64,000 nt of DNA from Ciborinia camelliae (taxonomy: Eukaryota > Ascomycota > Leotiomycetes > Helotiales > Sclerotiniaceae). Within the stretch, counting starts at the first letter, position 1, and each line of letters starts with the position of its first letter. Positions 1-64,000 of this stretch are shown piece by piece. The translations under genes and the position numbers were made by a program. The notes beneath the pieces are model-generated. The model ran no database searches, was not told the origin of the DNA, and worked only from the letters and a program-made list of their open reading frames with translations. The stretch is from contig JANPYM010000001.1 of NCBI GenBank assembly GCA_025890175.1, forward strand, positions 4,062,340 through 4,126,339, in the 5' to 3' direction.

Positions 1-229
1 GGCTACATTCAACAAATGTATATCTCGAAGCTTTTACTTTTCAACTTTTATCATTTCAAAGTCATACTTCTACAAAAGTTTTTAAATACAGTTCTTTAAA
101 TACAGTTAAAAATTTACATCAATTATAGGGTAAGCAAATAGTAAATAATAAATAAATTGGATTATCTTTTATTGTATTTTATACATATTATTCATAATAG
201 CGCCTATTATCCGGAGGCCGTTGTATGAT
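1..229. other. AT-rich flank, no gene seen
   Basis: No open frame of note lies here. The stretch is rich in A and T and leads into the repeat element that starts at 237. Confidence 0.6.
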
Positions 230-236
230 TTAATTT

Positions 237-1075
237 ACGGCAAATATCTGAAATAGCATGTTTTTAAACTTTAATACCCCAATTAGTATAATATGCTATT
301 CGAGGTCTAATATATACTATTTGAGATTGATTGAAAAAATAAAAATATACTATTCTAGTACAAAAAAAACGACAAATATCTGAACTAATATGTTTTTAAA
401 CTTTGATATTTCAAATAATATAGAAACGTTCCATTTTGACCTTAAATAGTATAGGTTCGAAAAAAGAGAGTAGGTTTGTAGGGTTTGTAGGGTTTGTAGG
501 TTTGTAGGTTTGTAGGTTTGTAGGTTTGTAGGTTTGTAGGTTTGTAGGTTTGTAGGTTTGTAGGTTTGTAGGGTTTGTAGGGTTTGTAGGTTTGTAGGTT
601 TGTAGGTTTGTAGGTTTGTAGGTTTGTAGGTTTGTAGGTTTGTAGGTTTGTAGGTTTGTAGGTTTGTAGGTTTGTAGGTTTGTAGGTTTGTAGGTTTGTA
701 GGTTTGTAGGTTTGTAGGTTTGTAGGTTTGTAGGTTTGTAGGTTTATAGGTTTGTAGGTTTGTAGGTTCGTAGATTCATAGGTTCATAGATTCGTAGGTT
801 TGTAAATTCGGTGAAAGGGGATAGATTAGATGGAAAAGGGTTTTTTTAGATCCAAATAATATATAAATTAGGATTAGAATAACACTTTTTTTGGACTTAA
901 ATAATATATAAATCGAAACTAAAATATTATGTTTTTTTTGAGATTCAATTAACATTATTTATAAAAAGTTTTAGGGTTGAAATAGCAATATATACTATTT
1001 GAGGTTAAAATGGAAAGTTTTTATGCTAGTTGGGGTATTAAAATTGAAAAACATGCTATTTCAGGTATTTGCCGT
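237..1075. mobile_element. MITE-like element with inverted ends and TTAATTT target duplication
   Basis: The ends are inverted copies of each other, starting ACGGCAAATA and closing with its near reverse complement. The match runs for about 55-60 bp at roughly 85-90 percent by eye, through GAAATAGCATGTTTTT and TAATACCCCAA. The outer flanks carry the same 7 bases, TTAATTT, at 230-236 and 1076-1082, as a target-site duplication would. A third, more diverged copy of the arm sits near 367-455. There is no transposase frame inside, so a non-autonomous DNA element is the simplest reading. The centre is filled by a minisatellite. Confidence 0.75.
471..800. repeat. TTTGTAGG minisatellite inside the MITE-like element
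   Basis: About 35-40 head-to-tail copies of the octamer TTTGTAGG are present, some as TTTGTAGGG. Copies near 745-800 are degraded (TTCGTAG, TTCATAG). There is no coding frame. The array is enclosed by the inverted arms of the element, so it probably grew inside it. Confidence 0.9.
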
Positions 1076-1241
1076 TTAATTTATCTTTGCAACTTCCTTC
1101 TCAATATCCCAAGCCAACTAACTCAAAGCCTGATTGTTTCAAATTAGCTACCAAAAACAAATTAACTACCAAAATTGTGAGTTAAGGGTTTCGTGATGTC
1201 ATTTTAGTTGGTTGATCTTGGCCACTGGCGCCCTAGGGATC

Positions 1242-1994
1242 TCAATCGGCAGCTTCTCGCTCCCTAAAATCTTTTACAGCTTGTACAGCTCGTCTATCCT
1301 CTTCTTCGAGTTCCTCTAAACGAGCTTTCCATTTAGCTTCCTCGATTTTTCTTCCTTCATCGAGAAAGAGTCTCCAAGGGTCTTCTTCATCCTCGCGATT
1401 GACCGAATGTCGAGGTATCGGCGGAGGTTCTTCAAGACCATACGAAAATTCTCTGTCCTTTCTGTCCACTTCCTCGAGCTTCTCTATCTTGGCTTTCAAT
1501 CGCTCTTTTTGAAATTCCGTTTCCTGTTTGTTGACGAAGACGGGAGGGTCATCTTTCCCACGATTTATACGTAAAGGTAATAGCTCTTTTTGAGATTCCA
1601 TTTCCCGTTTGTTGACGAAGACGGGAGGGTCATCGCTCACACGATTGATAGTGCGTAAAGGTACTAGTTCACTGTTGATAACCGCCCGAGGGACATCGTT
1701 TCTACGACCGATAGTACGTAAAGGTACTATTTCACCGAAAGCTGCTTCTTCAGCATACACCGGATCGATAGCCGCCCGCTGGCATTGATCACAGGGTCCC
1801 TTTTCTGGGATCTCCTTAGGTTCTAGTGCTTTGCTATTCAAGGCTCTTTTGAGGCTCAAAGCCCTCTTGGCTTTCTTCAAAATAGAGGGGACTTCAGATA
1901 CCTTGTGCCCGCACTCAAAGACGATAAAGTTTTGGGAAATCTTATCGTTTGTGGGTGGGTTGGGTGGGTTGCTTGGTTGATTTGTTGATTGCAT
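1242..1994 (-). CDS. Hypothetical protein, C-x-H / C-x-x-C family member 1
   Basis: I do not recognise a named family. The start is placed at ATG 1994 (MQSTNQ...), giving 250 residues; the in-frame extension to 2105 reads like untranslated sequence. C28-G-H30 is followed by a basic segment KKAKRALSLKRA (40-51) and by C68-D-Q-C71. The middle holds about three diverged copies of a VPLRTI..R..D.P..V segment, and the C-terminus is a charged, probably helical stretch (KLEEVDRKD, ELEEEDRRA). The same N-terminal layout recurs in the genes at 3.9, 7.4 and 9.2 kb. Four possible ligands suggest a small metal site, which is inference. No signal peptide or membrane segment is seen. Confidence 0.7.
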   Translation of the reverse strand: MQSTNQPSNPPNPPTNDKISQNFIVFECGHKVSEVPSILKKAKRALSLKRALNSKALEPKEIPEKGPCDQCQRAAIDPVYAEEAAFGEIVPLRTIGRRNDVPRAVINSELVPLRTINRVSDDPPVFVNKREMESQKELLPLRINRGKDDPPVFVNKQETEFQKERLKAKIEKLEEVDRKDREFSYGLEEPPPIPRHSVNREDEEDPWRLFLDEGRKIEEAKWKARLEELEEEDRRAVQAVKDFREREAAD

Positions 1995-3920
1995 TTTTAA
2001 CTTTCGAATGCTGCGAATTCTTAAAGATGGTGTTGCTGTAAAATTGTGTAGGATTGTTTTCTGTGTGTTGTTAATGTAGGGAGAAAAGGAAAAAAAGAAA
2101 CCCAAAATTCTGGATATCTAGAAGGTTATTATAAAGTTCTCATGAGGAATTGTTTTGGTCATATTTGGGGCATTGTTCTCTTAACTGAGTCACGCGATAT
2201 TTCAAAGTCAACTGCTAGGGAAGGCTGAGCGAGGAGAGGGGCATCTGCATACACGTAGATTGCTCTTGTTCTGCCCCGACATGCCCCTATGTTATTGAAC
2301 GAGCTTCTTCAACGAGCGGCTAGAACTGCTCACTCAGTTGTTGGACTCCTTTTCTATTCAAGGCCGGGCTTTAACACCCGTTTGAGTGTGTCTGTAACCA
2401 AAGATTTGCTCCCACTAACAGATATATTATCGAATATATAGCCAGTCGGAGGCATTAACTCACCCAACAATCATTATAGCGATTTTTATCAGTTTGTATA
2501 TATGATAGCGTTCTCTAGCGAAGCTTACATTTGCATATCTAGGTATTTTCGGTTGATTCAGGAGGCGAGTCACGTGATCCAGAACCTTTCTAAACCCTCT
2601 TTTCAAGGGGCATACTGACTCGTACGTACGGAGATGATTTAGGTAGTAAATTTGCATGGTAGATTAAATTTACTTATGTGTGAATAACTTTGGTAGATTA
2701 AATTTACTCGAACTATGTGTGAATAGTTACTCACCTCGGATTCGAGATCCGTTAGTCGCAAGTCCGATAGACCACATCTTTGACTATACTAGATGTTAAA
2801 CTGAATGATGTACAACATCGTCGTATTACTGTGACTAAGGAGCTAGGTTCCATAGAGTCCAGATATTCTATATAGGGAATCGTGATGAATAATTAATGCT
2901 AAACTAACTCGTGGATTCATGGAGCATTTATAACAACATTAAAGATAGACAATATTACATTTCCGGTAATCTCGATGGTATTTAATTGGTCAAAAATTCA
3001 TATCAGGACTTTTTTTACTTGTCTATTTATTTCTAACATATATGGTAAATCCTACAAATTGTGGATAAAAGGGGTTATGGGGATTGAAAGGTTGCTGCTA
3101 GAATATCCGACTTAGTCTTTGCTAAGTTAACCCAGTACATATTACATCAACAGTAAATGAATGGAGTGCCTAATGATGTGTTTTTTGAGATGAACTCAAA
3201 AGTCATGTTGGATTCTGAAATTGACATTTCCTGGTACCATTTTTTTTGCTGCCATTTTTTTCAAATTTGCAAGGTAATGTGGTAATGTAATGGTATGTGG
3301 AGAATTGAGATATAGCCAAATTCAGTCTCATAACTCAAGTTGGCCCAGGACCACCCAGTAATCTTAGTTTAGAGGGGCAACAAATAGGGGGGGCAACGAA
3401 CTTTTAGTAATGAAATTGGTGAAACATGGCTGATCACATCATATTTGCAAATCACGGTTTTAGCATTATCACAGTTGGGGGATTTTAGTTTAGATAGTTG
3501 AAGTGTTTTCATTTTTGGGGGATTTTAGTTTAGATAGTTGAAGTGTTTTCATTTTTGGGGGATTTCTATTTTTTTGGTAAGATTAAACTTTTGGTGTTAA
3601 AAACTAGGCCCTAAATAAAGCATTTCGATAAATCCTCAAGAAAATCAAGGCGGTTTTTTCTTTTTCTCTTTTGTAGATACTAGTTTTATAGGTGTTTTTA
3701 TTTTTGAGGGGGTTTTCTATTTTTTTTTGGTAAGATTAAACTTTTCAAGCAAGTTATAACAATCAAATTAGATATCAAAAACATTTTTAATGTGTAAAGT
3801 AAGTTTAAAAAATAGAAAGATTTGGTTACGATGATAGCTAGTTATAACCATTTTTATTAATGTTGATTGTGTTAAAAACTAGGCTCTTTAGTGAAAGCTT
3901 TTAGAGGATTTTGATAAAAC
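1995..3920. other. Intergenic stretch with a 40-bp tandem duplication
   Basis: There is no supported gene. The stretch holds the promoter side of both neighbours' regions, AT-rich tracts and related fragments (AAAACTAGGC near 3600 and 3873; GGTAAGATTAAACTTTT near 3577 and 3728). These suggest small old duplications. Confidence 0.6.
3481..3560. repeat. Perfect 40-bp tandem duplication
   Basis: Two identical 40-base units, each beginning GATTTTAGTTTAGATAG and ending ATTTTTGGGG, lie head to tail. A partial third begins at 3561. The identity points to a recent event. Confidence 0.9.
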
Positions 3921-5129
3921 TCAAGAGGGTCGAGACGGTTTTTTCTCTTCCTCTCCCTCTTTCTTCCCTTCCTCTTCCTTCTTTTCTTCTAATTTCTCCT
4001 CCCCATCCTTGGGATTGAGCGGAGAAGCGGATTCGATGCTCGACAGATCCACGTCGAAGGGACTGTGAATTCGGATCTCCGGGAGCTGTGGAGCTTGCCC
4101 CTCGAGCTGTGGAGCTTGTGCCGGAGTCAGGGCTCCACGTCTGGTTGTGAAAGGTGTTGGAGGCCCATGGGTTCTTTCCCTATACGCCTCAAGGCTTCCG
4201 CTCCCATACGATGTCACCACGATGACATCCGGAGGTGAGAGACTCGGTAGGAGTCCTTCCCTCTGCCTCGCAAACTCCAGGTAACGTCTGATTAATTCTG
4301 GACCCGACATTTCGGGATCCAGAGGGCTGTCATCGAACCACTGTGCACGAGGCTCCATCGTCCGACTTCTACGAAGTCGTGGAAATTCCATGCTAATCTG
4401 TCCGAGTCGATAAAATCTACGCTCTCCCTCAGAAGCTGGATGAGCGTGTTCGGGGTCTGGTTGTTGTTCGCCCAAACCCCTAGCTTCCCATCCTTCGGTC
4501 AATTCTCGACTGGAAGGGAGCCCAGTTCTCACCGGTCGTGGACTGGAAGGGAGCCCAATTCTCGCCGGTCGTCGATCGGAAGGGAGCGCAATTCTCGCCG
4601 GTCGTCGATCGGAAGGGAGCGCAATTCTCGCCGGTTGTGGATCGGAAGGGATCGCAATTCTCGCCGGTTGTGGATCGGAAGGGATCGCAATTCTCGCAGG
4701 TTGTGGACTGGAAGGGATCGCAATTCTCGCCGGTTGTGGATCGGAAGGGATCGCAATTCTCACCTGACGCGGTCGTGCATCTGGAGACGGTGGTTGCGAT
4801 CTCAATTCAACAGCTCCGGTGGCTGTCGGAACTTCAAGAGTCAGAGCCGGAGCCTGAGGACGTGGAATTCGAGAAGCAGGTTGACCAGGTGCATGGGTCT
4901 CTGTTCTCGAACCACGAAGAAATGCCGCGCAAGAAGGACAAAAGTCCGGGGATACTCTGCGAGTGGATTTGGGTTTTGAATCCATACTAAATGCCCTCTT
5001 GATTCGTTTGAACACCGAAGGCTTTTTGGCCGGAATGATTAGGCCATTTATTGCTTCGAGGTCTGGAAGCATGTGATTGCATGCGTAGACAATGATGGCT
5101 TGAATGGCTTGTGACTCGTCCGACGACAT
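3921..5129 (-). CDS. Hypothetical repeat protein, C-x-H / C-x-x-C family member 2
   Basis: The single frame gives 402 residues from a good ATG. The N-terminus has C17-N-H19, a basic linker FKRIKRAFSMDSK (40-52) and C64-P-S-C67, the layout shared with the genes at 1.2, 7.4 and 9.2 kb. About residues 120-205 are a row of 11-residue repeats of the type ARIAIPSDPQP, encoded by 33-bp DNA units. After that come a conserved-looking block (MEFPRLRRSRTMEPRAQWF) and an acidic/basic tail of K and E. The protein is mostly disordered by composition, with no signal peptide. Frames on the plus strand over the repeat are shadows. Function is unknown; a binding or scaffold role is only a guess. Confidence 0.7.
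   Translation of the reverse strand: MSSDESQAIQAIIVYACNHMLPDLEAINGLIIPAKKPSVFKRIKRAFSMDSKPKSTRRVSPDFCPSCAAFLRGSRTETHAPGQPASRIPRPQAPALTLEVPTATGAVELRSQPPSPDARPRQVRIAIPSDPQPARIAIPSSPQPARIAIPSDPQPARIAIPSDPQPARIALPSDRRPARIALPSDRRPARIGLPSSPRPVRTGLPSSRELTEGWEARGLGEQQPDPEHAHPASEGERRFYRLGQISMEFPRLRRSRTMEPRAQWFDDSPLDPEMSGPELIRRYLEFARQREGLLPSLSPPDVIVVTSYGSGSLEAYRERTHGPPTPFTTRRGALTPAQAPQLEGQAPQLPEIRIHSPFDVDLSSIESASPLNPKDGEEKLEEKKEEEGKKEGEEEKKPSRPS
4513..4766. repeat. 33-bp coding minisatellite, about 8 copies
   Basis: Units start GAAGGGAKCSCARTTCTC and repeat every 33 bases, so frame is kept and each copy adds 11 residues. Copies differ at a few sites, with GTCGTCGATCG versus GTTGTGGATCG endings forming two sub-types. 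Copy number is likely to vary between strains. Confidence 0.9.
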
Positions 5130-7398
5130 GGTTTCTGGTAGCTTTGGGATTTCTTTTTGAACTAGAAATAATTTCTAGTGTATGGTTAAGTTTGAATGTT
5201 GAGCTTTCTATCCGTTTGTGTAAATAGTAGACTTATTATTCGGTAACTTTGAGTGTGAGGAGAAGAGAGAAAAGGAAAGAATTTGAAACATGGATTCTCT
5301 TGTTCTTAAATAGTTTTTACGAGTAGTTATTTCGATCTTGTTCTGTCGCTATCATGTAGCTTTTTCGTGCATACTCTGGATATTCCTGTCGATGCTAGGC
5401 ATCAACTAACGCTGGCCGGTCTTTAAGTTGTTTGACGACGTTGAAACTTCAGCCACCTTAAAAGTTTGAGAGACTAACACCTAGGATATGCTCTGCTATT
5501 ATTCTGCCATTATTCTCTCACTTTTGTGGTACTATTATTGGCCGACATGGCATTGTTTTGACTATAGTATTGACATTGCATGTAAAATCAGTTTTACCGC
5601 CGATTTGACCTCTGCATCTCACCAATATAATAATCCTCCTGCACACTTGTGACCAGGGATTTTGATCTGCAAAGTTCAGGCACTATTTATGTGTTTTCCA
5701 GAGGCTATTGTACAACTCTATTCTAGATCTCGCTCTCAATCTTAGAAGAAGATACCAGTTTGTGACTGATTTGACTTCTCAACCTTCCATTACAAAAGTT
5801 TCGTTCTATACATCTGCAACTAATCACAGCGGATTATATGCCATATAATTCAAATAACTAAGTAAAACTGCATCAATAAATAGGGTTATTTACATTACAT
5901 AGGAAGGGTAGGTTTAGGCCAAAAATATACATCCGGTTAAAAGGGGGTAACTCGCTACGATTGATTACTTAGTTTTGACTCTTCTGGGAATCACAGATGC
6001 TATTCAATCTTTAATATAATCAAAATACCATGGGAAATCAATCACATAAAACTTATTTTTAGGTTTGAAAGGCTTAAATTGGGAGAAATCTGAGGATATG
6101 ATGTGTTTTGAAGCAGATTGTCACACGATTTATCAACACGTGATATTATAGTCACATGATATAACGAAATGAAAATGAAATGTTTTGGCCAGGAGACGAG
6201 CCGGAATATATATGCAAGCAGTTATAAGCGTAATAAATTGGGGGAGGCGCTTAGCACGCACGGGTTTCAGAGCCTATTCTGATTTTGAAGCTGAAAAGAT
6301 TAATTTTTATGAAATTTTGAAGCTCTATAGATTTTGAAGCTTTTAATACTTTGGGGGAAGTATACACGTCTTTCCTTTCCCTCAAATCTCCCACCCTTAG
6401 ATAACAAAGAAGGTTATATATTATTCATATGATAATAAAAATTGAATTCTAATACTAAAGTTTTTCCGATCCGTTTTTTGAGGAAGGAGTTACGTGACTC
6501 ATATAGAACTAGTTTCTAATAAAAATCCAAATACGTAAAGTTCGAAAACGACCTCAACGGCACACTAGCACAAAATCAAACTACTCTTAATAGCTTCCGC
6601 AGAATATTTTCTTCGCCAACTTCTGAAACATTGTAAAATTGTTGGAAAATTGACTTTTTTATTTCGTGCTGCTATAATCTGGGGATAACCTCAAATTTGG
6701 AATTATAAATCCATTAAGCCTTCCAAAAACGGTAATCAAATTCTTTTGATGTTATATAGGTCTTCCCATTTGAAATGTTTGGATAGGACTTGATTTCTAG
6801 GATAGCGTGGGGCTGAGTTAGTTGCTGATAGAGACTAAATGTCTAGGGGATGGAGGGTTTATGTTATAGATTGGAGGTATCTTTTATATTAATTATAAGT
6901 ATTTTGGTTTCATCACATTTTGCAAGATATAGGTTGGTTATTAGTGTACAAAAAAGGTATGTTTGGGTTTTATAATAGTTTTATTAATTAATTATAGAGG
7001 ATAAGGGGTTAGCGATGTCGAGTTAGTTGCTGATAGAGACTAAATTCTCTAGGGGATAGAGAAGGGGAAGGGTAGGGTTGGGTTGGTTTGTCTAGGGTGT
7101 TACAGATTTACTCTACCGATTTTCCTTATCAAGTTAGTACTTACCAGGTCATAATTATTGATTGTAGTTTCACCACATTTGCAAAATAGTCATAGTCACA
7201 GTGTACAAAAGTGTTGTTTGGGTTTATTGATATAGTTTTTTTATTAATTTGTTGTGTATTCTATTGGTCTGTTGCTTCGTCAAAAGATTGCCACCCTCCT
7301 AAAAGAATCGCTACCTCTATGCAAACGCCTAAATTAGTTTAGTTAATCAGATCAAAAATATTCAGCCGGGGATTAAACAGAAGAAGTGATTTGTGCAC
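5130..7398. other. Long gene-free stretch with an old ~200-bp duplication
   Basis: No frame over 60 residues is convincing. Segments near 6805-6985 and 7005-7245 align loosely: both have GAGTTAGTTGCTGATAGAGA then CTAGGGGATRGAG, a TTTCAYCACATTT block and GTGTACAAAA with TTTGGGTTT. This points to a diverged tandem duplication, possibly the relic of a repeat or of the unit that spread the neighbouring gene family. Confidence 0.6.
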
Positions 7399-8079
7399 TT
7401 ACAAAAACTCCATTCCGGAATGCATTTTCTGCTCCCTCCTCTTTTTTGCGGCCTCAAGCCTCAACATCAAGTTGGGGTTTGCCAGCCTCTCTTGGGGTCC
7501 AGGCGGTTCGTTACCTGCCCGGTCCTCCAAAAATTTGTCCAATTTTGTTCCTCCTTCCTCGAGCTGGCGCTTCATGTCCAGGTGGAGCGACAACATCTTC
7601 CTATGACGTTTCTCCCGCTCGGCCGGTGTCTCTTCTGTAAGACTTTCTCTCACACGTTCTTCCATATCTCTCGCGTCCGATTCGGCGCGAAATCTTTCCC
7701 AACTGAGGGGATCGTATGGAAGCCCAAGCCCTGTATAGGGATCATGCGCTGGAAGAACGGGGAATGGTTCTGGGTCCGCTGTCTGTGGCACCATGGGGGG
7801 TTCCACCACGGTGTTACTTCGTCTCCCCGCTCTTGTGTCTTGTTGAGGGGCGGGGCCTGTCTGACTTCTCCAGGGAGCATTTGGTCGTGCGTTCTCTTCC
7901 TCGAGTCGGAGTCTTTCACAGTATGGACACAACTCCATAGAAGGTGTCCGGATAGTCTGTGTAAAAGAGATGGCTCGCTTGAGCCGCTTAAGAACAGTTC
8001 CCTTATCAGGATTCTGGAACTTGTGGTCGGGGATTTCATGGGTGCATCTATACAACACCTTTCTGATTTGGGAAGGCAT
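7399..8079 (-). CDS. Hypothetical protein, C-x-H / C-x-x-C family member 3
   Basis: This frame encodes 226 residues. C12-T-H14, basic LKRLKRAISFTQ (30-41) and C51-P-Y-C54 match the layout of the other three family genes; the spacing from the CxH Cys to the first CxxC Cys is 39 residues, close to members 1 and 2. The remainder holds a Pro/Arg-rich middle and a long charged helix-like C-terminal half (REKRHRKMLSLHLDMKRQLE; KKRREQKM). No signal peptide or membrane span is seen. Several plus-strand frames over it are shadows. Function is unknown. Confidence 0.7.
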   Translation of the reverse strand: MPSQIRKVLYRCTHEIPDHKFQNPDKGTVLKRLKRAISFTQTIRTPSMELCPYCERLRLEEENARPNAPWRSQTGPAPQQDTRAGRRSNTVVEPPMVPQTADPEPFPVLPAHDPYTGLGLPYDPLSWERFRAESDARDMEERVRESLTEETPAEREKRHRKMLSLHLDMKRQLEEGGTKLDKFLEDRAGNEPPGPQERLANPNLMLRLEAAKKRREQKMHSGMEFL

Positions 8080-9227
8080 CTTGTCAAAATGCTCGGGGTT
8101 CTGGTTTTTGTTGAGGTTGTTTTTGATATCGAATTTTGCAGTGTGCTTTTTCGGTGTGTTGTTGAAAAAGCTTGTGTCGATTTGTTGTTGATGATCGAAT
8201 AGAAAAAAAGAAAAAAAACCTCAACAAAGAGATTCTAAGCCTTTTATAGACCCCTGAGAGGGATTGTTCTGGGATTCAATGGCATTGTTCAGAATGTCCA
8301 CATCGACGACGGCAGTGAGGTTGATGCATGGCTCCAGTAGTATAGCTTAGATGTGCCTAACCGGTTCCAGACTAGACCTTGTGCTTCGGTAGTTTCTATG
8401 TCGGAAAGTTCATGAGTTCGTGAATCCACGAGTATTGACGCTGTATCGATGCCGAGTTGTAATGGAACTGCTCTTGTTCTGAATCCCCATAACAAAAGAT
8501 AATATAAGAGCGGGGTTATGGATCACTCTCAAGCTGAGGGCATACCCGGAACAGGGAGCACAATTCCCTTAATCAGTGAGTGAGGAGAAGAAACTCCTCA
8601 ACACCGAAAGAAGAAGAAAAGACTTTTTTTTCGGGGAAAAGTGCTGGGACATATACGAATGTGAGCTCAAAGAAAGTAACTTGGCGTTTCAAAACAAGAG
8701 TATTGCAATCAAAGCCCTAGAACAAGATTGGTTTCTCTATTCTGGAATAGAGTAGAAACAGTGTTTGGGGATGATCCTCTAAGTTCCGTTCTTTGTGTTG
8801 TGGTATGTTCAGGTATGATTCCCCATCTGTTCTAGAATAGAGCAGTAAAAATCGGATCTTCAGGTGCATTCCCATTGGTGGGTTTCGTGCATGAGGCTAG
8901 GTAGAATAATTATTCCCATCATGTTCTGGGGAATGTTCCAAAACTGAACAACTTTCAAATTCCTGTCTTTGTTGTATTTAGTAGTTGGATACAAAGAACC
9001 CGTTCTTGGGATAAAGGAATTCGAATTCTTTCTTTGTCGGAATTGATCAGAAACCGAACAATAAAGAAGAAACACTTATTTAATTCGGACAATGCCCATT
9101 GTAACTCCATCAAGAACCATTCTCACACCACAAATCAAGCAATCTCGAATTTCACACTACGTATAAAGTCAACAAGCAAAATCATCAAATCACACATAAA
9201 AAACACCCATCAAAACAACCTTTCAAT
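8080..9227. other. Divergent intergenic region between family members 3 and 4
   Basis: The two genes face away from each other, so this about 1.1-kb stretch holds both promoters. Three short related fragments around TTCTRGAATAGAG (near 8740 and 8831) and GTTCTGGGRA/ATTC (near 8267, 8478, 8929) suggest local duplication. No coding sequence is supported. Confidence 0.5.
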
Positions 9228-10415
9228 ATGTCTTCAAGAACATCATTCAAGCCGATCGAGGTGCAGGTAGTTTATGGAGAGTGTGGACACGTTTTGAGAA
9301 AAACCCAGGTAATACCCATTGAAGTTCCCACCAGCCCGACCTCTACAAGCCAGAAGCGCAATTCTTTTTCACGATCATCATCTCGTCGCAGCAGCTGGAA
9401 ATCTCTCCTCTGTGGCGCCGCAGAACAATATGAACAGGAATCTGACAATGAAGCAGATCTCGATTTCAAGTGCCAAGGACTTGAGCTTGTCGACAATATC
9501 CCTGGTTTGTGCCCAAGTTGCACAGCCCGACAGGAACGTTTGATCGCCGAGCAACAAGAACGAGACGCAGAGATCATTCGCCTTCAAGTCGCTCAAGAAC
9601 AAGACGAGGAACGTGCACGACAACGACGAGCATACAGACACATGGAGGACAGACGCATAAAGTTCAGATGTGAAAAATGCATCAAAGAGGATCGCAACCC
9701 TGTCGACAGATCCGGAAACGAAGGATTCTGCTGTGAATTTGGACGATCTTTCTGGTACGCGAAGTACCCGGGAGCACCTGCGATTCCAAAACGTGGTGCA
9801 TCTCTTGAAGCTCCCGCCGCGGAATTAAAGCGCATGACAATCGGCACAGCAGAAGCACGACAAGCCGCGACCCAAGCAGCAAATTCCTACGGATGGCAAT
9901 CCCGGCCTGACGAGTGGAACAGAATCGAGCCCAATCTTGTGTCGCAATTCGTCTCAACCCCAGGAAACCATGCAGGATCCTTGCCTGGACCCGCAGTTCC
10001 AAGGTACGAGGATGCCCACATCGACATTGAGAGATGGAACAGTCAAGTACGAACCAACCACGGTACGTATCCAAAAGCCGCTGTACCACCACCTGACAAG
10101 CCGCTTCCTCTGATCCCAGCGACGAAAGCGCTCCGACCTCAACCTTTGAAGATATCACAACAGTCCACTGGACGACGTGAATCTCGCAGGGAAGCTCATG
10201 AATCGAAGAGGGATTCAGATGTGTCGGCGCTTTCAAACCCGAGAGACATGAGTGGTGCATCACCCGTGTCACCAACCAACAGTCATTGGCCATCGACCCC
10301 ACAGAGACCAAAAACAAGAGAGGAAGAACGTGAGATGAGAAGACAGATGTCACAACTTGAACACGAAATTGACGACGCGTTGGAGGACTGGAAAGCCATA
10401 AGCGAGAATAAGTAG
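9228..10415 (+). CDS. Hypothetical protein, C-x-H / C-x-x-C family member 4 (largest)
   Basis: The frame gives 395 residues with a start in AATATGTCT. C19-G-H21 and C95-P-S-C98 repeat the family layout, but the linker is longer (Ser/Arg-rich, about residues 43-60, then acidic). Directly after CPSC comes a long charged helix (RQERLIAEQQERDAEIIRLQ). A second cysteine cluster follows at C148-E-K-C151 and C168-C169 with an EFGRSFWY motif. The C-terminal third is Pro/Ser-rich and ends in a helix (REEEREMRRQMSQLEHEIDD). It is the only family member on the plus strand. Function is unknown; a metal-binding N-terminus is inferred. Confidence 0.75.
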   Translation: MSSRTSFKPIEVQVVYGECGHVLRKTQVIPIEVPTSPTSTSQKRNSFSRSSSRRSSWKSLLCGAAEQYEQESDNEADLDFKCQGLELVDNIPGLCPSCTARQERLIAEQQERDAEIIRLQVAQEQDEERARQRRAYRHMEDRRIKFRCEKCIKEDRNPVDRSGNEGFCCEFGRSFWYAKYPGAPAIPKRGASLEAPAAELKRMTIGTAEARQAATQAANSYGWQSRPDEWNRIEPNLVSQFVSTPGNHAGSLPGPAVPRYEDAHIDIERWNSQVRTNHGTYPKAAVPPPDKPLPLIPATKALRPQPLKISQQSTGRRESRREAHESKRDSDVSALSNPRDMSGASPVSPTNSHWPSTPQRPKTREEEREMRRQMSQLEHEIDDALEDWKAISENK

Positions 10416-11192
10416 AAGATGGGATGTTCCGTGCTTTTCAGGCGTTAATGGTGAAAAGCCCCACTCTGATTCAGCCAAAGCGTTTAGAAAACTATTTTAA
10501 CTATATAAAGACTTTAATTTAATTTAATTTTTGATAACACTGTAGTACGAAGACAAATGGTACCATGAAATTGTGATATATAAATTAGGAATTATATGAA
10601 ATGTATTAAAAAAAGTGAGACCAATATAGGCGAGTATCACAACAATAAGGAAATGAAGATTTGTGTAGCAGCGCTGATGTTTGTCAGAGCACACCGTTGA
10701 AATTGATGGTATTCCCAGACCAGAAATGGATTGCATGATTAGGAAACCTAGCCTTACCTAATGACAAAATTCTCCTCGGGCCAATCAATTTGTCCTGCTC
10801 TCGTTGGTGTCATGATATTTGTAGAATAGATCTGGATACAATTGATTATGCAGATGAAACTTGATCGAGATAATCGTAATTCTTGAAGGGACTAAGCATG
10901 GTATTCTCTGCATATCAAAACTCGCTGGCGAATGTACAATTGAACCAAGAAAGTTGGAAACGCCTCGCACCTCAAATTAACTCCACCAAATTGGGTTATT
11001 CTTCCGGATGAACTTTACTTCCTGCAAACCCTATTCTGAACTTTGGTACCAATGTAAGGCGAGTTCCATTCGCCTTCCAATAAACTACCGCCTCACTATC
11101 TCAGTCACTTCCCCTCCCCTCTTTCCCGGCCGTCCACTGTGCCTCCTTGAAACTTCTTGTCTGTGGCATACTGCGATTTTATGTGTCGGAGT
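10416..11192. other. Intergenic, converging 3' ends
   Basis: The stretch lies between the 3' ends of the family-4 gene and the MPO1 gene. No supported frame is present. Confidence 0.6.
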
Positions 11193-11911
11193 TCAGTTGA
11201 CTTTGCCGTTTTTAAGGGCACCGTTGGATTTCTCGGCTTTGAATTTCGCAATCTCTTTTTCAACTGCAGCGTCGATCCGTTTCTGCAATTCCGGTCTGTA
11301 TCCGAAGATAAATAACAACTCCATGAATACAAAAAATGGAGCCAAGACTAGTGCTTGTACGAGGTTGTCGAGTAATGCGGGGGCACGCTTTTCAAAACTA
11401 CCATGTCCGATGAATTGCATAATCCATGAGACAACGAACACAGCACCAGCGACTTGGTTCGCCAGTGTAACATTTGAGGATGTAGCAAGGATATGATTGG
11501 AGAATGCGGTCCATCCGATGATGAATGGGAGAAGAATACTGCCTGCGACAGGTTCGAGGAGAATATAGAAACCGCTATAGAAGATTGATCCGATTGTGCT
11601 GAAATTTAGGGGTAAATTCGGAATAGTCAGCCATGATGGCAAAGGTATTAATGTAGGACTATTAGAGCACTGTTGGAAAACGGTCAGTATAAACACCACA
11701 TCATCCCCATTTATGAAATCGCGAAGAGTTCGGAACCATACAAGGAAAAGACTGGTGGCCAGAATTAATGGCACACATGTCATATGAATGAGGACATTTG
11801 TAGGATTGTGATGGTAGGCCCCGTACTATATTAAACGTTAGCTCTCTCCGGAAAAGTCGTAACATCAGCTAATCATACAAAGGTAAGCTGTTTCTCAAGA
11901 TTGAGAGACAT
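11193..11911 (-). CDS. mpo1: Mpo1-like (DUF962) 2-hydroxy fatty acid dioxygenase
   Basis: In yeast Mpo1 is an Fe(II)-dependent ER protein that shortens 2-hydroxy fatty acids from phytosphingosine breakdown by one carbon. Three exons are read: 11879-11911 (MSLNLEKQLTF), 11742-11825 and 11193-11669, giving 197 residues, the usual size. The join yields the family block YGAYHHNPTNVLIH, with the H..xxN..xxH residues thought to bind iron, then an IPLPSWL block, several membrane segments and IGHGSFEKRAPALLDNL. The second intron, 11670-11741, is 72 bases with no stop, so it can be read through; GTATGG, TACTGACC and CAACAG mark it, and its removal restores the family alignment. The last residues are a Lys-rich tail. 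Assignment is firm. Confidence 0.9.
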
Positions 11912-13079
11912 TCTTGGATGATCTGATCTGATTCGGAGAGGTCCAAATCGTTTATCTCGGTCTGTAGTATTTAGGGATAAAGAGGTAGATAGAATTTAAA
12001 GATCCAGTCGATGATTCAAGGTTGCGGCGCAATCCCCTTCATTCACTCATTGAGAAAAGAAGTTCTTGAGTTGTGTACAAGATAGAAAGAGGGAGAGGAA
12101 TAGAAGTTAGAAGATGGATGGAGAGAGGTAATCAATACAAATACATCAATTCAAACCAGATTTGCCTATTCAAGCAGGTCGCCTTTGAGGTGGGAAATAT
12201 TGAATATCAATATCAACTGGAAGCATGTGTTCATGTCTTGTCAACCTCGGAACAGCAGGGACTGTTGGACATTTTTTGTAAGTGGGAGATGTCATGTCAT
12301 GTTTTGTAAGGTTTAAATTATTAGGTAATCAAACATTCAATGGGGGGATTCCATCGGAGTCACTTCAATACGGTAGTCATGAAAGCCCACATTCACCACT
12401 TATATTTCATCCTTAGTGTCGCGGAAAAAAGCTTAGTAATAATTATTAACTTCAACCTCATCGGCATTGCTCTGTAGATGTCGAAGTCTTGGACATCCTA
12501 CGTAAATTATAGAATCTTCAATAATAATCATTCCAGACCACAGCATCGACAAACCTTTGCGCATTCTCTGTAACGTCTTTCAGGGACCTGCCAAAGTGTC
12601 ACGTCTTTGCAATTTCATTCATTTTCAAAAACAATGTAGGTTGAAAGATAACTAATTCCGGCTTTCAAAGACAATTGACTCGGAACAAAGAACACTAACC
12701 GTCGCAGAATTCTAAGATTGACTCGGCGCATTCTAATATCGTACCTACGACCTTGAGACGGACTTTGCCATCAGAAAAGAGTTTCGATATCTATATGGGG
12801 TTGGGTGGATAACTTTGGATTCGAGAGCAGGCTGAACGTTGAAAGTTAAGGAAGGCTTTCGAAAGAACAGCATTGTCTTGATATACAAATATATCAGATC
12901 CCACCCTTTCCCCCGGCTCATACCGATACCTGCACCTTCCCTACCATACTTACATTTCTACGGAAGAAGAAAGATTGCTACACCGCGATCGTCAAGATCC
13001 ATACCTTTAACTTACCAAAAAATCATCAATTCTACAATTCTATCCAATTCGCTATCTCTTTCGCTACCCACCAATAACA
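11912..13079. other. Divergent intergenic region, MPO1 / RPB7
   Basis: Both genes start away from this stretch, so it carries both promoters. Pyrimidine-rich sequence (CCCACCCTTTCCCCCGG, TACCTGCACCTTCCC) lies within 200 bases of the RPB7 start. No supported coding sequence is present. Confidence 0.6.
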
Positions 13080-13756
13080 ATGTTTTTCCTCTACAATCTT
13101 GAGCGTCAGGTCACCCTGCACCCATCGTACTTTGGTCGCAATATGCATGAGCTGGTGACCGGGAAGCTACTGAAAGACGTAGAAGGAACATGTACTGGAC
13201 TTTACTACATCATCACAATTATGGATACCTTCAATATTTCCGAAGGAAGAATCCTTCCAGGAAGTGGATTGGCCGAGTTCACTGTTGGATATCGCGCTGT
13301 AGTTTGGAGACCCTTCAAGGGCGAGACCGTAAGAACTCGAACATGTGATTCATTCTCTGTCCATTTCTCATGAATTTATGTAGGTTGATGCTATTGTAAC
13401 TTCGGTCAATGCTGTGGGTTTTTTTGCGGATGCTGGTCCTTTGCCACTCTTTGTGTCTGCTCATGTAAGTATCCATTATTGTCCACTTGTAAATTATACT
13501 AATTCAATGTAGCTTATTCCTCGTGACATCAAATTCGATGCAAATGCCACACCACCCCAATTTACAAATAATGAGGACTCTGTCATTGAGCCAGGAACTC
13601 ATGTCCGAGTGAAAATAATAGGTACAAGGCCTGAAGTCGGTGCCATGTTTGCCATTGGAAGTATTAAGGAGGATTATCTTGGGTGAGCTTCCGTCCAGAC
13701 TCGTAACGCTTGAACCCCCCAATTAACTTTTATTTAGTTGTTTACAAGCCTCGTGA
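13080..13756 (+). CDS. rpb7: RNA polymerase II subunit Rpb7
   Basis: Rpb7 pairs with Rpb4 to form the stalk of RNA polymerase II. Four exons are read: 13080-13328, 13384-13464, 13513-13682 and 13738-13756, giving 172 residues, the normal length. The N-terminal SHS2/RNP-like domain starts [19 protein letters not shown] and contains DVEGTCTG and GRILPGSG. The S1/OB domain follows ([44 protein letters not shown]). The last intron (13683-13737) begins in the Gly codon and is easy to miss, because reading on gives an immediate TGA; splicing adds CLQAS. All introns have canonical ends. Confidence 0.96.
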
Positions 13757-14583
13757 TTCTCGATATTTATGCACTAAGACTCTAACTAAATAAAACCTTA
13801 ATAATTTTCCGGCAATCTAAGTCTTGCCTTTCGGGTCTTTCGGACGTGAAGGTCAGGACTTCTTCCAAAAATAACACTATTGTGACTACACGAAGATGGC
13901 CAATGCCGGCGCTTGCTCAACACTTTGAGCTATGGAGGATTGATTAAAGTCCACCAACTTCACTACGACATGAATCTGGGCGAACTCGATGTCACAAATG
14001 GATAGATGAATGGATATCCATCTCGCAAGTATTTCTTCTGTGTTTTGTGATCGATCTGTGAACCCCCGAGTATCTCCCCCTCTCTTGGTCCAATGGTTCA
14101 ATTCAAGGGTTCCGATTTTTTTTTTCTAATTGAAATGCCAATTACCATCTATAAGTCTTCGTTCGAAATATTGCGCAATTCATAGGTCCATGGACCGTTG
14201 TATTTTGTGGATTTCAAGATATATCTTGGGTGGTTTCACTAGTTCCCGTTGATCGTTCAATTTTAGCTTCAAATCATGACGTATATTTTGGTCATGAATT
14301 GCCTATCAAAACACAAAATTGATCTTGCCCGATTTACCTAGTATGTATTAGGTACCCTTCTCCCATGGCTAATATAGTAAACTCACACAGTCCTTTTCTT
14401 CCTTTTCCTTTTCCTTTTCCTTACCTCTCACCTTCTCAACACCATACAGATACAGCATCTCAACCACGGTCATCTCTTACAATTCATGTAGCACAACCTA
14501 TTCGACACCATATAGTATGCAACGTCACAACCAAATTTTCCTTTTATAATTTATACATCACAATCGGAAGAGAGTTATTTCCC
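13757..14583. other. Intergenic; no gene supported
   Basis: A frame runs upstream of ATG 14584 from 14365, but it reads as Pro/Phe- and Ser-rich low-complexity translation of CT-rich leader DNA, so I treat it as 5'UTR/promoter. A tRNA-like D-arm on the minus strand at 13906-13932 has no T-arm. Confidence 0.5.
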
Positions 14584-15312
14584 ATGGCTGTCGAGGAGTG
14601 TTCAAGGGGTAGTGCGACCGAATCACCAGATACTCCAAAACCTATTGTCAAGAAATTCAAGAAACCAGACGCCAACTGCCGTTGCAAAGTCAACTCCGTT
14701 ACATGCCACCACCGCAGTTCCATTTTCAATGCTGCCGTCGTTGGGGAGCTCCAGACACTGGAGGATGAGAAAGGTATATTCGAAATACGTAGCCTTCAAA
14801 TAGGAACTCCACCGCCACGCCCCAATCCAATCGAGCATCTCGCCGTCCTGCGCAACCCAAAGCATCCAGAGTGGAACACAAGACCGCAAAACTACCTTTC
14901 GCCCGCCCTTTGTAATATCTCACCCGCTTATGTCAGGCGATTCATCGAACCCCCAGCACGAGAGTATTCGATCAAGAGTCGTTCTAAGAGGTGCCCATTT
15001 ACGCTGGAAATCGCTAAAGGAAAGGAGTTGAAGCTCCAGGAGAAGAAACGAGATAAATATAAACGTATACAAGCGGTCCTGAAATGTAGTCGAGAATTCG
15101 AATTGATGAATAAGGAAAGGAAGGAAGCGGAGGAAAGGAAGGAAGCGGAGGAAAGGAAGGATGCGCAGGAAAGGAAGGATGCGGAGGAAAGAAGATTGGA
15201 CACAAAACAAAAGGATTCAACCCCCTCGAGCGCAACACCTCCACCTTCATCTCTTGCAATGGGCTTATTATATATTACTGTACTACTAGCAGCTTTTCGG
15301 CAACTCATCTAA
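14584..15312 (+). CDS. Hypothetical tail-anchored coiled-coil protein
   Basis: The frame gives 242 residues if the ATG in CCCATGGCTG is used. The N-terminus carries C32-R-C34 and C41-H42-H43, a possible small metal site that is reminiscent of, but not clearly related to, the CxH/CxxC family upstream. The middle is a basic globular-looking part (FEIRSLQIGTPPPRPNP, LRNPKHPEWNTRPQNYLSP). From about residue 160 a Lys/Glu-rich helix follows with KERKEAEERKEAEERKD repeats. The final 20 residues are hydrophobic (MGLLYITVLLAAFRQLI), the form of a C-terminal membrane anchor. A peripheral organelle or ER protein facing the cytosol is inferred. Family is unknown. Confidence 0.65.
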   Translation: MAVEECSRGSATESPDTPKPIVKKFKKPDANCRCKVNSVTCHHRSSIFNAAVVGELQTLEDEKGIFEIRSLQIGTPPPRPNPIEHLAVLRNPKHPEWNTRPQNYLSPALCNISPAYVRRFIEPPAREYSIKSRSKRCPFTLEIAKGKELKLQEKKRDKYKRIQAVLKCSREFELMNKERKEAEERKEAEERKDAQERKDAEERRLDTKQKDSTPSSATPPPSSLAMGLLYITVLLAAFRQLI

Positions 15313-15751
15313 ATATACGCCTGGTACACACACAGATGTGTTCTCCTGTCAATGATACTCTTGAGTAGTCATCCCCGAACACGGGTGTTTTTATGCGCCA
15401 TCACATGCTCTTGGTATCATGGACGGAACTCTGCGGAAAGGCTGGGATGATATCACTACGATTTCCGTTCTTCTATCATGTCATCAGAATATTCTTATTC
15501 ACAGTGTCAAAGTTTTGGATTGAAGGTTATCGTCTCGTGGGTTATATTGTCATGTATATTGTCAAGGAATCTTTTGAATATTGCAGGGCATTTCAGTGTA
15601 GATAGGTGTTCTCATAAATAATCATCAATCAAATAAATTGGAAGTATGCAAAAAAATAAATTTCAAATTTCACCCACCCTGCACCCCCAGAATGAAAGAA
15701 ACATACGTAGATTGCCAGCGTGATTTTTCAAGACCCGTCTTTTTCTCATCA
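15313..15751. other. Intergenic, converging 3' ends
   Basis: No supported frame is present. Both neighbours end here. Confidence 0.6.
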
Positions 15752-18700
15752 TTATTTGTGCTCTATATAGCCCGGTGCTCTCTTCATCCCTTCCCAATGG
15801 CGGTACCCAAAGGTTTGTCCACCGGGTCTAAATGCCGTATGAGTCAAGTGCAAATACAGATAGCGCGCCGGCTCACCATTCGCGGTAAGGATGGCGGTTT
15901 CCGTATTTAAGCCTTGGCTTTCCAGACCTTGGTGGACTACTGCCATTTGAAGTTCTCCGTTGGTAAGTCTCTGCAGGGCGTTATTGAGCTGTTCCTCATC
16001 GTAATAATCGTCTCTTGCCTCGTCCCCGGTTCTCGGAATCGTGTCGATATATTCCCTCAAGAATCGTTCGGGGGTCATGTTTTGGATCCATGGATCGAAA
16101 GGATACTGATGCTGAAGAGAGTGCATAATGGCTGCCGCACCACATTGTCCAAATCGATCGGAAACTGTTGCTTCCGTATATACTGTCTGCCATTCTTTTC
16201 TTGAGAAATTCTTTATCTTATATCTCTCGTGAACAGTGCCCCTGTTTATCTTCTCCAGCTTCTCAAACCCGAATTTAGTAAGGGGTGGGTGTGGGACTCT
16301 CAATTCTGCGGCGACGGCTAGAGCTCCTTTTTGACGTGTCAATTCCTCCGCCTTCTGGTGGTATTGCAAAAGTGAATAAGGGTCAACAGGTTTATCCCCA
16401 CCAACAGGTTTATCCCCACGTGCCAGCGATTTAGCAATCTCTTCGTCCCTACTTACATCGGGTTTAGACCACTCTTCCTGGAGCCTTTTAGCAAGCTCGA
16501 GGTCGGATTCCTGAGAATGGCCCGGTACGTGAGAGGGGAGTGGCATCCGGTGATTCTCTGAATATTGACGCATGGCCTGTGATACAATCGCGCGGTTTTC
16601 TGGAGAAGTTTGGTACAAGTCATTCACCTGCGCCTCGAATTCGGCTTTGGGCAAGTCTTTGTATGTGTTTAACAACTCAATGATATCTTCGACCCTGTAT
16701 TGACCTACTGGTTTGGGGCGGAGCTTAAGGACGGGCTGAGGGCGGAGCTTAAGGACAGGCTGAGGGCGGAGCTTAAGGACAGGCTGAGGGCGGAGCTTAA
16801 GGACAGGCTGAGGGCGGGGCGGAGGGCGAGGCTCAGGGGCGGGCTCAGGGAAGCGCCTATGCTTTTTGGGAACTATACCTGCTGGAAATCTTTCTCCGGG
16901 TCTTTTCTGCCCGACAGGAGACTGGGCATCCATCAGTAAAAGAACCTTTCTCAAGATTAGGTGCACAAATACTTACGCTTGGGGCAGGAACAATCGGTTG
17001 CACTTTTGGTGGAACTTGGATACCGGAAACCTGTCCAGTCTTGTCTTCCTCATCTGAATCCATGTCTACATCATCATCCCATGAAGGCGTCAAGGGAGTT
17101 TGAATAGTCGAGCTTGGGGTTTTTGGGGTTTTTGGTGTTTTGGGGGTTACAAGTCCAACTTCATCCTTACCGGGAACTAATGCAGTTTGGCTTTCCTCAC
17201 CCGAATCTGGTTCGTCATCCCAAGTAATTTTCTTCCCCGGTGACTTTGGTTTTGGGGATGGCTTTGGTTTTGGCGATGGCTCTGGTTCCTCAAAGATGCT
17301 TGGAAGTTCTGGATATTTGACCGTGCTTGGAAGGTCTGGATACTTGACCGTGCTTGGAAGTTCCGGATATTTTACCGTGCTTGTTGTTCCTGGTGTTTTA
17401 GGTTTTGGTGAAGGCTTTGGTCGAGGTGATTTTTCTGGTTTTAATGATAGGGCAGGGGTGAGTCCAGGCGTTAGAGGAATGTTAGAGCCTTCCGCGGTGT
17501 CTATGTCAAAAAATGATTTACGGGGACCCTGAGACTCTTCCAACAATTCCTTTACCACCTTTTGCGATATCGAAGGCTCGGGTTTTTCAGGTGACTTTAG
17601 AGGCTTTGATGGAGGTTTTAAAGGACTGGGAGGGAGAAGTGAAGGTACTGTGGGGAAAATTGATTCGGTGACTTTTGTCTTCTTTGGGGGTGGTTGTGTA
17701 ATCTCCGGCCCTCCGGGGGGTGGTGGTGGTTGTCCATCAGGAGGAAACTGAGGTGGTGGAGGTGGTACCCCAGGCGGTTTACCGAAGGGTTTGAAAGGGA
17801 ATTTCTTTTTCCTTTCCGAGAGATTATCCTCGGTATCACTTCGATCGTCTTCATCCCCTCCCACCATATACCTAGCAATTCTATCACTCCAATAATTGAT
17901 AGCCGTATCACCCAGATCCATATCCTCCAGCAACTGGAAAATATCAACCTTCCTATCCTTGCCACTGCCATCTTCAGGCCAACGCTCGGTTTTGGCGTAT
18001 GGATTGAAAACATAGAATTCTGCAAGATGTACTAGCTCCAGGCAGAAATCGACCCAATAAGTGACATCCTTTATATCTAGTGAACCACGGGCTTGTCGGA
18101 ACTCGATGGTTCGGGGTCGTGTTGAACTGATCAATGGTCTAAAATTTACGATCCTGAGCCTGGTTGCCCCAGGAAAACAAAAGTATTCAGCGAGTTCCCG
18201 TTCATCCTTCAGCTGCCAAATCTCATCACGAATCTCCCGAATCGTTTTCTTTTGTTTAAAGACAGATATATCCGCGGGCGCGTCCCATATTTGCTTTACG
18301 CTATCCTGAGTTGGGATAAAATCGGGGCCTAAAATCGCTCTCATACGATTACTAATAAGGTTGCCCCTTGCAACAGGATGGCCTGGACGACGACATCCAG
18401 GGTGTAGTTTTGAGATCTCGTCTTCATATACCAACAGAATGCCCGCTAATTCTTTTAGAGCGTCAAGACTGGGCGCTTCAACATGGACTTGCAGGGCACA
18501 TTGATTTGTGATGAAGCCTTCATATAATTCATCACCGTTGCCTTTGAGTGCATTGACCACTTCTTCAAGCTCAGCCGTATCTCGATCATCGTTACTGTTA
18601 AGGACTCGAGATATCACTTCGATGCCATAAGAATCCCAGCGTTTCGAAATATTGCCAGAGAGGCGTGGCACCCATTTATAAAGATTGGCGGAACCTTGAC

Positions 18701-19265
18701 CGACAACTGTTCTATCTGTCGAAACGATCCATCGCTTGTAAGCTCCATCAACCTTATCTTCCCGTGTTTGTTCTCCTCCATGTCTAACCCTATCTCTGAC
18801 CAATGCAGCTTTCTCATTCAATTTTCTTAAGACGATTGACTGTGGTTGGAGGGAATAAGGCATTAGATTAGCCATCTGTTTCTCCCTATCTGAATTCTTG
18901 GCGTTGTTTCTAAGAATTCCCCAACTATTATATATGAGATCAGAAGTTCTGTTGAAACGTGCCGTGACCGCTGGACTCCACTTTGGGTCACGACGAATAG
19001 CTAATGGGACATTTTTCTCAATTCCATGGTCAGGGCCACCCCCATCGTCATCTCTAAGATCGAGTTCCAGCTCATGGAATGCCAACACATACTCCAATTC
19101 GACTCCGTATCGCAAGTTTCTGCGTTCGAACCTTTTTTCGGCACTTGTCTTTCTTTCCCTTCTTTTTCTTTTTTCTCCTTTTTCCCCTTCCGGTTGTAGG
19201 AACGTTGGGATGGGGACTGAAACGATAAGAGGCGCGGTAGCCCGTTTTATCCAGTCAACAACCAT
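15752..19265 (-). CDS. Amidoligase-2-like / UIM / papain-OTU-like fusion protein
   Basis: Two exons, 16977-19265 and 15752-16921, are joined by a 55-bp intron with donor GTAAGT and acceptor GCCCAG, phase 0. They encode 1152 residues. Residues ~50-425 carry motifs typical of the amidoligase-2 (glutamine-synthetase-like) fold: YGVELEYV (53-60), STDRTV (182), YGIEVISRV (213), ALQVHVEA (257) and IEFRQARGSLD (387), so ATP-dependent amide or isopeptide bond formation is likely. Residues ~495-830 are a Pro-rich linker with STVKYPELP and RPQPVLKL repeats. Two UIM-like helices follow: SDLELAKRLQEEW (902-914) and RDEEIAKSLARG (921-932). The last ~150 residues have DRFGQC(1023)GAAAIMHSL and a late RH(1138)WEG, the Cys/His layout of papain- or OTU-like peptidases. 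The peptidase call is inference from motifs. Confidence 0.75.
16723..16815. repeat. 24-bp coding tandem repeat in linker of the fusion gene
   Basis: Four copies of a 24-base unit, GAGCTTAAGGACRGGCTGAG plus GGCG, encode RPQPVLKL on the minus strand. The plus-strand frame reading AELKDRLR over it is a shadow. Confidence 0.85.
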
Positions 19266-20026
19266 ATCGAAGACTTATGGATTTTGCAACTTGTGTTAGG
19301 TGATTTAGTTCCACGGTAATTTGGGAAATATTAAGTAAAATGGAAGAATAGTATCCTTTGATGATATAATAACTGAAAACGGACTTGAACAAAGGTAAAC
19401 CTAAGAAGAAAGGAACCTAATTCAAGAGGAAGAAAAGAATCTAAATTCAAAAAAACACTCCTTTATTCCAGCCGAGGGCACTTTGTACTTTGTGAATATT
19501 GAAGCTCCTTGACCTGTTTGTCACAGTGCAAAATTTGACAAGAACATTGAGATCTACCATTTTTTAATCAATGTACCAGCTCCCTTTTCAACAATGAGTC
19601 CAAATTATGTGAAGTTATCAAAGCAACGCAAAAAATTATAGCCAGAAGAATGGCCCATTATCAAGAAATCTGAATGCTCAGAAACATGCCATTGGTACAG
19701 TCCACCTTGAAAATAGTCATCCACACGCTCTAAGCAAAGATGATTTGCAGCACTCCATGAAACAATTAGCTCACATAAAGCCTCCATCATCCAAGAAAGT
19801 ACAAGACTACTCACGAATAGTGGGATAATGAGTACTTGTTGAAAATATTAATTATCTGAATTGATTTTGGGTAGTGCAACAGATTCATTAGGTATTAATT
19901 AATGTTGAATGCCTAACGTGAACTTCCTAGGGAGAATAAAGAAGCGCTTAAGCAGTGGCGGGAAGGCCAGCAAGAGTAGAAACTGCTTTGATTAGCAAGC
20001 GGCAAGTACAAAAATCCTCTCAATCC
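19266..20026. other. Intergenic; nothing supported
   Basis: This is the promoter of the fusion gene and the 3' side of the SH3BGR-like gene. Only short frames are present. Confidence 0.6.
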
Positions 20027-20943
20027 TCACTCCTCGTCCGAATCCAATTTTTCATTCTCATCCTCCTCGCGTATCGTTTCCTTGGCCTCGATTTTCTTAA
20101 TCTCCTCCGCAGATCCTGATGATACAGATGAGCCTCGGTGCATCAAAATAGGCGGATCGATATCCTTTGGTTTCCAAGCTGTGGGTGTTGCGGGATATGG
20201 CGCGGCGCTCCAGGTCGAGTTGTCGGGATTTTGTAATATGGTGATTGTTTCAAAAGTGTGCTTCTCGCTAGGAGTGGCCGCAGTTGGTACAATAGCAGCT
20301 TCGAGTGATTTCTTAGGTTGGGATTTGATAGTATTAATCGATACCTCTGATTGTTTCTTCTTCAAGTCCTTTGCCTTTTGTGCTGCTTCCTGAGTTGCCT
20401 GTCGCATGGCTAATGTAGCGATCATTTCGGGAGCCCCAGAAGGAGGTTTCGATTCCACATATGTGGGCGCTGGAGGTGCAGCAGGAGCCACAGCCGGCTT
20501 CTTATTTTCTTGAGTATTTACTGGGGCTTTCGCTTTAATGGCTGGATTTGCGCCGGGTCCCGATACAGGGACAATCTTGATATGTTGCTTCAATTCGCCG
20601 TACTCGTTCCAGTCCTCGATCTCAACAAGATCCTGACATCGTTAGCCATATCCTCTGCAGCATTAATTCTTCAACGTACACCAAGAACCAGCCCCTCTTG
20701 GACCAAGCCCGGGATCTTTCTAACACGCCCTGATTCATCTTTACCAGCTCTGCGCCCCCATAGCATTCGTGCCTTTTCATCGGTCGCAATATCAAGCGCT
20801 TTGAAAGGGATTCTGTTTGCTTTCAAGATGGTCTCTAACCTTGAGGTAGCGGTAACAATGTGGGATGAACCGGAAGTTAACGAGGTGTACAAGTAGAGAG
20901 CAGGATCGGTAGAATAAGTCGTAGATGTAGAAGATGAAGCCAT
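20027..20943 (-). CDS. SH3BGR-like / thioredoxin-fold protein with disordered tail
   Basis: Two exons, 20680-20943 and 20027-20632, with a 47-bp intron (GTACGT...TGTCAG) give 289 residues from MASSSTS. Residues ~12-110 match the SH3-binding glutamic-acid-rich (glutaredoxin-like) fold: ALYLYTSLTSG, LETILKANRIPFKALDIAT, KIPGLVQEGLVLG, then after the splice DLVEIEDWNEYGELKQHI. There is no CxxC, as is normal in this family, so redox activity is not expected. The remainder is Ala/Pro/Lys-rich with a predicted helix (MRQATQEAAQKAKDLKKKQ) and an acidic tail (EEDENEKLDSDEE). Role in fungi is little known; an adaptor is likely. A start at 20958 is possible. Confidence 0.85.
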
Positions 20944-21368
20944 ATCTGTAGCTAGCAATGGCTCAACGGCTCAAGTCTGGAATGTATTGTAGTGTAGCTG
21001 TAGCTGTAGGAGGTAAATAACTCGTAGATGGCGAAAGCGATGGGTTGAAGTTAAAGGGAGAAGCTCAGTATTCCTAATTTAATCGTTATGGTTAGAGTTT
21101 AATAGGTAGGATGGAATCAAAAATTCATAAAAGCTTCATATGTATATTCCCCAACGGCATAAATCATAGACGGATAATACTTGGAGACGTGGACGTGGAC
21201 GTGTTTAGGGGCCGTGAATGTCATTTCCGTTTGGGGCGAATTGTTTCAGGGTTAATTTACAGTAGTAAGCTTGAGCTTATCGGCTGCACCTTGATAAGAG
21301 AGCTCACTCACATCAATCCCCAGCTACGACAGTAAGGTAGACCTTCACATAACAACAAACAATACCCA
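20944..21368. other. Intergenic; nothing supported
   Basis: The stretch lies between the SH3BGR-like promoter and the lyase relic. No gene is seen. Confidence 0.6.
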
Positions 21369-23101
21369 ATGGAGCAGCTCAATTGAAGATCTCGGAGTTG
21401 AGGTTATATTTGGTCTGCTTGCTATACCGGTAGTACTAATTGCGAAGGAAGCAATTGTTTTAGGGAGGGGTTCGATTCATCGCATTTCGAAATGAACAAG
21501 CCGCAAGTGATGCTGTCGCTGCGTATGGATGGATACTTGACAGGGCGACCTGCAGTTTGTCTTTTTATTGGTGGTCTTGGAGTTCTTCATGCAATGGCAG
21601 GCATCTGAAATTCATCTGCCAATGTCTTCTCAATGCTTCTCCCAGGTTCGAGCGAAAGACGTTTGGTTGCGAGGGAGATTTTCAAGAGCTTGATGCTAGA
21701 TCTCTTTTAAATACACACACGCAGATTGCTATACGACCAACTCTTGATTCGATATCACATTCAATCATGGCAGCTTATAGAACAACATGGTATGGAAGGC
21801 CTGGGCAGGTTTCATTGATTTGCCTGCAGATGTTATAGAAAGAGAAGGAGAATACACGTGAACACGGATCAGTGAGTGCTGGGCCACGGGCTGCAAGAGA
21901 CCCGGAAATTAAACAAAATATTGCACAATTACTTAAGCCGGCAAAGGCACCGCTTATCATTGTTGGCAAATATGCTCCATACGCGCAAGCCGAGTCTATA
22001 ATACGACAATTGGTCTGGCTGACCAATATCCCTTTCTTACCAGCTCCCATGGGGAAAGGAGTCGTGCCTGACTCTCACTCATCCAGCACCGCAACTTCTA
22101 GATCCGCAGCACTCAAAGGTGCCGATGTTGTTCTTGTTCTCGGTGCACGACTTAACTGGATACTTCATTATGGCGAGGCATCAAAATACAATGTGGATGT
22201 TAAGATTTATTCAGACTGATACTTCAACAGAAGAAATTGTCAAGAACAACGGTAACGCTGAACTTGGAATAATTGGTGATATTAATTTCATTGCCAGATA
22301 ACTAACCGATGAAGAACCTGAAAGCAAGTTCAAGCAAAAATGAAGCTACCGCTGCCAAATCTGCGAATGCCATGGTTAGGATCCCTATGACATACGGTAG
22401 AGCTTTTGATGTTATCAAAGAAACTATTCACAACCCATATCCACCCAAAAGATGGAGGCGTAGTTTATGTGTCTGAGGGCGCGAACACAATGGATATCTC
22501 ACGCAGTGCATTTCCCGTGGAACATCCACGATTGCATCTTGATGCTGGTACACCTGCAACAATGGGCGCGGGTGTAAGGTATGCCGTTGCAGCTCATTTT
22601 GCGTATGATTTCCATCCCGAGAAGCACAAAGCGGACCAGACTTTACCCCCCAAAAAGTTATTTGTGTAGAAGGCGATTCTGCTTTTGGATTCTCACTAGC
22701 AGAAGTTGAAACGATGGCGCGGGGTGGAATGTATGTTTTTATCTTTGTCATGAATAATAGTGGGGTGCATCAAGATGATAGCGAAAGTTCCTATGCGTGG
22801 TTCAAATCACAAAAGAATAATGAAGCGGGTTCAAATGGAGGCTTACGAGTTTAGGATGGGAAGTTGGTTGTAGGAAATTTGCGGAGATGTGTGGCGGCAA
22901 AGGATATCTAGTCAGTACTCTTGCCATAGCCACAGAGGAGGTTTCAAAGCGAATGCAGCGGTAATTATAAGGTTTATTAGAGCCGGGAGCACAGAAGACT
23001 TTGGCAAGTGATATCTCAACAAATAGTTGTGACTTTTCCACTAACCCATTAAAGGGATTTGCATGGCAGCAAAGAGGGGCTCAAATAAGGCAAAGCTATG
23101 A
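21369..23101 (+). pseudogene. Decayed 2-hydroxyacyl-CoA lyase (oxalyl-CoA decarboxylase-like)
   Basis: The intact enzyme is a thiamine-diphosphate lyase of peroxisomes that cleaves 2-hydroxyacyl-CoA in alpha-oxidation. Family blocks can be followed in all three frames across the span: LGVEVIFGL near 21392, NEQAASDAVAAYGW near 21495, MAAYRTTWYGRPG near 21765, APLIIVGKYAPYAQAESIIR near 21948, GADVVLVLGARLNWILHYG near 22118, SEGANTMDISRSAFP near 22472 and [20 protein letters not shown] near 22666. At least eight frame changes or stops break it, including one just after KIYSD and one after PPKK. The last codons read AKL-stop, a PTS1-type peroxisomal signal. No frame could give a working protein. 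Confidence 0.9.
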
Positions 23102-23730
23102 GAATTTTTGAAAACATTACACCGAAGCAGGGGTCACAGCTGGTTCAACATTTTTCTGCCTATTTAAACTTGTCAAGCTGTGGCAGGCTGTGGCTTTGGA
23201 ATCGCTGCCGGCCAATCGGGAAGGTACATAAACTGACTGAAGACTCAACTTTCAATGTGAGCAAAAGCCTTTCTTTCTCTTGAGATATCACTATTCAGGA
23301 TGCAAATCCAGGTTCATGGTTAAGGAGTGATCTTTGTTTTGCATCTTTTGAAAGAGTCGCTCAGTCCAACTGCAAAGCAGCAAATGGGTTCAAAGACTGA
23401 AACATGCGATAGACCATTGGTACATGCGCATTCTTATGTACAAGTATTAGTTTCATCCTTGTTCTCTGCTTCTTTTTGTTCTTCATGTTGATGTCAAGGC
23501 TTTCATATTGTACATTGGATTTTTAGATACCAGTACATCAATTGGACTCTATAAATGTGGGTTTAATCGCCACTTGATTTCTTAACCACATTTCTTTTCT
23601 TGCATCTTCCATCGGTATACCAGCTCCACTTCATGAATCTTAGTCGCAACCACCAGTCTCCTGCGGCATCAATCCTCCGCGGCCCATCACGCCATACTGC
23701 ATCTACATAATACTTCCCACTTACCCACCA
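23102..23730. other. Intergenic; nothing supported
   Basis: The 5' part may hold more debris from the lyase relic. The rest is the promoter of the coiled-coil gene. Short frames only. Confidence 0.5.
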
Positions 23731-24954
23731 ATGTGCTGGCCGGTCCTCTACTCTATTCGCAAAAAACCCAAGAAAAGCAAAATGTTTGAGCGTCCCAAAT
23801 CTCCCCGAGACAGGTATCCGTCCGAACGAACCATCCGTGTTGATGCCATGCCTCCTCCCTATCGATATCCCACATATGTGGTGGAGCCAGCTTTCGTCCC
23901 CACAAGTCCTTACTATGAAAACATGTATCATATTCAAGAACGAGAGCGAGAGCGACTGCGACTAGAACACGAGAGTGAAAGAGCATTGGAAAGAGGAAGA
24001 AGACCAAGCTGTTCGGATCTCTTCCATAATATCGATGTCATCCAACGATTGGGCGAACGATTCAAGGGGCTGGATGCGACCTTTTCTCATTCGTCTTCGT
24101 CACACTCACACGCGGGGATTAGTAATCCACCCTCTTCTACGCCGAGCAACTCGAATGCGGGAATTAGTAATTCCAACACCAATACCAATACCAACACCAA
24201 TACATCCACGCAGGCAAATCCGAGTTCTGCAAATACGACGGCCTTGGCAGCGCGGATCAAAGAGCTGGAGAAGGAGAAGGAGATGGCGAGGGAGAAGGAA
24301 ATCGAGAGGTTGAATGGGGGATTGAATGGGGTGAGGGGGGACATCCAGGGGTTGCAGATGAGATCCGAGAGGGAAGAGGGAAGAAGAGAGGGCAGGATGG
24401 AGGGGATGGGGATTCAAATGATGGGGTGTGGGCATGCGCAGATGTTCGATGGGACCTGGGTGAACACGAGTGGAGAACTGGGACGCCGTTCCTCACAACA
24501 TCGTGTTCCGGATCTCGAGGCGGAAAATACGCGTCGGAGGATCGAAGTGTTGGAGCAGCAGAGGGCGAGAGACGTGGATGGCGAATTGCTGCTTCGCAAG
24601 ATGGATGAGAGGTTGGTGGAGGAGAGGTTGGATCGGATGGTGGATGCAGAGAGACGGCGGGAAATGACGGCGGCGAGGGAGCGGGATTGTGAGAGGACTT
24701 TTAGGATGAATAGGTTGGAGGATAGGGTTGAGGGGCGTGTGGAGAGGGTTGAGGATCGCGTGGACAGGATGGTGGAACGGGAGGGGGGTAGGGTGGGTGA
24801 GGGCGAGAGAGAGAGAGAGAGGAGAGATGGGAGTCTGGTTAGGAGAGAAAGATATGCGAGACCGAGAATCATGAGAGAGAGGGAGAGAGATTGGGAGTAT
24901 GGATATGAGAATGGGTCTGGATATGGTGGGCTGAGATATCGAGGGTATGTGTAG
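23731..24954 (+). CDS. Hypothetical Arg/Glu-rich coiled-coil protein
   Basis: A single frame of 407 residues opens at ATG 23731; ATG 23782 (MFERPKSPRDRYP) may be the true start, giving 390. The order is: a Pro/Tyr-rich N-terminus (PPPYRYPTYVVEP), a short helix (ERERERLRLEHESERALERG), a Ser/His and Asn/Thr low-complexity part with an N-T dipeptide run, a helix (RIKELEKEKEMAREKEIERL), a GCGHAQMFDGTW motif, then a long coiled coil with heptad-like R/E repeats (RLEDRVEGRVERVEDRVDRM). It ends in a Tyr/Gly-rich tail. It has no membrane segment and no recognised family. Minus-strand frames over it are shadows. Confidence 0.7.
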   Translation: MCWPVLYSIRKKPKKSKMFERPKSPRDRYPSERTIRVDAMPPPYRYPTYVVEPAFVPTSPYYENMYHIQERERERLRLEHESERALERGRRPSCSDLFHNIDVIQRLGERFKGLDATFSHSSSSHSHAGISNPPSSTPSNSNAGISNSNTNTNTNTNTSTQANPSSANTTALAARIKELEKEKEMAREKEIERLNGGLNGVRGDIQGLQMRSEREEGRREGRMEGMGIQMMGCGHAQMFDGTWVNTSGELGRRSSQHRVPDLEAENTRRRIEVLEQQRARDVDGELLLRKMDERLVEERLDRMVDAERRREMTAARERDCERTFRMNRLEDRVEGRVERVEDRVDRMVEREGGRVGEGERERERRDGSLVRRERYARPRIMRERERDWEYGYENGSGYGGLRYRGYV

Positions 24955-25720
24955 GAAAGATGGCTGGCTGGCTTCTATCGACCAGAGAATCTGTTTTGAC
25001 GAAAGGTGATGAGCGATGGATGTATGGGCATAGAGTATTTTGTTTTTGTTTTTTTTTGAATTTCATTTGGTTTCGATATGATTGTGGAAGGTGGAGTGTG
25101 AGGTGTAGATGCATTTAAGTGAACCATCGTTGAGTGTGTTATTAGTGATATACTTTGGACATGTGGTCCCATTATTCAATTTCTGAAATACCGTGCAGCT
25201 GGTAGAAATAGCAGTGGTTTTCTGATAGTCTTTCAATGATCTCAGGTCTCTTGAGCGGAGCACTATTAGTTCGTTGCCTTTTGTCTGAAATATGTGGGAT
25301 GGATTAGCAATTAAGTATGCTACCAAGGCCCATGTCTAGATGGCTGAATATAGTTATTCGCCATCGCCTGCTTGGAATTTACTAAACCCTCAAGTTTCAT
25401 ATATCAATCACCTTGGATCCATCATTCAAGCTTTTTTGCCATTCTAAGAAAACCGCAACGAAAAATATTCATGGAGATACTAAATAAAGTGCATTTTCAT
25501 ATAAGCCATCTGTCAAAAGAACGTTGATCCAAACAAACAGAATTCCGCAGTTAATCCCCGTGAAACAAAGCTCTCGAAAGGTTTCCTCCAACTGATGCGT
25601 ACATACCCTCCAACTCGTATGGAAAAAATGACAAGTGTTGAGTGAGAAAAGTCATAGCAATCTTGCGCCACGCGTATCAACTACACCTCCCTCGGATTTT
25701 CATGCCACCGAAACAAAATA
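24955..25720. other. Intergenic, converging 3' ends
   Basis: No supported frame is present. Confidence 0.6.
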
Positions 25721-27806
25721 TCAAAAATTCCAAGCACCTGGCATTTGTCTTTCCGGGTGATCGACCATATCCCAGAATTCGGCGAGCTCGCCGAAATACA
25801 TCCACTTGGGTTCAAAGGTGAACCAAAACTGCCAGTCACTTTTCTCTGGTCCATATGTAAAACTTATCCATCTGAAGTAATAACACGAATAACACGTATC
25901 AATTTTTTCGTATAAACACCTAATCCAATTATTTTGATTTGTTCTGTGCATCGTTTTCTCCCACCGTCCATATTCAACAATATCAAATCCTGCAGATGTA
26001 AGCTGATCGAGCCAAATTCCGATGGGATTCGCAAATTGCGATTTACGGAGATCAATTTCTACAAGCGTTTTGCTTCGATGCCCGAGATTGTAGATATGTT
26101 GTCCGAGTAATTGTCTGAGAGGAGTTGTTGATGTGTAGTCCACGAACATGCAGTGGTGCTTCAAGCCAGCAGACAAAGTATCACGTGCAAGACTGAGAAT
26201 TTCTTGTAAAGCTTCTTGGCTTGCTGGTTCTGCGTCCGGTATAACCTTTAATGATGCTTTGACATCCATGTGACCTTCAATAATATTGCGGTTCAAGGAA
26301 TCTCCAAGAGCATCCGCAATATTGCTCAATAATTTCCAGAATTCCTCGTTGCTCATGTTTTGAACGCAAGTTTCCATATTCCTGCCGCCAAGAATTGTCC
26401 ATACAAAATGTGGCATGTTTGATGATATCATACGGGCTGAGATTCCGAGCACTAAAAGTGCGCGTTCCCGATCACTTCGTAGATGAACAGGAATTTCTGT
26501 TGAATGGATTAACCATTCGAATAATTCAAGATCGGAGGAACCCAGGCCACAAACCATCCCAGAACCATCCAATAATAATTCATTGATAATGTCAAAATCC
26601 ATCATGGGAGTCAAATAATGTATCAGTGGAGAAAGATCTTGACGATCAGGATTCCAAATAAAAGTTTGCTTCGTTACTGAACTGGACAGTATCATAGAAG
26701 GTTAGTTATAGCTGCGATATAATTTTCGAGAAAGATTGGATTATACTTACTGACCCCAAATATCCTTCGCATTTGGGTCTGCGCCTTGCTCTATCAAGAA
26801 TCGGCATGCGTTGTAATAATTATACGTAGTGGCAAACTTTTTGTATCAGCATAGTCGTTTAAATGGCGGCAAGAAAATTTCTTACATGAAGAAGAGTTTC
26901 TCCAAAATTGGTTACATCAGATAAGCTTGCCTGCCCTGATTGAAATAATCGTTGCATCCCAGCTACATCTCCCATACGGGCTAGTCTCATTATTGGTGCG
27001 TCATATTTAACGACATTGTAAGTCCTAAATTTGAACCCCCATTCAAAAGTTGATTGTCGATAGCTAAGAAATTCCCAGACACCTGAGAAAAAAGGGAGCC
27101 GAAGCTTAGCGTTTATAATTTTCTGATGTTTTGAGAGTGTCCTTGTAGTCTTAGAAATTGAGGTGGCATCTTTTGTAATTGGTGTATTCGAAAAACTCGC
27201 CGTATGTCTATTCGATATCTGCTGTTGGGCTGCCGATGCATTGCCAATAGAAATGAAGGTATGCAAGGTGTTCCTCATATCCACGAACTCTGAGTATTGC
27301 AACTTGGCTAGCTTCACCTGTTCATCGTATCTCGATTTATCCAGACTCCTGATGCTAAGTTAGTCTCTTGCAAAGTAGAAGCGACGATGGAAGATATACG
27401 CAATGTAGTTTTGATGTGACATCAACATCAACCGATTTGCCCCTCCAAGTCTTTTCTCCATTTTCTCGAGAAAATCTTTCTTCAACACCACTTTCAAGCC
27501 ACCCCATTTCTTCCGGTTTTGTATTTCTCTTTCCATCTCTTTTACGACTTTATTCAAGACATCCATACCTTTCTTGCATAGTTGAAGTGATTTGATAGCG
27601 GCAGGTGATGCGGTGTGGTCTCCAAGGTTCTCTTCAATCTCCGCTAATACTATGCGCATCGTATCGAGCTCATCGAGGGTACGTAATATCTCCTCAGGTG
27701 CATCTTTGACCGAGTCCCAGAATTCTTTGAGTTTCAGGATACCATCACCTAATTGTATGACAAAGGAAGCAATACCAATTGCGCTGCCAGCAACACCTAG
27801 CTCCAT
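25721..27806 (-). CDS. Fungal STAND-type N-domain / ankyrin-like protein
   Basis: Four exons, 27400-27806, 26886-27348, 26751-26836 and 25721-26681, give 638 residues; all joins keep frame and use canonical ends (51-, 49- and 69-bp introns). The N-terminus (MELGVAGSAIGIASFVIQLGD, then a four-helix-like part with LKEFWDSVKDAPEEILRTL) matches the helical domain that fronts many fungal STAND/NLR and ankyrin proteins. About residues 230-320 hold ankyrin-like helices (DAPIMRLARMGDVAGMQRLF, TNFGETLLH, then ACRFLIEQGADPNAKDIWG across two splices). The C-terminal ~300 residues are Trp/Leu-rich with no named domain. No NB-ARC/NACHT P-loop is present. A role in self/non-self or stress response is only a family-level inference. 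Confidence 0.75.
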
Positions 27807-29280
27807 GGTTGTCGAGATTGCAGTTTTTGAGTTGATTTTCTTGGTAAATATAAAAAGGAAAGAATATGAAAAAAGGACGATCCAGCTTTAAGTATATACC
27901 ACTCAGGCCTAGTACTTGATGAAGCACTGCCTCAACTTCGGTACGACTGCGATACACAACTTCCTGCACATAGCAAAAGCGACAGCCAGGCAAAATCAAT
28001 CAACAGTCGAAGACAAAACCGGCTCCGCATAATAGAGCCATACAATGCGAAGAGTCACATAGAGCTGCGCATAGATAGGCTATCCGAACTTTCCCAATGT
28101 CGTTGAACCAATACAAATGACTAGCCATCACCAAGCATGCATAGCACGGGCGATGAACAGATGGTCAGATGGTGACCGAGCCTGCGAGTTTCTGCAGCTA
28201 GAGCTTCACAGCCCCTTTATCAAGTAACACCACATTACGAAAAAGGTGTGTCGCACCAAGCCTTGTCGACTCTGACCAAACCGGTACTGAAGCTATACGT
28301 GCAAGATTTTGCAGAGGTATGAGTGAAAATAACAGCGGTAACATATCTTACAGAGAGGCGCGTACGACCAAAAAAGTTTTCAGTGTAGTATCTTTGATGC
28401 CTACCTAGTAAACCATGTACAAGTGCTCTCCATATTCAAGTACCATTTCTTCCGAACATAAATTCGAGAATAGATAGAATTGGCTTGCCCTTTTCATAAG
28501 ACTGGCCGCTGAAGGGATTGTAGTTGCAGGTGTGGAAGGGTTGATTTATTATGAAAACTATGATCGTGAGGTTATATACACTGCTTGGTTAAAACCGCTT
28601 ACTAATGGAACGCTCCGGGTAACTGGCCCACCTCCTTATTCTCTCAATCAACTGCAAGGAACAATTTGATATAAAAGTCATCTCCGTGTTCAAATCCATC
28701 GCCCACAAAGATATAAAAAGAATCATTCATTAATGATATAGAATATATAGCCAAAACACAAAAAGCTGATATTTATATCTCCAAAAAGAATGATTTGATA
28801 CCATCATCTAATGGAGCACTCATTTGAATGAAAATCCTATTACTTGATATGAATAACTCAATAGTCAAAGGGCCAGATTTGCGAACGGAGTGGATCAGAA
28901 CAAATATGGTAAGCCTTGCAACTTTTGGCAATACTAAAAAGCGGTATAAAAAGAGCAATAGTACACACAAACATGTGTTGAATAAAATCAGATGAAGATC
29001 AAAATCAACTTATATCTAGATATAGGGGTACAGGGTATATATCTGTTTTATTATTGTATATAGTATATACATTAATTGTGTGGAGATTATATACTATAGG
29101 ATATAGAATTAGTATAAAACGTTAATTCCGTATTCGTAATATTTTTTTTATATAATGAATGTTATATATTCATATGTTCTTATAACAATATTATATCGTA
29201 TATAGGAACAATTATATAACACAAATCACATACAACAGGAGTAATAATAAGCATACCACATACCCACCCGGGCCACCCCC
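27807..29280. other. Gene-free, ending in an AT-rich tract
   Basis: No frame is supported. From about 28640 and most strongly at 28980-29240 the DNA is very A+T-rich, with TATATA runs (GTATATAGTATATAC), as in RIP-affected or repeat-derived DNA. No repeat family could be named. Confidence 0.55.
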
Positions 29281-29394
29281 TTTACTTCATGACAATCCAA
29301 ATTCTTCAAAAAGTCCCAAGACTTTTTCAACCCCCCCTCTCTCTAACATCCATAATATCCATCTCCGTGTTTCATTTTGCGTTTGTAATTACCT

Positions 29395-30140
29395 CTTTCT
29401 CAGCTTCACTATCCTCTTCTTCGTCTTCTGACTCCGCTGTTGGCTCTTTTTCAGGCTCTGACTCGGCATTACTCCCAACATCAAGTGTTTTCGCCAGCGA
29501 GAGGACGAGCAGATGATGGCGGGCTCATAGGAGGTTTTACCTTCACGCGATGTATCTCAGGCTGGCGTTTCTTCCCATGAGTTTACCTTTGTATATACTA
29601 GGTTTTCTATGTTATGAAAATGAGCTTTTTCGAGTTGATGAGATCATCTCTATGCAAACCTTTTGGCATCTCGGCTAGTTGTTGAAATGGCTTTTTTTTG
29701 AGTATTGCGAGTGCGAGACATATCGTCTGGTCTACTTTGTTGATTAGGTCTTGAAGGCTGTGACGACATGCGGGATTTATTTGGTATTGCATCTCGTCTT
29801 TGATATTGAAGTGGCATCAAGGCTTCAAAATTCCGGAGGCAGATAATTAGGTTCAATGTAGAAATGTAAGGCGAAATTATTAAACTCCCTTCGCGCGGGG
29901 ACAAGAGCAGATATGTATTCATTCTCAACAAAATGATTTAGACTGCCCGAACCTAAATGTCTCCATGATGCGTAGTTTGATTATCCTGCCACCTCTCAAG
30001 CAGATCCAATAATATATCCCAAATACACCATCAAAATCGCTATCATCATCACGATCTTCAATCTCAACATCCTCCTCATCTTCACATCCTCCCAATCCAT
30101 CATCCGATTCACTTTCTCCCAATCCATCATCCGATTCACT
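29395..30140 (-). other. Possible degenerate or multi-exon gene with acidic segments
   Basis: Reading the minus strand, an acidic repeat (ESESDDGLG twice, then GGCEDEEDVEIEDRDDDSDFD) lies at about 30020-30140 after a TTTTAG acceptor-like site. A basic Ser/Arg part (SRMSSQPSRPNQQSRPDDM) lies near 29680-29770 and another acidic run (ESEPEKEPTAESEDEEEDSE) near 29405-29470. The frames do not join cleanly and no start or domain is clear. It may be a decayed gene or a poorly spliced one. Confidence 0.25.
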
Positions 30141-30185
30141 TTCCTAAAATGCATCTCAACGTCCTGAATCCCGACCGCCCAGTTT

Positions 30186-31600
30186 TCAATACTTCCCTCG
30201 AGCAATGTATGCAAGCCGTCCTAAATCCATCTCACCCGTATCTCTCGACGAATAAAGTAGCAGAGGAATACCAGACGGTCTCGTTTCGTTTCGCTTCTGG
30301 CAGACAGGAAAGGGGGTGGCGTCACGGTGTGCCATGTTCCCAATAACTGTGGCAGATGTGGAAAAACTTGTCTCGTGGCTTGGGGGGGGAAATTTGTTAT
30401 CTATGGCATTATATCTACGTGCGTCGGCATAACTAGACATAGGAACTTGAGGAATTTTTGATGTATACATATATAAGTCATTCCCGTTCATAACTATGGT
30501 TGGGGTTGCGAAGGTCCGAAATTCGCTTGTGAAGTAATTATGTAAGACATATGTGCTTGTCACTGATTGGGTGGTTGATAAGACAGAAGCTGTAATTATT
30601 TTAATAGAGGAGCTCAACAAATTTACAGCATTGGAGATGATGAAAGCCAGATGAAGGTCTTTCGAAGACCATGGTAGAGAATGCTGAGAATGCTGAGAAT
30701 TCATTAGACGCAATGGAAATATGCATTTTCATTTTCATTTTCGTTATCAGCGCTCTGAGGATATCGTTGCTCAGCATTAAGTGCCCACCCAGCTCGTCTA
30801 CGCTTTGCTTTTGGGCGACGTCTTCTAATATTTCCCCACCCCGATCTGAATCCGGTCTACCTCTGCTCTGGCTAAAATCCTCGAGATTGAGGGAGTTTTA
30901 AGAGCGGAGGGCTTGGAAATCGTGATCTTGAAGTTCACTGTCTATTGGTGATTGCCATGAAGAATCTCCCATCGGGGATTTTCCTTGAGGTGATTCAATA
31001 GGGGATCCACTTTCTAAGAAAAGAATCTACAGCCGACTCCATCTAAGATCCAACCTCCGATCCAACCCTAGCCCCCATTAAAGACAGACCAGACCCAAGG
31101 GGCGCCCCCAGACTCAAGACTCAGCAGACAACTCAGACTCCTCCTGCAAGAGGCTCTCCCCCTTCCCCCATCCAACTTACCTACCTACCATCCAACTCCA
31201 CTAAACTCCATCCAACTTAAACATCCCAGTCACGGTGTCAAAATCTTCTTCACCAGGCTCGCGAAACCCCTGAAATAAGCGATGATACACCCACCAAGTG
31301 ACCCACCCACCATGTATGTGACCTACCCTACCAACCGGTCACCTTCCTAACATTCCTAACCTTCCTGATCCCGAAATAGGCGATGAATCCCCAGCCACCC
31401 ACTCACGCACCCACCCACCCAGTGATCTATCTAGACAGACCCCATTCCCATTCCAATTCCAGTTCCAGCCGCTCGCTATATATATATTTTTATTTCTCCC
31501 GGGGAAGTATCTCTCTATCTCTCTCTCTACCAGGTACTCTCTCTCTCTACCAGCCTCCAGGCAATGAAAATGAAAAGTAAATCTTCCACTTCCACCACCC
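30186..31600. other. Intergenic; nothing firmly supported
   Basis: A 175-residue frame on the minus strand (30186-30713) has no family signal and starts at a TTG unless a shorter ATG is used. The remainder is CT-rich, with CTCTCTCTCTACCAG repeats near 31510-31550. Confidence 0.4.
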
Positions 31601-31604
31601 TCCC

Positions 31605-31760
31605 CATCTACTTTTACTTTTACTTCTACTTCTATTTCTATTTTTACTTTTACTTCTACTTCTACTTCTACTTCTACTTCTACTTCTACTTCTACTTCTA
31701 TTTCTACTTCTACTTCCACTTCTACTTCTACTTCTACTTTTACTTCTACTTCTACTTCTA
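31605..31760. repeat. (TACTTC/TACTTT)n microsatellite
   Basis: About 26 copies of a hexamer TACTTC or TACTTT run without a break. Both strands stay open through it, giving false F/Y-rich and V/E-rich frames. Confidence 0.95.
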
Positions 31761-33165
31761 GAAGACCGTCACGGTTGCGCATAAGCCATACTCTACTCCG
31801 TAAACCATCACCCCTAACACCCCTAACACCCCTCAACACCCCTTGAACCTTTGAACCTTTACGGATATCATTATTATTATTATCATCATCATAATCATCA
31901 TCATCTCAACAATAATAATTTAAATTCCATTTTCATTTTTACTTCCACTTATCAATCAACAAACCAAACCAAACCACTAAATTCTATATTCTAAATTCTA
32001 ATATACACTTCCACTTATCACTCATCAATCAACCACTCCACTCCCTCAATCCACCCCCACTCCCCCCCAATACACCCCTACTCCCCCCAATCCACCCCCA
32101 CNNNNNNNNNNACCCCCACTCCCCCCCTCAACACCCGCGATCCCAAGATCCCGCGATCCCTTAATATACAACATCCATCACTTTCAGGAATCAGAATAAA
32201 AGTTAAAACACGTACCTATTGATTTCCCTCCCCAGCAACCAACCAACCAACCAACCAACCAATCAACTACATTATGCTTACCTAGGTACCTACCTAGCTA
32301 GGAAGTAGAAATATTCAAAACACGTTATATATCACGCATCACATCATATATCACACATCACACATCACACATCACACCAAAAAACCTTCTAGAAATCAAA
32401 TTCAACCAAATCAAATCAAATCAAATCAAATCAAATCAAATCAAATCAAGATGATAATATTCTCATTTTTTTATCTCGAGTATTTCTATCTCGTATCTTA
32501 TATCTTCTGATGACTGCTCAAGCTCAGTTCTCAGTTTCCCAATCATCAATACAATTCTTCCCATTCATCAATTCAATTCTTCGCATTCGTTCATATCCAT
32601 TCTGAACCAATCAATACCTGAACCAATCAATACCTACGGTATTCATTCACCCTTGCAATTCAGTAACAGCCCAAATCCATTCCGTTCCATCCATACCCAT
32701 CCAATAGAAATCCCAACTCGTCGATTTACGATTTAACTCCCAGCCAAATCAATTGAAATATCATATCAGGATCCATCGAACCCTGCTATTGTAAAAATCG
32801 AGATCTATCTGCAAGCATATGCATCTGCTATCTCTCCCAGAAATAAAAGGAAATCGTGAAAAGAATATCCCCGGTACACCCGTTGAGATCTAAGGAAACT
32901 CATCCACCAGATTCCACAACCACCATACAATCCATCCTAAATTGTTCCATCTTTGAACCCCGGCACATTAACCACTACTCGTCAATTCGTCAAGAGAGAA
33001 AAAAGGTGATAATAGAAAAGAAAATAGGCCCTAAAACTTTCGTAAGACTCATTTGAAAAAATGCTAACAAGGCGCGCCAATGATAAAAAAAATGCAAATG
33101 CTAATACAAGGCATGTTCCGTTGTAAATAGTTGAGATGAGAGATCGCTTCATCCACTACTTCCAT
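31761..33165. other. Simple-repeat-rich intergenic region with an assembly gap
   Basis: Contains ATT/ATC triplet runs near 31868-31920, C-rich tracts near 32040-32130, CCAACCAACC near 32238, CACATCACACATC near 32348 and an AAATC pentamer run at 32408-32450. Ten Ns at 32102-32111 mark a gap of unknown true size. The stretch lies beyond the 3' end of the C2H2 gene. Confidence 0.85.
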
Positions 33166-35823
33166 TTAATGACTGCCGTAACCGTATTCATCAGAAGACC
33201 AATCCATGGTCATGTTCATGTTTTGATGCAATTGTTGTTGTTGTTGCTGACGATGGTGATGGTTTTGGTAATGATTTTGTTGTTGGTGATTGGTAGAACC
33301 AGAAGCGGAATTGGCTGCAGTTTGAGCATAAAATTCAATCAAGTCTTGGGGATGAAAACCGGGGAATCCAAGTGGTGCTTGAGAAGTTATCTCACCAAAG
33401 AGTGGGGCAGGGTTACTGTTGTGTCGTTGTTGAGGTGCAGAGAAGAGTTGGAAATCCTGAACACCATTGGTGGTCATGCAAGTGTTATTTGGAACAAAAT
33501 CTTCAAAGCCTTCATCAAAGTCCTGCATAGATTTTGGTGTGTATAGCATTGTGTTACCTTCACCGATAGGTGAAATGTGTGCCATTGGCTCTGAGTATTG
33601 TTGGTGTTGCTGATGCTGATGCTGTGATTGGTATGTGATACCAGATGTCTCGAATGTCATGGCATTTTGACCCATAATCTCTTGATAGATTTGATGGTTG
33701 GATGGAATCTGAATCTGAGCTGGAGCGCTGTACAGATCAGTCTCCTCGTAAGCTGCCCATTCATCATTTGATGGGTATGCTTGCATGGTCTCTTGAAATT
33801 GATCTTGAGCACCGAGAACAGATGTAGAATTGAATGGTGAGGTTGGATCGAATGGCGAGAGACCATCAGTAGAGTAGGAGTTATCCGTCACAGGAGAGTA
33901 TTCAATATTCAAGGATTGTGGAGGTTGAAACATGTTCATCTCGGCAGGGTATGATGGGAAGAAATCCATGCTATGATTTGGGTTGTACAAGGTGTTCTCA
34001 AACATCATCTCATCATCAGCAATAAGTGGTGATTCGATATTCGAGTCGCTGCCTGGGGTATGGATGATAGTAGCTTGAGGGGTTGGAAGGCCATTAGGGA
34101 TGACAGCTGGGGCAGCTGGTCTATTTTTTCCATTGTTCTTGGATCTAATGTACTCCCATCCATGTGCTTTCTCCATATGCTGCTTGCAATTGGACTCACG
34201 TTTTGATCGGTATGGGCAAGGTTTGAAGTGACACTCATAAAGGGGAGGAGCGGCCGAATGTTTATCATTTTGATGACGGTCCATCTCCTTTTCGGTTGGC
34301 CAACCATATTCGTGGTACTTGCATGAGGTGACGGGGCATTTCCATGGGCGAGAATGGGTTTTCTCATGTTTGGTCAAATCACATGGACGCTTGAATGATT
34401 TGTCGCATCCAGGTTCCCGGCAGAATTTAGGAGCGAGCTCTGCAGCAGAGGCATCCTTCTTACGGCGAGCCATCGATCTCATCACCGACTCTTCATCTTC
34501 GGCTTCTTCACTCAGGGATCGCTTGAATCTCATAGACTTGTTGTCATCATCATCCATGTCGACTGGTTTGCCCGTAGCGATGGAAATAGCTTTACCGGTT
34601 TTCTTGTTGATGCGGACAAGTTCAGCAGGTCGACCATTTCTGGTCAGGCCACCGTGAAGCTTGACCTCATCCGACCTATATGGAGAAATGATTAGTAAGT
34701 TTTCAAACTTAACATCTGGGAATGAATAAACTTGAGGGGCATACGGGTGAGCATCCATCTCGTCAAAAGTTTCTCCTTTCTCCTCCTTCTCCTTAGCTTC
34801 TCGGACCTGTTCAGCGTACTGCTTAATCTGTTCGACGAGATCGACAAAGTATCCGTTAGTATATGGGCGATCGTTCGGTCGTATTTGCTCGCGTTCATTA
34901 ACAAGTTCGACAGTAGCTTGGATGCACCGGATTGATTCTAGACAAAAGTCGAGGTACAAGGTGGCGCTCTTTGTGTACTTCTTCAATCGCGAGAACCAGT
35001 GAGTAACTTCCCAAGCAACATCATTATGAATTTCACTTACAGGTGCTGTGAAAATTAAGGTCTTCTCCAAATCACGAAGACATACGATTTCCTTCTGATG
35101 AATTCGTCTTGGACAATCTTCAACGAGGGGATGCAAGTCTTTGAAAGACTTCTTTGCCAGAAGTGGCCTCAAGATATGCGTTTGAATGCGATCGGTCGTA
35201 CGAGCACTAAGCCTAGGAAGACGCTTGATGGCTGTAGAGGGAGCGTCAGCCGACCTAGTGACAGTTGATGGCTTGGTAGATCTGGAAGCATTGTCATCGG
35301 TGAATACTTTTTTGTCCGATGATGATGACACGATTGATGACCCAAGGCCACTGTCTGCATATCGAGGTGTGGCACGACGAGGACGCAACGAACGTCTCAC
35401 CGAAGAGTCCTCTGATGGCATGACGCCTTCCATTAATGGTGTATTGTATGGTTTGGTGGAAGGATTCTCGACGTTGACGACCCCTCGAGGAACAGGATCA
35501 GACTCGTCACGGAAGCGTCGACTTGATGGAGCAGGCGACTGATTGCCAGCGGCAGTAAGGTCGAAGGATTCTATGGCATCGGCAGCACGACGTTTGTGTG
35601 ATTCGACAGCGTGATATTCCAGATTGGATAACGAACGCTGAAGGGATGAGAGGTTAAAAGGACCTTCTGCTTCGTTCGTAGGAGAAGAAGGTGAGTGGAA
35701 GGTAACACCTTTGCGAAGGGAAGTCATAGTTGTATTAACAGATGGGAGGCCTGACGCATTCGCAAGAGGAGTCACAGCAGTAGATGTGGTCTTTGTAGTT
35801 CTTCGGGGATGTGTGAACGACAT
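33166..35823 (-). CDS. C2H2 zinc-finger transcription regulator
   Basis: An 885-residue frame starts MSFTHPRRTTKT. Residues 1-210 are Ser/Thr-rich and disordered; ~215-350 form a helical domain (LPRLSARTTDRIQTHILRPLL, WEVTHWFSRLKKYTKSATLYL). Three fingers lie at ~466-560: C-x4-C-x12-H-x3-H (CREPGCDKSFKRPCDLTKH), a second with a Trp/Tyr-rich loop (CPVTSCKYHEYGWPTEKEMD), and C-x4-C-x12-H-x4-H (CHFKPCPYRSKRESNCKQH). The C-terminal 300 residues are Gln/Asn/His-rich, typical of activation or prion-like regions. It acts as a DNA-binding nuclear protein; targets are not visible. The residues FENLLIISPYR near 34686-34718 may be an unspliced 33-bp in-frame intron (TACTAAT...ATATAG). I cannot name the orthologue with certainty. 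Confidence 0.85.
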   Translation of the reverse strand: MSFTHPRRTTKTTSTAVTPLANASGLPSVNTTMTSLRKGVTFHSPSSPTNEAEGPFNLSSLQRSLSNLEYHAVESHKRRAADAIESFDLTAAGNQSPAPSSRRFRDESDPVPRGVVNVENPSTKPYNTPLMEGVMPSEDSSVRRSLRPRRATPRYADSGLGSSIVSSSSDKKVFTDDNASRSTKPSTVTRSADAPSTAIKRLPRLSARTTDRIQTHILRPLLAKKSFKDLHPLVEDCPRRIHQKEIVCLRDLEKTLIFTAPVSEIHNDVAWEVTHWFSRLKKYTKSATLYLDFCLESIRCIQATVELVNEREQIRPNDRPYTNGYFVDLVEQIKQYAEQVREAKEKEEKGETFDEMDAHPYAPQVYSFPDVKFENLLIISPYRSDEVKLHGGLTRNGRPAELVRINKKTGKAISIATGKPVDMDDDDNKSMRFKRSLSEEAEDEESVMRSMARRKKDASAAELAPKFCREPGCDKSFKRPCDLTKHEKTHSRPWKCPVTSCKYHEYGWPTEKEMDRHQNDKHSAAPPLYECHFKPCPYRSKRESNCKQHMEKAHGWEYIRSKNNGKNRPAAPAVIPNGLPTPQATIIHTPGSDSNIESPLIADDEMMFENTLYNPNHSMDFFPSYPAEMNMFQPPQSLNIEYSPVTDNSYSTDGLSPFDPTSPFNSTSVLGAQDQFQETMQAYPSNDEWAAYEETDLYSAPAQIQIPSNHQIYQEIMGQNAMTFETSGITYQSQHQHQQHQQYSEPMAHISPIGEGNTMLYTPKSMQDFDEGFEDFVPNNTCMTTNGVQDFQLFSAPQQRHNSNPAPLFGEITSQAPLGFPGFHPQDLIEFYAQTAANSASGSTNHQQQNHYQNHHHRQQQQQQLHQNMNMTMDWSSDEYGYGSH

Positions 35824-38305
35824 CCTGAGTGGTCAGGTCTAAAAGACTTGTGAATTATTCGAAGACTAGGATAAAATTGATTAGCTTTGGGGATCCTTTA
35901 TTCCATGCAAGAAATATGAGTCACAGACAGATTGGGGGATGTGTGAAACCGTTCCGGAGAGTAAATAAGGTATAATGCCAAATATGAAAGTAGAAAGTAG
36001 GTAGAAAGTAGAAAATAGGAAATAGCTTCGGTATAGAATAAAATCAATGGTTGAGATTGGTCAATCCATATATTGTGAGTCTTAACCCTTGACACCAATA
36101 ATTGCTTGTCCGAAGTTGATCTTTGAGAGAGACCGGGAAGGTTTGAATGGATGGATACCGTAAGGAAATATGGGGAAGAATGAAGCAGAGCATACAATAC
36201 TAGGTACTAGTTGACCGCACAAATTCACTCTTCCGAGGCTGACAGCCTTTCTCAAAGGGGACTTATTAGAGATTCAACTGGGCAAATCGAGCTAGGGAGT
36301 CGACAATTAAGGATTTTGTCGACTTCTCTTGAGAGGTTCGAGATTTTGTTTGCTTCAACGTTTGATCGAAGCTCTGATTTAATGTGATGTTTTCTTTGAT
36401 AGCAGTGCAGTGGTAGGAGAGTGAGCGAGAGAAGCGCGAAAGGTGTCGAAATGGAAGGGTTGATATTAACGATGAGGTTGAGGTTGAGAATTAAAGGTGT
36501 GCCCAAGTGGTGGTTGCCTGGAGGTTTGGGGGTTTGGTCAACAAATGAGGTATGATTGGTATACCGAATCGTAGGTATCGTATCGTCTACCGAATCGTTA
36601 TTGGGTAAATTCGAAGTTGAACGCGTTAGTAAATTCGTGGCCGGTGAAAGAATAAAACAAGATAGAAGCTTGTAAGTTTGGTAAGATGATGCGACATATG
36701 CTTTGCTTTGCTTTGCTTTGATTTGCTTTACTCCATTGAATTTTGTATCGATTAATCTTTGGCGTGTGATAATTATTATTATTATTGAGAGAGAAAGAGA
36801 AAGGGGAGAGTTTGAGAGAGAGTGAGTGTGAGAGTGAGAGTGAGAGTGAGGGATGGTACGAAAAGGTGAGATTTTGATGTTGAACAGCCCAATAATCAGC
36901 CTTGTCCAAGTATTTCTAAAAGCGGCCATGGATTTCTAGGCAGCAGTGAAAAAAAGATGGGCTTCCAAGGTTGTAAATCAAATTCAAGGGTGCCAAGAAG
37001 TGACAAGGATGCTCATCAATGTCATAGGTAAGGTTAGCTTGATAGGTACCTAATCAATTTGCTTGACAGGGGGTGAACGGATGCCAAAAGAAGGTTATAT
37101 GGAGTGAGATTAATTAAATCGAGGGGTGGCAATTGTAATTTATTTCATCCCTTCACTTCAAACAGCTCACTCTCCTTTACCGCTTTCTATTTTGGTACCT
37201 ATCATTTATTACCTAGGTATGCTTCACTTGCAACTGAAGGATCTCCCATGCATGCAATTAAATCGATGTATGATTGATGAAGCCATACTCAAGTACCGAA
37301 CAGACAGTATTATACAAATAAAGACCTTGAAAATCGAAGTTTGCAGGTAGCGTCCAACAAAAACAGACCGCCACTTGATTTCCACTCGATTTTCATCGTA
37401 CGAGACCGATATCTTGAAACCTCATCACTTCCCATTCTTCTTACTGCACAGGTAGGTGTAGGTAGTATCATACATGGGTACCCGCGATAGCATCTATTTA
37501 CTATGATATAGCTCAATTACCGATTTATTTTCGAACGGCAATAATTTAAGTGGCTGCTTCGGAAACCTCTTCCCCTATCGCGCTTATAGACCAAATTGTG
37601 AGTCCTCAATGGCGTAGTGTCATCTTCATATAGAATCAGTGATGAAACCTCGTTGAGCCAAATAGCGACCGGGGATCATGGGTGGGATGTAATCCAGGGC
37701 TTCATTCGTATTGTCCCTGATTCTGGAAAGCTTGAATCTCTGATCGCGAACATTTCGTTGAGACAGAGTAACCTTTTGGAGTACCGGCCATCACTTCCCC
37801 ACACCAGAGACCATAGGTATGCTAAGCTTTGTGACCTCGGTGACCAATAAATGGCCCTGCTGCGTCTGTGTGAGCCTGTGAGGTTATAGAAATTGAACAG
37901 TTGTACAATGGAGTACATGACTAGACCAAGACCTCTGCAGTGTTTAATCTTCTAAAAATATACATGCATAAGCACTCCACGAGATGGAACCAGGGAATTT
38001 ATGTGGGATGCATAACTGTTAGCGATGCAAAGAAGCTCTATACGTATGAAGACACATCATCTCGTCTCTTTATCCTATCGAGTTGACATACAGCCAGTCG
38101 TCAATCCCATTCGATTAAGGTGGCAGAATTGCAAGATATCTACCAGCAAGTCAGCTCGACCAGCTGGGTGGATTTATAAAAGAAAACGTGGGAATGATCA
38201 CTCACAAGGAATCCCCCGCCAGATTGTCTTGAATCCACCCTCGTTTAGTCTCACGCTTGCAAAGCTTTTGATGCAGACCATACTCTGATCTATGCCAAAG
38301 ATCCA
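35824..38305. other. Promoter side of the C2H2 gene; no other gene supported
   Basis: Simple repeats lie at 36697-36722 (TTTGC pentamers), 36769-36787 (ATT) and 36785-36850 (GA-rich). A 225-residue minus frame through them is low complexity and not accepted. TACCTAGGTA-type motifs occur near 37211, as elsewhere in the window. Confidence 0.55.
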
Positions 38306-39003
38306 TTAATTATGATGCCGTTTGCTGTTTTCAATTTGATCAGACAAAATATTAATATGGTTATTCCCGTAACAGTCCAACAGACCAGACCGTCTAGCTT
38401 TTTGTCCACTTTTCACAACGCCTGGCCAAAAATACGACCTTCTCAACTTGGTATAAGATACTCCACTATTATCGTATGAAATCGATGACAATAATTCATC
38501 CAGACGATTGACGAGAGCGAGATAATAAGAATAGGACTGGCTCGAAATTCGAGCCCCGTTCGGTTCCAACGGAAGAAACGGGAAATCCACCTGATCGAAG
38601 CTAAAAGACTCAAGAGCATCAAATAAGGTCAAGGGCCACAAGACTTGTCCCCTTTCCGTCGTCAGGAACCGGGGGTCCAATATGGATAAATTAATCGTTT
38701 TGGTTTCATTTTAGTGAACCTAAGGTACCGCGACGGAGTATGAGTCTGTAAGACGGGGCAAATATTACCCCGAGTCCATTTTAGACTCACCGAGTAGTCA
38801 AAGAGCCTCAAAATGTGGCAGATGTTACAAAAAACCGCAAGTCTGAGCCACTTTCGCTGCTTCAAGGAGTCGAGTGTAGTCGAATGTGCGTACAGAGAGC
38901 CAATGAAAAGAAGGAGCTCGTTAAGGTTCGGTGACATGTCTAATTTCACGACCGGTAAATCCATCAGGTACTTCCGTACCTTATCTTTTTGACCAAATCC
39001 CAT
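38306..39003 (-). CDS. Uncertain hypothetical gene or pseudogene
   Basis: Two minus-strand stretches look coding and belong together by position. The first starts at ATG 39003 (MGFGQKDKVRKYLMDLPV) and is leucine-rich (LNELLLFIGSLYAHSTTLD). It is followed by a good donor (TCG then GTGAGT at ~38790). The second, up to 38306, reads LDPRFLTTERGQVLWPL and FSFDQVDFPFLPLEPNGAR and has no ATG of its own. I could not find an acceptor that joins them in frame: the best one (TTAG at ~38714) is followed by a TAA. A wrong model, a sequencing error or a dead gene are all open. No family is recognised. Confidence 0.35.
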
Positions 39004-41221
39004 ATCATTATTATTATTGCATGTATTATTGTACCTCAATCTTTGAAATTCCCCGCAAAGTCAATTGTTGATGCTGCTTTGAATTTGATCCCCTGTTACA
39101 ACCTTCTTTGACCGAGTACCTGAAATCTGTATTGAATGTTTGTCGTCAGCGAACCTTGCCGACTTACGAGTATGAATACGTTTTCAAATACATATATCGT
39201 CACGTTCTCTAGGTACCGACAATTGGATCCCGTAAAGATCCTAAAAATCGGTCAACAGCTTCCTGTTTTGATATCGAAACCTTCGTGTTTATATCAACAT
39301 ACGTCGACTTTTTATCTTTCGCATCCAACGGATTGAGTTCATCGGGGAGTTAAGCTTCAAGCTTGAATTAGCAATGGTAAAAAAAGTCCATCATGTGTTC
39401 AATATCGATGTGTGGACCATGCATACAGCTTCCAAGTGACCGAGACGGCGGGCGATGACTTCAACTTGACCACGTCTCCACAACTTTAAAGTTTAAAAGC
39501 TTGATCTCGATCAAATCGGGATGTTCCCTTGCAAGGATGAGTCAAACGTTAGCCCATGTGAAGGTTTGTACAATTCCGTGCCGCAGGGCTGCAGAAATAT
39601 AATTTTCGTCATAATAATAATGGGCTGCACGGCATATCTCTGCCATCAAGATTCTCCCCTTTGCCCTGAAGCCCTTTTGAAGCCCTTGTGAAGCCCGCAA
39701 CATGAGTGACTGTGTTCTCGTGCATCAATACACTCGTTCTCCAGCCCTACGAGGTTAAGACGCGAAATTTAACGGCGGTTGATTTCCTTGGTTCCTCAAA
39801 GCTCCCCAAAATTCCTCCAAATTCCGTATTTTGGTAGTCCACACGACCAGCCAATTTTGAAGTGTTGTTTTGTGTTTCGTGCCATTTGGCCCTGAAAACT
39901 TCTGTTGATCGAGAAGAGGCTGTGCTAATTAGCTTGTCATTTTTGCATTCGATATCTCGTAGGATTGACCAATAGATTTGAGACTTTCTTCGGCAGACGG
40001 AATGGATCGTAACGAGGTACCAGAGGTACCTCTGGTACCTCGTTACGATCCATTCCGTCCACGCCCGCTGTAAATCCCTCTGTAAGGCTTTCCCGTCCCT
40101 GTACAATAAATTATCATTTTGTGGACCTTTCCTTCCTCGTGTATTTTGTACATGTGGAATGAGAGAGTTCAAAAAATTTAAAGGCGCGGTATAGATGGGA
40201 AAAAGGTAAACAGTGGGTGGTAAGGTTAAATTGGGAGAGCCAGTAATAAACTCGGAAGTTTAGTCGCTCGGTCATTCACAACCTTGGAAGCCTATGGGCG
40301 CGGGATTGAAACTTGAAAGCCCGTTTGTTCCTGGTGCGAGCTTCAAAGCATCGACACCTCAAATAGATATCGCATGTAACGATAATCTAGCTGGTCTGAC
40401 GAGAGAATTGTCGAACGGTTTTTACGAAACCTCACCTCAATCAATCTCTTTTCCTCAACTTCGTTCAAGGAAAGAGAGTTTTCAATTTCGAGAATATCAT
40501 CACGGGCAATCAATGTGGATTTTTTGGGCGGGCGATCCATTTCATCCATTACAATTTCCACCTGGCGGGGGCAATTGGATTCTTCCATTACAGCCTTGAA
40601 GCCTAGGCCTCCAGAATTCTAAGCGTCGCGTAGGTAGTCATCACATGATCATAGAGCATCGACCAAGAGATTCTCTCCACGATGCTGTATACAAAAATCA
40701 TGAAACATGAAACCTTCGGTTGACAACAGCAGATGTCAGATTATTGCATTATCTCCAAAGTATTGGCTGTAGTCATCTCCATCAGCTGAACGTATTTAGA
40801 TTTTTATTTCAGCTTCATCCAATTAACTATCTTCTTACTTTGCTTTTACAAACAGAATATAAGTCAAGTATGACCGTGATTCAATCTCCATCTAAAGTAT
40901 TAAATTGAGAGAATCATACGTTTAAATTTCATAGAGCCACTCACAATGAATTTTTTGGTTTCTATGATTCAATGCTATTGGGAAAAGAAAAACAACCACA
41001 GCCCACTTTCCCAGAAATTCTTTCTTTCCTTTGTTCACTATCAACAATCGTATTGTTTCATCTACTTGTCCACAAATCTAAGAACAATCCTCTCTATTAA
41101 ACTACATAAGCCTTCGCATAGTTGCAAACCTCCTGTGTTCTTCTTCAACTAAGTCACTTGTACACCAAATTCAACTCAAACCTCGATTCAAATTATCTTG
41201 ATAAACCATAAACAGTTCATC
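39004..41221. other. Gene-poor stretch containing a long palindrome
   Basis: No frame is convincing. A 141-residue minus frame at 39747-40172 runs through the palindrome and is not accepted. The last ~250 bases are CT-rich and resemble the leader of the second secreted-protein gene (CATAAGCCTTCGC, TTGCAAAC, AACCTCGAT), so they are its 5'UTR/promoter. Confidence 0.6.
39996..40059. repeat. Perfect 64-bp palindrome without spacer
   Basis: Each base from 39996 to 40027 pairs with its mirror from 40059 back to 40028; the centre is GGTACC. The arms include GGATCGTAACGAGGTACC. The first mismatch outside is A39995/C40060. Nothing similar was seen elsewhere in the window. Confidence 0.97.
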
Positions 41222-41905
41222 ATGATGTTCAAGACAATCCAGATCACACTCTTCTCAGCCCTCACACTTTTCTCGGCCCTCACATTCGCGACACCCATCG
41301 CTCAAAACAAAATCATCTTTGGACGAGCCACCTCAGCCGCCGACCTAATCCGTGGAATCGCCACCAATGCCGCCGACAGCTGTGATGGTCTTCCAGCCTC
41401 AGGCGAGTGTGCGACCGTCGATTATGCAGCACCATACATTATCAAGGCCATGATTGATTATAAAATCACAAGCTCCGCAGAAATTGGAGCCCTCCTTTCC
41501 CTCATGGTCTCTGAAACCGACAGTTTCAAATACAACATCAACCATTTTCCCGGTATTCCAGGCCAGGGAACGCGCAACATGCAACATGCAAATTATAATC
41601 TTATGTACGCGCAATCCATCCCAGCCCTCCAAGAACCACTTGCAAATGTCACGACAGCCAATTCCACGGATGGTATGTCGCCTGATTTGTTGAACCAGAT
41701 TCGAGCTCTTGTTCTGGTCGATGATTACACATGGGCAAGCGCAGCGTGGTATTTGACGACGCAGTGTGCGACACAAAGACCAGGTTTGCAAGCAGGTGAC
41801 TTCCCAGGTTTCCAGGCATACATGGGCTGTGTGGGGGCTTCTGTTGTTGTTGGTGATAACCGAACGGCCGTCTGGACTAGAGCCAAGACAGTGATGGGAT
41901 TCTAA
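41222..41905 (+). CDS. Small secreted protein, paralogue A
   Basis: The frame gives 227 residues. A signal peptide (FKTIQITLFSALTLFSALTFA) is followed by a short pro-like part with a GRA site. The mature part has conserved blocks IGALLSLMVSETDSFKYN, NHFPGIPGQGTRNMQ, YAQSIPAL, YTWASAAWYLTTQC and a last WTRAK. Four or five Cys are placed as in the paralogue at 43.5 kb. N-glycosylation sites are present (NVT, NST, NRT). The E..SFKYN block recalls lysozyme-like active regions, but that is only a resemblance. It is likely extracellular, perhaps made during growth on a host. A start at 41225 is equally good. Confidence 0.85.
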   Translation: MMFKTIQITLFSALTLFSALTFATPIAQNKIIFGRATSAADLIRGIATNAADSCDGLPASGECATVDYAAPYIIKAMIDYKITSSAEIGALLSLMVSETDSFKYNINHFPGIPGQGTRNMQHANYNLMYAQSIPALQEPLANVTTANSTDGMSPDLLNQIRALVLVDDYTWASAAWYLTTQCATQRPGLQAGDFPGFQAYMGCVGASVVVGDNRTAVWTRAKTVMGF

Positions 41906-42422
41906 GAGAGAGGGTGGCGTTCTCTTCGCTGGGCGGAGGGAGGTTCAGGTCGATTCTTTAAATCCCAATTTTCTTTTCCATAGTAGCATAATACATTTCG
42001 TTTTTCTACTTGGAATACCATTCTTACACTTCTATGTTTCTATTAGACCTATGCAAATAGCCAGAGCCAAGACAGTGATGGGATTCTAAGAGGGCGGCGT
42101 TCTCTCCGCTGGGCGGAGGGAGGTTCAGGTCGATTCTTTAAATCCCAATTTTCTTTTCCATAGTAGCATAATACATTTCGTTTTTCTACTTGGAATACCA
42201 TTCTTACACTTCTATGTTTCTATTAGACCTATGCAAATAGCCAGAGCCAAGACAGTGATGGGATTCTAAGAGGGCGGCGTTCTCTCCGCTGGGCGGAGGG
42301 AGGTTCAGGTCGATTCTTTAAATCCCAATTTTCTTTTCCATAGTAGCATAATACATTTCGTTTTTCTACTTGGAATACCATTCTTACACTTCTATGTTTC
42401 TATTAGACCTATGCAAATAGCC
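41879..42422. repeat. Triplicated stop-codon-plus-3'UTR segment
   Basis: Three head-to-tail copies begin AGAGCCAAGACAGTGATGG at 41879, 42063 and 42243. Copies 2 and 3 are 180 bases long and identical; copy 1 is 184 because of extra bases near its stop codon (AGAGAGGGTGG). Each copy holds the last eight codons and stop of paralogue A and its 3'UTR with AATACATTTCG. Confidence 0.95.
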
Positions 42423-42682
42423 AATAGATCTTAAATATTTACTCTTCGTGTAACAGATAGCATCTCCATCTCATCAACATGAGCAATTTTATACATTTCA
42501 ACATTAAACTCACAAACTTTTTCCACGATAAATCCGTCTTTTCCCAACCGTCCGTGATCAAGAAACACCAATTCCATACAAAAAATACATTGTTAAATAC
42601 CGTGTATCAACCCTCTCTTTCCTCGTTATATATAAATATGCCTTACCCTATTATATCATAAAATGCCCCACCCCCATTCATC

Positions 42683-43047
42683 ATGCCGACCCCCATCCCC
42701 TACCCTCCCTCAACCTTCTCGACCATAATCATCTCACTCCTTCCCATTAAGACAATGGCATTGCCCCTCAACTCTGCCCCTTCATTCCTAAAGTCTCTGA
42801 GTAAGTTTCCCCGCATAACATTCAACATCCCTGGTTTTTGAATAAACCTCCCTCTGAACTTCGTCGCCTTTCTTCCTTCGGCGCTGATTGTCTTTTTTTT
42901 CTAGCTTGCAGAATGGGTGTTATTTGGGGAGAAGTTTCTATGCCCGAATTCTCGTCCAGATCATCAAAATCTGATGGGCAGAAGGAAGATCCTTCTGAAA
43001 TGGTGTATGAATCTCCGTTTGAAATATTACTGTTGGTATCATTGTAA
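42683..43047 (+). CDS. Possible small two-exon gene
   Basis: Exons 42683-42800 and 42905-43047 join in frame across a 104-bp intron with donor GTAAGT and a polypyrimidine-rich acceptor (TTTTTTTCTAG), giving 86 residues. The product starts MPTPIPYPPSTFSTIIISLL and ends SPFEILLLVSL. The first part is hydrophobic and could be a short signal or anchor; the rest is Ser/Glu-rich. There is no family match. It lies between the two secreted paralogues. Support comes only from the splice signals and kept frame. Confidence 0.4.
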
Positions 43048-43522
43048 TCAACCTGGTGGGTTCAAAGTGTAAAGTCCTTTTAGACTGTACTGTGTATGTT
43101 GATAATGTTCTGATTGATTAAGCTCTACTAGAGTAGTTCATTATATAGACCTTATATGCGCGCTAGCCCGCGCTGGCGTACGGCTCCAATGTACGGTCAC
43201 ATGATTGTACCGACAATTAGATTGAGCGAACGAATATGGAGTCACCCACCAAGAAGTTTCTTGGTTTCTGATGAGTCGACGCTAGTTTCCCAGTCATTAC
43301 ATGCCCGTATTTATTGAAGCATAAAAGGGATCAAGAATCCCCCTTTCTCCAGTTTCTTTCTTTACTTTCTTCAAAGTTCAATCACAAACAAACTTCTTGT
43401 TAAATCCTGTCTACTGAACTATACATAAGCCTTCGCTTGATTGCAAACTTTTTCTATCCAAACTCCTACTCAACTGCAATTTAAACCTCGATCCAAATCA
43501 TTTCGGTAATCCATAATTCAAC
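43048..43522. promoter_or_regulatory. Promoter and 5'UTR of secreted paralogue B
   Basis: The last ~180 bases resemble those before paralogue A (TCTTTCTTT, ACTATACATAAGCCTTCGC, TTGCAAACT, AAACCTCGATCCAAAT), so the duplication included the leader. A TATA-like ATAAAAGG lies at about 43321. Confidence 0.55.
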
Positions 43523-44245
43523 ATGTTGTTCAAAACAATCCAAGTTATACTTTTCTCAACTCTCGCCTTGGCTACACCCATCGCTCCGAACAAGCATATC
43601 TTCGGACGCGGAGACACCGCCAGCAACGAAACCGCCCTCCTCAACGGAACAACCTCCTTCAACTCCACCGTCGTCATCAACATAATTTCCCCCGATGCCC
43701 TCAGCAGCTGCGTTGGCGCAACTTACGAGTTCTTTAATGAGTGTGCAACCGTCGCTCACGCCGCTGATAGCATCAGTTACGCCGTAAGTGGACAAGACTT
43801 TCAAGTGGGCGAGCTCGGAGCCATCATCGCGCTCATGGCATTCGAATCGGGCGATTTCAAATACAACGTTCACCACTTCCCCTCTGCCAACGCAGGTCAA
43901 GGGACGCGCAATATGCAGATGCCAGGATACAACCTCCAGTACGCGCGATCGATCCCCGAACTCGCCGGACCGCTCGCAAACATCACCACCGCGAACAGCA
44001 CGGCCAATTTGTCATCCGATGCCTTAGACCAGATTTTGAATCTGGTGGCCGACGACAAGTACACGTGGGGGAGCGCAGGCTGGTATTTGAAGACCCAGTG
44101 TCCCGGGAGTGTGAGGAACGGTCTCGCGGGCGCGAGCGACGAGGCTTGGGATGCGTATCTGTCGTGTGTGGGGGAGAATGCAACTAATACTAAGCTACAG
44201 GGCTACTGGACTAGAGCCAAAGCAGCTTTGAATTTGTTAGATTAA
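43523..44245 (+). CDS. Small secreted protein, paralogue B
   Basis: The frame gives 240 residues. The signal peptide MLFKTIQVILFSTLALATP matches that of paralogue A and is followed by APNKHIFGRG. It then has an extra Asn/Thr-rich insert with several N-glycosylation sites (NET, NGT, NST). Shared blocks are IGxLLxLMxxExxxFKYN (here ALMAFESGDFKYN), HHFPSANAGQGTRNMQ, YARSIPEL, YTWGSAGWYLKTQC and YWTRAKAAL. Codon use is more G+C-rich than in A. Coding and untranslated parts both align with A, which shows a segmental tandem duplication. Function is unknown; it is likely extracellular. Confidence 0.87.
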   Translation: MLFKTIQVILFSTLALATPIAPNKHIFGRGDTASNETALLNGTTSFNSTVVINIISPDALSSCVGATYEFFNECATVAHAADSISYAVSGQDFQVGELGAIIALMAFESGDFKYNVHHFPSANAGQGTRNMQMPGYNLQYARSIPELAGPLANITTANSTANLSSDALDQILNLVADDKYTWGSAGWYLKTQCPGSVRNGLAGASDEAWDAYLSCVGENATNTKLQGYWTRAKAALNLLD

Positions 44246-46958
44246 GACACAGACCTTTTCTTCGCGGGCCGGTGATTCGAGTCGATTCTGGGAATCCTAT
44301 CTTTTTCATAGGTCAATAATACATTTCTTTTTGGTTACCTATTAGAACCTATCTCCGGAGATAGAGTGGCTAGATAGTACATATACACATACAAACGGGC
44401 GTGACTTTACCATATACTTTGTCTCGTTTTGACTGTGCCTTTCTTCGTTGATCTCGCAAATATCAAATATCTATTTTACTCAAATGTAATCATCATCTCC
44501 AAAGCTATTTCCTGATACCTGAAACTCTCTAATTTCAAATACATTTTTTTTCTGTTGCGTTTCTTTCCTCTCTCTATTTACCAGTTTCATCATCTTCTTC
44601 AAAATGATTGCTCATTCCCAACCTCACCTCCTTAAATCCCAGATACAATTTCTTTCTCTTTCTCAATCCTCCCTTGCACATTCATGCCGTCTTCATAGAT
44701 ACATCAGCACACGCCCCTATCCGTTACACTCTTCCTCTTTATATCAAATCATGCCATCGCGATGCATATATACCCTCAAATATCATACACACACTGAATC
44801 ATCTTAACGATATGCATATATATACACATATCTCCCCCCCCCCTTCTCCCTCTATCTTCCAAACAAAAATCCCCATACATTATCTATACCTAGGTAACTT
44901 CTTATCCATCTTCCTCTTGCTCCTGCTCTGAAAGAGCAGCCTTCCATGTTATGGGAAAGAATATTTTAAACTATATATCTATTATGTCATATCATATTTT
45001 GATAAAATAAATGAATATGTACATACACCATGAGCAATCCTCACCAAATCCCAAGTCGAAAACTCTTTACACCAAAGATCCTCCATATCAAAACCCTATC
45101 AGTACAAAACAAAACAAAACAATTCAAATAGTATTTTACAACCCTAAAAATAATAAAACGTACCCCTCACCCCTCAGAAGCGCAAATCAAATGAGGCACA
45201 GGAATTAAGGCGAGGAAAACAATCCTCCAGCGTAGCTACTGTCTATACCTATATATAAATATACAAGTAACCCAACCCAAATATATCAAAATTTGCAACG
45301 ATAGAAAGAAGGTAAATTTAATGGACGGGTAAAATCACAACACAAATATGATAGGGTGGAAGATGTCTGGGGTTTGATACCTAGGTAGGATTTGTATATA
45401 GAGTGTGGATGTAGATTTAAGATTACTGGGGTGAGGAGTGTAAAGAAAAGAAAAGTAAAGTGAATGATGATGATGGGTTGTAAGATTTGTAGGGAATGGA
45501 ATTGTGAAATGGAAATGGAAATGGGGGTATTGGGATGTGGTTATTTTGGGGAGGGGGGTGAGTGGTTATGTATGTATGTGTGGATGTTTGATATCATATA
45601 TTATATTGTGTTTTATCGAAACGAGTTGCCATTTATTATTTAAAGGGGAATGAATGGAAGGGGAAGATTTTGTCCCTGGGTACCTACCTAGCTAGGTAAT
45701 TGAATCTAAAGAGATGGTCCGATAAATATTATCACCTCCCAAAAGAATCGGACAATATAAACTTCCATTCTTGGGGACATATCGTAAACTGGTATTAATC
45801 GGAAGAAATCCAACACTTTAACTATCCGCAATATCTCTTAACCACATCACATTTCAAAACAGCAATCATCCCCTGGGTGAAAATTTGACAATAATGCGTA
45901 CAAAACTATCCCAGTTTCTCAACCATAAACCAGTCTTCCTCGTCAAGAACCTCGTCACCCAGCTCGGCCCCTTCACTTCTGCATCTCTTAGTAGGCCCTC
46001 CTAAGACTTCTTTGCCCTTTTCCCTTCGTCTTCGCTCGCGGTTTCCTTCACTTGTAGCAACGCTATCCACATTTTCAAGCTCAACCATACCCCCCCATTC
46101 AATATTTTAATCGACGGCGACGCGCTAGATTAACTTGCAAGTAACCCTTCAAAGCCAACTTGGGGGAGACATGTTCTGAGCTTGGTTGAGCTGAGTCTTT
46201 CTCTGATTACATTTTCGTGCTGAGTACTTACTCAACTTGATGTATTCATATTATAAAACTCTCTTCGCCGCTGCACCGCGCAGGAAGCTTGCGGGGATAG
46301 GGGCTGAGGGGCAGGTTGCCGCGTGACTGTCATACCGCTGCCCACTCCCAATCAACAACCAAAATCCATCGAGGGATTTAGTTTGAAGAAGATACCGCGC
46401 AGCCTCAAATTGTCTCCTGGAGTGACGTTACTGTAGTAAATCTGGCATTCCTACTCGTGACGAGAGGTTGGGAAATTCTGCCATTCTTCACCGTCATCTC
46501 AAGTTCTGAGCTGGACGTGAAACATTCAAACTCCTGCGTTCGTCTAATGGTTCTCTGGATCTTCAGCAACAGTTGGGAAGATTATCTACATATGATCAAT
46601 GCTATCTCTTTGGATTTAGTTGAAGTATTTATTCTATCAAAATAAACCAGACATTGCGGGAAAAAGTGCCGGCCGGGAACATTCCAAACTCCGTCACAAC
46701 TGTTGCTCGCGCTAGCTTAATTATTCCACCAATCACCAGTGAAAGTTAAATTCTTCCTCAGTACTTGTATTCATTACCATCAATTATCTGCCTAGATCTT
46801 CAACTCGTTGTTATATGTTTATCATCTCTATTGCTTGGTCCAAGTCAGTCCACACTTAGCGAATCGTATAACTATCTACAGCAATCAAGTCTTCTAATAC
46901 TTCACGCACTCGCCCATTTACCTCTACAGCACCATCGCTAGGGATAAATTATTCCAAA
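44246..46958. other. Gene-poor stretch
   Basis: The first 120 bases are the 3'UTR of paralogue B, alignable with that of A. Beyond lie CT-rich and AT-rich tracts, GATGATG and GGAAATGG repeats near 45465-45520 and a TACCTACCTAGCTAGGTA palindrome near 45680. One short frame at 45906-46088 is listed apart. Confidence 0.6.
45906..46088 (-). CDS. Possible small ORF, 60 residues
   Basis: An ATG-started frame encodes a highly charged 60-residue peptide (MVELENVDSVATSEGNRERR, ending DEEDWFMVEKLG). There is no repeat bias and no domain. It could be a small gene, the last exon of a longer one or chance. Confidence 0.25.
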   Translation of the reverse strand: MVELENVDSVATSEGNRERRRREKGKEVLGGPTKRCRSEGAELGDEVLDEEDWFMVEKLG

Positions 46959-47436
46959 ATGCTTGGTCGCATCCTCCTCACCCTATCTGCACTTTCCCAA
47001 GGTATCACCCCGTTCATCGCTGATTTCAATCACACGCACGTCTACAATCCCCGCTGGCCCCCTCATGCCAAATTTCACAATGGCCAAACCCTCTCTATGG
47101 GCGCTGGACTCTGCCTCATAACCTTAAATATACTATACCTGGCGCTTTCCAATGATCTTGAGTTCAAATAAGAAAGTAAAGTCCGAGAAAGGGAAAGCAT
47201 CAGAATCATCAGAGTTGATGACGATGAGAAAAATGACGCGGGATAGTATGATCACGGCGGCGATTACGGGGAGCTTGTATTGGATTGCGGGACTGAGTGC
47301 GATATTGTATCCGGGGAGTAAGGCGGTGGATCCGGAGTTTGGGGATGGATTTCCCCAGGCGATCGTTTTTCCTGTTTTTGCGGGAATGGCGATTGGAGGG
47401 GCTTGGATGGAGGTTAGGAGTTTGGAGAGTGCTTAA
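46959..47436 (+). CDS. DUF6640-like small membrane protein with a frame break
   Basis: The first part (MLGRILLTLSALSQGITPFI, then NPRWPPHAKFHNGQTLSMG and GLCLITLNILYLAL) ends at a TAA at 47170. A frame one base further on continues with MTRDSMITAAITGSLYWIAG, YPGSKAVDPEFGDGFPQAI and FAGMAIGGAWMEV. Together these give the expected four membrane segments and the PRWPPHAKFH block of the family. I tested the GT/AG pairs between the parts and found none that repairs the frame, so a one-base indel between about 47124 and 47165, real or an assembly error, is the best explanation. Its role is unknown. It lies just upstream of the UstYa gene's 3' end. Confidence 0.7.
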
Positions 47437-47634
47437 GAAAGGAGAAGTGAGGAAAGGCAGGAAGGCGCTGGGCGATAATATCTCTGAATGCTGCTATATC
47501 ACGGGAAAGAGATGAGGGGAAAAAAGAAAAATAAGGAGTGATGAGATGTCATTTTTGGATCTCAGAAAAGGACATGTGACGTTTCTCTTAACATAGTTCG
47601 AATTTGGATAACTTTATGATCTCCGAGTCACGAA

Positions 47635-48728
47635 TCACGGAATTCCAGGTAGAATTATCTCTCCTTCTTTCGGTTGCACATCTAACTTTCCATCCTCACC
47701 CCAAGGTGCCTGATGTTCCTCCGCAAATTTCCGTATATCATCAAAATTCTTGCATTTAAAATCACGGTTGAAATCTGGGTATATGTGAGAATGTTTGCCG
47801 GACATTGCCCAAAGATATGGATGTGCGCCTGTGTCTGCTGTGCACATTAGACGTTGACGAATGGTGTCTAGACAGTGGTCTGTGATGAATTAGTGGACAC
47901 AGTCATCAAGATTGGGAGATAAGGTGCATACTTATATGCGCTTTCAGGACAAATTCTTCGTTTTTGAAAGGTCCTTCTCCGAGATTGTGATAGTATTCGG
48001 AGTTGTAGTAAAGACCTTTTCGGAGGAGATTCTACATATTATGGGCGTCAGATTATGGCATCTGAGAGCAAGTGCTATTCAGGATTGGAAGTTCTCACCA
48101 AACAATGCAATTGATGAAGCACTTCCACCGTAGCAGGATACCCAGGACCTCCATCTTTCTCGTCGACTCTGAAATGATCGAGTGATATTCCGGCCCTGGG
48201 TGCATCTTCTATTGGGATGATGATCGCTTTGTCTGTCCAGATATGTTAGAAGCATGTTTAATTCAGTTTTTATAAGGTCGGTTGGATAACATACAATTCG
48301 TTCCAAGATCATACCATGCTTGGTCAACTTCTGGGCTGGGGTCTTCTCTGTATATGGTGTTGGTGAATAGTGAACCATTGAACCGGACAGTTTCGTATTT
48401 GATGTCGACATTGTCGAGTATGGGGTCTGAAAGTCAGTATACTTTCGAATCGATCATAGAAGTTTTGCAACTGACTCCAATTTTGACTTGTATGCCTAGC
48501 ACAAGTTTTATCGAGATTCCCTTGGGATTGATATGTGGTGAGATATGTTGCAGTGTTCGAGAGCAGGATAATCACGATAGTGCAAGATATCCAGAAAATA
48601 TTCTGCGCTTTCGAGGAGCTTGTGGTTCTGAGAGAATCGAGAGACGAAATGTGAAGTTTCTCGGCCTCTGTGTATTCATTTTCCAGATTTGCCAAAAATG
48701 GTACACTTGAATCATCTGAGTGTCCCAT
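47635..48728 (-). CDS. UstYa/DUF3328-family oxidase, RiPP-type
   Basis: UstYa-like proteins are membrane-anchored oxidases that cyclise peptides in fungal RiPP (ustiloxin-, phomopsin-, asperipin-type) pathways and act in some other pathways. Five exons are read: 48476-48728, 48295-48426, 48099-48232, 47932-48031 and 47635-47879; lengths sum to 287 codons plus stop. After a cytosolic start (MGHSDDSSVPFLANLENEY) comes one membrane span (FWISCTIVIILLSNTATYL), then the YETVRFNGSL block and both hallmark motifs HQLHC (before the third intron) and HINHC (across the fourth). The C-terminus ends PKEGEIILPGIP. Introns are 49, 62, 67 and 52 bp with canonical ends. All key residues are present, so it looks functional. 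Confidence 0.9.
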
Positions 48729-49469
48729 ATTTGAATTCAAATGAGTTCAAATTCTCAAGAAATGAGTTTTGATGCAAGTAGTACTGTTTCTTAGTTTACT
48801 GGTAAACTAGAAGTTCCTCAGATATCTCACAAAAAAGTCATGGGAGGCACGAAATACCGAAAGTTCGCCGCCACGCCCTCCCACACCGAGTTGCCCTCAA
48901 TGATTTCGAAGTAAGCACTAAAATTATCTCTGTATCTTCATGTATTTTTACAATGTCAGTCTTGATAAGAACATGAAATACCGTCATCGTCATCCGTTAT
49001 ACGAATAATGAACAGACGATGCAAGTTACATTGATTTACACGAAGAAGAATTGATAGCGTTGGATTGTGCATGCATATTTGGGGGTTGAAGGGTCGCCAA
49101 GTTGATACCTCCTTCCCCTTATAGAAGCGAGCCCCACATGTCATCCCACCTCGTGGGATTCTATTTTATTTATTACACGACGGATATATTGAAATTCTAC
49201 CCCGAGTAACTTTATACGACATACGAATCTGACATTCTTAGCATTGAGGTATTGAAGATCTTTTGCAAAACGGCGAATCATACAGCGACTTGTAAGTCTG
49301 GTGACGAATATTTATGACAGGATAATGATGGGCAAGTGTAATCAATGTGTGGATACTACAGTATGATGTGGTGATCTTGACATGACTTCAACAAAACTAT
49401 CTATCTTCATGATCAACCATTCTCTTCCAGAAAGTTATACCCCAGCCCAATTGTCCCAAACGGAGACTT
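48729..49469. other. Intergenic between UstYa gene and precursor
   Basis: Holds the UstYa promoter and the 3' side of the precursor gene. No frame is supported. Confidence 0.55.
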
Positions 49470-49520
49470 TCTCTCCTCTACCACATGAATAACATTGGCC
49501 GCCTACTATCCTTACGCATC
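49470..49520 (-). pseudogene. Broken fifth repeat of the RiPP precursor
   Basis: The same frame continued past Asp97-Ala98 gives, within exactly 17 codons, three stops (TAA, TAG, TAG) and then AANVIHVVEER, which matches the repeat ending. The length and ending show a former fifth repeat lost by nonsense changes. A GTAAGG at the stop could instead be read as a splice donor, but no partner exon was found. Confidence 0.6.
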
Positions 49521-49866
49521 CCGCTTCTCTACGAGATAAGAAAGATATACGACTTGTTCAGGCTCAACATCCCGCTTCTCTACAACATCAAAAAGATTCC
49601 TGGCTTCTTCAGGCTTTGCGTCCCTTTTTGTTACAGTGTACCCAAGATCATGAACATTCACTGGTTGCGCACTCCTCTCTTCTTGTCCTACAACATATAA
49701 AAGATCCAGAGCTTTTTCAGGCTGTGCCTCTCGATTTTCTGAAATTTCTGTTAGCATGACACCATTCATGTACATCAATAGAGTTAAATCACATACCGAT
49801 TGGAGTTGGAAGAGCAATAGCTACTCCGAGCAAACTCAAAACTGTCAATGCGATTGTGACCTTCAT
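49512..49866 (-). CDS. Putative dikaritin-type RiPP precursor with four Kex2 repeats
   Basis: Such precursors are secreted, cut by Kex2 at KR sites, and their short cores are cyclised by UstY proteins. Exons 49797-49866 and 49512-49738 (intron 58 bp, GTATGT...TTTCAG, with CTAAC before it) encode 98 residues. Residues 1-18 are a signal peptide (MKVTIALTVLSLLGVAIA). Four repeats follow at 27-45, 46-62, 63-79 and 80-96; the last three are exactly 17 residues. Each has a [AV]-x-P start and a short hydrophobic core (LLYVVG, LGYTV, LFDVV, LSYLV). The last three end in TKR or EKR, the first in EER. Core tyrosines fit UstY chemistry. A fifth repeat beyond the stop is broken. The core boundaries and the product are inferred. 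Confidence 0.8.
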
Positions 49867-50415
49867 GATGATGGTGAGATGTGAGGAATATGTTTGAGTG
49901 CACGTTGGCGAGATGTCTGAGTGAATGTTGAGATGAGAGTGATCTTGTGCTGTAAACTTGATTTTTCTACTATATTTCAGGATGAAAAGGAAGATATATA
50001 TAAGAAAATGTTGGTCGGAGTGTCACATACGGATATCTGACGTGCTTTTAACCTCCTTCCTAATTCTGTTAAAGCGAGATATTTTCTCGGGTCCTGGTAC
50101 ACATGTAGATTCAAAGGATCAGTTTCTTATGCATAGATGTATGTATCGAGATAAAGACTGTGCCGCAAATACTATAGAGATTTCTGTAAGACTAGTCATA
50201 AGTCAATGTATTCATCCGAGTTGCCCAATGATATTTAAATTCTTACATTAGCTGCTTTATCTTTGCTCTCCTCATGGTGATATTCATTCTGTGATATCTG
50301 ACAGCAGACAGCTGGCGGAGCTTTCCGAACCAGAGAAGAGATTGCGCCATATCTTTCTTATTATTTGGAAGTTGTTACTGATCCCAACTTTGTCTCACGA
50401 GAACTTTGAATTCAG
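49867..50415. promoter_or_regulatory. Divergent promoter of precursor and second UstYa-like gene
   Basis: The two genes start back to back about 550 bases apart, which allows joint control. No binding site could be named with confidence. Confidence 0.45.
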
Positions 50416-51069
50416 ATGGTGATGGGTCTTGGAGGCATGAGAAATCCAAGTATCATGGACTCTAAACGCGCGAGATATGATCAGCTTCCACTTGATGAGG
50501 ATTTAAATCCACCAGAAGAAAGAAAGACCACTATCATCACACGACGATTTCTCCACGGTCTACTATGTGCAGTAGTCATAGTATTGATTACGATCGGTAC
50601 ATTCTGGGCATGGTCTCACAAACGCCCAAATCTGCCTCAATACATCGACTGCGGTTCATCAACCGAAGAAGCGCTCGCAAAAGGCTGTGTGATGGAACCT
50701 ATGATATACGGCTGGGTTCCCAAAGAATGTTATTTCGAAGAACTCAGCAAGCAATACTCTCCCTTCGAAGACCGAGAATGGTACACCGATGATACCTACT
50801 CAGTAAAGATCCCGCCCTCAGATCTCTGGGCGGGAAAGAGAAAACACGTTTTTACCCACATGTATCACTCGACACATTGTTTTTTCCTGTGGAGGAAATT
50901 GGCACTAGGGATTGCGAGGAGGACGGATTATTTGGATGATAAGTCGTTGGAGTTGGAACATGCGGATCATTGTTCTGAAATCTTGGATCATTATGGGGGA
51001 GAGACGATGGATTCGACGAATGATGTTGTGTTGGGATTTCATAGATGTGAAAGATTGACTTGGGCTTAG
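50416..51069 (+). CDS. UstYa-like membrane protein, second subtype
   Basis: The single frame gives 217 residues. A cytosolic start (DQLPLDEDLNPPEERK) is followed by a membrane span (FLHGLLCAVVIVLITIGTFW) and a lumenal part with CGSSTEEALAKGC, a WVPKEC block and DREWYTDD. Two HxxHC-like motifs follow: HSTHC and HADHC, the latter in an ELEHADHCSEIL helix. This is the layout of the divergent UstYa-related subgroup common in fungal secondary-metabolite and RiPP loci. It faces away from the precursor gene. Upstream in-frame ATGs are close together, so the exact start is open. It is probably a second oxidase on the same peptide, which is inference. Confidence 0.8.
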   Translation: MVMGLGGMRNPSIMDSKRARYDQLPLDEDLNPPEERKTTIITRRFLHGLLCAVVIVLITIGTFWAWSHKRPNLPQYIDCGSSTEEALAKGCVMEPMIYGWVPKECYFEELSKQYSPFEDREWYTDDTYSVKIPPSDLWAGKRKHVFTHMYHSTHCFFLWRKLALGIARRTDYLDDKSLELEHADHCSEILDHYGGETMDSTNDVVLGFHRCERLTWA

Positions 51070-51815
51070 GAAGTAACTGATGGAAGGGAACATTTTCGAG
51101 AGAAACGCACGGGATTTTGCAATGCTATTGTATGGTGGAAAGAAGAAAATGAAAGATGGCTATTTCACGTGCAAGATACTTCAGTTCCCTGAATAAGTGG
51201 TGGACCTAGAATTGGATGACATTTCTATCTTCGGGATTTGTTCAACTAATGTTATGCTTCGATGAATTTCGCATCGGAAACTATGAATAGTGAGCCATTG
51301 AAGATACAACTCCTTACACCACCTGATGCCGCACTAGTCTAGTCATGAAACGAAAAAATAAGAACAACGGGAAACGGACATGATGCATATGGCTCTAAGA
51401 TTGCGTAGCCAACTGTGAGGTCATCATTATCTAGAAAATATGGACATTTTAACTGCTATACCTCTTCATGAACCATATCCCTCCGATACTTATCAAGCAT
51501 AGTTACTCATCATCAAACTATCAGTAAGTTATCACAGATATAGACACTCTCAACTTATCAGGATCTAGAAGCTTCCCAGCTGCAAGCACCAAGTTCTAGT
51601 TGTGACTTATGCTTCTACGGAGTGGAAGTCTCTAAAAGCTCTTTCTGCAGAAGCCCAATGGTCAAGCCCCTTATATTGTATTCAATTAAGGTGGATATAT
51701 GTATCGAAATCCAGTATCCCGTATCACAGTTCCATTGCAGGGGGAAATACCCAACATATTGCCAATATCAATCTGCAGATACCTCTTTCTTGGGGCTTCA
51801 TATATGAAAGCTAAG
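51070..51815. other. Intergenic; nothing supported
   Basis: Only short frames are present. It separates the RiPP locus from the phosphotransferase relic. Confidence 0.55.
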
Positions 51816-52355
51816 TTAGTTCATATTTTGTATAGAATCGACTGTATTCGAATATGTCTTGCGCATACAAGTTGCACATGAAATGCGCATGATTTCTGCG
51901 TGTTTCTGGCCCGCGGTTACTAGGCTGCCCATATCAAGCACATAACCAAAATCAATACCACCGATAACCTCCGTCGCGAGGTACCATGTACCGTTTGAAT
52001 TAGAACCATGGTCGATTAATCATGGAACAGGAATCATTATTTGCTGGGAAACTAATTTCAGACCGTTGACTTCGTTAGTGATGCGCTCCTGGTTGAACGA
52101 TCTTTCCCATACAAACAGTCCACTAGTCAAATCTATATTCCGTGGAAGTCGCGACGTTTTCTTGAACATTTTGATTGTGTATTTGTATACAACATTCTTC
52201 TGGGACTGTACCCAGTGAATGGCATTCTCATCTTCGAAGATTGACTGCTTTGAGTCATGCGATGATTTTTGGCTAAGGTTTGGTGGTTCGATTTCATCAA
52301 CTGGGGTGTAGATTATTGGAAACAGAGTTGATGTGAGTTGAATCCAGCTTCCAGG
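51816..52355 (-). pseudogene. Truncated aminoglycoside-phosphotransferase-like gene
   Basis: One minus frame is open from 52355 to 51816 except for a TGA at 52020-52022. It reads VVYKYTIKMFKKTSRLPRN, ERITNEVNGLKLVSQQ, IMIPVP-stop-LIDHG and NGTWYLATEVIGG, the N-lobe pattern (E...L...I.VP..I..G...G..YL.TE.I.G) of fungal APH/kinase-like proteins. The catalytic C-lobe (HGD, DWE) is missing. So it is both truncated and interrupted; a spliced live copy cannot be made from what is here. Confidence 0.6.
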
Positions 52356-53494
52356 TTAGTATCGTTACTATTTTTCGGGATCGTAGGAGTTATGATGATA
52401 AAATATCAGATAAAGATGAAATGTAGAAGGTAGGGGGCTAGCTAGGAGGCAGGCCATTATGTAGAAGAGGTGGGTGGTATGATAGCGCTGTATAGCAGGA
52501 TCCCCAGACAACACAAGAAGTCTACATCGATAACAAGGCAATTGATCAGTTCAGTGCAGGGTCCGTTCTTGTTATAACAAGGAGTTTTGAGCATAGTATC
52601 AAACTGATTGACATATCGGTAGTTGAGATTGTTGATGTGTGTGCAAGAGAAAAAGAGGGAGAGAATAATCTGTAACAAAAGTCTATGGAGAAAAAAGTGA
52701 ATATAATTGATCGAGGAAATAATCCGAGTTTTGTAGACATGCAACAAAAAAAGAGTTAAAGTAATTGATTGGGTGAGGAGAGATGTTATGGACCTGTGGT
52801 AAATTATGGAATAGGGATCAGATGAGAATATGAGACTACAATAGGTATTGAATGACTCTAGGTAGCTAAAAAAAAAAACTGTCCCTGTAGTAGCCAGCTA
52901 ATATTCCAAATATCTAAATTTTTATAACTTTAGTAGCTCGATCAAGCGAGATGCGAAAAGGACGCGAAAGCCAATGCCTTGGAATCAATAGGGGATCTAC
53001 TTAGCCAAACTAGCTTCTCGATGACATTGCCCACACTAAATTGCCCATGGCTTTTCTTTGCAAACGAGCTGATGTAAAAAGATGTGGGCGTGGAAGTCTA
53101 CTCATAGCACTCACTGCCTTAATCCATTAATGTTTTCGAACCCTTTACTAAAATCAACAGGATATTTCCGAAATGCCATCACCATCACTCTGATCAGAAA
53201 TCCTTCTAGTTGTCATCATGCGTTGAAAATTAAATTCAAAACATTCATACACGCAATAGCATAAATTTATGTGACTGAAGTAAAATCAAACCTGCAATCG
53301 ATGATCCAATGCATTATAATCCGGATATTCTCAAGTTCCCATAAATAGCCAGGCATCAGCGCCAGAAACTCCTTTTCGTAAAAATACATAGTCCAGCTGC
53401 CCCAGCAGAAACAAACTGTTTATCTAGCCGTCAAGAAAACCAATTCGTCTATTCATTCATGTTTGTCACCTCTCCCATAAGTAACCCTCTTAAG
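52356..53494. other. Intergenic; nothing supported
   Basis: AT-rich with short frames. It includes the 3' flank of the cupredoxin gene. Confidence 0.6.
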
Positions 53495-54289
53495 TTACAT
53501 GACCAAAAGTCCCGCCACACCCAACGCACCAGTAAACGCCATCCAACCCGCCATCGCCATACCCGCACCACTTGACGAGCTAGCACTAGCACTTGTAGAT
53601 GAACCCGTGGCACTTGTAGATGAGCCTGTAGTACTGCTACTAGAGCCCGACGAACCCGAGCTTCCAGCCTTCACAGGCGCAAACGTACCACCTACAAGTC
53701 CTGGAGGGTTCTTGGTAGCATCTTGATTAAGTTTCTTTGCTGCATCTGCGAATTGGGTGAGGGTTTTGCTATTGTCGGCTCTGGGTGGCATGTTAGAATA
53801 GGAACATGGGATACGGGGGGCAAAAAATTGAGAGAGGAAAAGAAAGACTTACGGGACGTTGACGGCTCCCACCATTCCGCCCTCACAATGTCCCGGGAAT
53901 CCGCAATAGAACCAAATCGGCTTTGTGTCATTCACTTTTACACTGAATACCGAGGGGTTCCCGTCGCTGCTCGTAGTTAAGATTGGTCCAGAATAGAATC
54001 CAGTGCCATTACAAGGAGAGGCAAATGCAGCCTGTGCGACGGAGTGGGTTGCGGGGAAAAAGTGGAATTCGAGGGTTGTGTTTACATCGGCTTTTGTTTC
54101 ATTTGGGGAGAAAGTGAGTTTACCACCAGAACCAACGAGAATGGTGTGGGTTGGATCGGAGGGAGAGGTGCTGGTTGTGGTTGAAGGAGTGACGGCGCTG
54201 GAGGAGGAGCTAGCATCGGCGGCTGCGCCGTATGCAGCAAAAGTGAAGGGAAGAGCTCCGAGGAGGAAGGTAATTTTGCTGAAATGCAT
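53495..54289 (-). CDS. GPI-type plastocyanin-like cupredoxin
   Basis: Fungal extracellular Ser-rich cupredoxins bind copper at the wall; they carry electrons or help copper handling. Exons 53853-54289 and 53495-53780 (intron 72 bp, GTAAGT...CACCCAG) give 240 residues. A signal peptide (MHFSKITFLLGALPFTFAAY) and a Ser/Thr linker precede the cupredoxin domain (~50-145). Type-1 copper ligands are visible: His in ATHSVAQ, then Cys, His and Met in YCGFPGHCEGGM. A Ser/Thr-rich stretch (~175-215) and a hydrophobic end (MAMAGWMAFTGALGVAGLLV) after SSSSGAG suggest a GPI anchor. N-glycosylation sites are present. Minus-strand second-exon ATG (MPPRAD) is not a start. Confidence 0.92.
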
Positions 54290-55449
54290 ATTGAAATATT
54301 ATTTGTGTTTGCGATACGAAAACCAATGATTATGTATTGATTGATTGAATGGATTGAAGGAGGTGTGAAGAGAAAAAATATGCTGAAGACTTTCAAGCTT
54401 TGGAGATTATGAGGAGATCAAGATCTAGATTGAGATGAGGAGTTGAGAACTAAACAAAGGCAGTTGCTTAGTTATATAACAATCATACCACGCCTCTTTC
54501 TTCTTTGATCTTCGTAAACGCCATACTAAAAAAAGCTATTCGCGATGACATCCTCAAACTAAGCCCCTCGAATTCAATTGCATCCGAAACTGATACGACA
54601 AAATAACCGCTCCATATTGGTCCCCGAATACGACCTCAAGTTTCGGTTCACTCATCACCAACCGAACTTCTACTTTAATTGACCGGCATTTGCACCCCCC
54701 AAATAATCAAGAATATCACACCAATCACTCCAGGGCTGAGGTAACAGCATCTGATAGGTTCGGTTATTTTCAAAAATATTCAAAATATTGTTGTAACGCT
54801 ATGTAACCCCTGGGATCTATTCTGATCCCCCGCGCTAATCTCAAACAGAAATGGCTCATGATGGTCGACTTCGATGCAAGTTTGACAGGAGAAATTCGTT
54901 GCCGAGAGAAATCTCTTACAACAACATGTAAATATTTGTAAGTGGCTTGAACATTGAAACGCGATCTGAAGAGGGCGCAGCAAATTATGATGCTTTCATG
55001 TCTTGTTCTTGATTTGTGTGGTGGTACGTGGTATCTCTTGTGACCCGCTGGCCCGAATGACGACCTCTTTACTGCGGACAACAATTCAATGGGCTGCTAA
55101 ATTTGTAGTTCTTTTTGTGAACATCATTGGAGGTTTTAAACTGCCATACCGGATATTTCTATTTACAAATCAAATAGATATTCTGATAAGGAGTATTTTC
55201 GAGTTCTATGTCCGAGTTGTTTGCGGAGTGAGTGATTTGTGCCTCTCTCGAAGGATGTTGTCCAACGGTCATACAAGTATGATTTCGTGATGTGACGGTA
55301 CTTTCACATCTCCAAAATTGCTCCATCTTCCACAGATTGGGTATGATTTTAGAGGCGAAACCAAACATCAAACGTGGTTGAGTAACCCTTCGATGAAGCG
55401 TTGAACATGTGTTGTGGCGTTTTATTAATCTTAACCCTCAATCATCTTA
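54290..55449. other. Intergenic; nothing supported
   Basis: Promoter of the cupredoxin gene and 3' flank of the Zn2Cys6 gene. Short frames only. Confidence 0.6.
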
Positions 55450-56763
55450 TCATCCACGAGGGGTAATATCATTGCATGCGGGAGAAGGGGGCCATCGAAG
55501 TAGTATATCGACGATCATTTGTTTCTCTTGTGTCCGAAGAATTTCAAGTGGAACAGCTAGTACGTGATTCCAGGCAGGACCCAGCATTTTAGCGATGGCG
55601 GAAATATCACGATCTGCTAGACCTTCGAGCCACCAGAGTCCAGAGACGAGTTTGATGAAGGACATGTAATAAGCGCAAATAACGAGCGCTCTCGGCCATT
55701 TGTTTTTTACTAAATCTGCGAAGTCGTTGGGTGTAAAAGATGGCCATGAGATGATGCGAATAAACAAAGGTACGCAAAGTTGATCCTGACGAAGAATTGC
55801 ATAAAGGTTCCCTAGAGTATCCAGGGTTTGACAATATATCCCGAGGTGTTCAAAATCTTGATCGCTGGGATCCATGTATAGCATATCTATCAGAGTAGTG
55901 GGAACCATCGGAGTAGCGAGCAAATCATTCAAATTTCGGACAAACAGTGGACCAACAGAAGTTGTTGTGTTTACACCCCCATCCGGAGTTTTCATCGAAA
56001 CGATAAGACGTAATCCTTGATATAAACCCATCCAGTTTACTACCGTGAGTTCATCGTTATTATCTCTGTCCCCTGAAGCAAGTACAACAAGGAGTAATGC
56101 CATTATAAGAACTGCCTCGTAGTTCTTCGAATCTTTATTGACTGTCATTATTGCAGTACGATAATTACGTATCGCTTTTCCGCGGTAAAGAGCTGTTTGT
56201 CGTTTACTTTCCTTGTTTAGTGGGAGTAAATATTGGTGATGAAGAGATGCCAACCCCAGCATCCCATTCATAAGAAATTCATTCTCAAAAGCAAGAGATG
56301 GGACGGCCACTTGCATTACATGACAAGCTTCAGAACCGAGTGCCACACGAGGTCCTGTAATTGTAGAATAATGATGCATTAAACGTACATCTGTCATAGA
56401 AAGTACCCCAGTAGCTGTAGATATTGGAGGGAATGGTGAATGCATAACGTCCCAGGATATTTCGACTGATTCAACGGGTGCATCAGAACTACCAAGTTTC
56501 TCCAGGGAGGTACTTTGCCTGGAATCTGTTGAACTTGAAGTATCATTTGCCTTGGTAACCTTTTGTACATAATGGCAAGAAAGCTTTCTTGTGTCACAAA
56601 AGGAGCATTTTGGTTTAGCTTCATCGCACTTTCATCATGGTCAGTGGCAATAAACCACAAATGGAGCAAGTGTTGGATATACCTTAATCTTTTTTGCCTT
56701 GCAAGTTTGACACCCAGCCCTCGACTTTTTATGGGGTCTCTTTGTAGTGAAAACAGAGGTCAT
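55450..56763 (-). CDS. Zn(II)2Cys6 transcription regulator, Upc2-like
   Basis: Exons 56683-56763 and 55450-56628 (intron 54 bp inside the zinc cluster) encode 419 residues. The DNA-binding motif is C-x2-C-x6-C-x6-C-x2-C-x6-C, read as CQTCKAKKIK then CDEAKPKCSFCDTRKLSC, preceded by basic KRPHKKSRAG. About residues 110-400 form a fungal-specific regulator domain (DVRLMHHYSTITG, VPSLAFENEFLMNGMLGLAS, HHQYLL), typical of Upc2-like sterol or metabolite regulators. It is divergent from ORC5. It lies about 4.5 kb from the RiPP locus, with the cupredoxin between, so a link to that cluster is possible but not shown. The long frame alone starts at 56445 and misses the zinc cluster. Confidence 0.92.
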
Positions 56764-57516
56764 CTTTATTTCGAACCAAGATATTCCTTTGGCATACAAG
56801 GTATCCAGTAGCTGGTGCTTCGTTGGGAAATATTGGCATTGGCTGGATGAATGAATACTTGTTAGAGTATCGAGATCCTGAAGTTTGCGACATGAAAATG
56901 TAGAATCATAGTAACGAAAGTGCCTTCACTTCATAGCAGTGAGAAAACACGAAATCCAACACTGGTGTTGGCAAGTTGGGGCAAAAGAGTTTCTTGGTTG
57001 TATACTCGGAGGCTATTCGAATCTTGATGATGGTAGGTAACCTTAGAATGCTACTTGGATAGCCGGCTGGGTGTTTAGACGAGAAACCACACTTGACTGA
57101 AGCTGTAAAGATATTCTTTCAATATCACTTCCAACATGTAAGTACTTTATTCAAGAACTGTGTATTGATACTAAATAGAAAGATAGAGAAGGATATCAAA
57201 TCACGTAAAAAATAAGCAGTATAGTCTTTCACACCATTTTGTGTCTTGCTTGCGTGGCTTGCGTTGCTTGTGCTACCTAAGTTAAATGCACCAAGGGGGG
57301 TAAATGAATGGGTAAACTTCGGTAAATGTAAGATCCCGTTTAACGGTTAAGTAAACCAATCATCACGTGTTCACGCGTCTGCTTAGCAATTCAATTCAAT
57401 CAGCCTGGCGTACTCTCGAGCTCGAGCCCAAGCTCAAGCTCAATGTTTACTAATTATTATTATTGAATACCTAGCTATTCACCAAAATATAACTTGGAAG
57501 AAGCATTATAACAAAA
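56764..57516. promoter_or_regulatory. Divergent promoter, Zn2Cys6 regulator / ORC5
   Basis: Both genes start away from this stretch. It contains an inverted GAGCTCGAGCTC-like block near 57416-57440 (CTCGAGCTCGAGCC) and an AATTATTATTATTG run near 57452. No site is assigned. Confidence 0.5.
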
Positions 57517-59160
57517 ATGGCTGCCCTATTTACGTTACCAAATGAATTGGTCCTCTCATCATTATCTTCTCGATTCCCATGTAGAGACCAGCAGATTCGC
57601 TCTCTAGCTACTTTACTTTCTGTAAGTTTTCCTGTACTTTATACCTGCATATCTGCATGTACACTTACCTATAAAAATCAATCACTAGATTCAGACAGCC
57701 CCAAGCAGAAACATTGTACTCCATGGACTTGAAGCAACGGGCAAATCTACAATAACAAAGGCCGTCCTCGAAGCATTGTCAGCCAATTCCATACACAATG
57801 ATGCCCCAAAAGAGCATTTCAACAACGAACTACAATATGCCATAATTAAAAGCGCAGAATGTATATCTGGAAGACATTTATTGGAACAAACTGTAGGAGC
57901 TGTCGCGAAAGCCGTTGAATGGAAGGGAAATATACCAAGATGTGAAAACCTTGCACAATTAGTGGTCGAGGTGGGAAAACTACTCGAAGGTTGGACTGCC
58001 ACAAACGAGGCACAAGCTGCGAAACAAAGATTCGTGCTCGTGTTTGATGGCATTGATCGCCAGAAAGAGGCTCCTTCGACTATGCTACCAGCATTGGCTC
58101 GAATGGGTGAAATTGTATGTTCAATTCCAATGTCAATTGGTGCAGATCTGTATTCTAACAGACATAGATCCCTAATCTTACCACAATCTTCATCACCACA
58201 ATTCCCCGACCTAGCTTCTTTCACCTCCCTGGGATCCCTCATATTCAATTCCCGTCATACACCAAATCCGAACTTGTGACAATTCTCTCCCGAACCTGCA
58301 AACCCTCGCCTCGTCTCCCCGAAGGTTCCAAAGAAACTTCCTCCATATGGGATCGCTTCCTCCCCACAATCTACGACTCCCTCTCTAAACACTCGGGTCG
58401 TGACCTCCTCTCGTTTCGCACAGTTTGTCTTCAATTATGGCCTACCTTTATCCAGCCAATACTCAATGGGGCATACGCATCTAACGAATTCTCCCGCCTT
58501 CTCATCGCCAATCGTGCTCTCCTCCAAAACGATACCTTTCTCATGCCGTCTGTTCTTGCTCCTACCACGTCGAATTCTGTGGCAACAACGGCAATTTCTA
58601 ATAAAAGCACCACTCAGACTCAAATCCAAAACAAAATAACAACACACCTCCCCTATCACACCCGTCTCCTCCTCATCGCCTCCTATCTTGCTTCCCACAA
58701 CCCCCCTCGCACAGATCAGCATCATTTCCTCCAACATACCTCAACCTCGAAGCGTAAAAAGCGCGGCGGCGGTACTGCCCTCACCGCCTCCACCTCCCGA
58801 CCTGGCATATCCAAATCCCGCAAAATTCCTCGCAAACTCCTCGGTCCCCAAGCATTTCTCTTGGAAAGAATGCTCGCTATCTACCATGTAATACTCGAGG
58901 ATGCCGATGGAAGAGGTCGCTATTCATTTACAAATGGAAATGGCAAGAGGAAAATCAAAGGATTGGGTGCAGGAGAAGCAGATATACAAATGGCCATTGC
59001 AACACTAGCTAGCTTGCGTTTGATCGTTAAGATGGGTAATGCGAATGCAGCAGATACATTGGATGGAGGAAGTAGATGGAGAATTGCAGTCGGGTGGGAA
59101 GTAGTGAGAGGGATTGCGAGGAGTGTGGGGGTTGAAGCGGAGGATTATTTGGCGGAGTGA
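57517..59160 (+). CDS. orc5: Origin recognition complex subunit 5
   Basis: Orc5 is an AAA+ subunit of the complex that marks replication origins. Exons 57517-57621, 57695-58114 and 58168-59160 (introns 73 and 53 bp) give 505 residues. The first exon has the short N-terminal part (FPCRDQQIRSLATLLS). The second has Walker A GLEATGKST, the ELQYAIIKSAECISGRHLLEQ region and Walker B-like FVLVFDGID. The third has IPNLTTIFI, RDLLSFRTVCLQLWPTF, LLLIASYLASHNPPRTDQHHF, a Lys/Gly-rich insert (KRKKRGGG) and the C-terminal winged-helix-like part (FLLERMLAIYHVIL, ASLRLIVKM). Length is normal for fungi. Confidence 0.95.
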
Positions 59161-60084
59161 TTGCCTGGTTTGATCTTAGACGAGAAACGCACCGGCTAAA
59201 GAAGTCGCAAACAACATATTAGAGAAAGCTCTACGGGAGTTCGGGATGTGCAAGGAAGAAAGTTCAGTTCTTTGCGTGGGGACTTCGATTCCGTCTTGAG
59301 GGATTTTCCGAAGACTGAGTGGATAAAAGATAGTGCAAGGTTAAAGTACACCTGGGCAGGCTTCAGTGGTAATTTAGGATACAGATCTATATGTAGATGG
59401 TGATGGGGATAGTATCTACCTAGTAGAGATCAAATAACTTAATCGAAACTCGCCAAGCAAAGAGACTTCATTTGAAGAAGCTTGGTGGTGCTTTGAACAA
59501 ATGGTTCAAGGAGGAGAGAACTTTTACATCACTAGTATGTAGGTAATAAATAATATAAAATAACATAACCTAGATCAAATCACTATGATCTTTCGTTCCT
59601 TCATCCATTCTCCGCTCACATCATCTAGTATCCTGCACTCAATCTTCCACAAAATCATTGGACGAATTGTCAAGTATGAATTTATTTTATTTTTTATTCT
59701 CCCAGCTTTCATTCATTACCACTTTCATATTAACACTTGCTTCCATTGATTTGTTTCCTTGGTATCGATATCAGAAAGAAGAAATGTTAGATTCCATAGT
59801 GCCATAGCCATCCACCCACGAAATAAAACGCCCAGACACTCCTCCTTGCGCAGTTTTGATCTGCTGATTGACATGCTTGCTTGACAGGTCTCATAAACTC
59901 GTCTCCCTTCTGACGAATCATCTAATTAGAAGCACTTCCAAGCTTCTTCATTTGAAGTCTCTTTGCTTGGCAGGATTTCAAATATTCGTCCATGCCCTCG
60001 CCCCATTTGAATCAGAAGTAAAAAGTGACCAAAGGGACAAATCAATCCAATCCAACGCCATCATCAGTATGAAACCAGCTCAAA
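59161..60084. other. Intergenic holding a pair of 34-bp inverted repeats
   Basis: ORC5 and the SR-rich gene both end here. Apart from the inverted repeats, only short frames are seen; AT-rich TTATTTTATTTTTTATT lies near 59685. Confidence 0.6.
59452..59971. repeat. 34-bp inverted repeats bounding a 520-bp segment
   Basis: 59452-59485 (GCCAAGCAAAGAGACTTCAT onward) and 59938-59971 are reverse complements but for the centre of an inner palindrome, CTTCATTTGAAG. Weaker similarity continues inward (TGGTGCTTT against AAGTGCTTC). No target duplication is clear and no transposase is inside. Confidence 0.75.
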
Positions 60085-62884
60085 TTAAAAAGCTTTTGAA
60101 CCCGCACCCTCACCAGCCAAAATCCTCAAATGCCTCTCACTTAACTCGCTTTTCAAGCCCATACTTCCACTTTCCCTACTCAGTCTATCCCAATGTTTCA
60201 ATCCTTTCCTGAGTTTCTCCTGTTTCTGCTTTAATTCTTCTCTGAGGACCTCGGCTTCCTCTTCCTTTTTCTTAAGACGAGCGGCTAGATCTGTGGGGAT
60301 ACCTGAGGCTGCTGGATCGACCCTTCCCCCGGGTATGATGGGCGGAATGCCTACCATTGCAGGATGAATACGAGGACCCATTGAGGGGCCCGAGATAGAA
60401 CCGCGGCTATGATATATACTGGACGAATGTTGGAGGGAGGGACGAGATGGGATGGTGGTACCTGCGCGAGGGCCAGTGGGGATACCCGAAGGGCCTGTTG
60501 GTGCAGCAGGTGCAGTATCTCTTGCTGGAGAAGGAGAGACACTTGGTGGGGGACGAGGTGGGGGCAGGCTAGTTCTTGAGCTTGGATCTGCGTTGGGTCG
60601 AGCTGGTGGCGCTGCTCCCCAAGATGAAGTATCTGGACGGCTGTGACGGTCAGTGCTAAATGAAGATCGACCACCTCTCAAAGAAGCAGAAGGACCACGA
60701 GGTGGAGCGTAGCCACGTGGGCCAGATGGAGGAGCGATGGGACCGTTACTCTCAGAACCAGATCTCGAGTTATAGGATAAGGAAGGGCCTGATGGAATAG
60801 GCGCAGTGAAGTTGCGACCACCACTAGGTCCAGTTGGAGCTCGAAAGGTTGCCGCTGGACCTCTAGGAGGTGATCTTGGAGCCATAGGACGAATTGGTGA
60901 GCGATCCTTTGGGGTAGATCTTGCAGACTCTTGTTCTCTTTGTCTGTATGCCAAACCTAGAGGAGACCGATCCCTTGTGGGTACTGGTGAACGTATTGCT
61001 TCACGAGTTGCTGCTTGCGTTAAAGCTTGTCTGCTAGGGTGGACAGGTGGAGATGACCGACGAGAATTGGTGCCAGAACTTCTACCTGATGATCTTTCCG
61101 AATCGCGAGGTGCTGGGGAAGGAGACCGACGTCTAATCGGAGATGGTGATCTTCGTCGTATGGGTGATGGTGAACGGCGTCTCCAAACTTGGGAAGTTGG
61201 TCCGAGGGGAGTGCGAACATCTCTGGGGTCGCGACTGCGAGAGCGTGGACGCCAAGAGCCTCTTGGGGCAGGAGGTGGTGATCTTCGAGGAATGGGCGAT
61301 CTAGCTCGAAGTGGTGTGCGATTTCGATCGAAAGGTGACCTTGATCGTCTCCTACAAATTGTTAGCTTTGATAAATTTTTATCTCATGTAATATTAAATA
61401 ATCACCTGTCATCTCTTCTTGGTGATCTGGGGCGCTCTCTACGGTCATCATCTCGTCTAGGAGAAAATCTTCTTGGACTTCTAGCTCTCAATGGAGTTCG
61501 AGCTCCTCGGAGTGGAGATCTGGGTCGACCACGCCAATTCATATCTCGAGGCGGAGATCGGTCTCTTGCGCGATATGGAGGTGTTCTTGACCTACGTCTC
61601 GGTGAACGATCTCGTCCTCCAGGATGATAACTATCGCTTGATAAAGGTGGAGTTCGTCGATCTCTGCGAGGTGACCTATCTCTGTCGCGGTCTGATCTGA
61701 AAGTATCGGCTCGGGGTGGTGAGCGTCGGTTATGATTAGGTCTATACGATTCACCCGCTCCTAGCCTTGTGACTTCGCCATCACCTCGGATATCCAATCT
61801 AGAAATATTATTCGTTAGCATATCTCCATGCCAACCCGGTCGTTCGCCCTTGAAAATATATCCCATTCTCCTGCTGCATGATCCTGTCCTGGAGAACTTT
61901 GATCTCTCCCTCAAAGCTGCCTGTTTCAGCATAAAATTTCTCAATTTTTTCTTAGAGTTTTACGATATCTTTCTCCAGTGCAGAGACTCGTCTATTATCT
62001 ATTTATGATGGCTGGTACTCCCCCAGTAGATGTGCTATCATTCGACGTAGTTTCTGCGTTTTCGACTCTCGAGGAGCTTGATAATTTCACTCCACGCGGA
62101 TCTCAAGGCGCTCAAGATCTGGCAGATCGATGTCTTCTACAATGTTGGCTGGGATGTATGTTGCATCATTGACATCTTCCTCGGAAACCATGGGCTGACC
62201 GGAGGTTGTAGTAACAATTGATTCGTTGATTCTCATAGGAGTACCACAGGCACCACTCTGCGAGCTCCCCTCATCGCTTGTGGGTTCATATGCTTCACAG
62301 GGTAGCTGAGTAGAAGAAATTGGGTTCCAATGCGAGATATTTTGGCCGGGATCGATAGCGGAACTCTTGCGAGCTTGATTTATAGCTTTAACCACGCGCT
62401 CAGACGCAATCTCGTACTGTCTCAATCGCGCACTGCTGATAAAGTATTCGCCCCTCGGTGTCTTTCTTCGGGAACATCTCTTGCCCTCTGGAAAACCTCG
62501 ACTGTCATGTCGCTTCCTGCAGGCGCAGATGTGGAAATATGGAGCATTGTGTGACCATGTGCAATGTTCGCGGGTTCTTCGAGCATAAAAGCTATGTTGG
62601 AGTTGTACGCTAGCATTCATCCAATGCCACACACAGTTTCTGGGTCTCCCTCTGGGTTTGTTTCTAAGTCCATTCCGCTGATAATGGTAGCTCTGCCAAC
62701 TGCAAATAGCGTATATTATGGGGGTTTTGGCTGTTGGATTGATGTCGCAAGTTCCTTAAATATCTGATGGTGACCCGGTAATAATATATGCCTTCAAACT
62801 CGATATGCCATTTCACTACCCGGTTGCTATATACATGTGAATAAAGTAAATAAGAACTAACCTTCTGTCTCGACCTCTGTCCAT
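60085..62884 (-). CDS. SR-rich splicing/RNA-associated protein
   Basis: Exons 62862-62884, 61406-61798 and 60085-61351 encode 560 residues and keep frame. Exon 1 encodes only MDRGRDRR. Exon 2 starts LDIRGDGEVTRLGAG and is rich in RSPRRD and RDRSPP dipeptides. The long third exon has RRRSPSPIRRRSPSP repeats, a Pro/Gly/Ser region and, at the C-terminus, a Leu/Lys/Glu helix (LAARLKKKEEEAEVLREELK) and a conserved-looking end (LKHWDRLSRESGSMGLKSEL). The composition fits a nuclear RS-domain protein of splicing or mRNA export; exact family is not named. Intron 1 is 1063 bp, far longer than any other here. Its donor GTTAGT and acceptor TTTCTAG are good, and splicing rebuilds an uninterrupted basic N-terminus. 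Confidence 0.8.
62087..62632 (-). other. Open frame nested in the long intron
   Basis: Two overlapping minus frames are open here. One has ARLRQYEIASERVVKAINQA and a Ser/Glu-rich tail (PCEAYEPTSDEGSSQSGACG, DIDLPDLERLEIRVE). The other reads MLAYNSNIAFMLEEPANIAH and lies upstream in the shifted frame. They could be a nested gene with a short intron or frame break, or an alternative first part of the SR gene. There is no family match. Confidence 0.3.
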
Positions 62885-63375
62885 GTTGAAGTTGAGCTTC
62901 TGGAGATACCTGCTGCAGATACCTATTCGAACCTTAAATTCAACTAAGATATGGATGTTTTAAACTCTGATTGCTATATCGTCTCAAGTCGCAGTTTCGC
63001 TATGTATAAAATAAACTCAAGATGTATTTTATTCTCTTGGGTTGAATGGAAGATGTGATGATAATCATGTTGCAGTTTCCAAGCTCCCAAAAACAATTTC
63101 CAGCCGTCAAAAAATACACTAGCGGCCGCTTTGTTCCGATGCATTTGCATATCAGGAAAGAGTTGAACCCTTAAGGGCCTGCTTTCCTGCACGCTGTGTT
63201 TAATACATAGGTACCTAGTTGAAATACAACAACAATATAAACTACGGAACCTCCATCAAAAGGGCTAGTTCGGATACATTTCTTCATTGCCTTTCCAGTA
63301 TTCTGATATTACATATGGAAAGCACCAATAGTGCCATTGCCATCCCATTCAACGCCATATTACTTCCCTCCTATC
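62885..63375. other. Intergenic; nothing supported
   Basis: Promoter side of the SR gene and 3' flank of the Cus1/SF3B2 gene. Short frames only. Confidence 0.6.
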
Positions 63376-64000
63376 TTAAAATCTGTAAGACCTTTCCCTT
63401 TTCTCGCCTCGCTTCTCTTCGTCTCTCTTTTGCTTCTTCCTACTCTCTTGGGCAATCATATCACTTAAGTCTTCTTCATATGCCCAAGCTCCTCTTTCCT
63501 CTTTCTTCTGAGCCTCAAACTTTCGTTTTAATTCTTCCTTGCTTATACCATCTTCGGTCTGTAAAGAATCTGGATCCAATGCAACATCTACATCTCCCGG
63601 CTTCTTCCTCTTCCTGGTGTCTTCTTGGCCTAATACCGGCAAATGGGCGTTCTGGCCAGCACGAACATCATAAGCTCTTTCACCACCAAAGAATCCTTCG
63701 GCACGAATTTGGCGTTCAGGAATTACAGTGTAAGCGGATCTTGGGTGTGTAAACTCTTCAGTCTCAGTTCCTCTCTTTTGCTTGCGAAGATCAAAGTCTC
63801 CACCAACACTCATATCACCAGGGTATTCTGATGGTACAGTTGAGGCCATGCCACCTGGTGTTTCCATACCACTGGGTGTCTGTATGCCGCCAACGTCCTC
63901 CTCCTCGTCACCTTCCTCATCTTCCTCGTCGCTCTCTTCTTCTTCGGATTCCTCTTCAGGTGCTTGTAACTCACCCCACAGTGTTCGCTCAATAGGTTCA
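63376..64000 (-). CDS. cus1: Splicing factor 3B subunit 2 (Cus1), C-terminal part
   Basis: Cus1/SF3B2 is a U2 snRNP protein of the SF3b complex that helps fix the branch site. The minus frame is open at the window edge, so the first ~two thirds of the gene lie beyond 64000. Visible are EPIERTLWGELQAPEEE, an acidic run of E and D, the VGGIQTPSGMETPGG repeat, SEYPGDMSVGGDFDLRKQK, HPRSAYTVIPERQIRAEGFF and a Lys/Glu-rich helix (KEELKRKFEAQKKEERGAW) ending in RERSYRF. This is the family's usual C-terminus. The ATG at 63867 is internal. Confidence 0.93.
   Translation of the reverse strand, partial: EPIERTLWGELQAPEEESEEEESDEEDEEGDEEEDVGGIQTPSGMETPGGMASTVPSEYPGDMSVGGDFDLRKQKRGTETEEFTHPRSAYTVIPERQIRAEGFFGGERAYDVRAGQNAHLPVLGQEDTRKRKKPGDVDVALDPDSLQTEDGISKEELKRKFEAQKKEERGAWAYEEDLSDMIAQESRKKQKRDEEKRGEKRERSYRF

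Follow-up and report, generated by a model that had tools for sequence, protein, structure and literature searches.

UstYa/DUF3328 is named as the class-defining enzyme of dikaritins (PMC12048977, in part), and work on ustiloxin, phomopsin, and asperipin-2a describes DUF3328 proteins as closing the rings of these peptides (PMC6514808 and PMC7329392, in part). In the ustiloxin and phomopsin systems, a repeat precursor with a signal peptide and Kex2 sites adjoins UstYa-family genes, and a Tyr stands two residues ahead of a branched residue (PMC7329392 and PMC6514808, in part). Ustiloxin-type precursors keep the Tyr and the Ile of a YxIx core, which is consistent with ring closure there (PMC7329392, in part). 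The asperipin-2a locus is a very small cluster without a tyrosinase in which a UstYa homologue closes the ring, and the epichloecyclins (gigA) come from a small secreted precursor with four repeats and KR sites (both PMC6514808, in part). Loci without a tyrosinase or a peptidase have been noted among dikaritins (PMC12048977, in part). In Venturia inaequalis, nine such clusters are described, with imperfect repeats allowed (PMC9632046, in part).

The locus described here was found in a 64-kb window, the whole stretch of DNA that was analysed (C1:4062340-4126339 of a 46.2-Mb genome in 27 contigs). Judged from its sequence, it is a real orphan dikaritin-type locus that probably works. A precursor gene and two enzyme genes occupy 3.4 kb (47635-51069), from the stop of a five-exon UstYa gene to the stop of a divergent UstYa-like gene (Table 1). 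The precursor gene has the UstYa gene on one side and the distant UstYa-like gene, in opposite orientation, on the other. The first-pass annotation had claimed this arrangement, and its coordinates are correct, with all three frames intact. The 58-bp intron that it placed in the precursor is likewise present in the spliced model. Purely by geometry, the 588-bp intergenic region is a possible shared promoter of the precursor and the divergent gene. A TATA-like stretch lies on its precursor side, at 49995.

Table 1. Coordinates of the locus in the window and of the precursor frames at four other UstYa loci (positions of the latter are those of the locus named).
Feature	Position	Strand	Remarks
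UstYa gene	48728-47635	-	five exons, 287 aa; spliced model, PF11807 match; predicted cross-linking oxidase
UstYa gene exons	48728-48476, 48426-48295, 48232-48099, 48031-47932, 47879-47635	-	introns GT-AG
Precursor gene	49866-49512	-	two exons, 98 aa; spliced model
Precursor exon 1	49866-49797	-	signal-peptide-like; signal peptide judged by eye
Precursor intron	49796-49739	-	58 bp; spliced model
Precursor exon 2	49738-49512	-	repeat exon; spliced model
Repeat 1	49674..49730	-	EAQPEKALDLLYVVGQEER, 19 aa; NR before, ER at end; coordinates counted
Repeat 2	49623..49673	-	SAQPVNVHDLGYTVTKR, 17 aa; borders ER and KR
Repeat 3	49572..49622	-	DAKPEEARNLFDVVEKR, 17 aa; KR either side; without Tyr (NLFDVV)
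Repeat 4	49521..49571	-	DVEPEQVVYLSYLVEKR, 17 aa; KR either side
Intergenic region	49867..50454	.	588 bp separating precursor ATG 49866 and ATG 50455 of the divergent UstYa-like gene
Divergent UstYa-like gene	50455..51069	+	one exon, 204 aa; HSTHC and HADHC; predicted partner oxidase
L032 precursor	2333-2829		EPDRSVVGTGSDRYKR, six copies in one frame; signal-peptide-like start
L030 precursor	3039-3480		SADEDLIEQYKR copies; adjoins UstYa gene
L013 precursor	7561-7957	-	GDVKEPLNAYQMFSDIERR type; RR-bounded 19-aa repeats (NAYQMF units); near three UstYa matches
L015 precursor	5863-6219	-	119-aa frame; KR borders; units WAYVKA, WGYVKA, WYYTKA; near two UstYa genes

The product of the five-exon gene carries the class-defining domain, with a PF11807 score of 209.4 bits (cut-off 25), and contains the HQLHC and HINHC motifs by which it had been called a classic UstYa. 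Two HxxHC motifs, as in dikaritin UstYa-type proteins, occur in both enzymes of the locus. The copper dependence of ring-closing DUF3328 proteins is reportedly the topic of a paper, going by its title.

The divergent protein scores below the PF11807 cut-off of 25, at 12.4 bits from a longer start and 12.8 bits from a shorter one. Its likely start is 50455, the start position of its closest relatives. These include proteins of Sclerotinia trifoliorum (83% identity), Botryotinia calthae (79%), and Botrytis fragariae (78%). Going by this one gene, the fungus probably belongs to the Sclerotiniaceae but to none of the three species named. In this genome, the protein found itself and one weak match with internal stops (E 0.0021, 30% identity). 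Four of the 11 aligned proteins of the family match UstYa at E <= 10 (best E 0.01), and both HxxHC motifs, at the HSTHC and HADHC positions, are invariant in all 11. The alignment was made without P0005 (B. cinerea), one of the 11 database relatives. The middle of P0005 lies in another frame than that of the other relatives while both its ends match; either the protein was wrongly predicted or the copy is broken. When the divergent family was compared by hhalign with UstYa sequences, seven in number and all from the genome studied here, the probability was 78.7 (E 1.7e-5) over 71 columns, and the alignment superposed both HxxHC motifs of the two groups. A distant relation to UstYa is thus supported at the sequence level despite the sub-cut-off Pfam score, in line with the earlier description of this gene as a divergent UstYa-like neighbour. 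In the predicted structure (mean pLDDT 78, pTM 0.63), a single long helix at the N terminus is accompanied by a small domain, and a comparison of this fold with solved structures gave no useful match.

The precursor runs from the signal-peptide-like exon through repeats 1 to 4 to a terminal DA and the stop. It had been described as having KR-spaced repeats of 17 residues with Tyr/Val/Leu cores. The length holds for repeats 2 to 4, but repeat 1 has 19 residues, and of the five basic borders only the last three are KR, preceded by NR and ER. Tyr-x-Val is found in three of the four repeats (YVV, YTV, and YLV), but in repeat 3 Asp replaces Tyr to give Asp-x-Val. Pairs of repeats are identical at 6 to 8 of 17 positions (repeat 1 counted minus two residues), and Pro4, Leu10, and Val14 are identical in all four. 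Single release of all four repeats would be doubtful because two of the five borders are not dibasic. Repeats 3 and 4 alone are enclosed by KR, so repeats 1 and 2 might exit as one longer peptide.

The repeats are not accidental. The summed BLOSUM62 score of the three natural 17-mers was 85, against a maximum of 55 among 100,000 residue permutations, none of which reached the natural similarity. With KR removed, the score was 55 against a maximum of 30. Furthermore, repeat detectors run on shuffled frames made 0 calls in 2,355 and 2 calls in 15,020. These results strongly disfavour, to the point of making it most improbable, the view that the precursor is no more than a fortuitous reading frame lying between the UstYa-type genes, even though no homologue was found for it. 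The precursor is single copy in this genome. The first-pass annotation had proposed to look for orthologous precursors with the same repeats. A relative of the precursor turned up neither in this genome nor in a search for related sequences, which is a weak negative.

Each of the four repeats starts with X-A/V-X-P (EAQP, SAQP, DAKP, and DVEP), in the exact form XA-XP in three of them. In alpha-pheromone precursors, XA and XP dipeptides after a Kex2 site are the recognition motif of Ste13 (PMC9769878, in part), and KREA and KRDA are given as Kex2/Ste13 examples (PMC6339444, in part). Are the products of this precursor then linear? The XA-XP ladder is a signature of linear pheromone-type peptides, and a DUF3328 gene lies near 22% of KEP genes but is missing near the other 78% (PMC7329392, in part). 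Both points favour a model in which Kex2 and Ste13 cut the precursor into linear peptides for secretion, as with alpha-pheromones or effector-like KEPs, and the UstYa-type genes act on something else. However, this precursor is directly flanked by two UstYa-type genes, whereas annotated pheromone KEP genes almost never accompany DUF3328 genes, with three exceptions (PMC7329392, in part). The Tyr present in three of the four repeats also argues against linear products. On balance, we consider this model unlikely. Alpha-pheromone precursors have nearly identical repeated cores (PMC6339444, in part), unlike the repeats seen here.

More evidence for a dikaritin-type locus came from other UstYa loci of the same genome. 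The UstYa profile gave 58 exon-level matches, 57 of them above the cut-off, which we grouped into about 33 loci. Eighteen were read, ten with ~8-10 kb on each side, seven with ~6 kb in all, and the window. Basic-bounded repeat frames were present at five of the 18, namely the window, L032, L030, L013, and L015. At the last four, a signal-peptide-like stretch, judged by eye, lies just upstream in another frame; in L030 this exon can end at a GT donor in phase 1, which is also the phase in the window precursor. The start codons of precursor and UstYa gene are back to back in L030 (3039 versus 2173) and L032 (2333 versus 651, UstYa on the minus strand). The two are also back to back by strand in L013, whereas in L015 the precursor and the UstYa match closest to it share a strand. 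In L032 the dibasic sites are followed by an XA or XP dipeptide (EP), as are most of those in L030 (SA), but none follows them directly in L013 and L015, two of the five precursors. Thus, the ladder is no general rule. The L030 repeat frame has an in-frame stop at ~3390, followed by more repeat-like sequence.

The L015 repeats are unequal, like those of the window precursor. Unequal cores had been put forward as what sets this locus apart from ustiloxin-type precursors. That distinction fell away, as a second precursor of this genome shares the feature and unequal cores have already been described. The dikaritin-type reading itself still fits, with the UstYa gene, the UstYa-like neighbour, the signal-peptide-like exon, the basic-bounded repeats, and the four parallel loci on its side.

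The locus resembles the ustiloxin and phomopsin systems in its repeat precursor with Kex2-type sites, its adjoining UstYa-family genes, and a Tyr two residues ahead of a branched residue. Dikaritin precursors have a signal peptide and repeats set apart by Kex2 sites. In the present precursor, the first exon resembles a signal peptide by eye, and the borders of the repeats include NR and ER besides three KR. The branched residue is Val here and Ile there. In other words, the YxIx core is absent, with Tyr-x-Val three times and Asp-x-Val once in its place. The YVVG of repeat 1 is one residue off the YVIG of ustiloxin A as given in PMC7329392 (in part). UstA has 16 equal repeats, compared with four unequal ones here. 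Also unlike those systems, no tyrosinase, methyltransferase, or peptidase was found nearby, and one of the UstYa-type proteins scores below the cut-off. In its small size and lack of a tyrosinase the locus resembles that of asperipin-2a, which differs in having one UstYa homologue together with a transporter and a reductase, and a core, FYYTGY, that forms two rings. Likewise, it shares the four repeats and the KR sites in a small precursor, here predicted to be secreted, with the epichloecyclins, whose sequence, judged by description, is unlike.

How might the locus work? The explanation that we favour, and consider likely, is that the repeats are processed by Kex2 and Ste13 and their Tyr-x-Val cores are oxidatively cross-linked by UstYa, with the distant UstYa-like protein as a likely partner. 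The precursor would enter the secretory path, where Kex2 would cut at the three KR sites and perhaps also at NR and ER. Trimming of XA and XP by Ste13 would then yield peptides of ~11 residues ending near YVVG, YTVT, FDVVE, and YLVE. If the Tyr and Ile of ustiloxin and phomopsin are a guide, UstYa may form an ether bond between Tyr and the beta carbon of Val at the second position after it. The distant UstYa-like protein might perform a second oxidation or act as a helper. The genome has one match each to DPPIV_N and P_proprotein, which we take to be the families of Ste13 and Kex2. These matches support the model together with the 209-bit UstYa, the permutation result, the ladder, the Tyr-x-Val cores, the repeat frames at five of 18 loci, and the hhalign match over HxxHC. 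Against it stand the NR and ER borders, repeat 3 without Tyr, the lack of a precursor relative or a nearby tyrosinase, the sub-cut-off score of the divergent enzyme without a fold link, and the missing ladder in L013 and L015.

Another possibility is that the substrate is decaying or drifting fast: a formerly repeated core has eroded, and the well-kept divergent enzyme now acts wholly or mainly on another substrate. The low identity among the repeats and the NR and ER in place of KR agree with this, as does the contrast between enzyme relatives at 78-83% identity and a precursor without any found, a weak contrast because small spliced precursors may lack annotation and the only fungal DNA searched was that of this genome. 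However, no disruption is seen in the reading frame, at the splice sites, or at the three KR sites, and Pro4, Leu10, and Val14 are constant in all repeats, which makes such decay quite unlikely in our estimate.

Much of what is seen here is not new. The unequal cores, the compactness, and the missing homologues all fall within known dikaritin-type loci. No description was found, in the available parts of the related literature, of a Ste13 ladder combined with UstYa genes, of Val replacing Ile in the core, or of a well-kept sub-cut-off enzyme beside a precursor without relatives. A bolder proposal, tentative and on the doubtful side, is that the divergent gene represents a second UstY oxidase family outside Pfam UstYa, one conserved from Sclerotinia and Botrytis to Hyaloscypha, which together with a classic UstYa turns a fast-changing Ste13-ladder precursor into several Tyr-x-Val macrocycles. 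If so, a steady enzyme with an ever-changing substrate would mark a set of cyclic peptides of fungi that genome mining at present overlooks. The interest of the locus is greater if the divergent enzyme is a separate family acting on the precursor, and a UstYa-like family under the Pfam cut-off could expose loci that miners overlook. A 2022 review names no more than five dikaritins as reported (PMC10512285, in part), compared with the 58 exon-level UstYa matches of this single genome. With a precursor and two enzyme genes in 3.4 kb, the locus is a handy test piece for ring formation, and it is suited to asking whether a cyclic-peptide pathway uses a Ste13 ladder.

As to the surroundings, a Pfam scan of 30 stop-to-stop ORFs of the window, besides the genes of the locus itself (of 45 non-overlapping ORFs with at least 100 aa the set held 29, plus one shorter; short exons and the other 16 ORFs lay outside it), matched no methyltransferase, P450, peptidase, or tyrosinase family, in agreement with the claim that the first three are missing nearby. 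A genome-wide search for tyrosinase (PF00264) likewise placed no match in the window; on this contig, the closest one lies ~1.4 Mb off. A fungal transcription-factor frame (55453-56631, minus strand) with Fungal_trans_2 above the cut-off and a weak Zn2Cys6 match lies ~4.4 kb from the divergent gene and is, from its domains, a possible regulator candidate for the precursor locus. A plastocyanin-like copper-binding match below the cut-off (53852-54298, minus strand; E 0.002) lies ~2.8 kb from the divergent gene. Further away, an 805-aa frame (16860-19274, minus strand) has an Amidoligase_2 domain (PF12224, 50.9 bits). Outside the precursor locus, the detectors flagged in the window only a tandem protein repeat (4296-4976, called on both strands) within a 417-aa minus-strand frame (3924-5174), which was set aside. 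Elsewhere in the genome, locus L034 (~1000-4200; C10:446,000-449,200) has a UstYa gene twice in tandem. The copies are 99.7% identical over 1,383 aligned bases, which indicates either that the duplication is very recent or that the assembly produced it.
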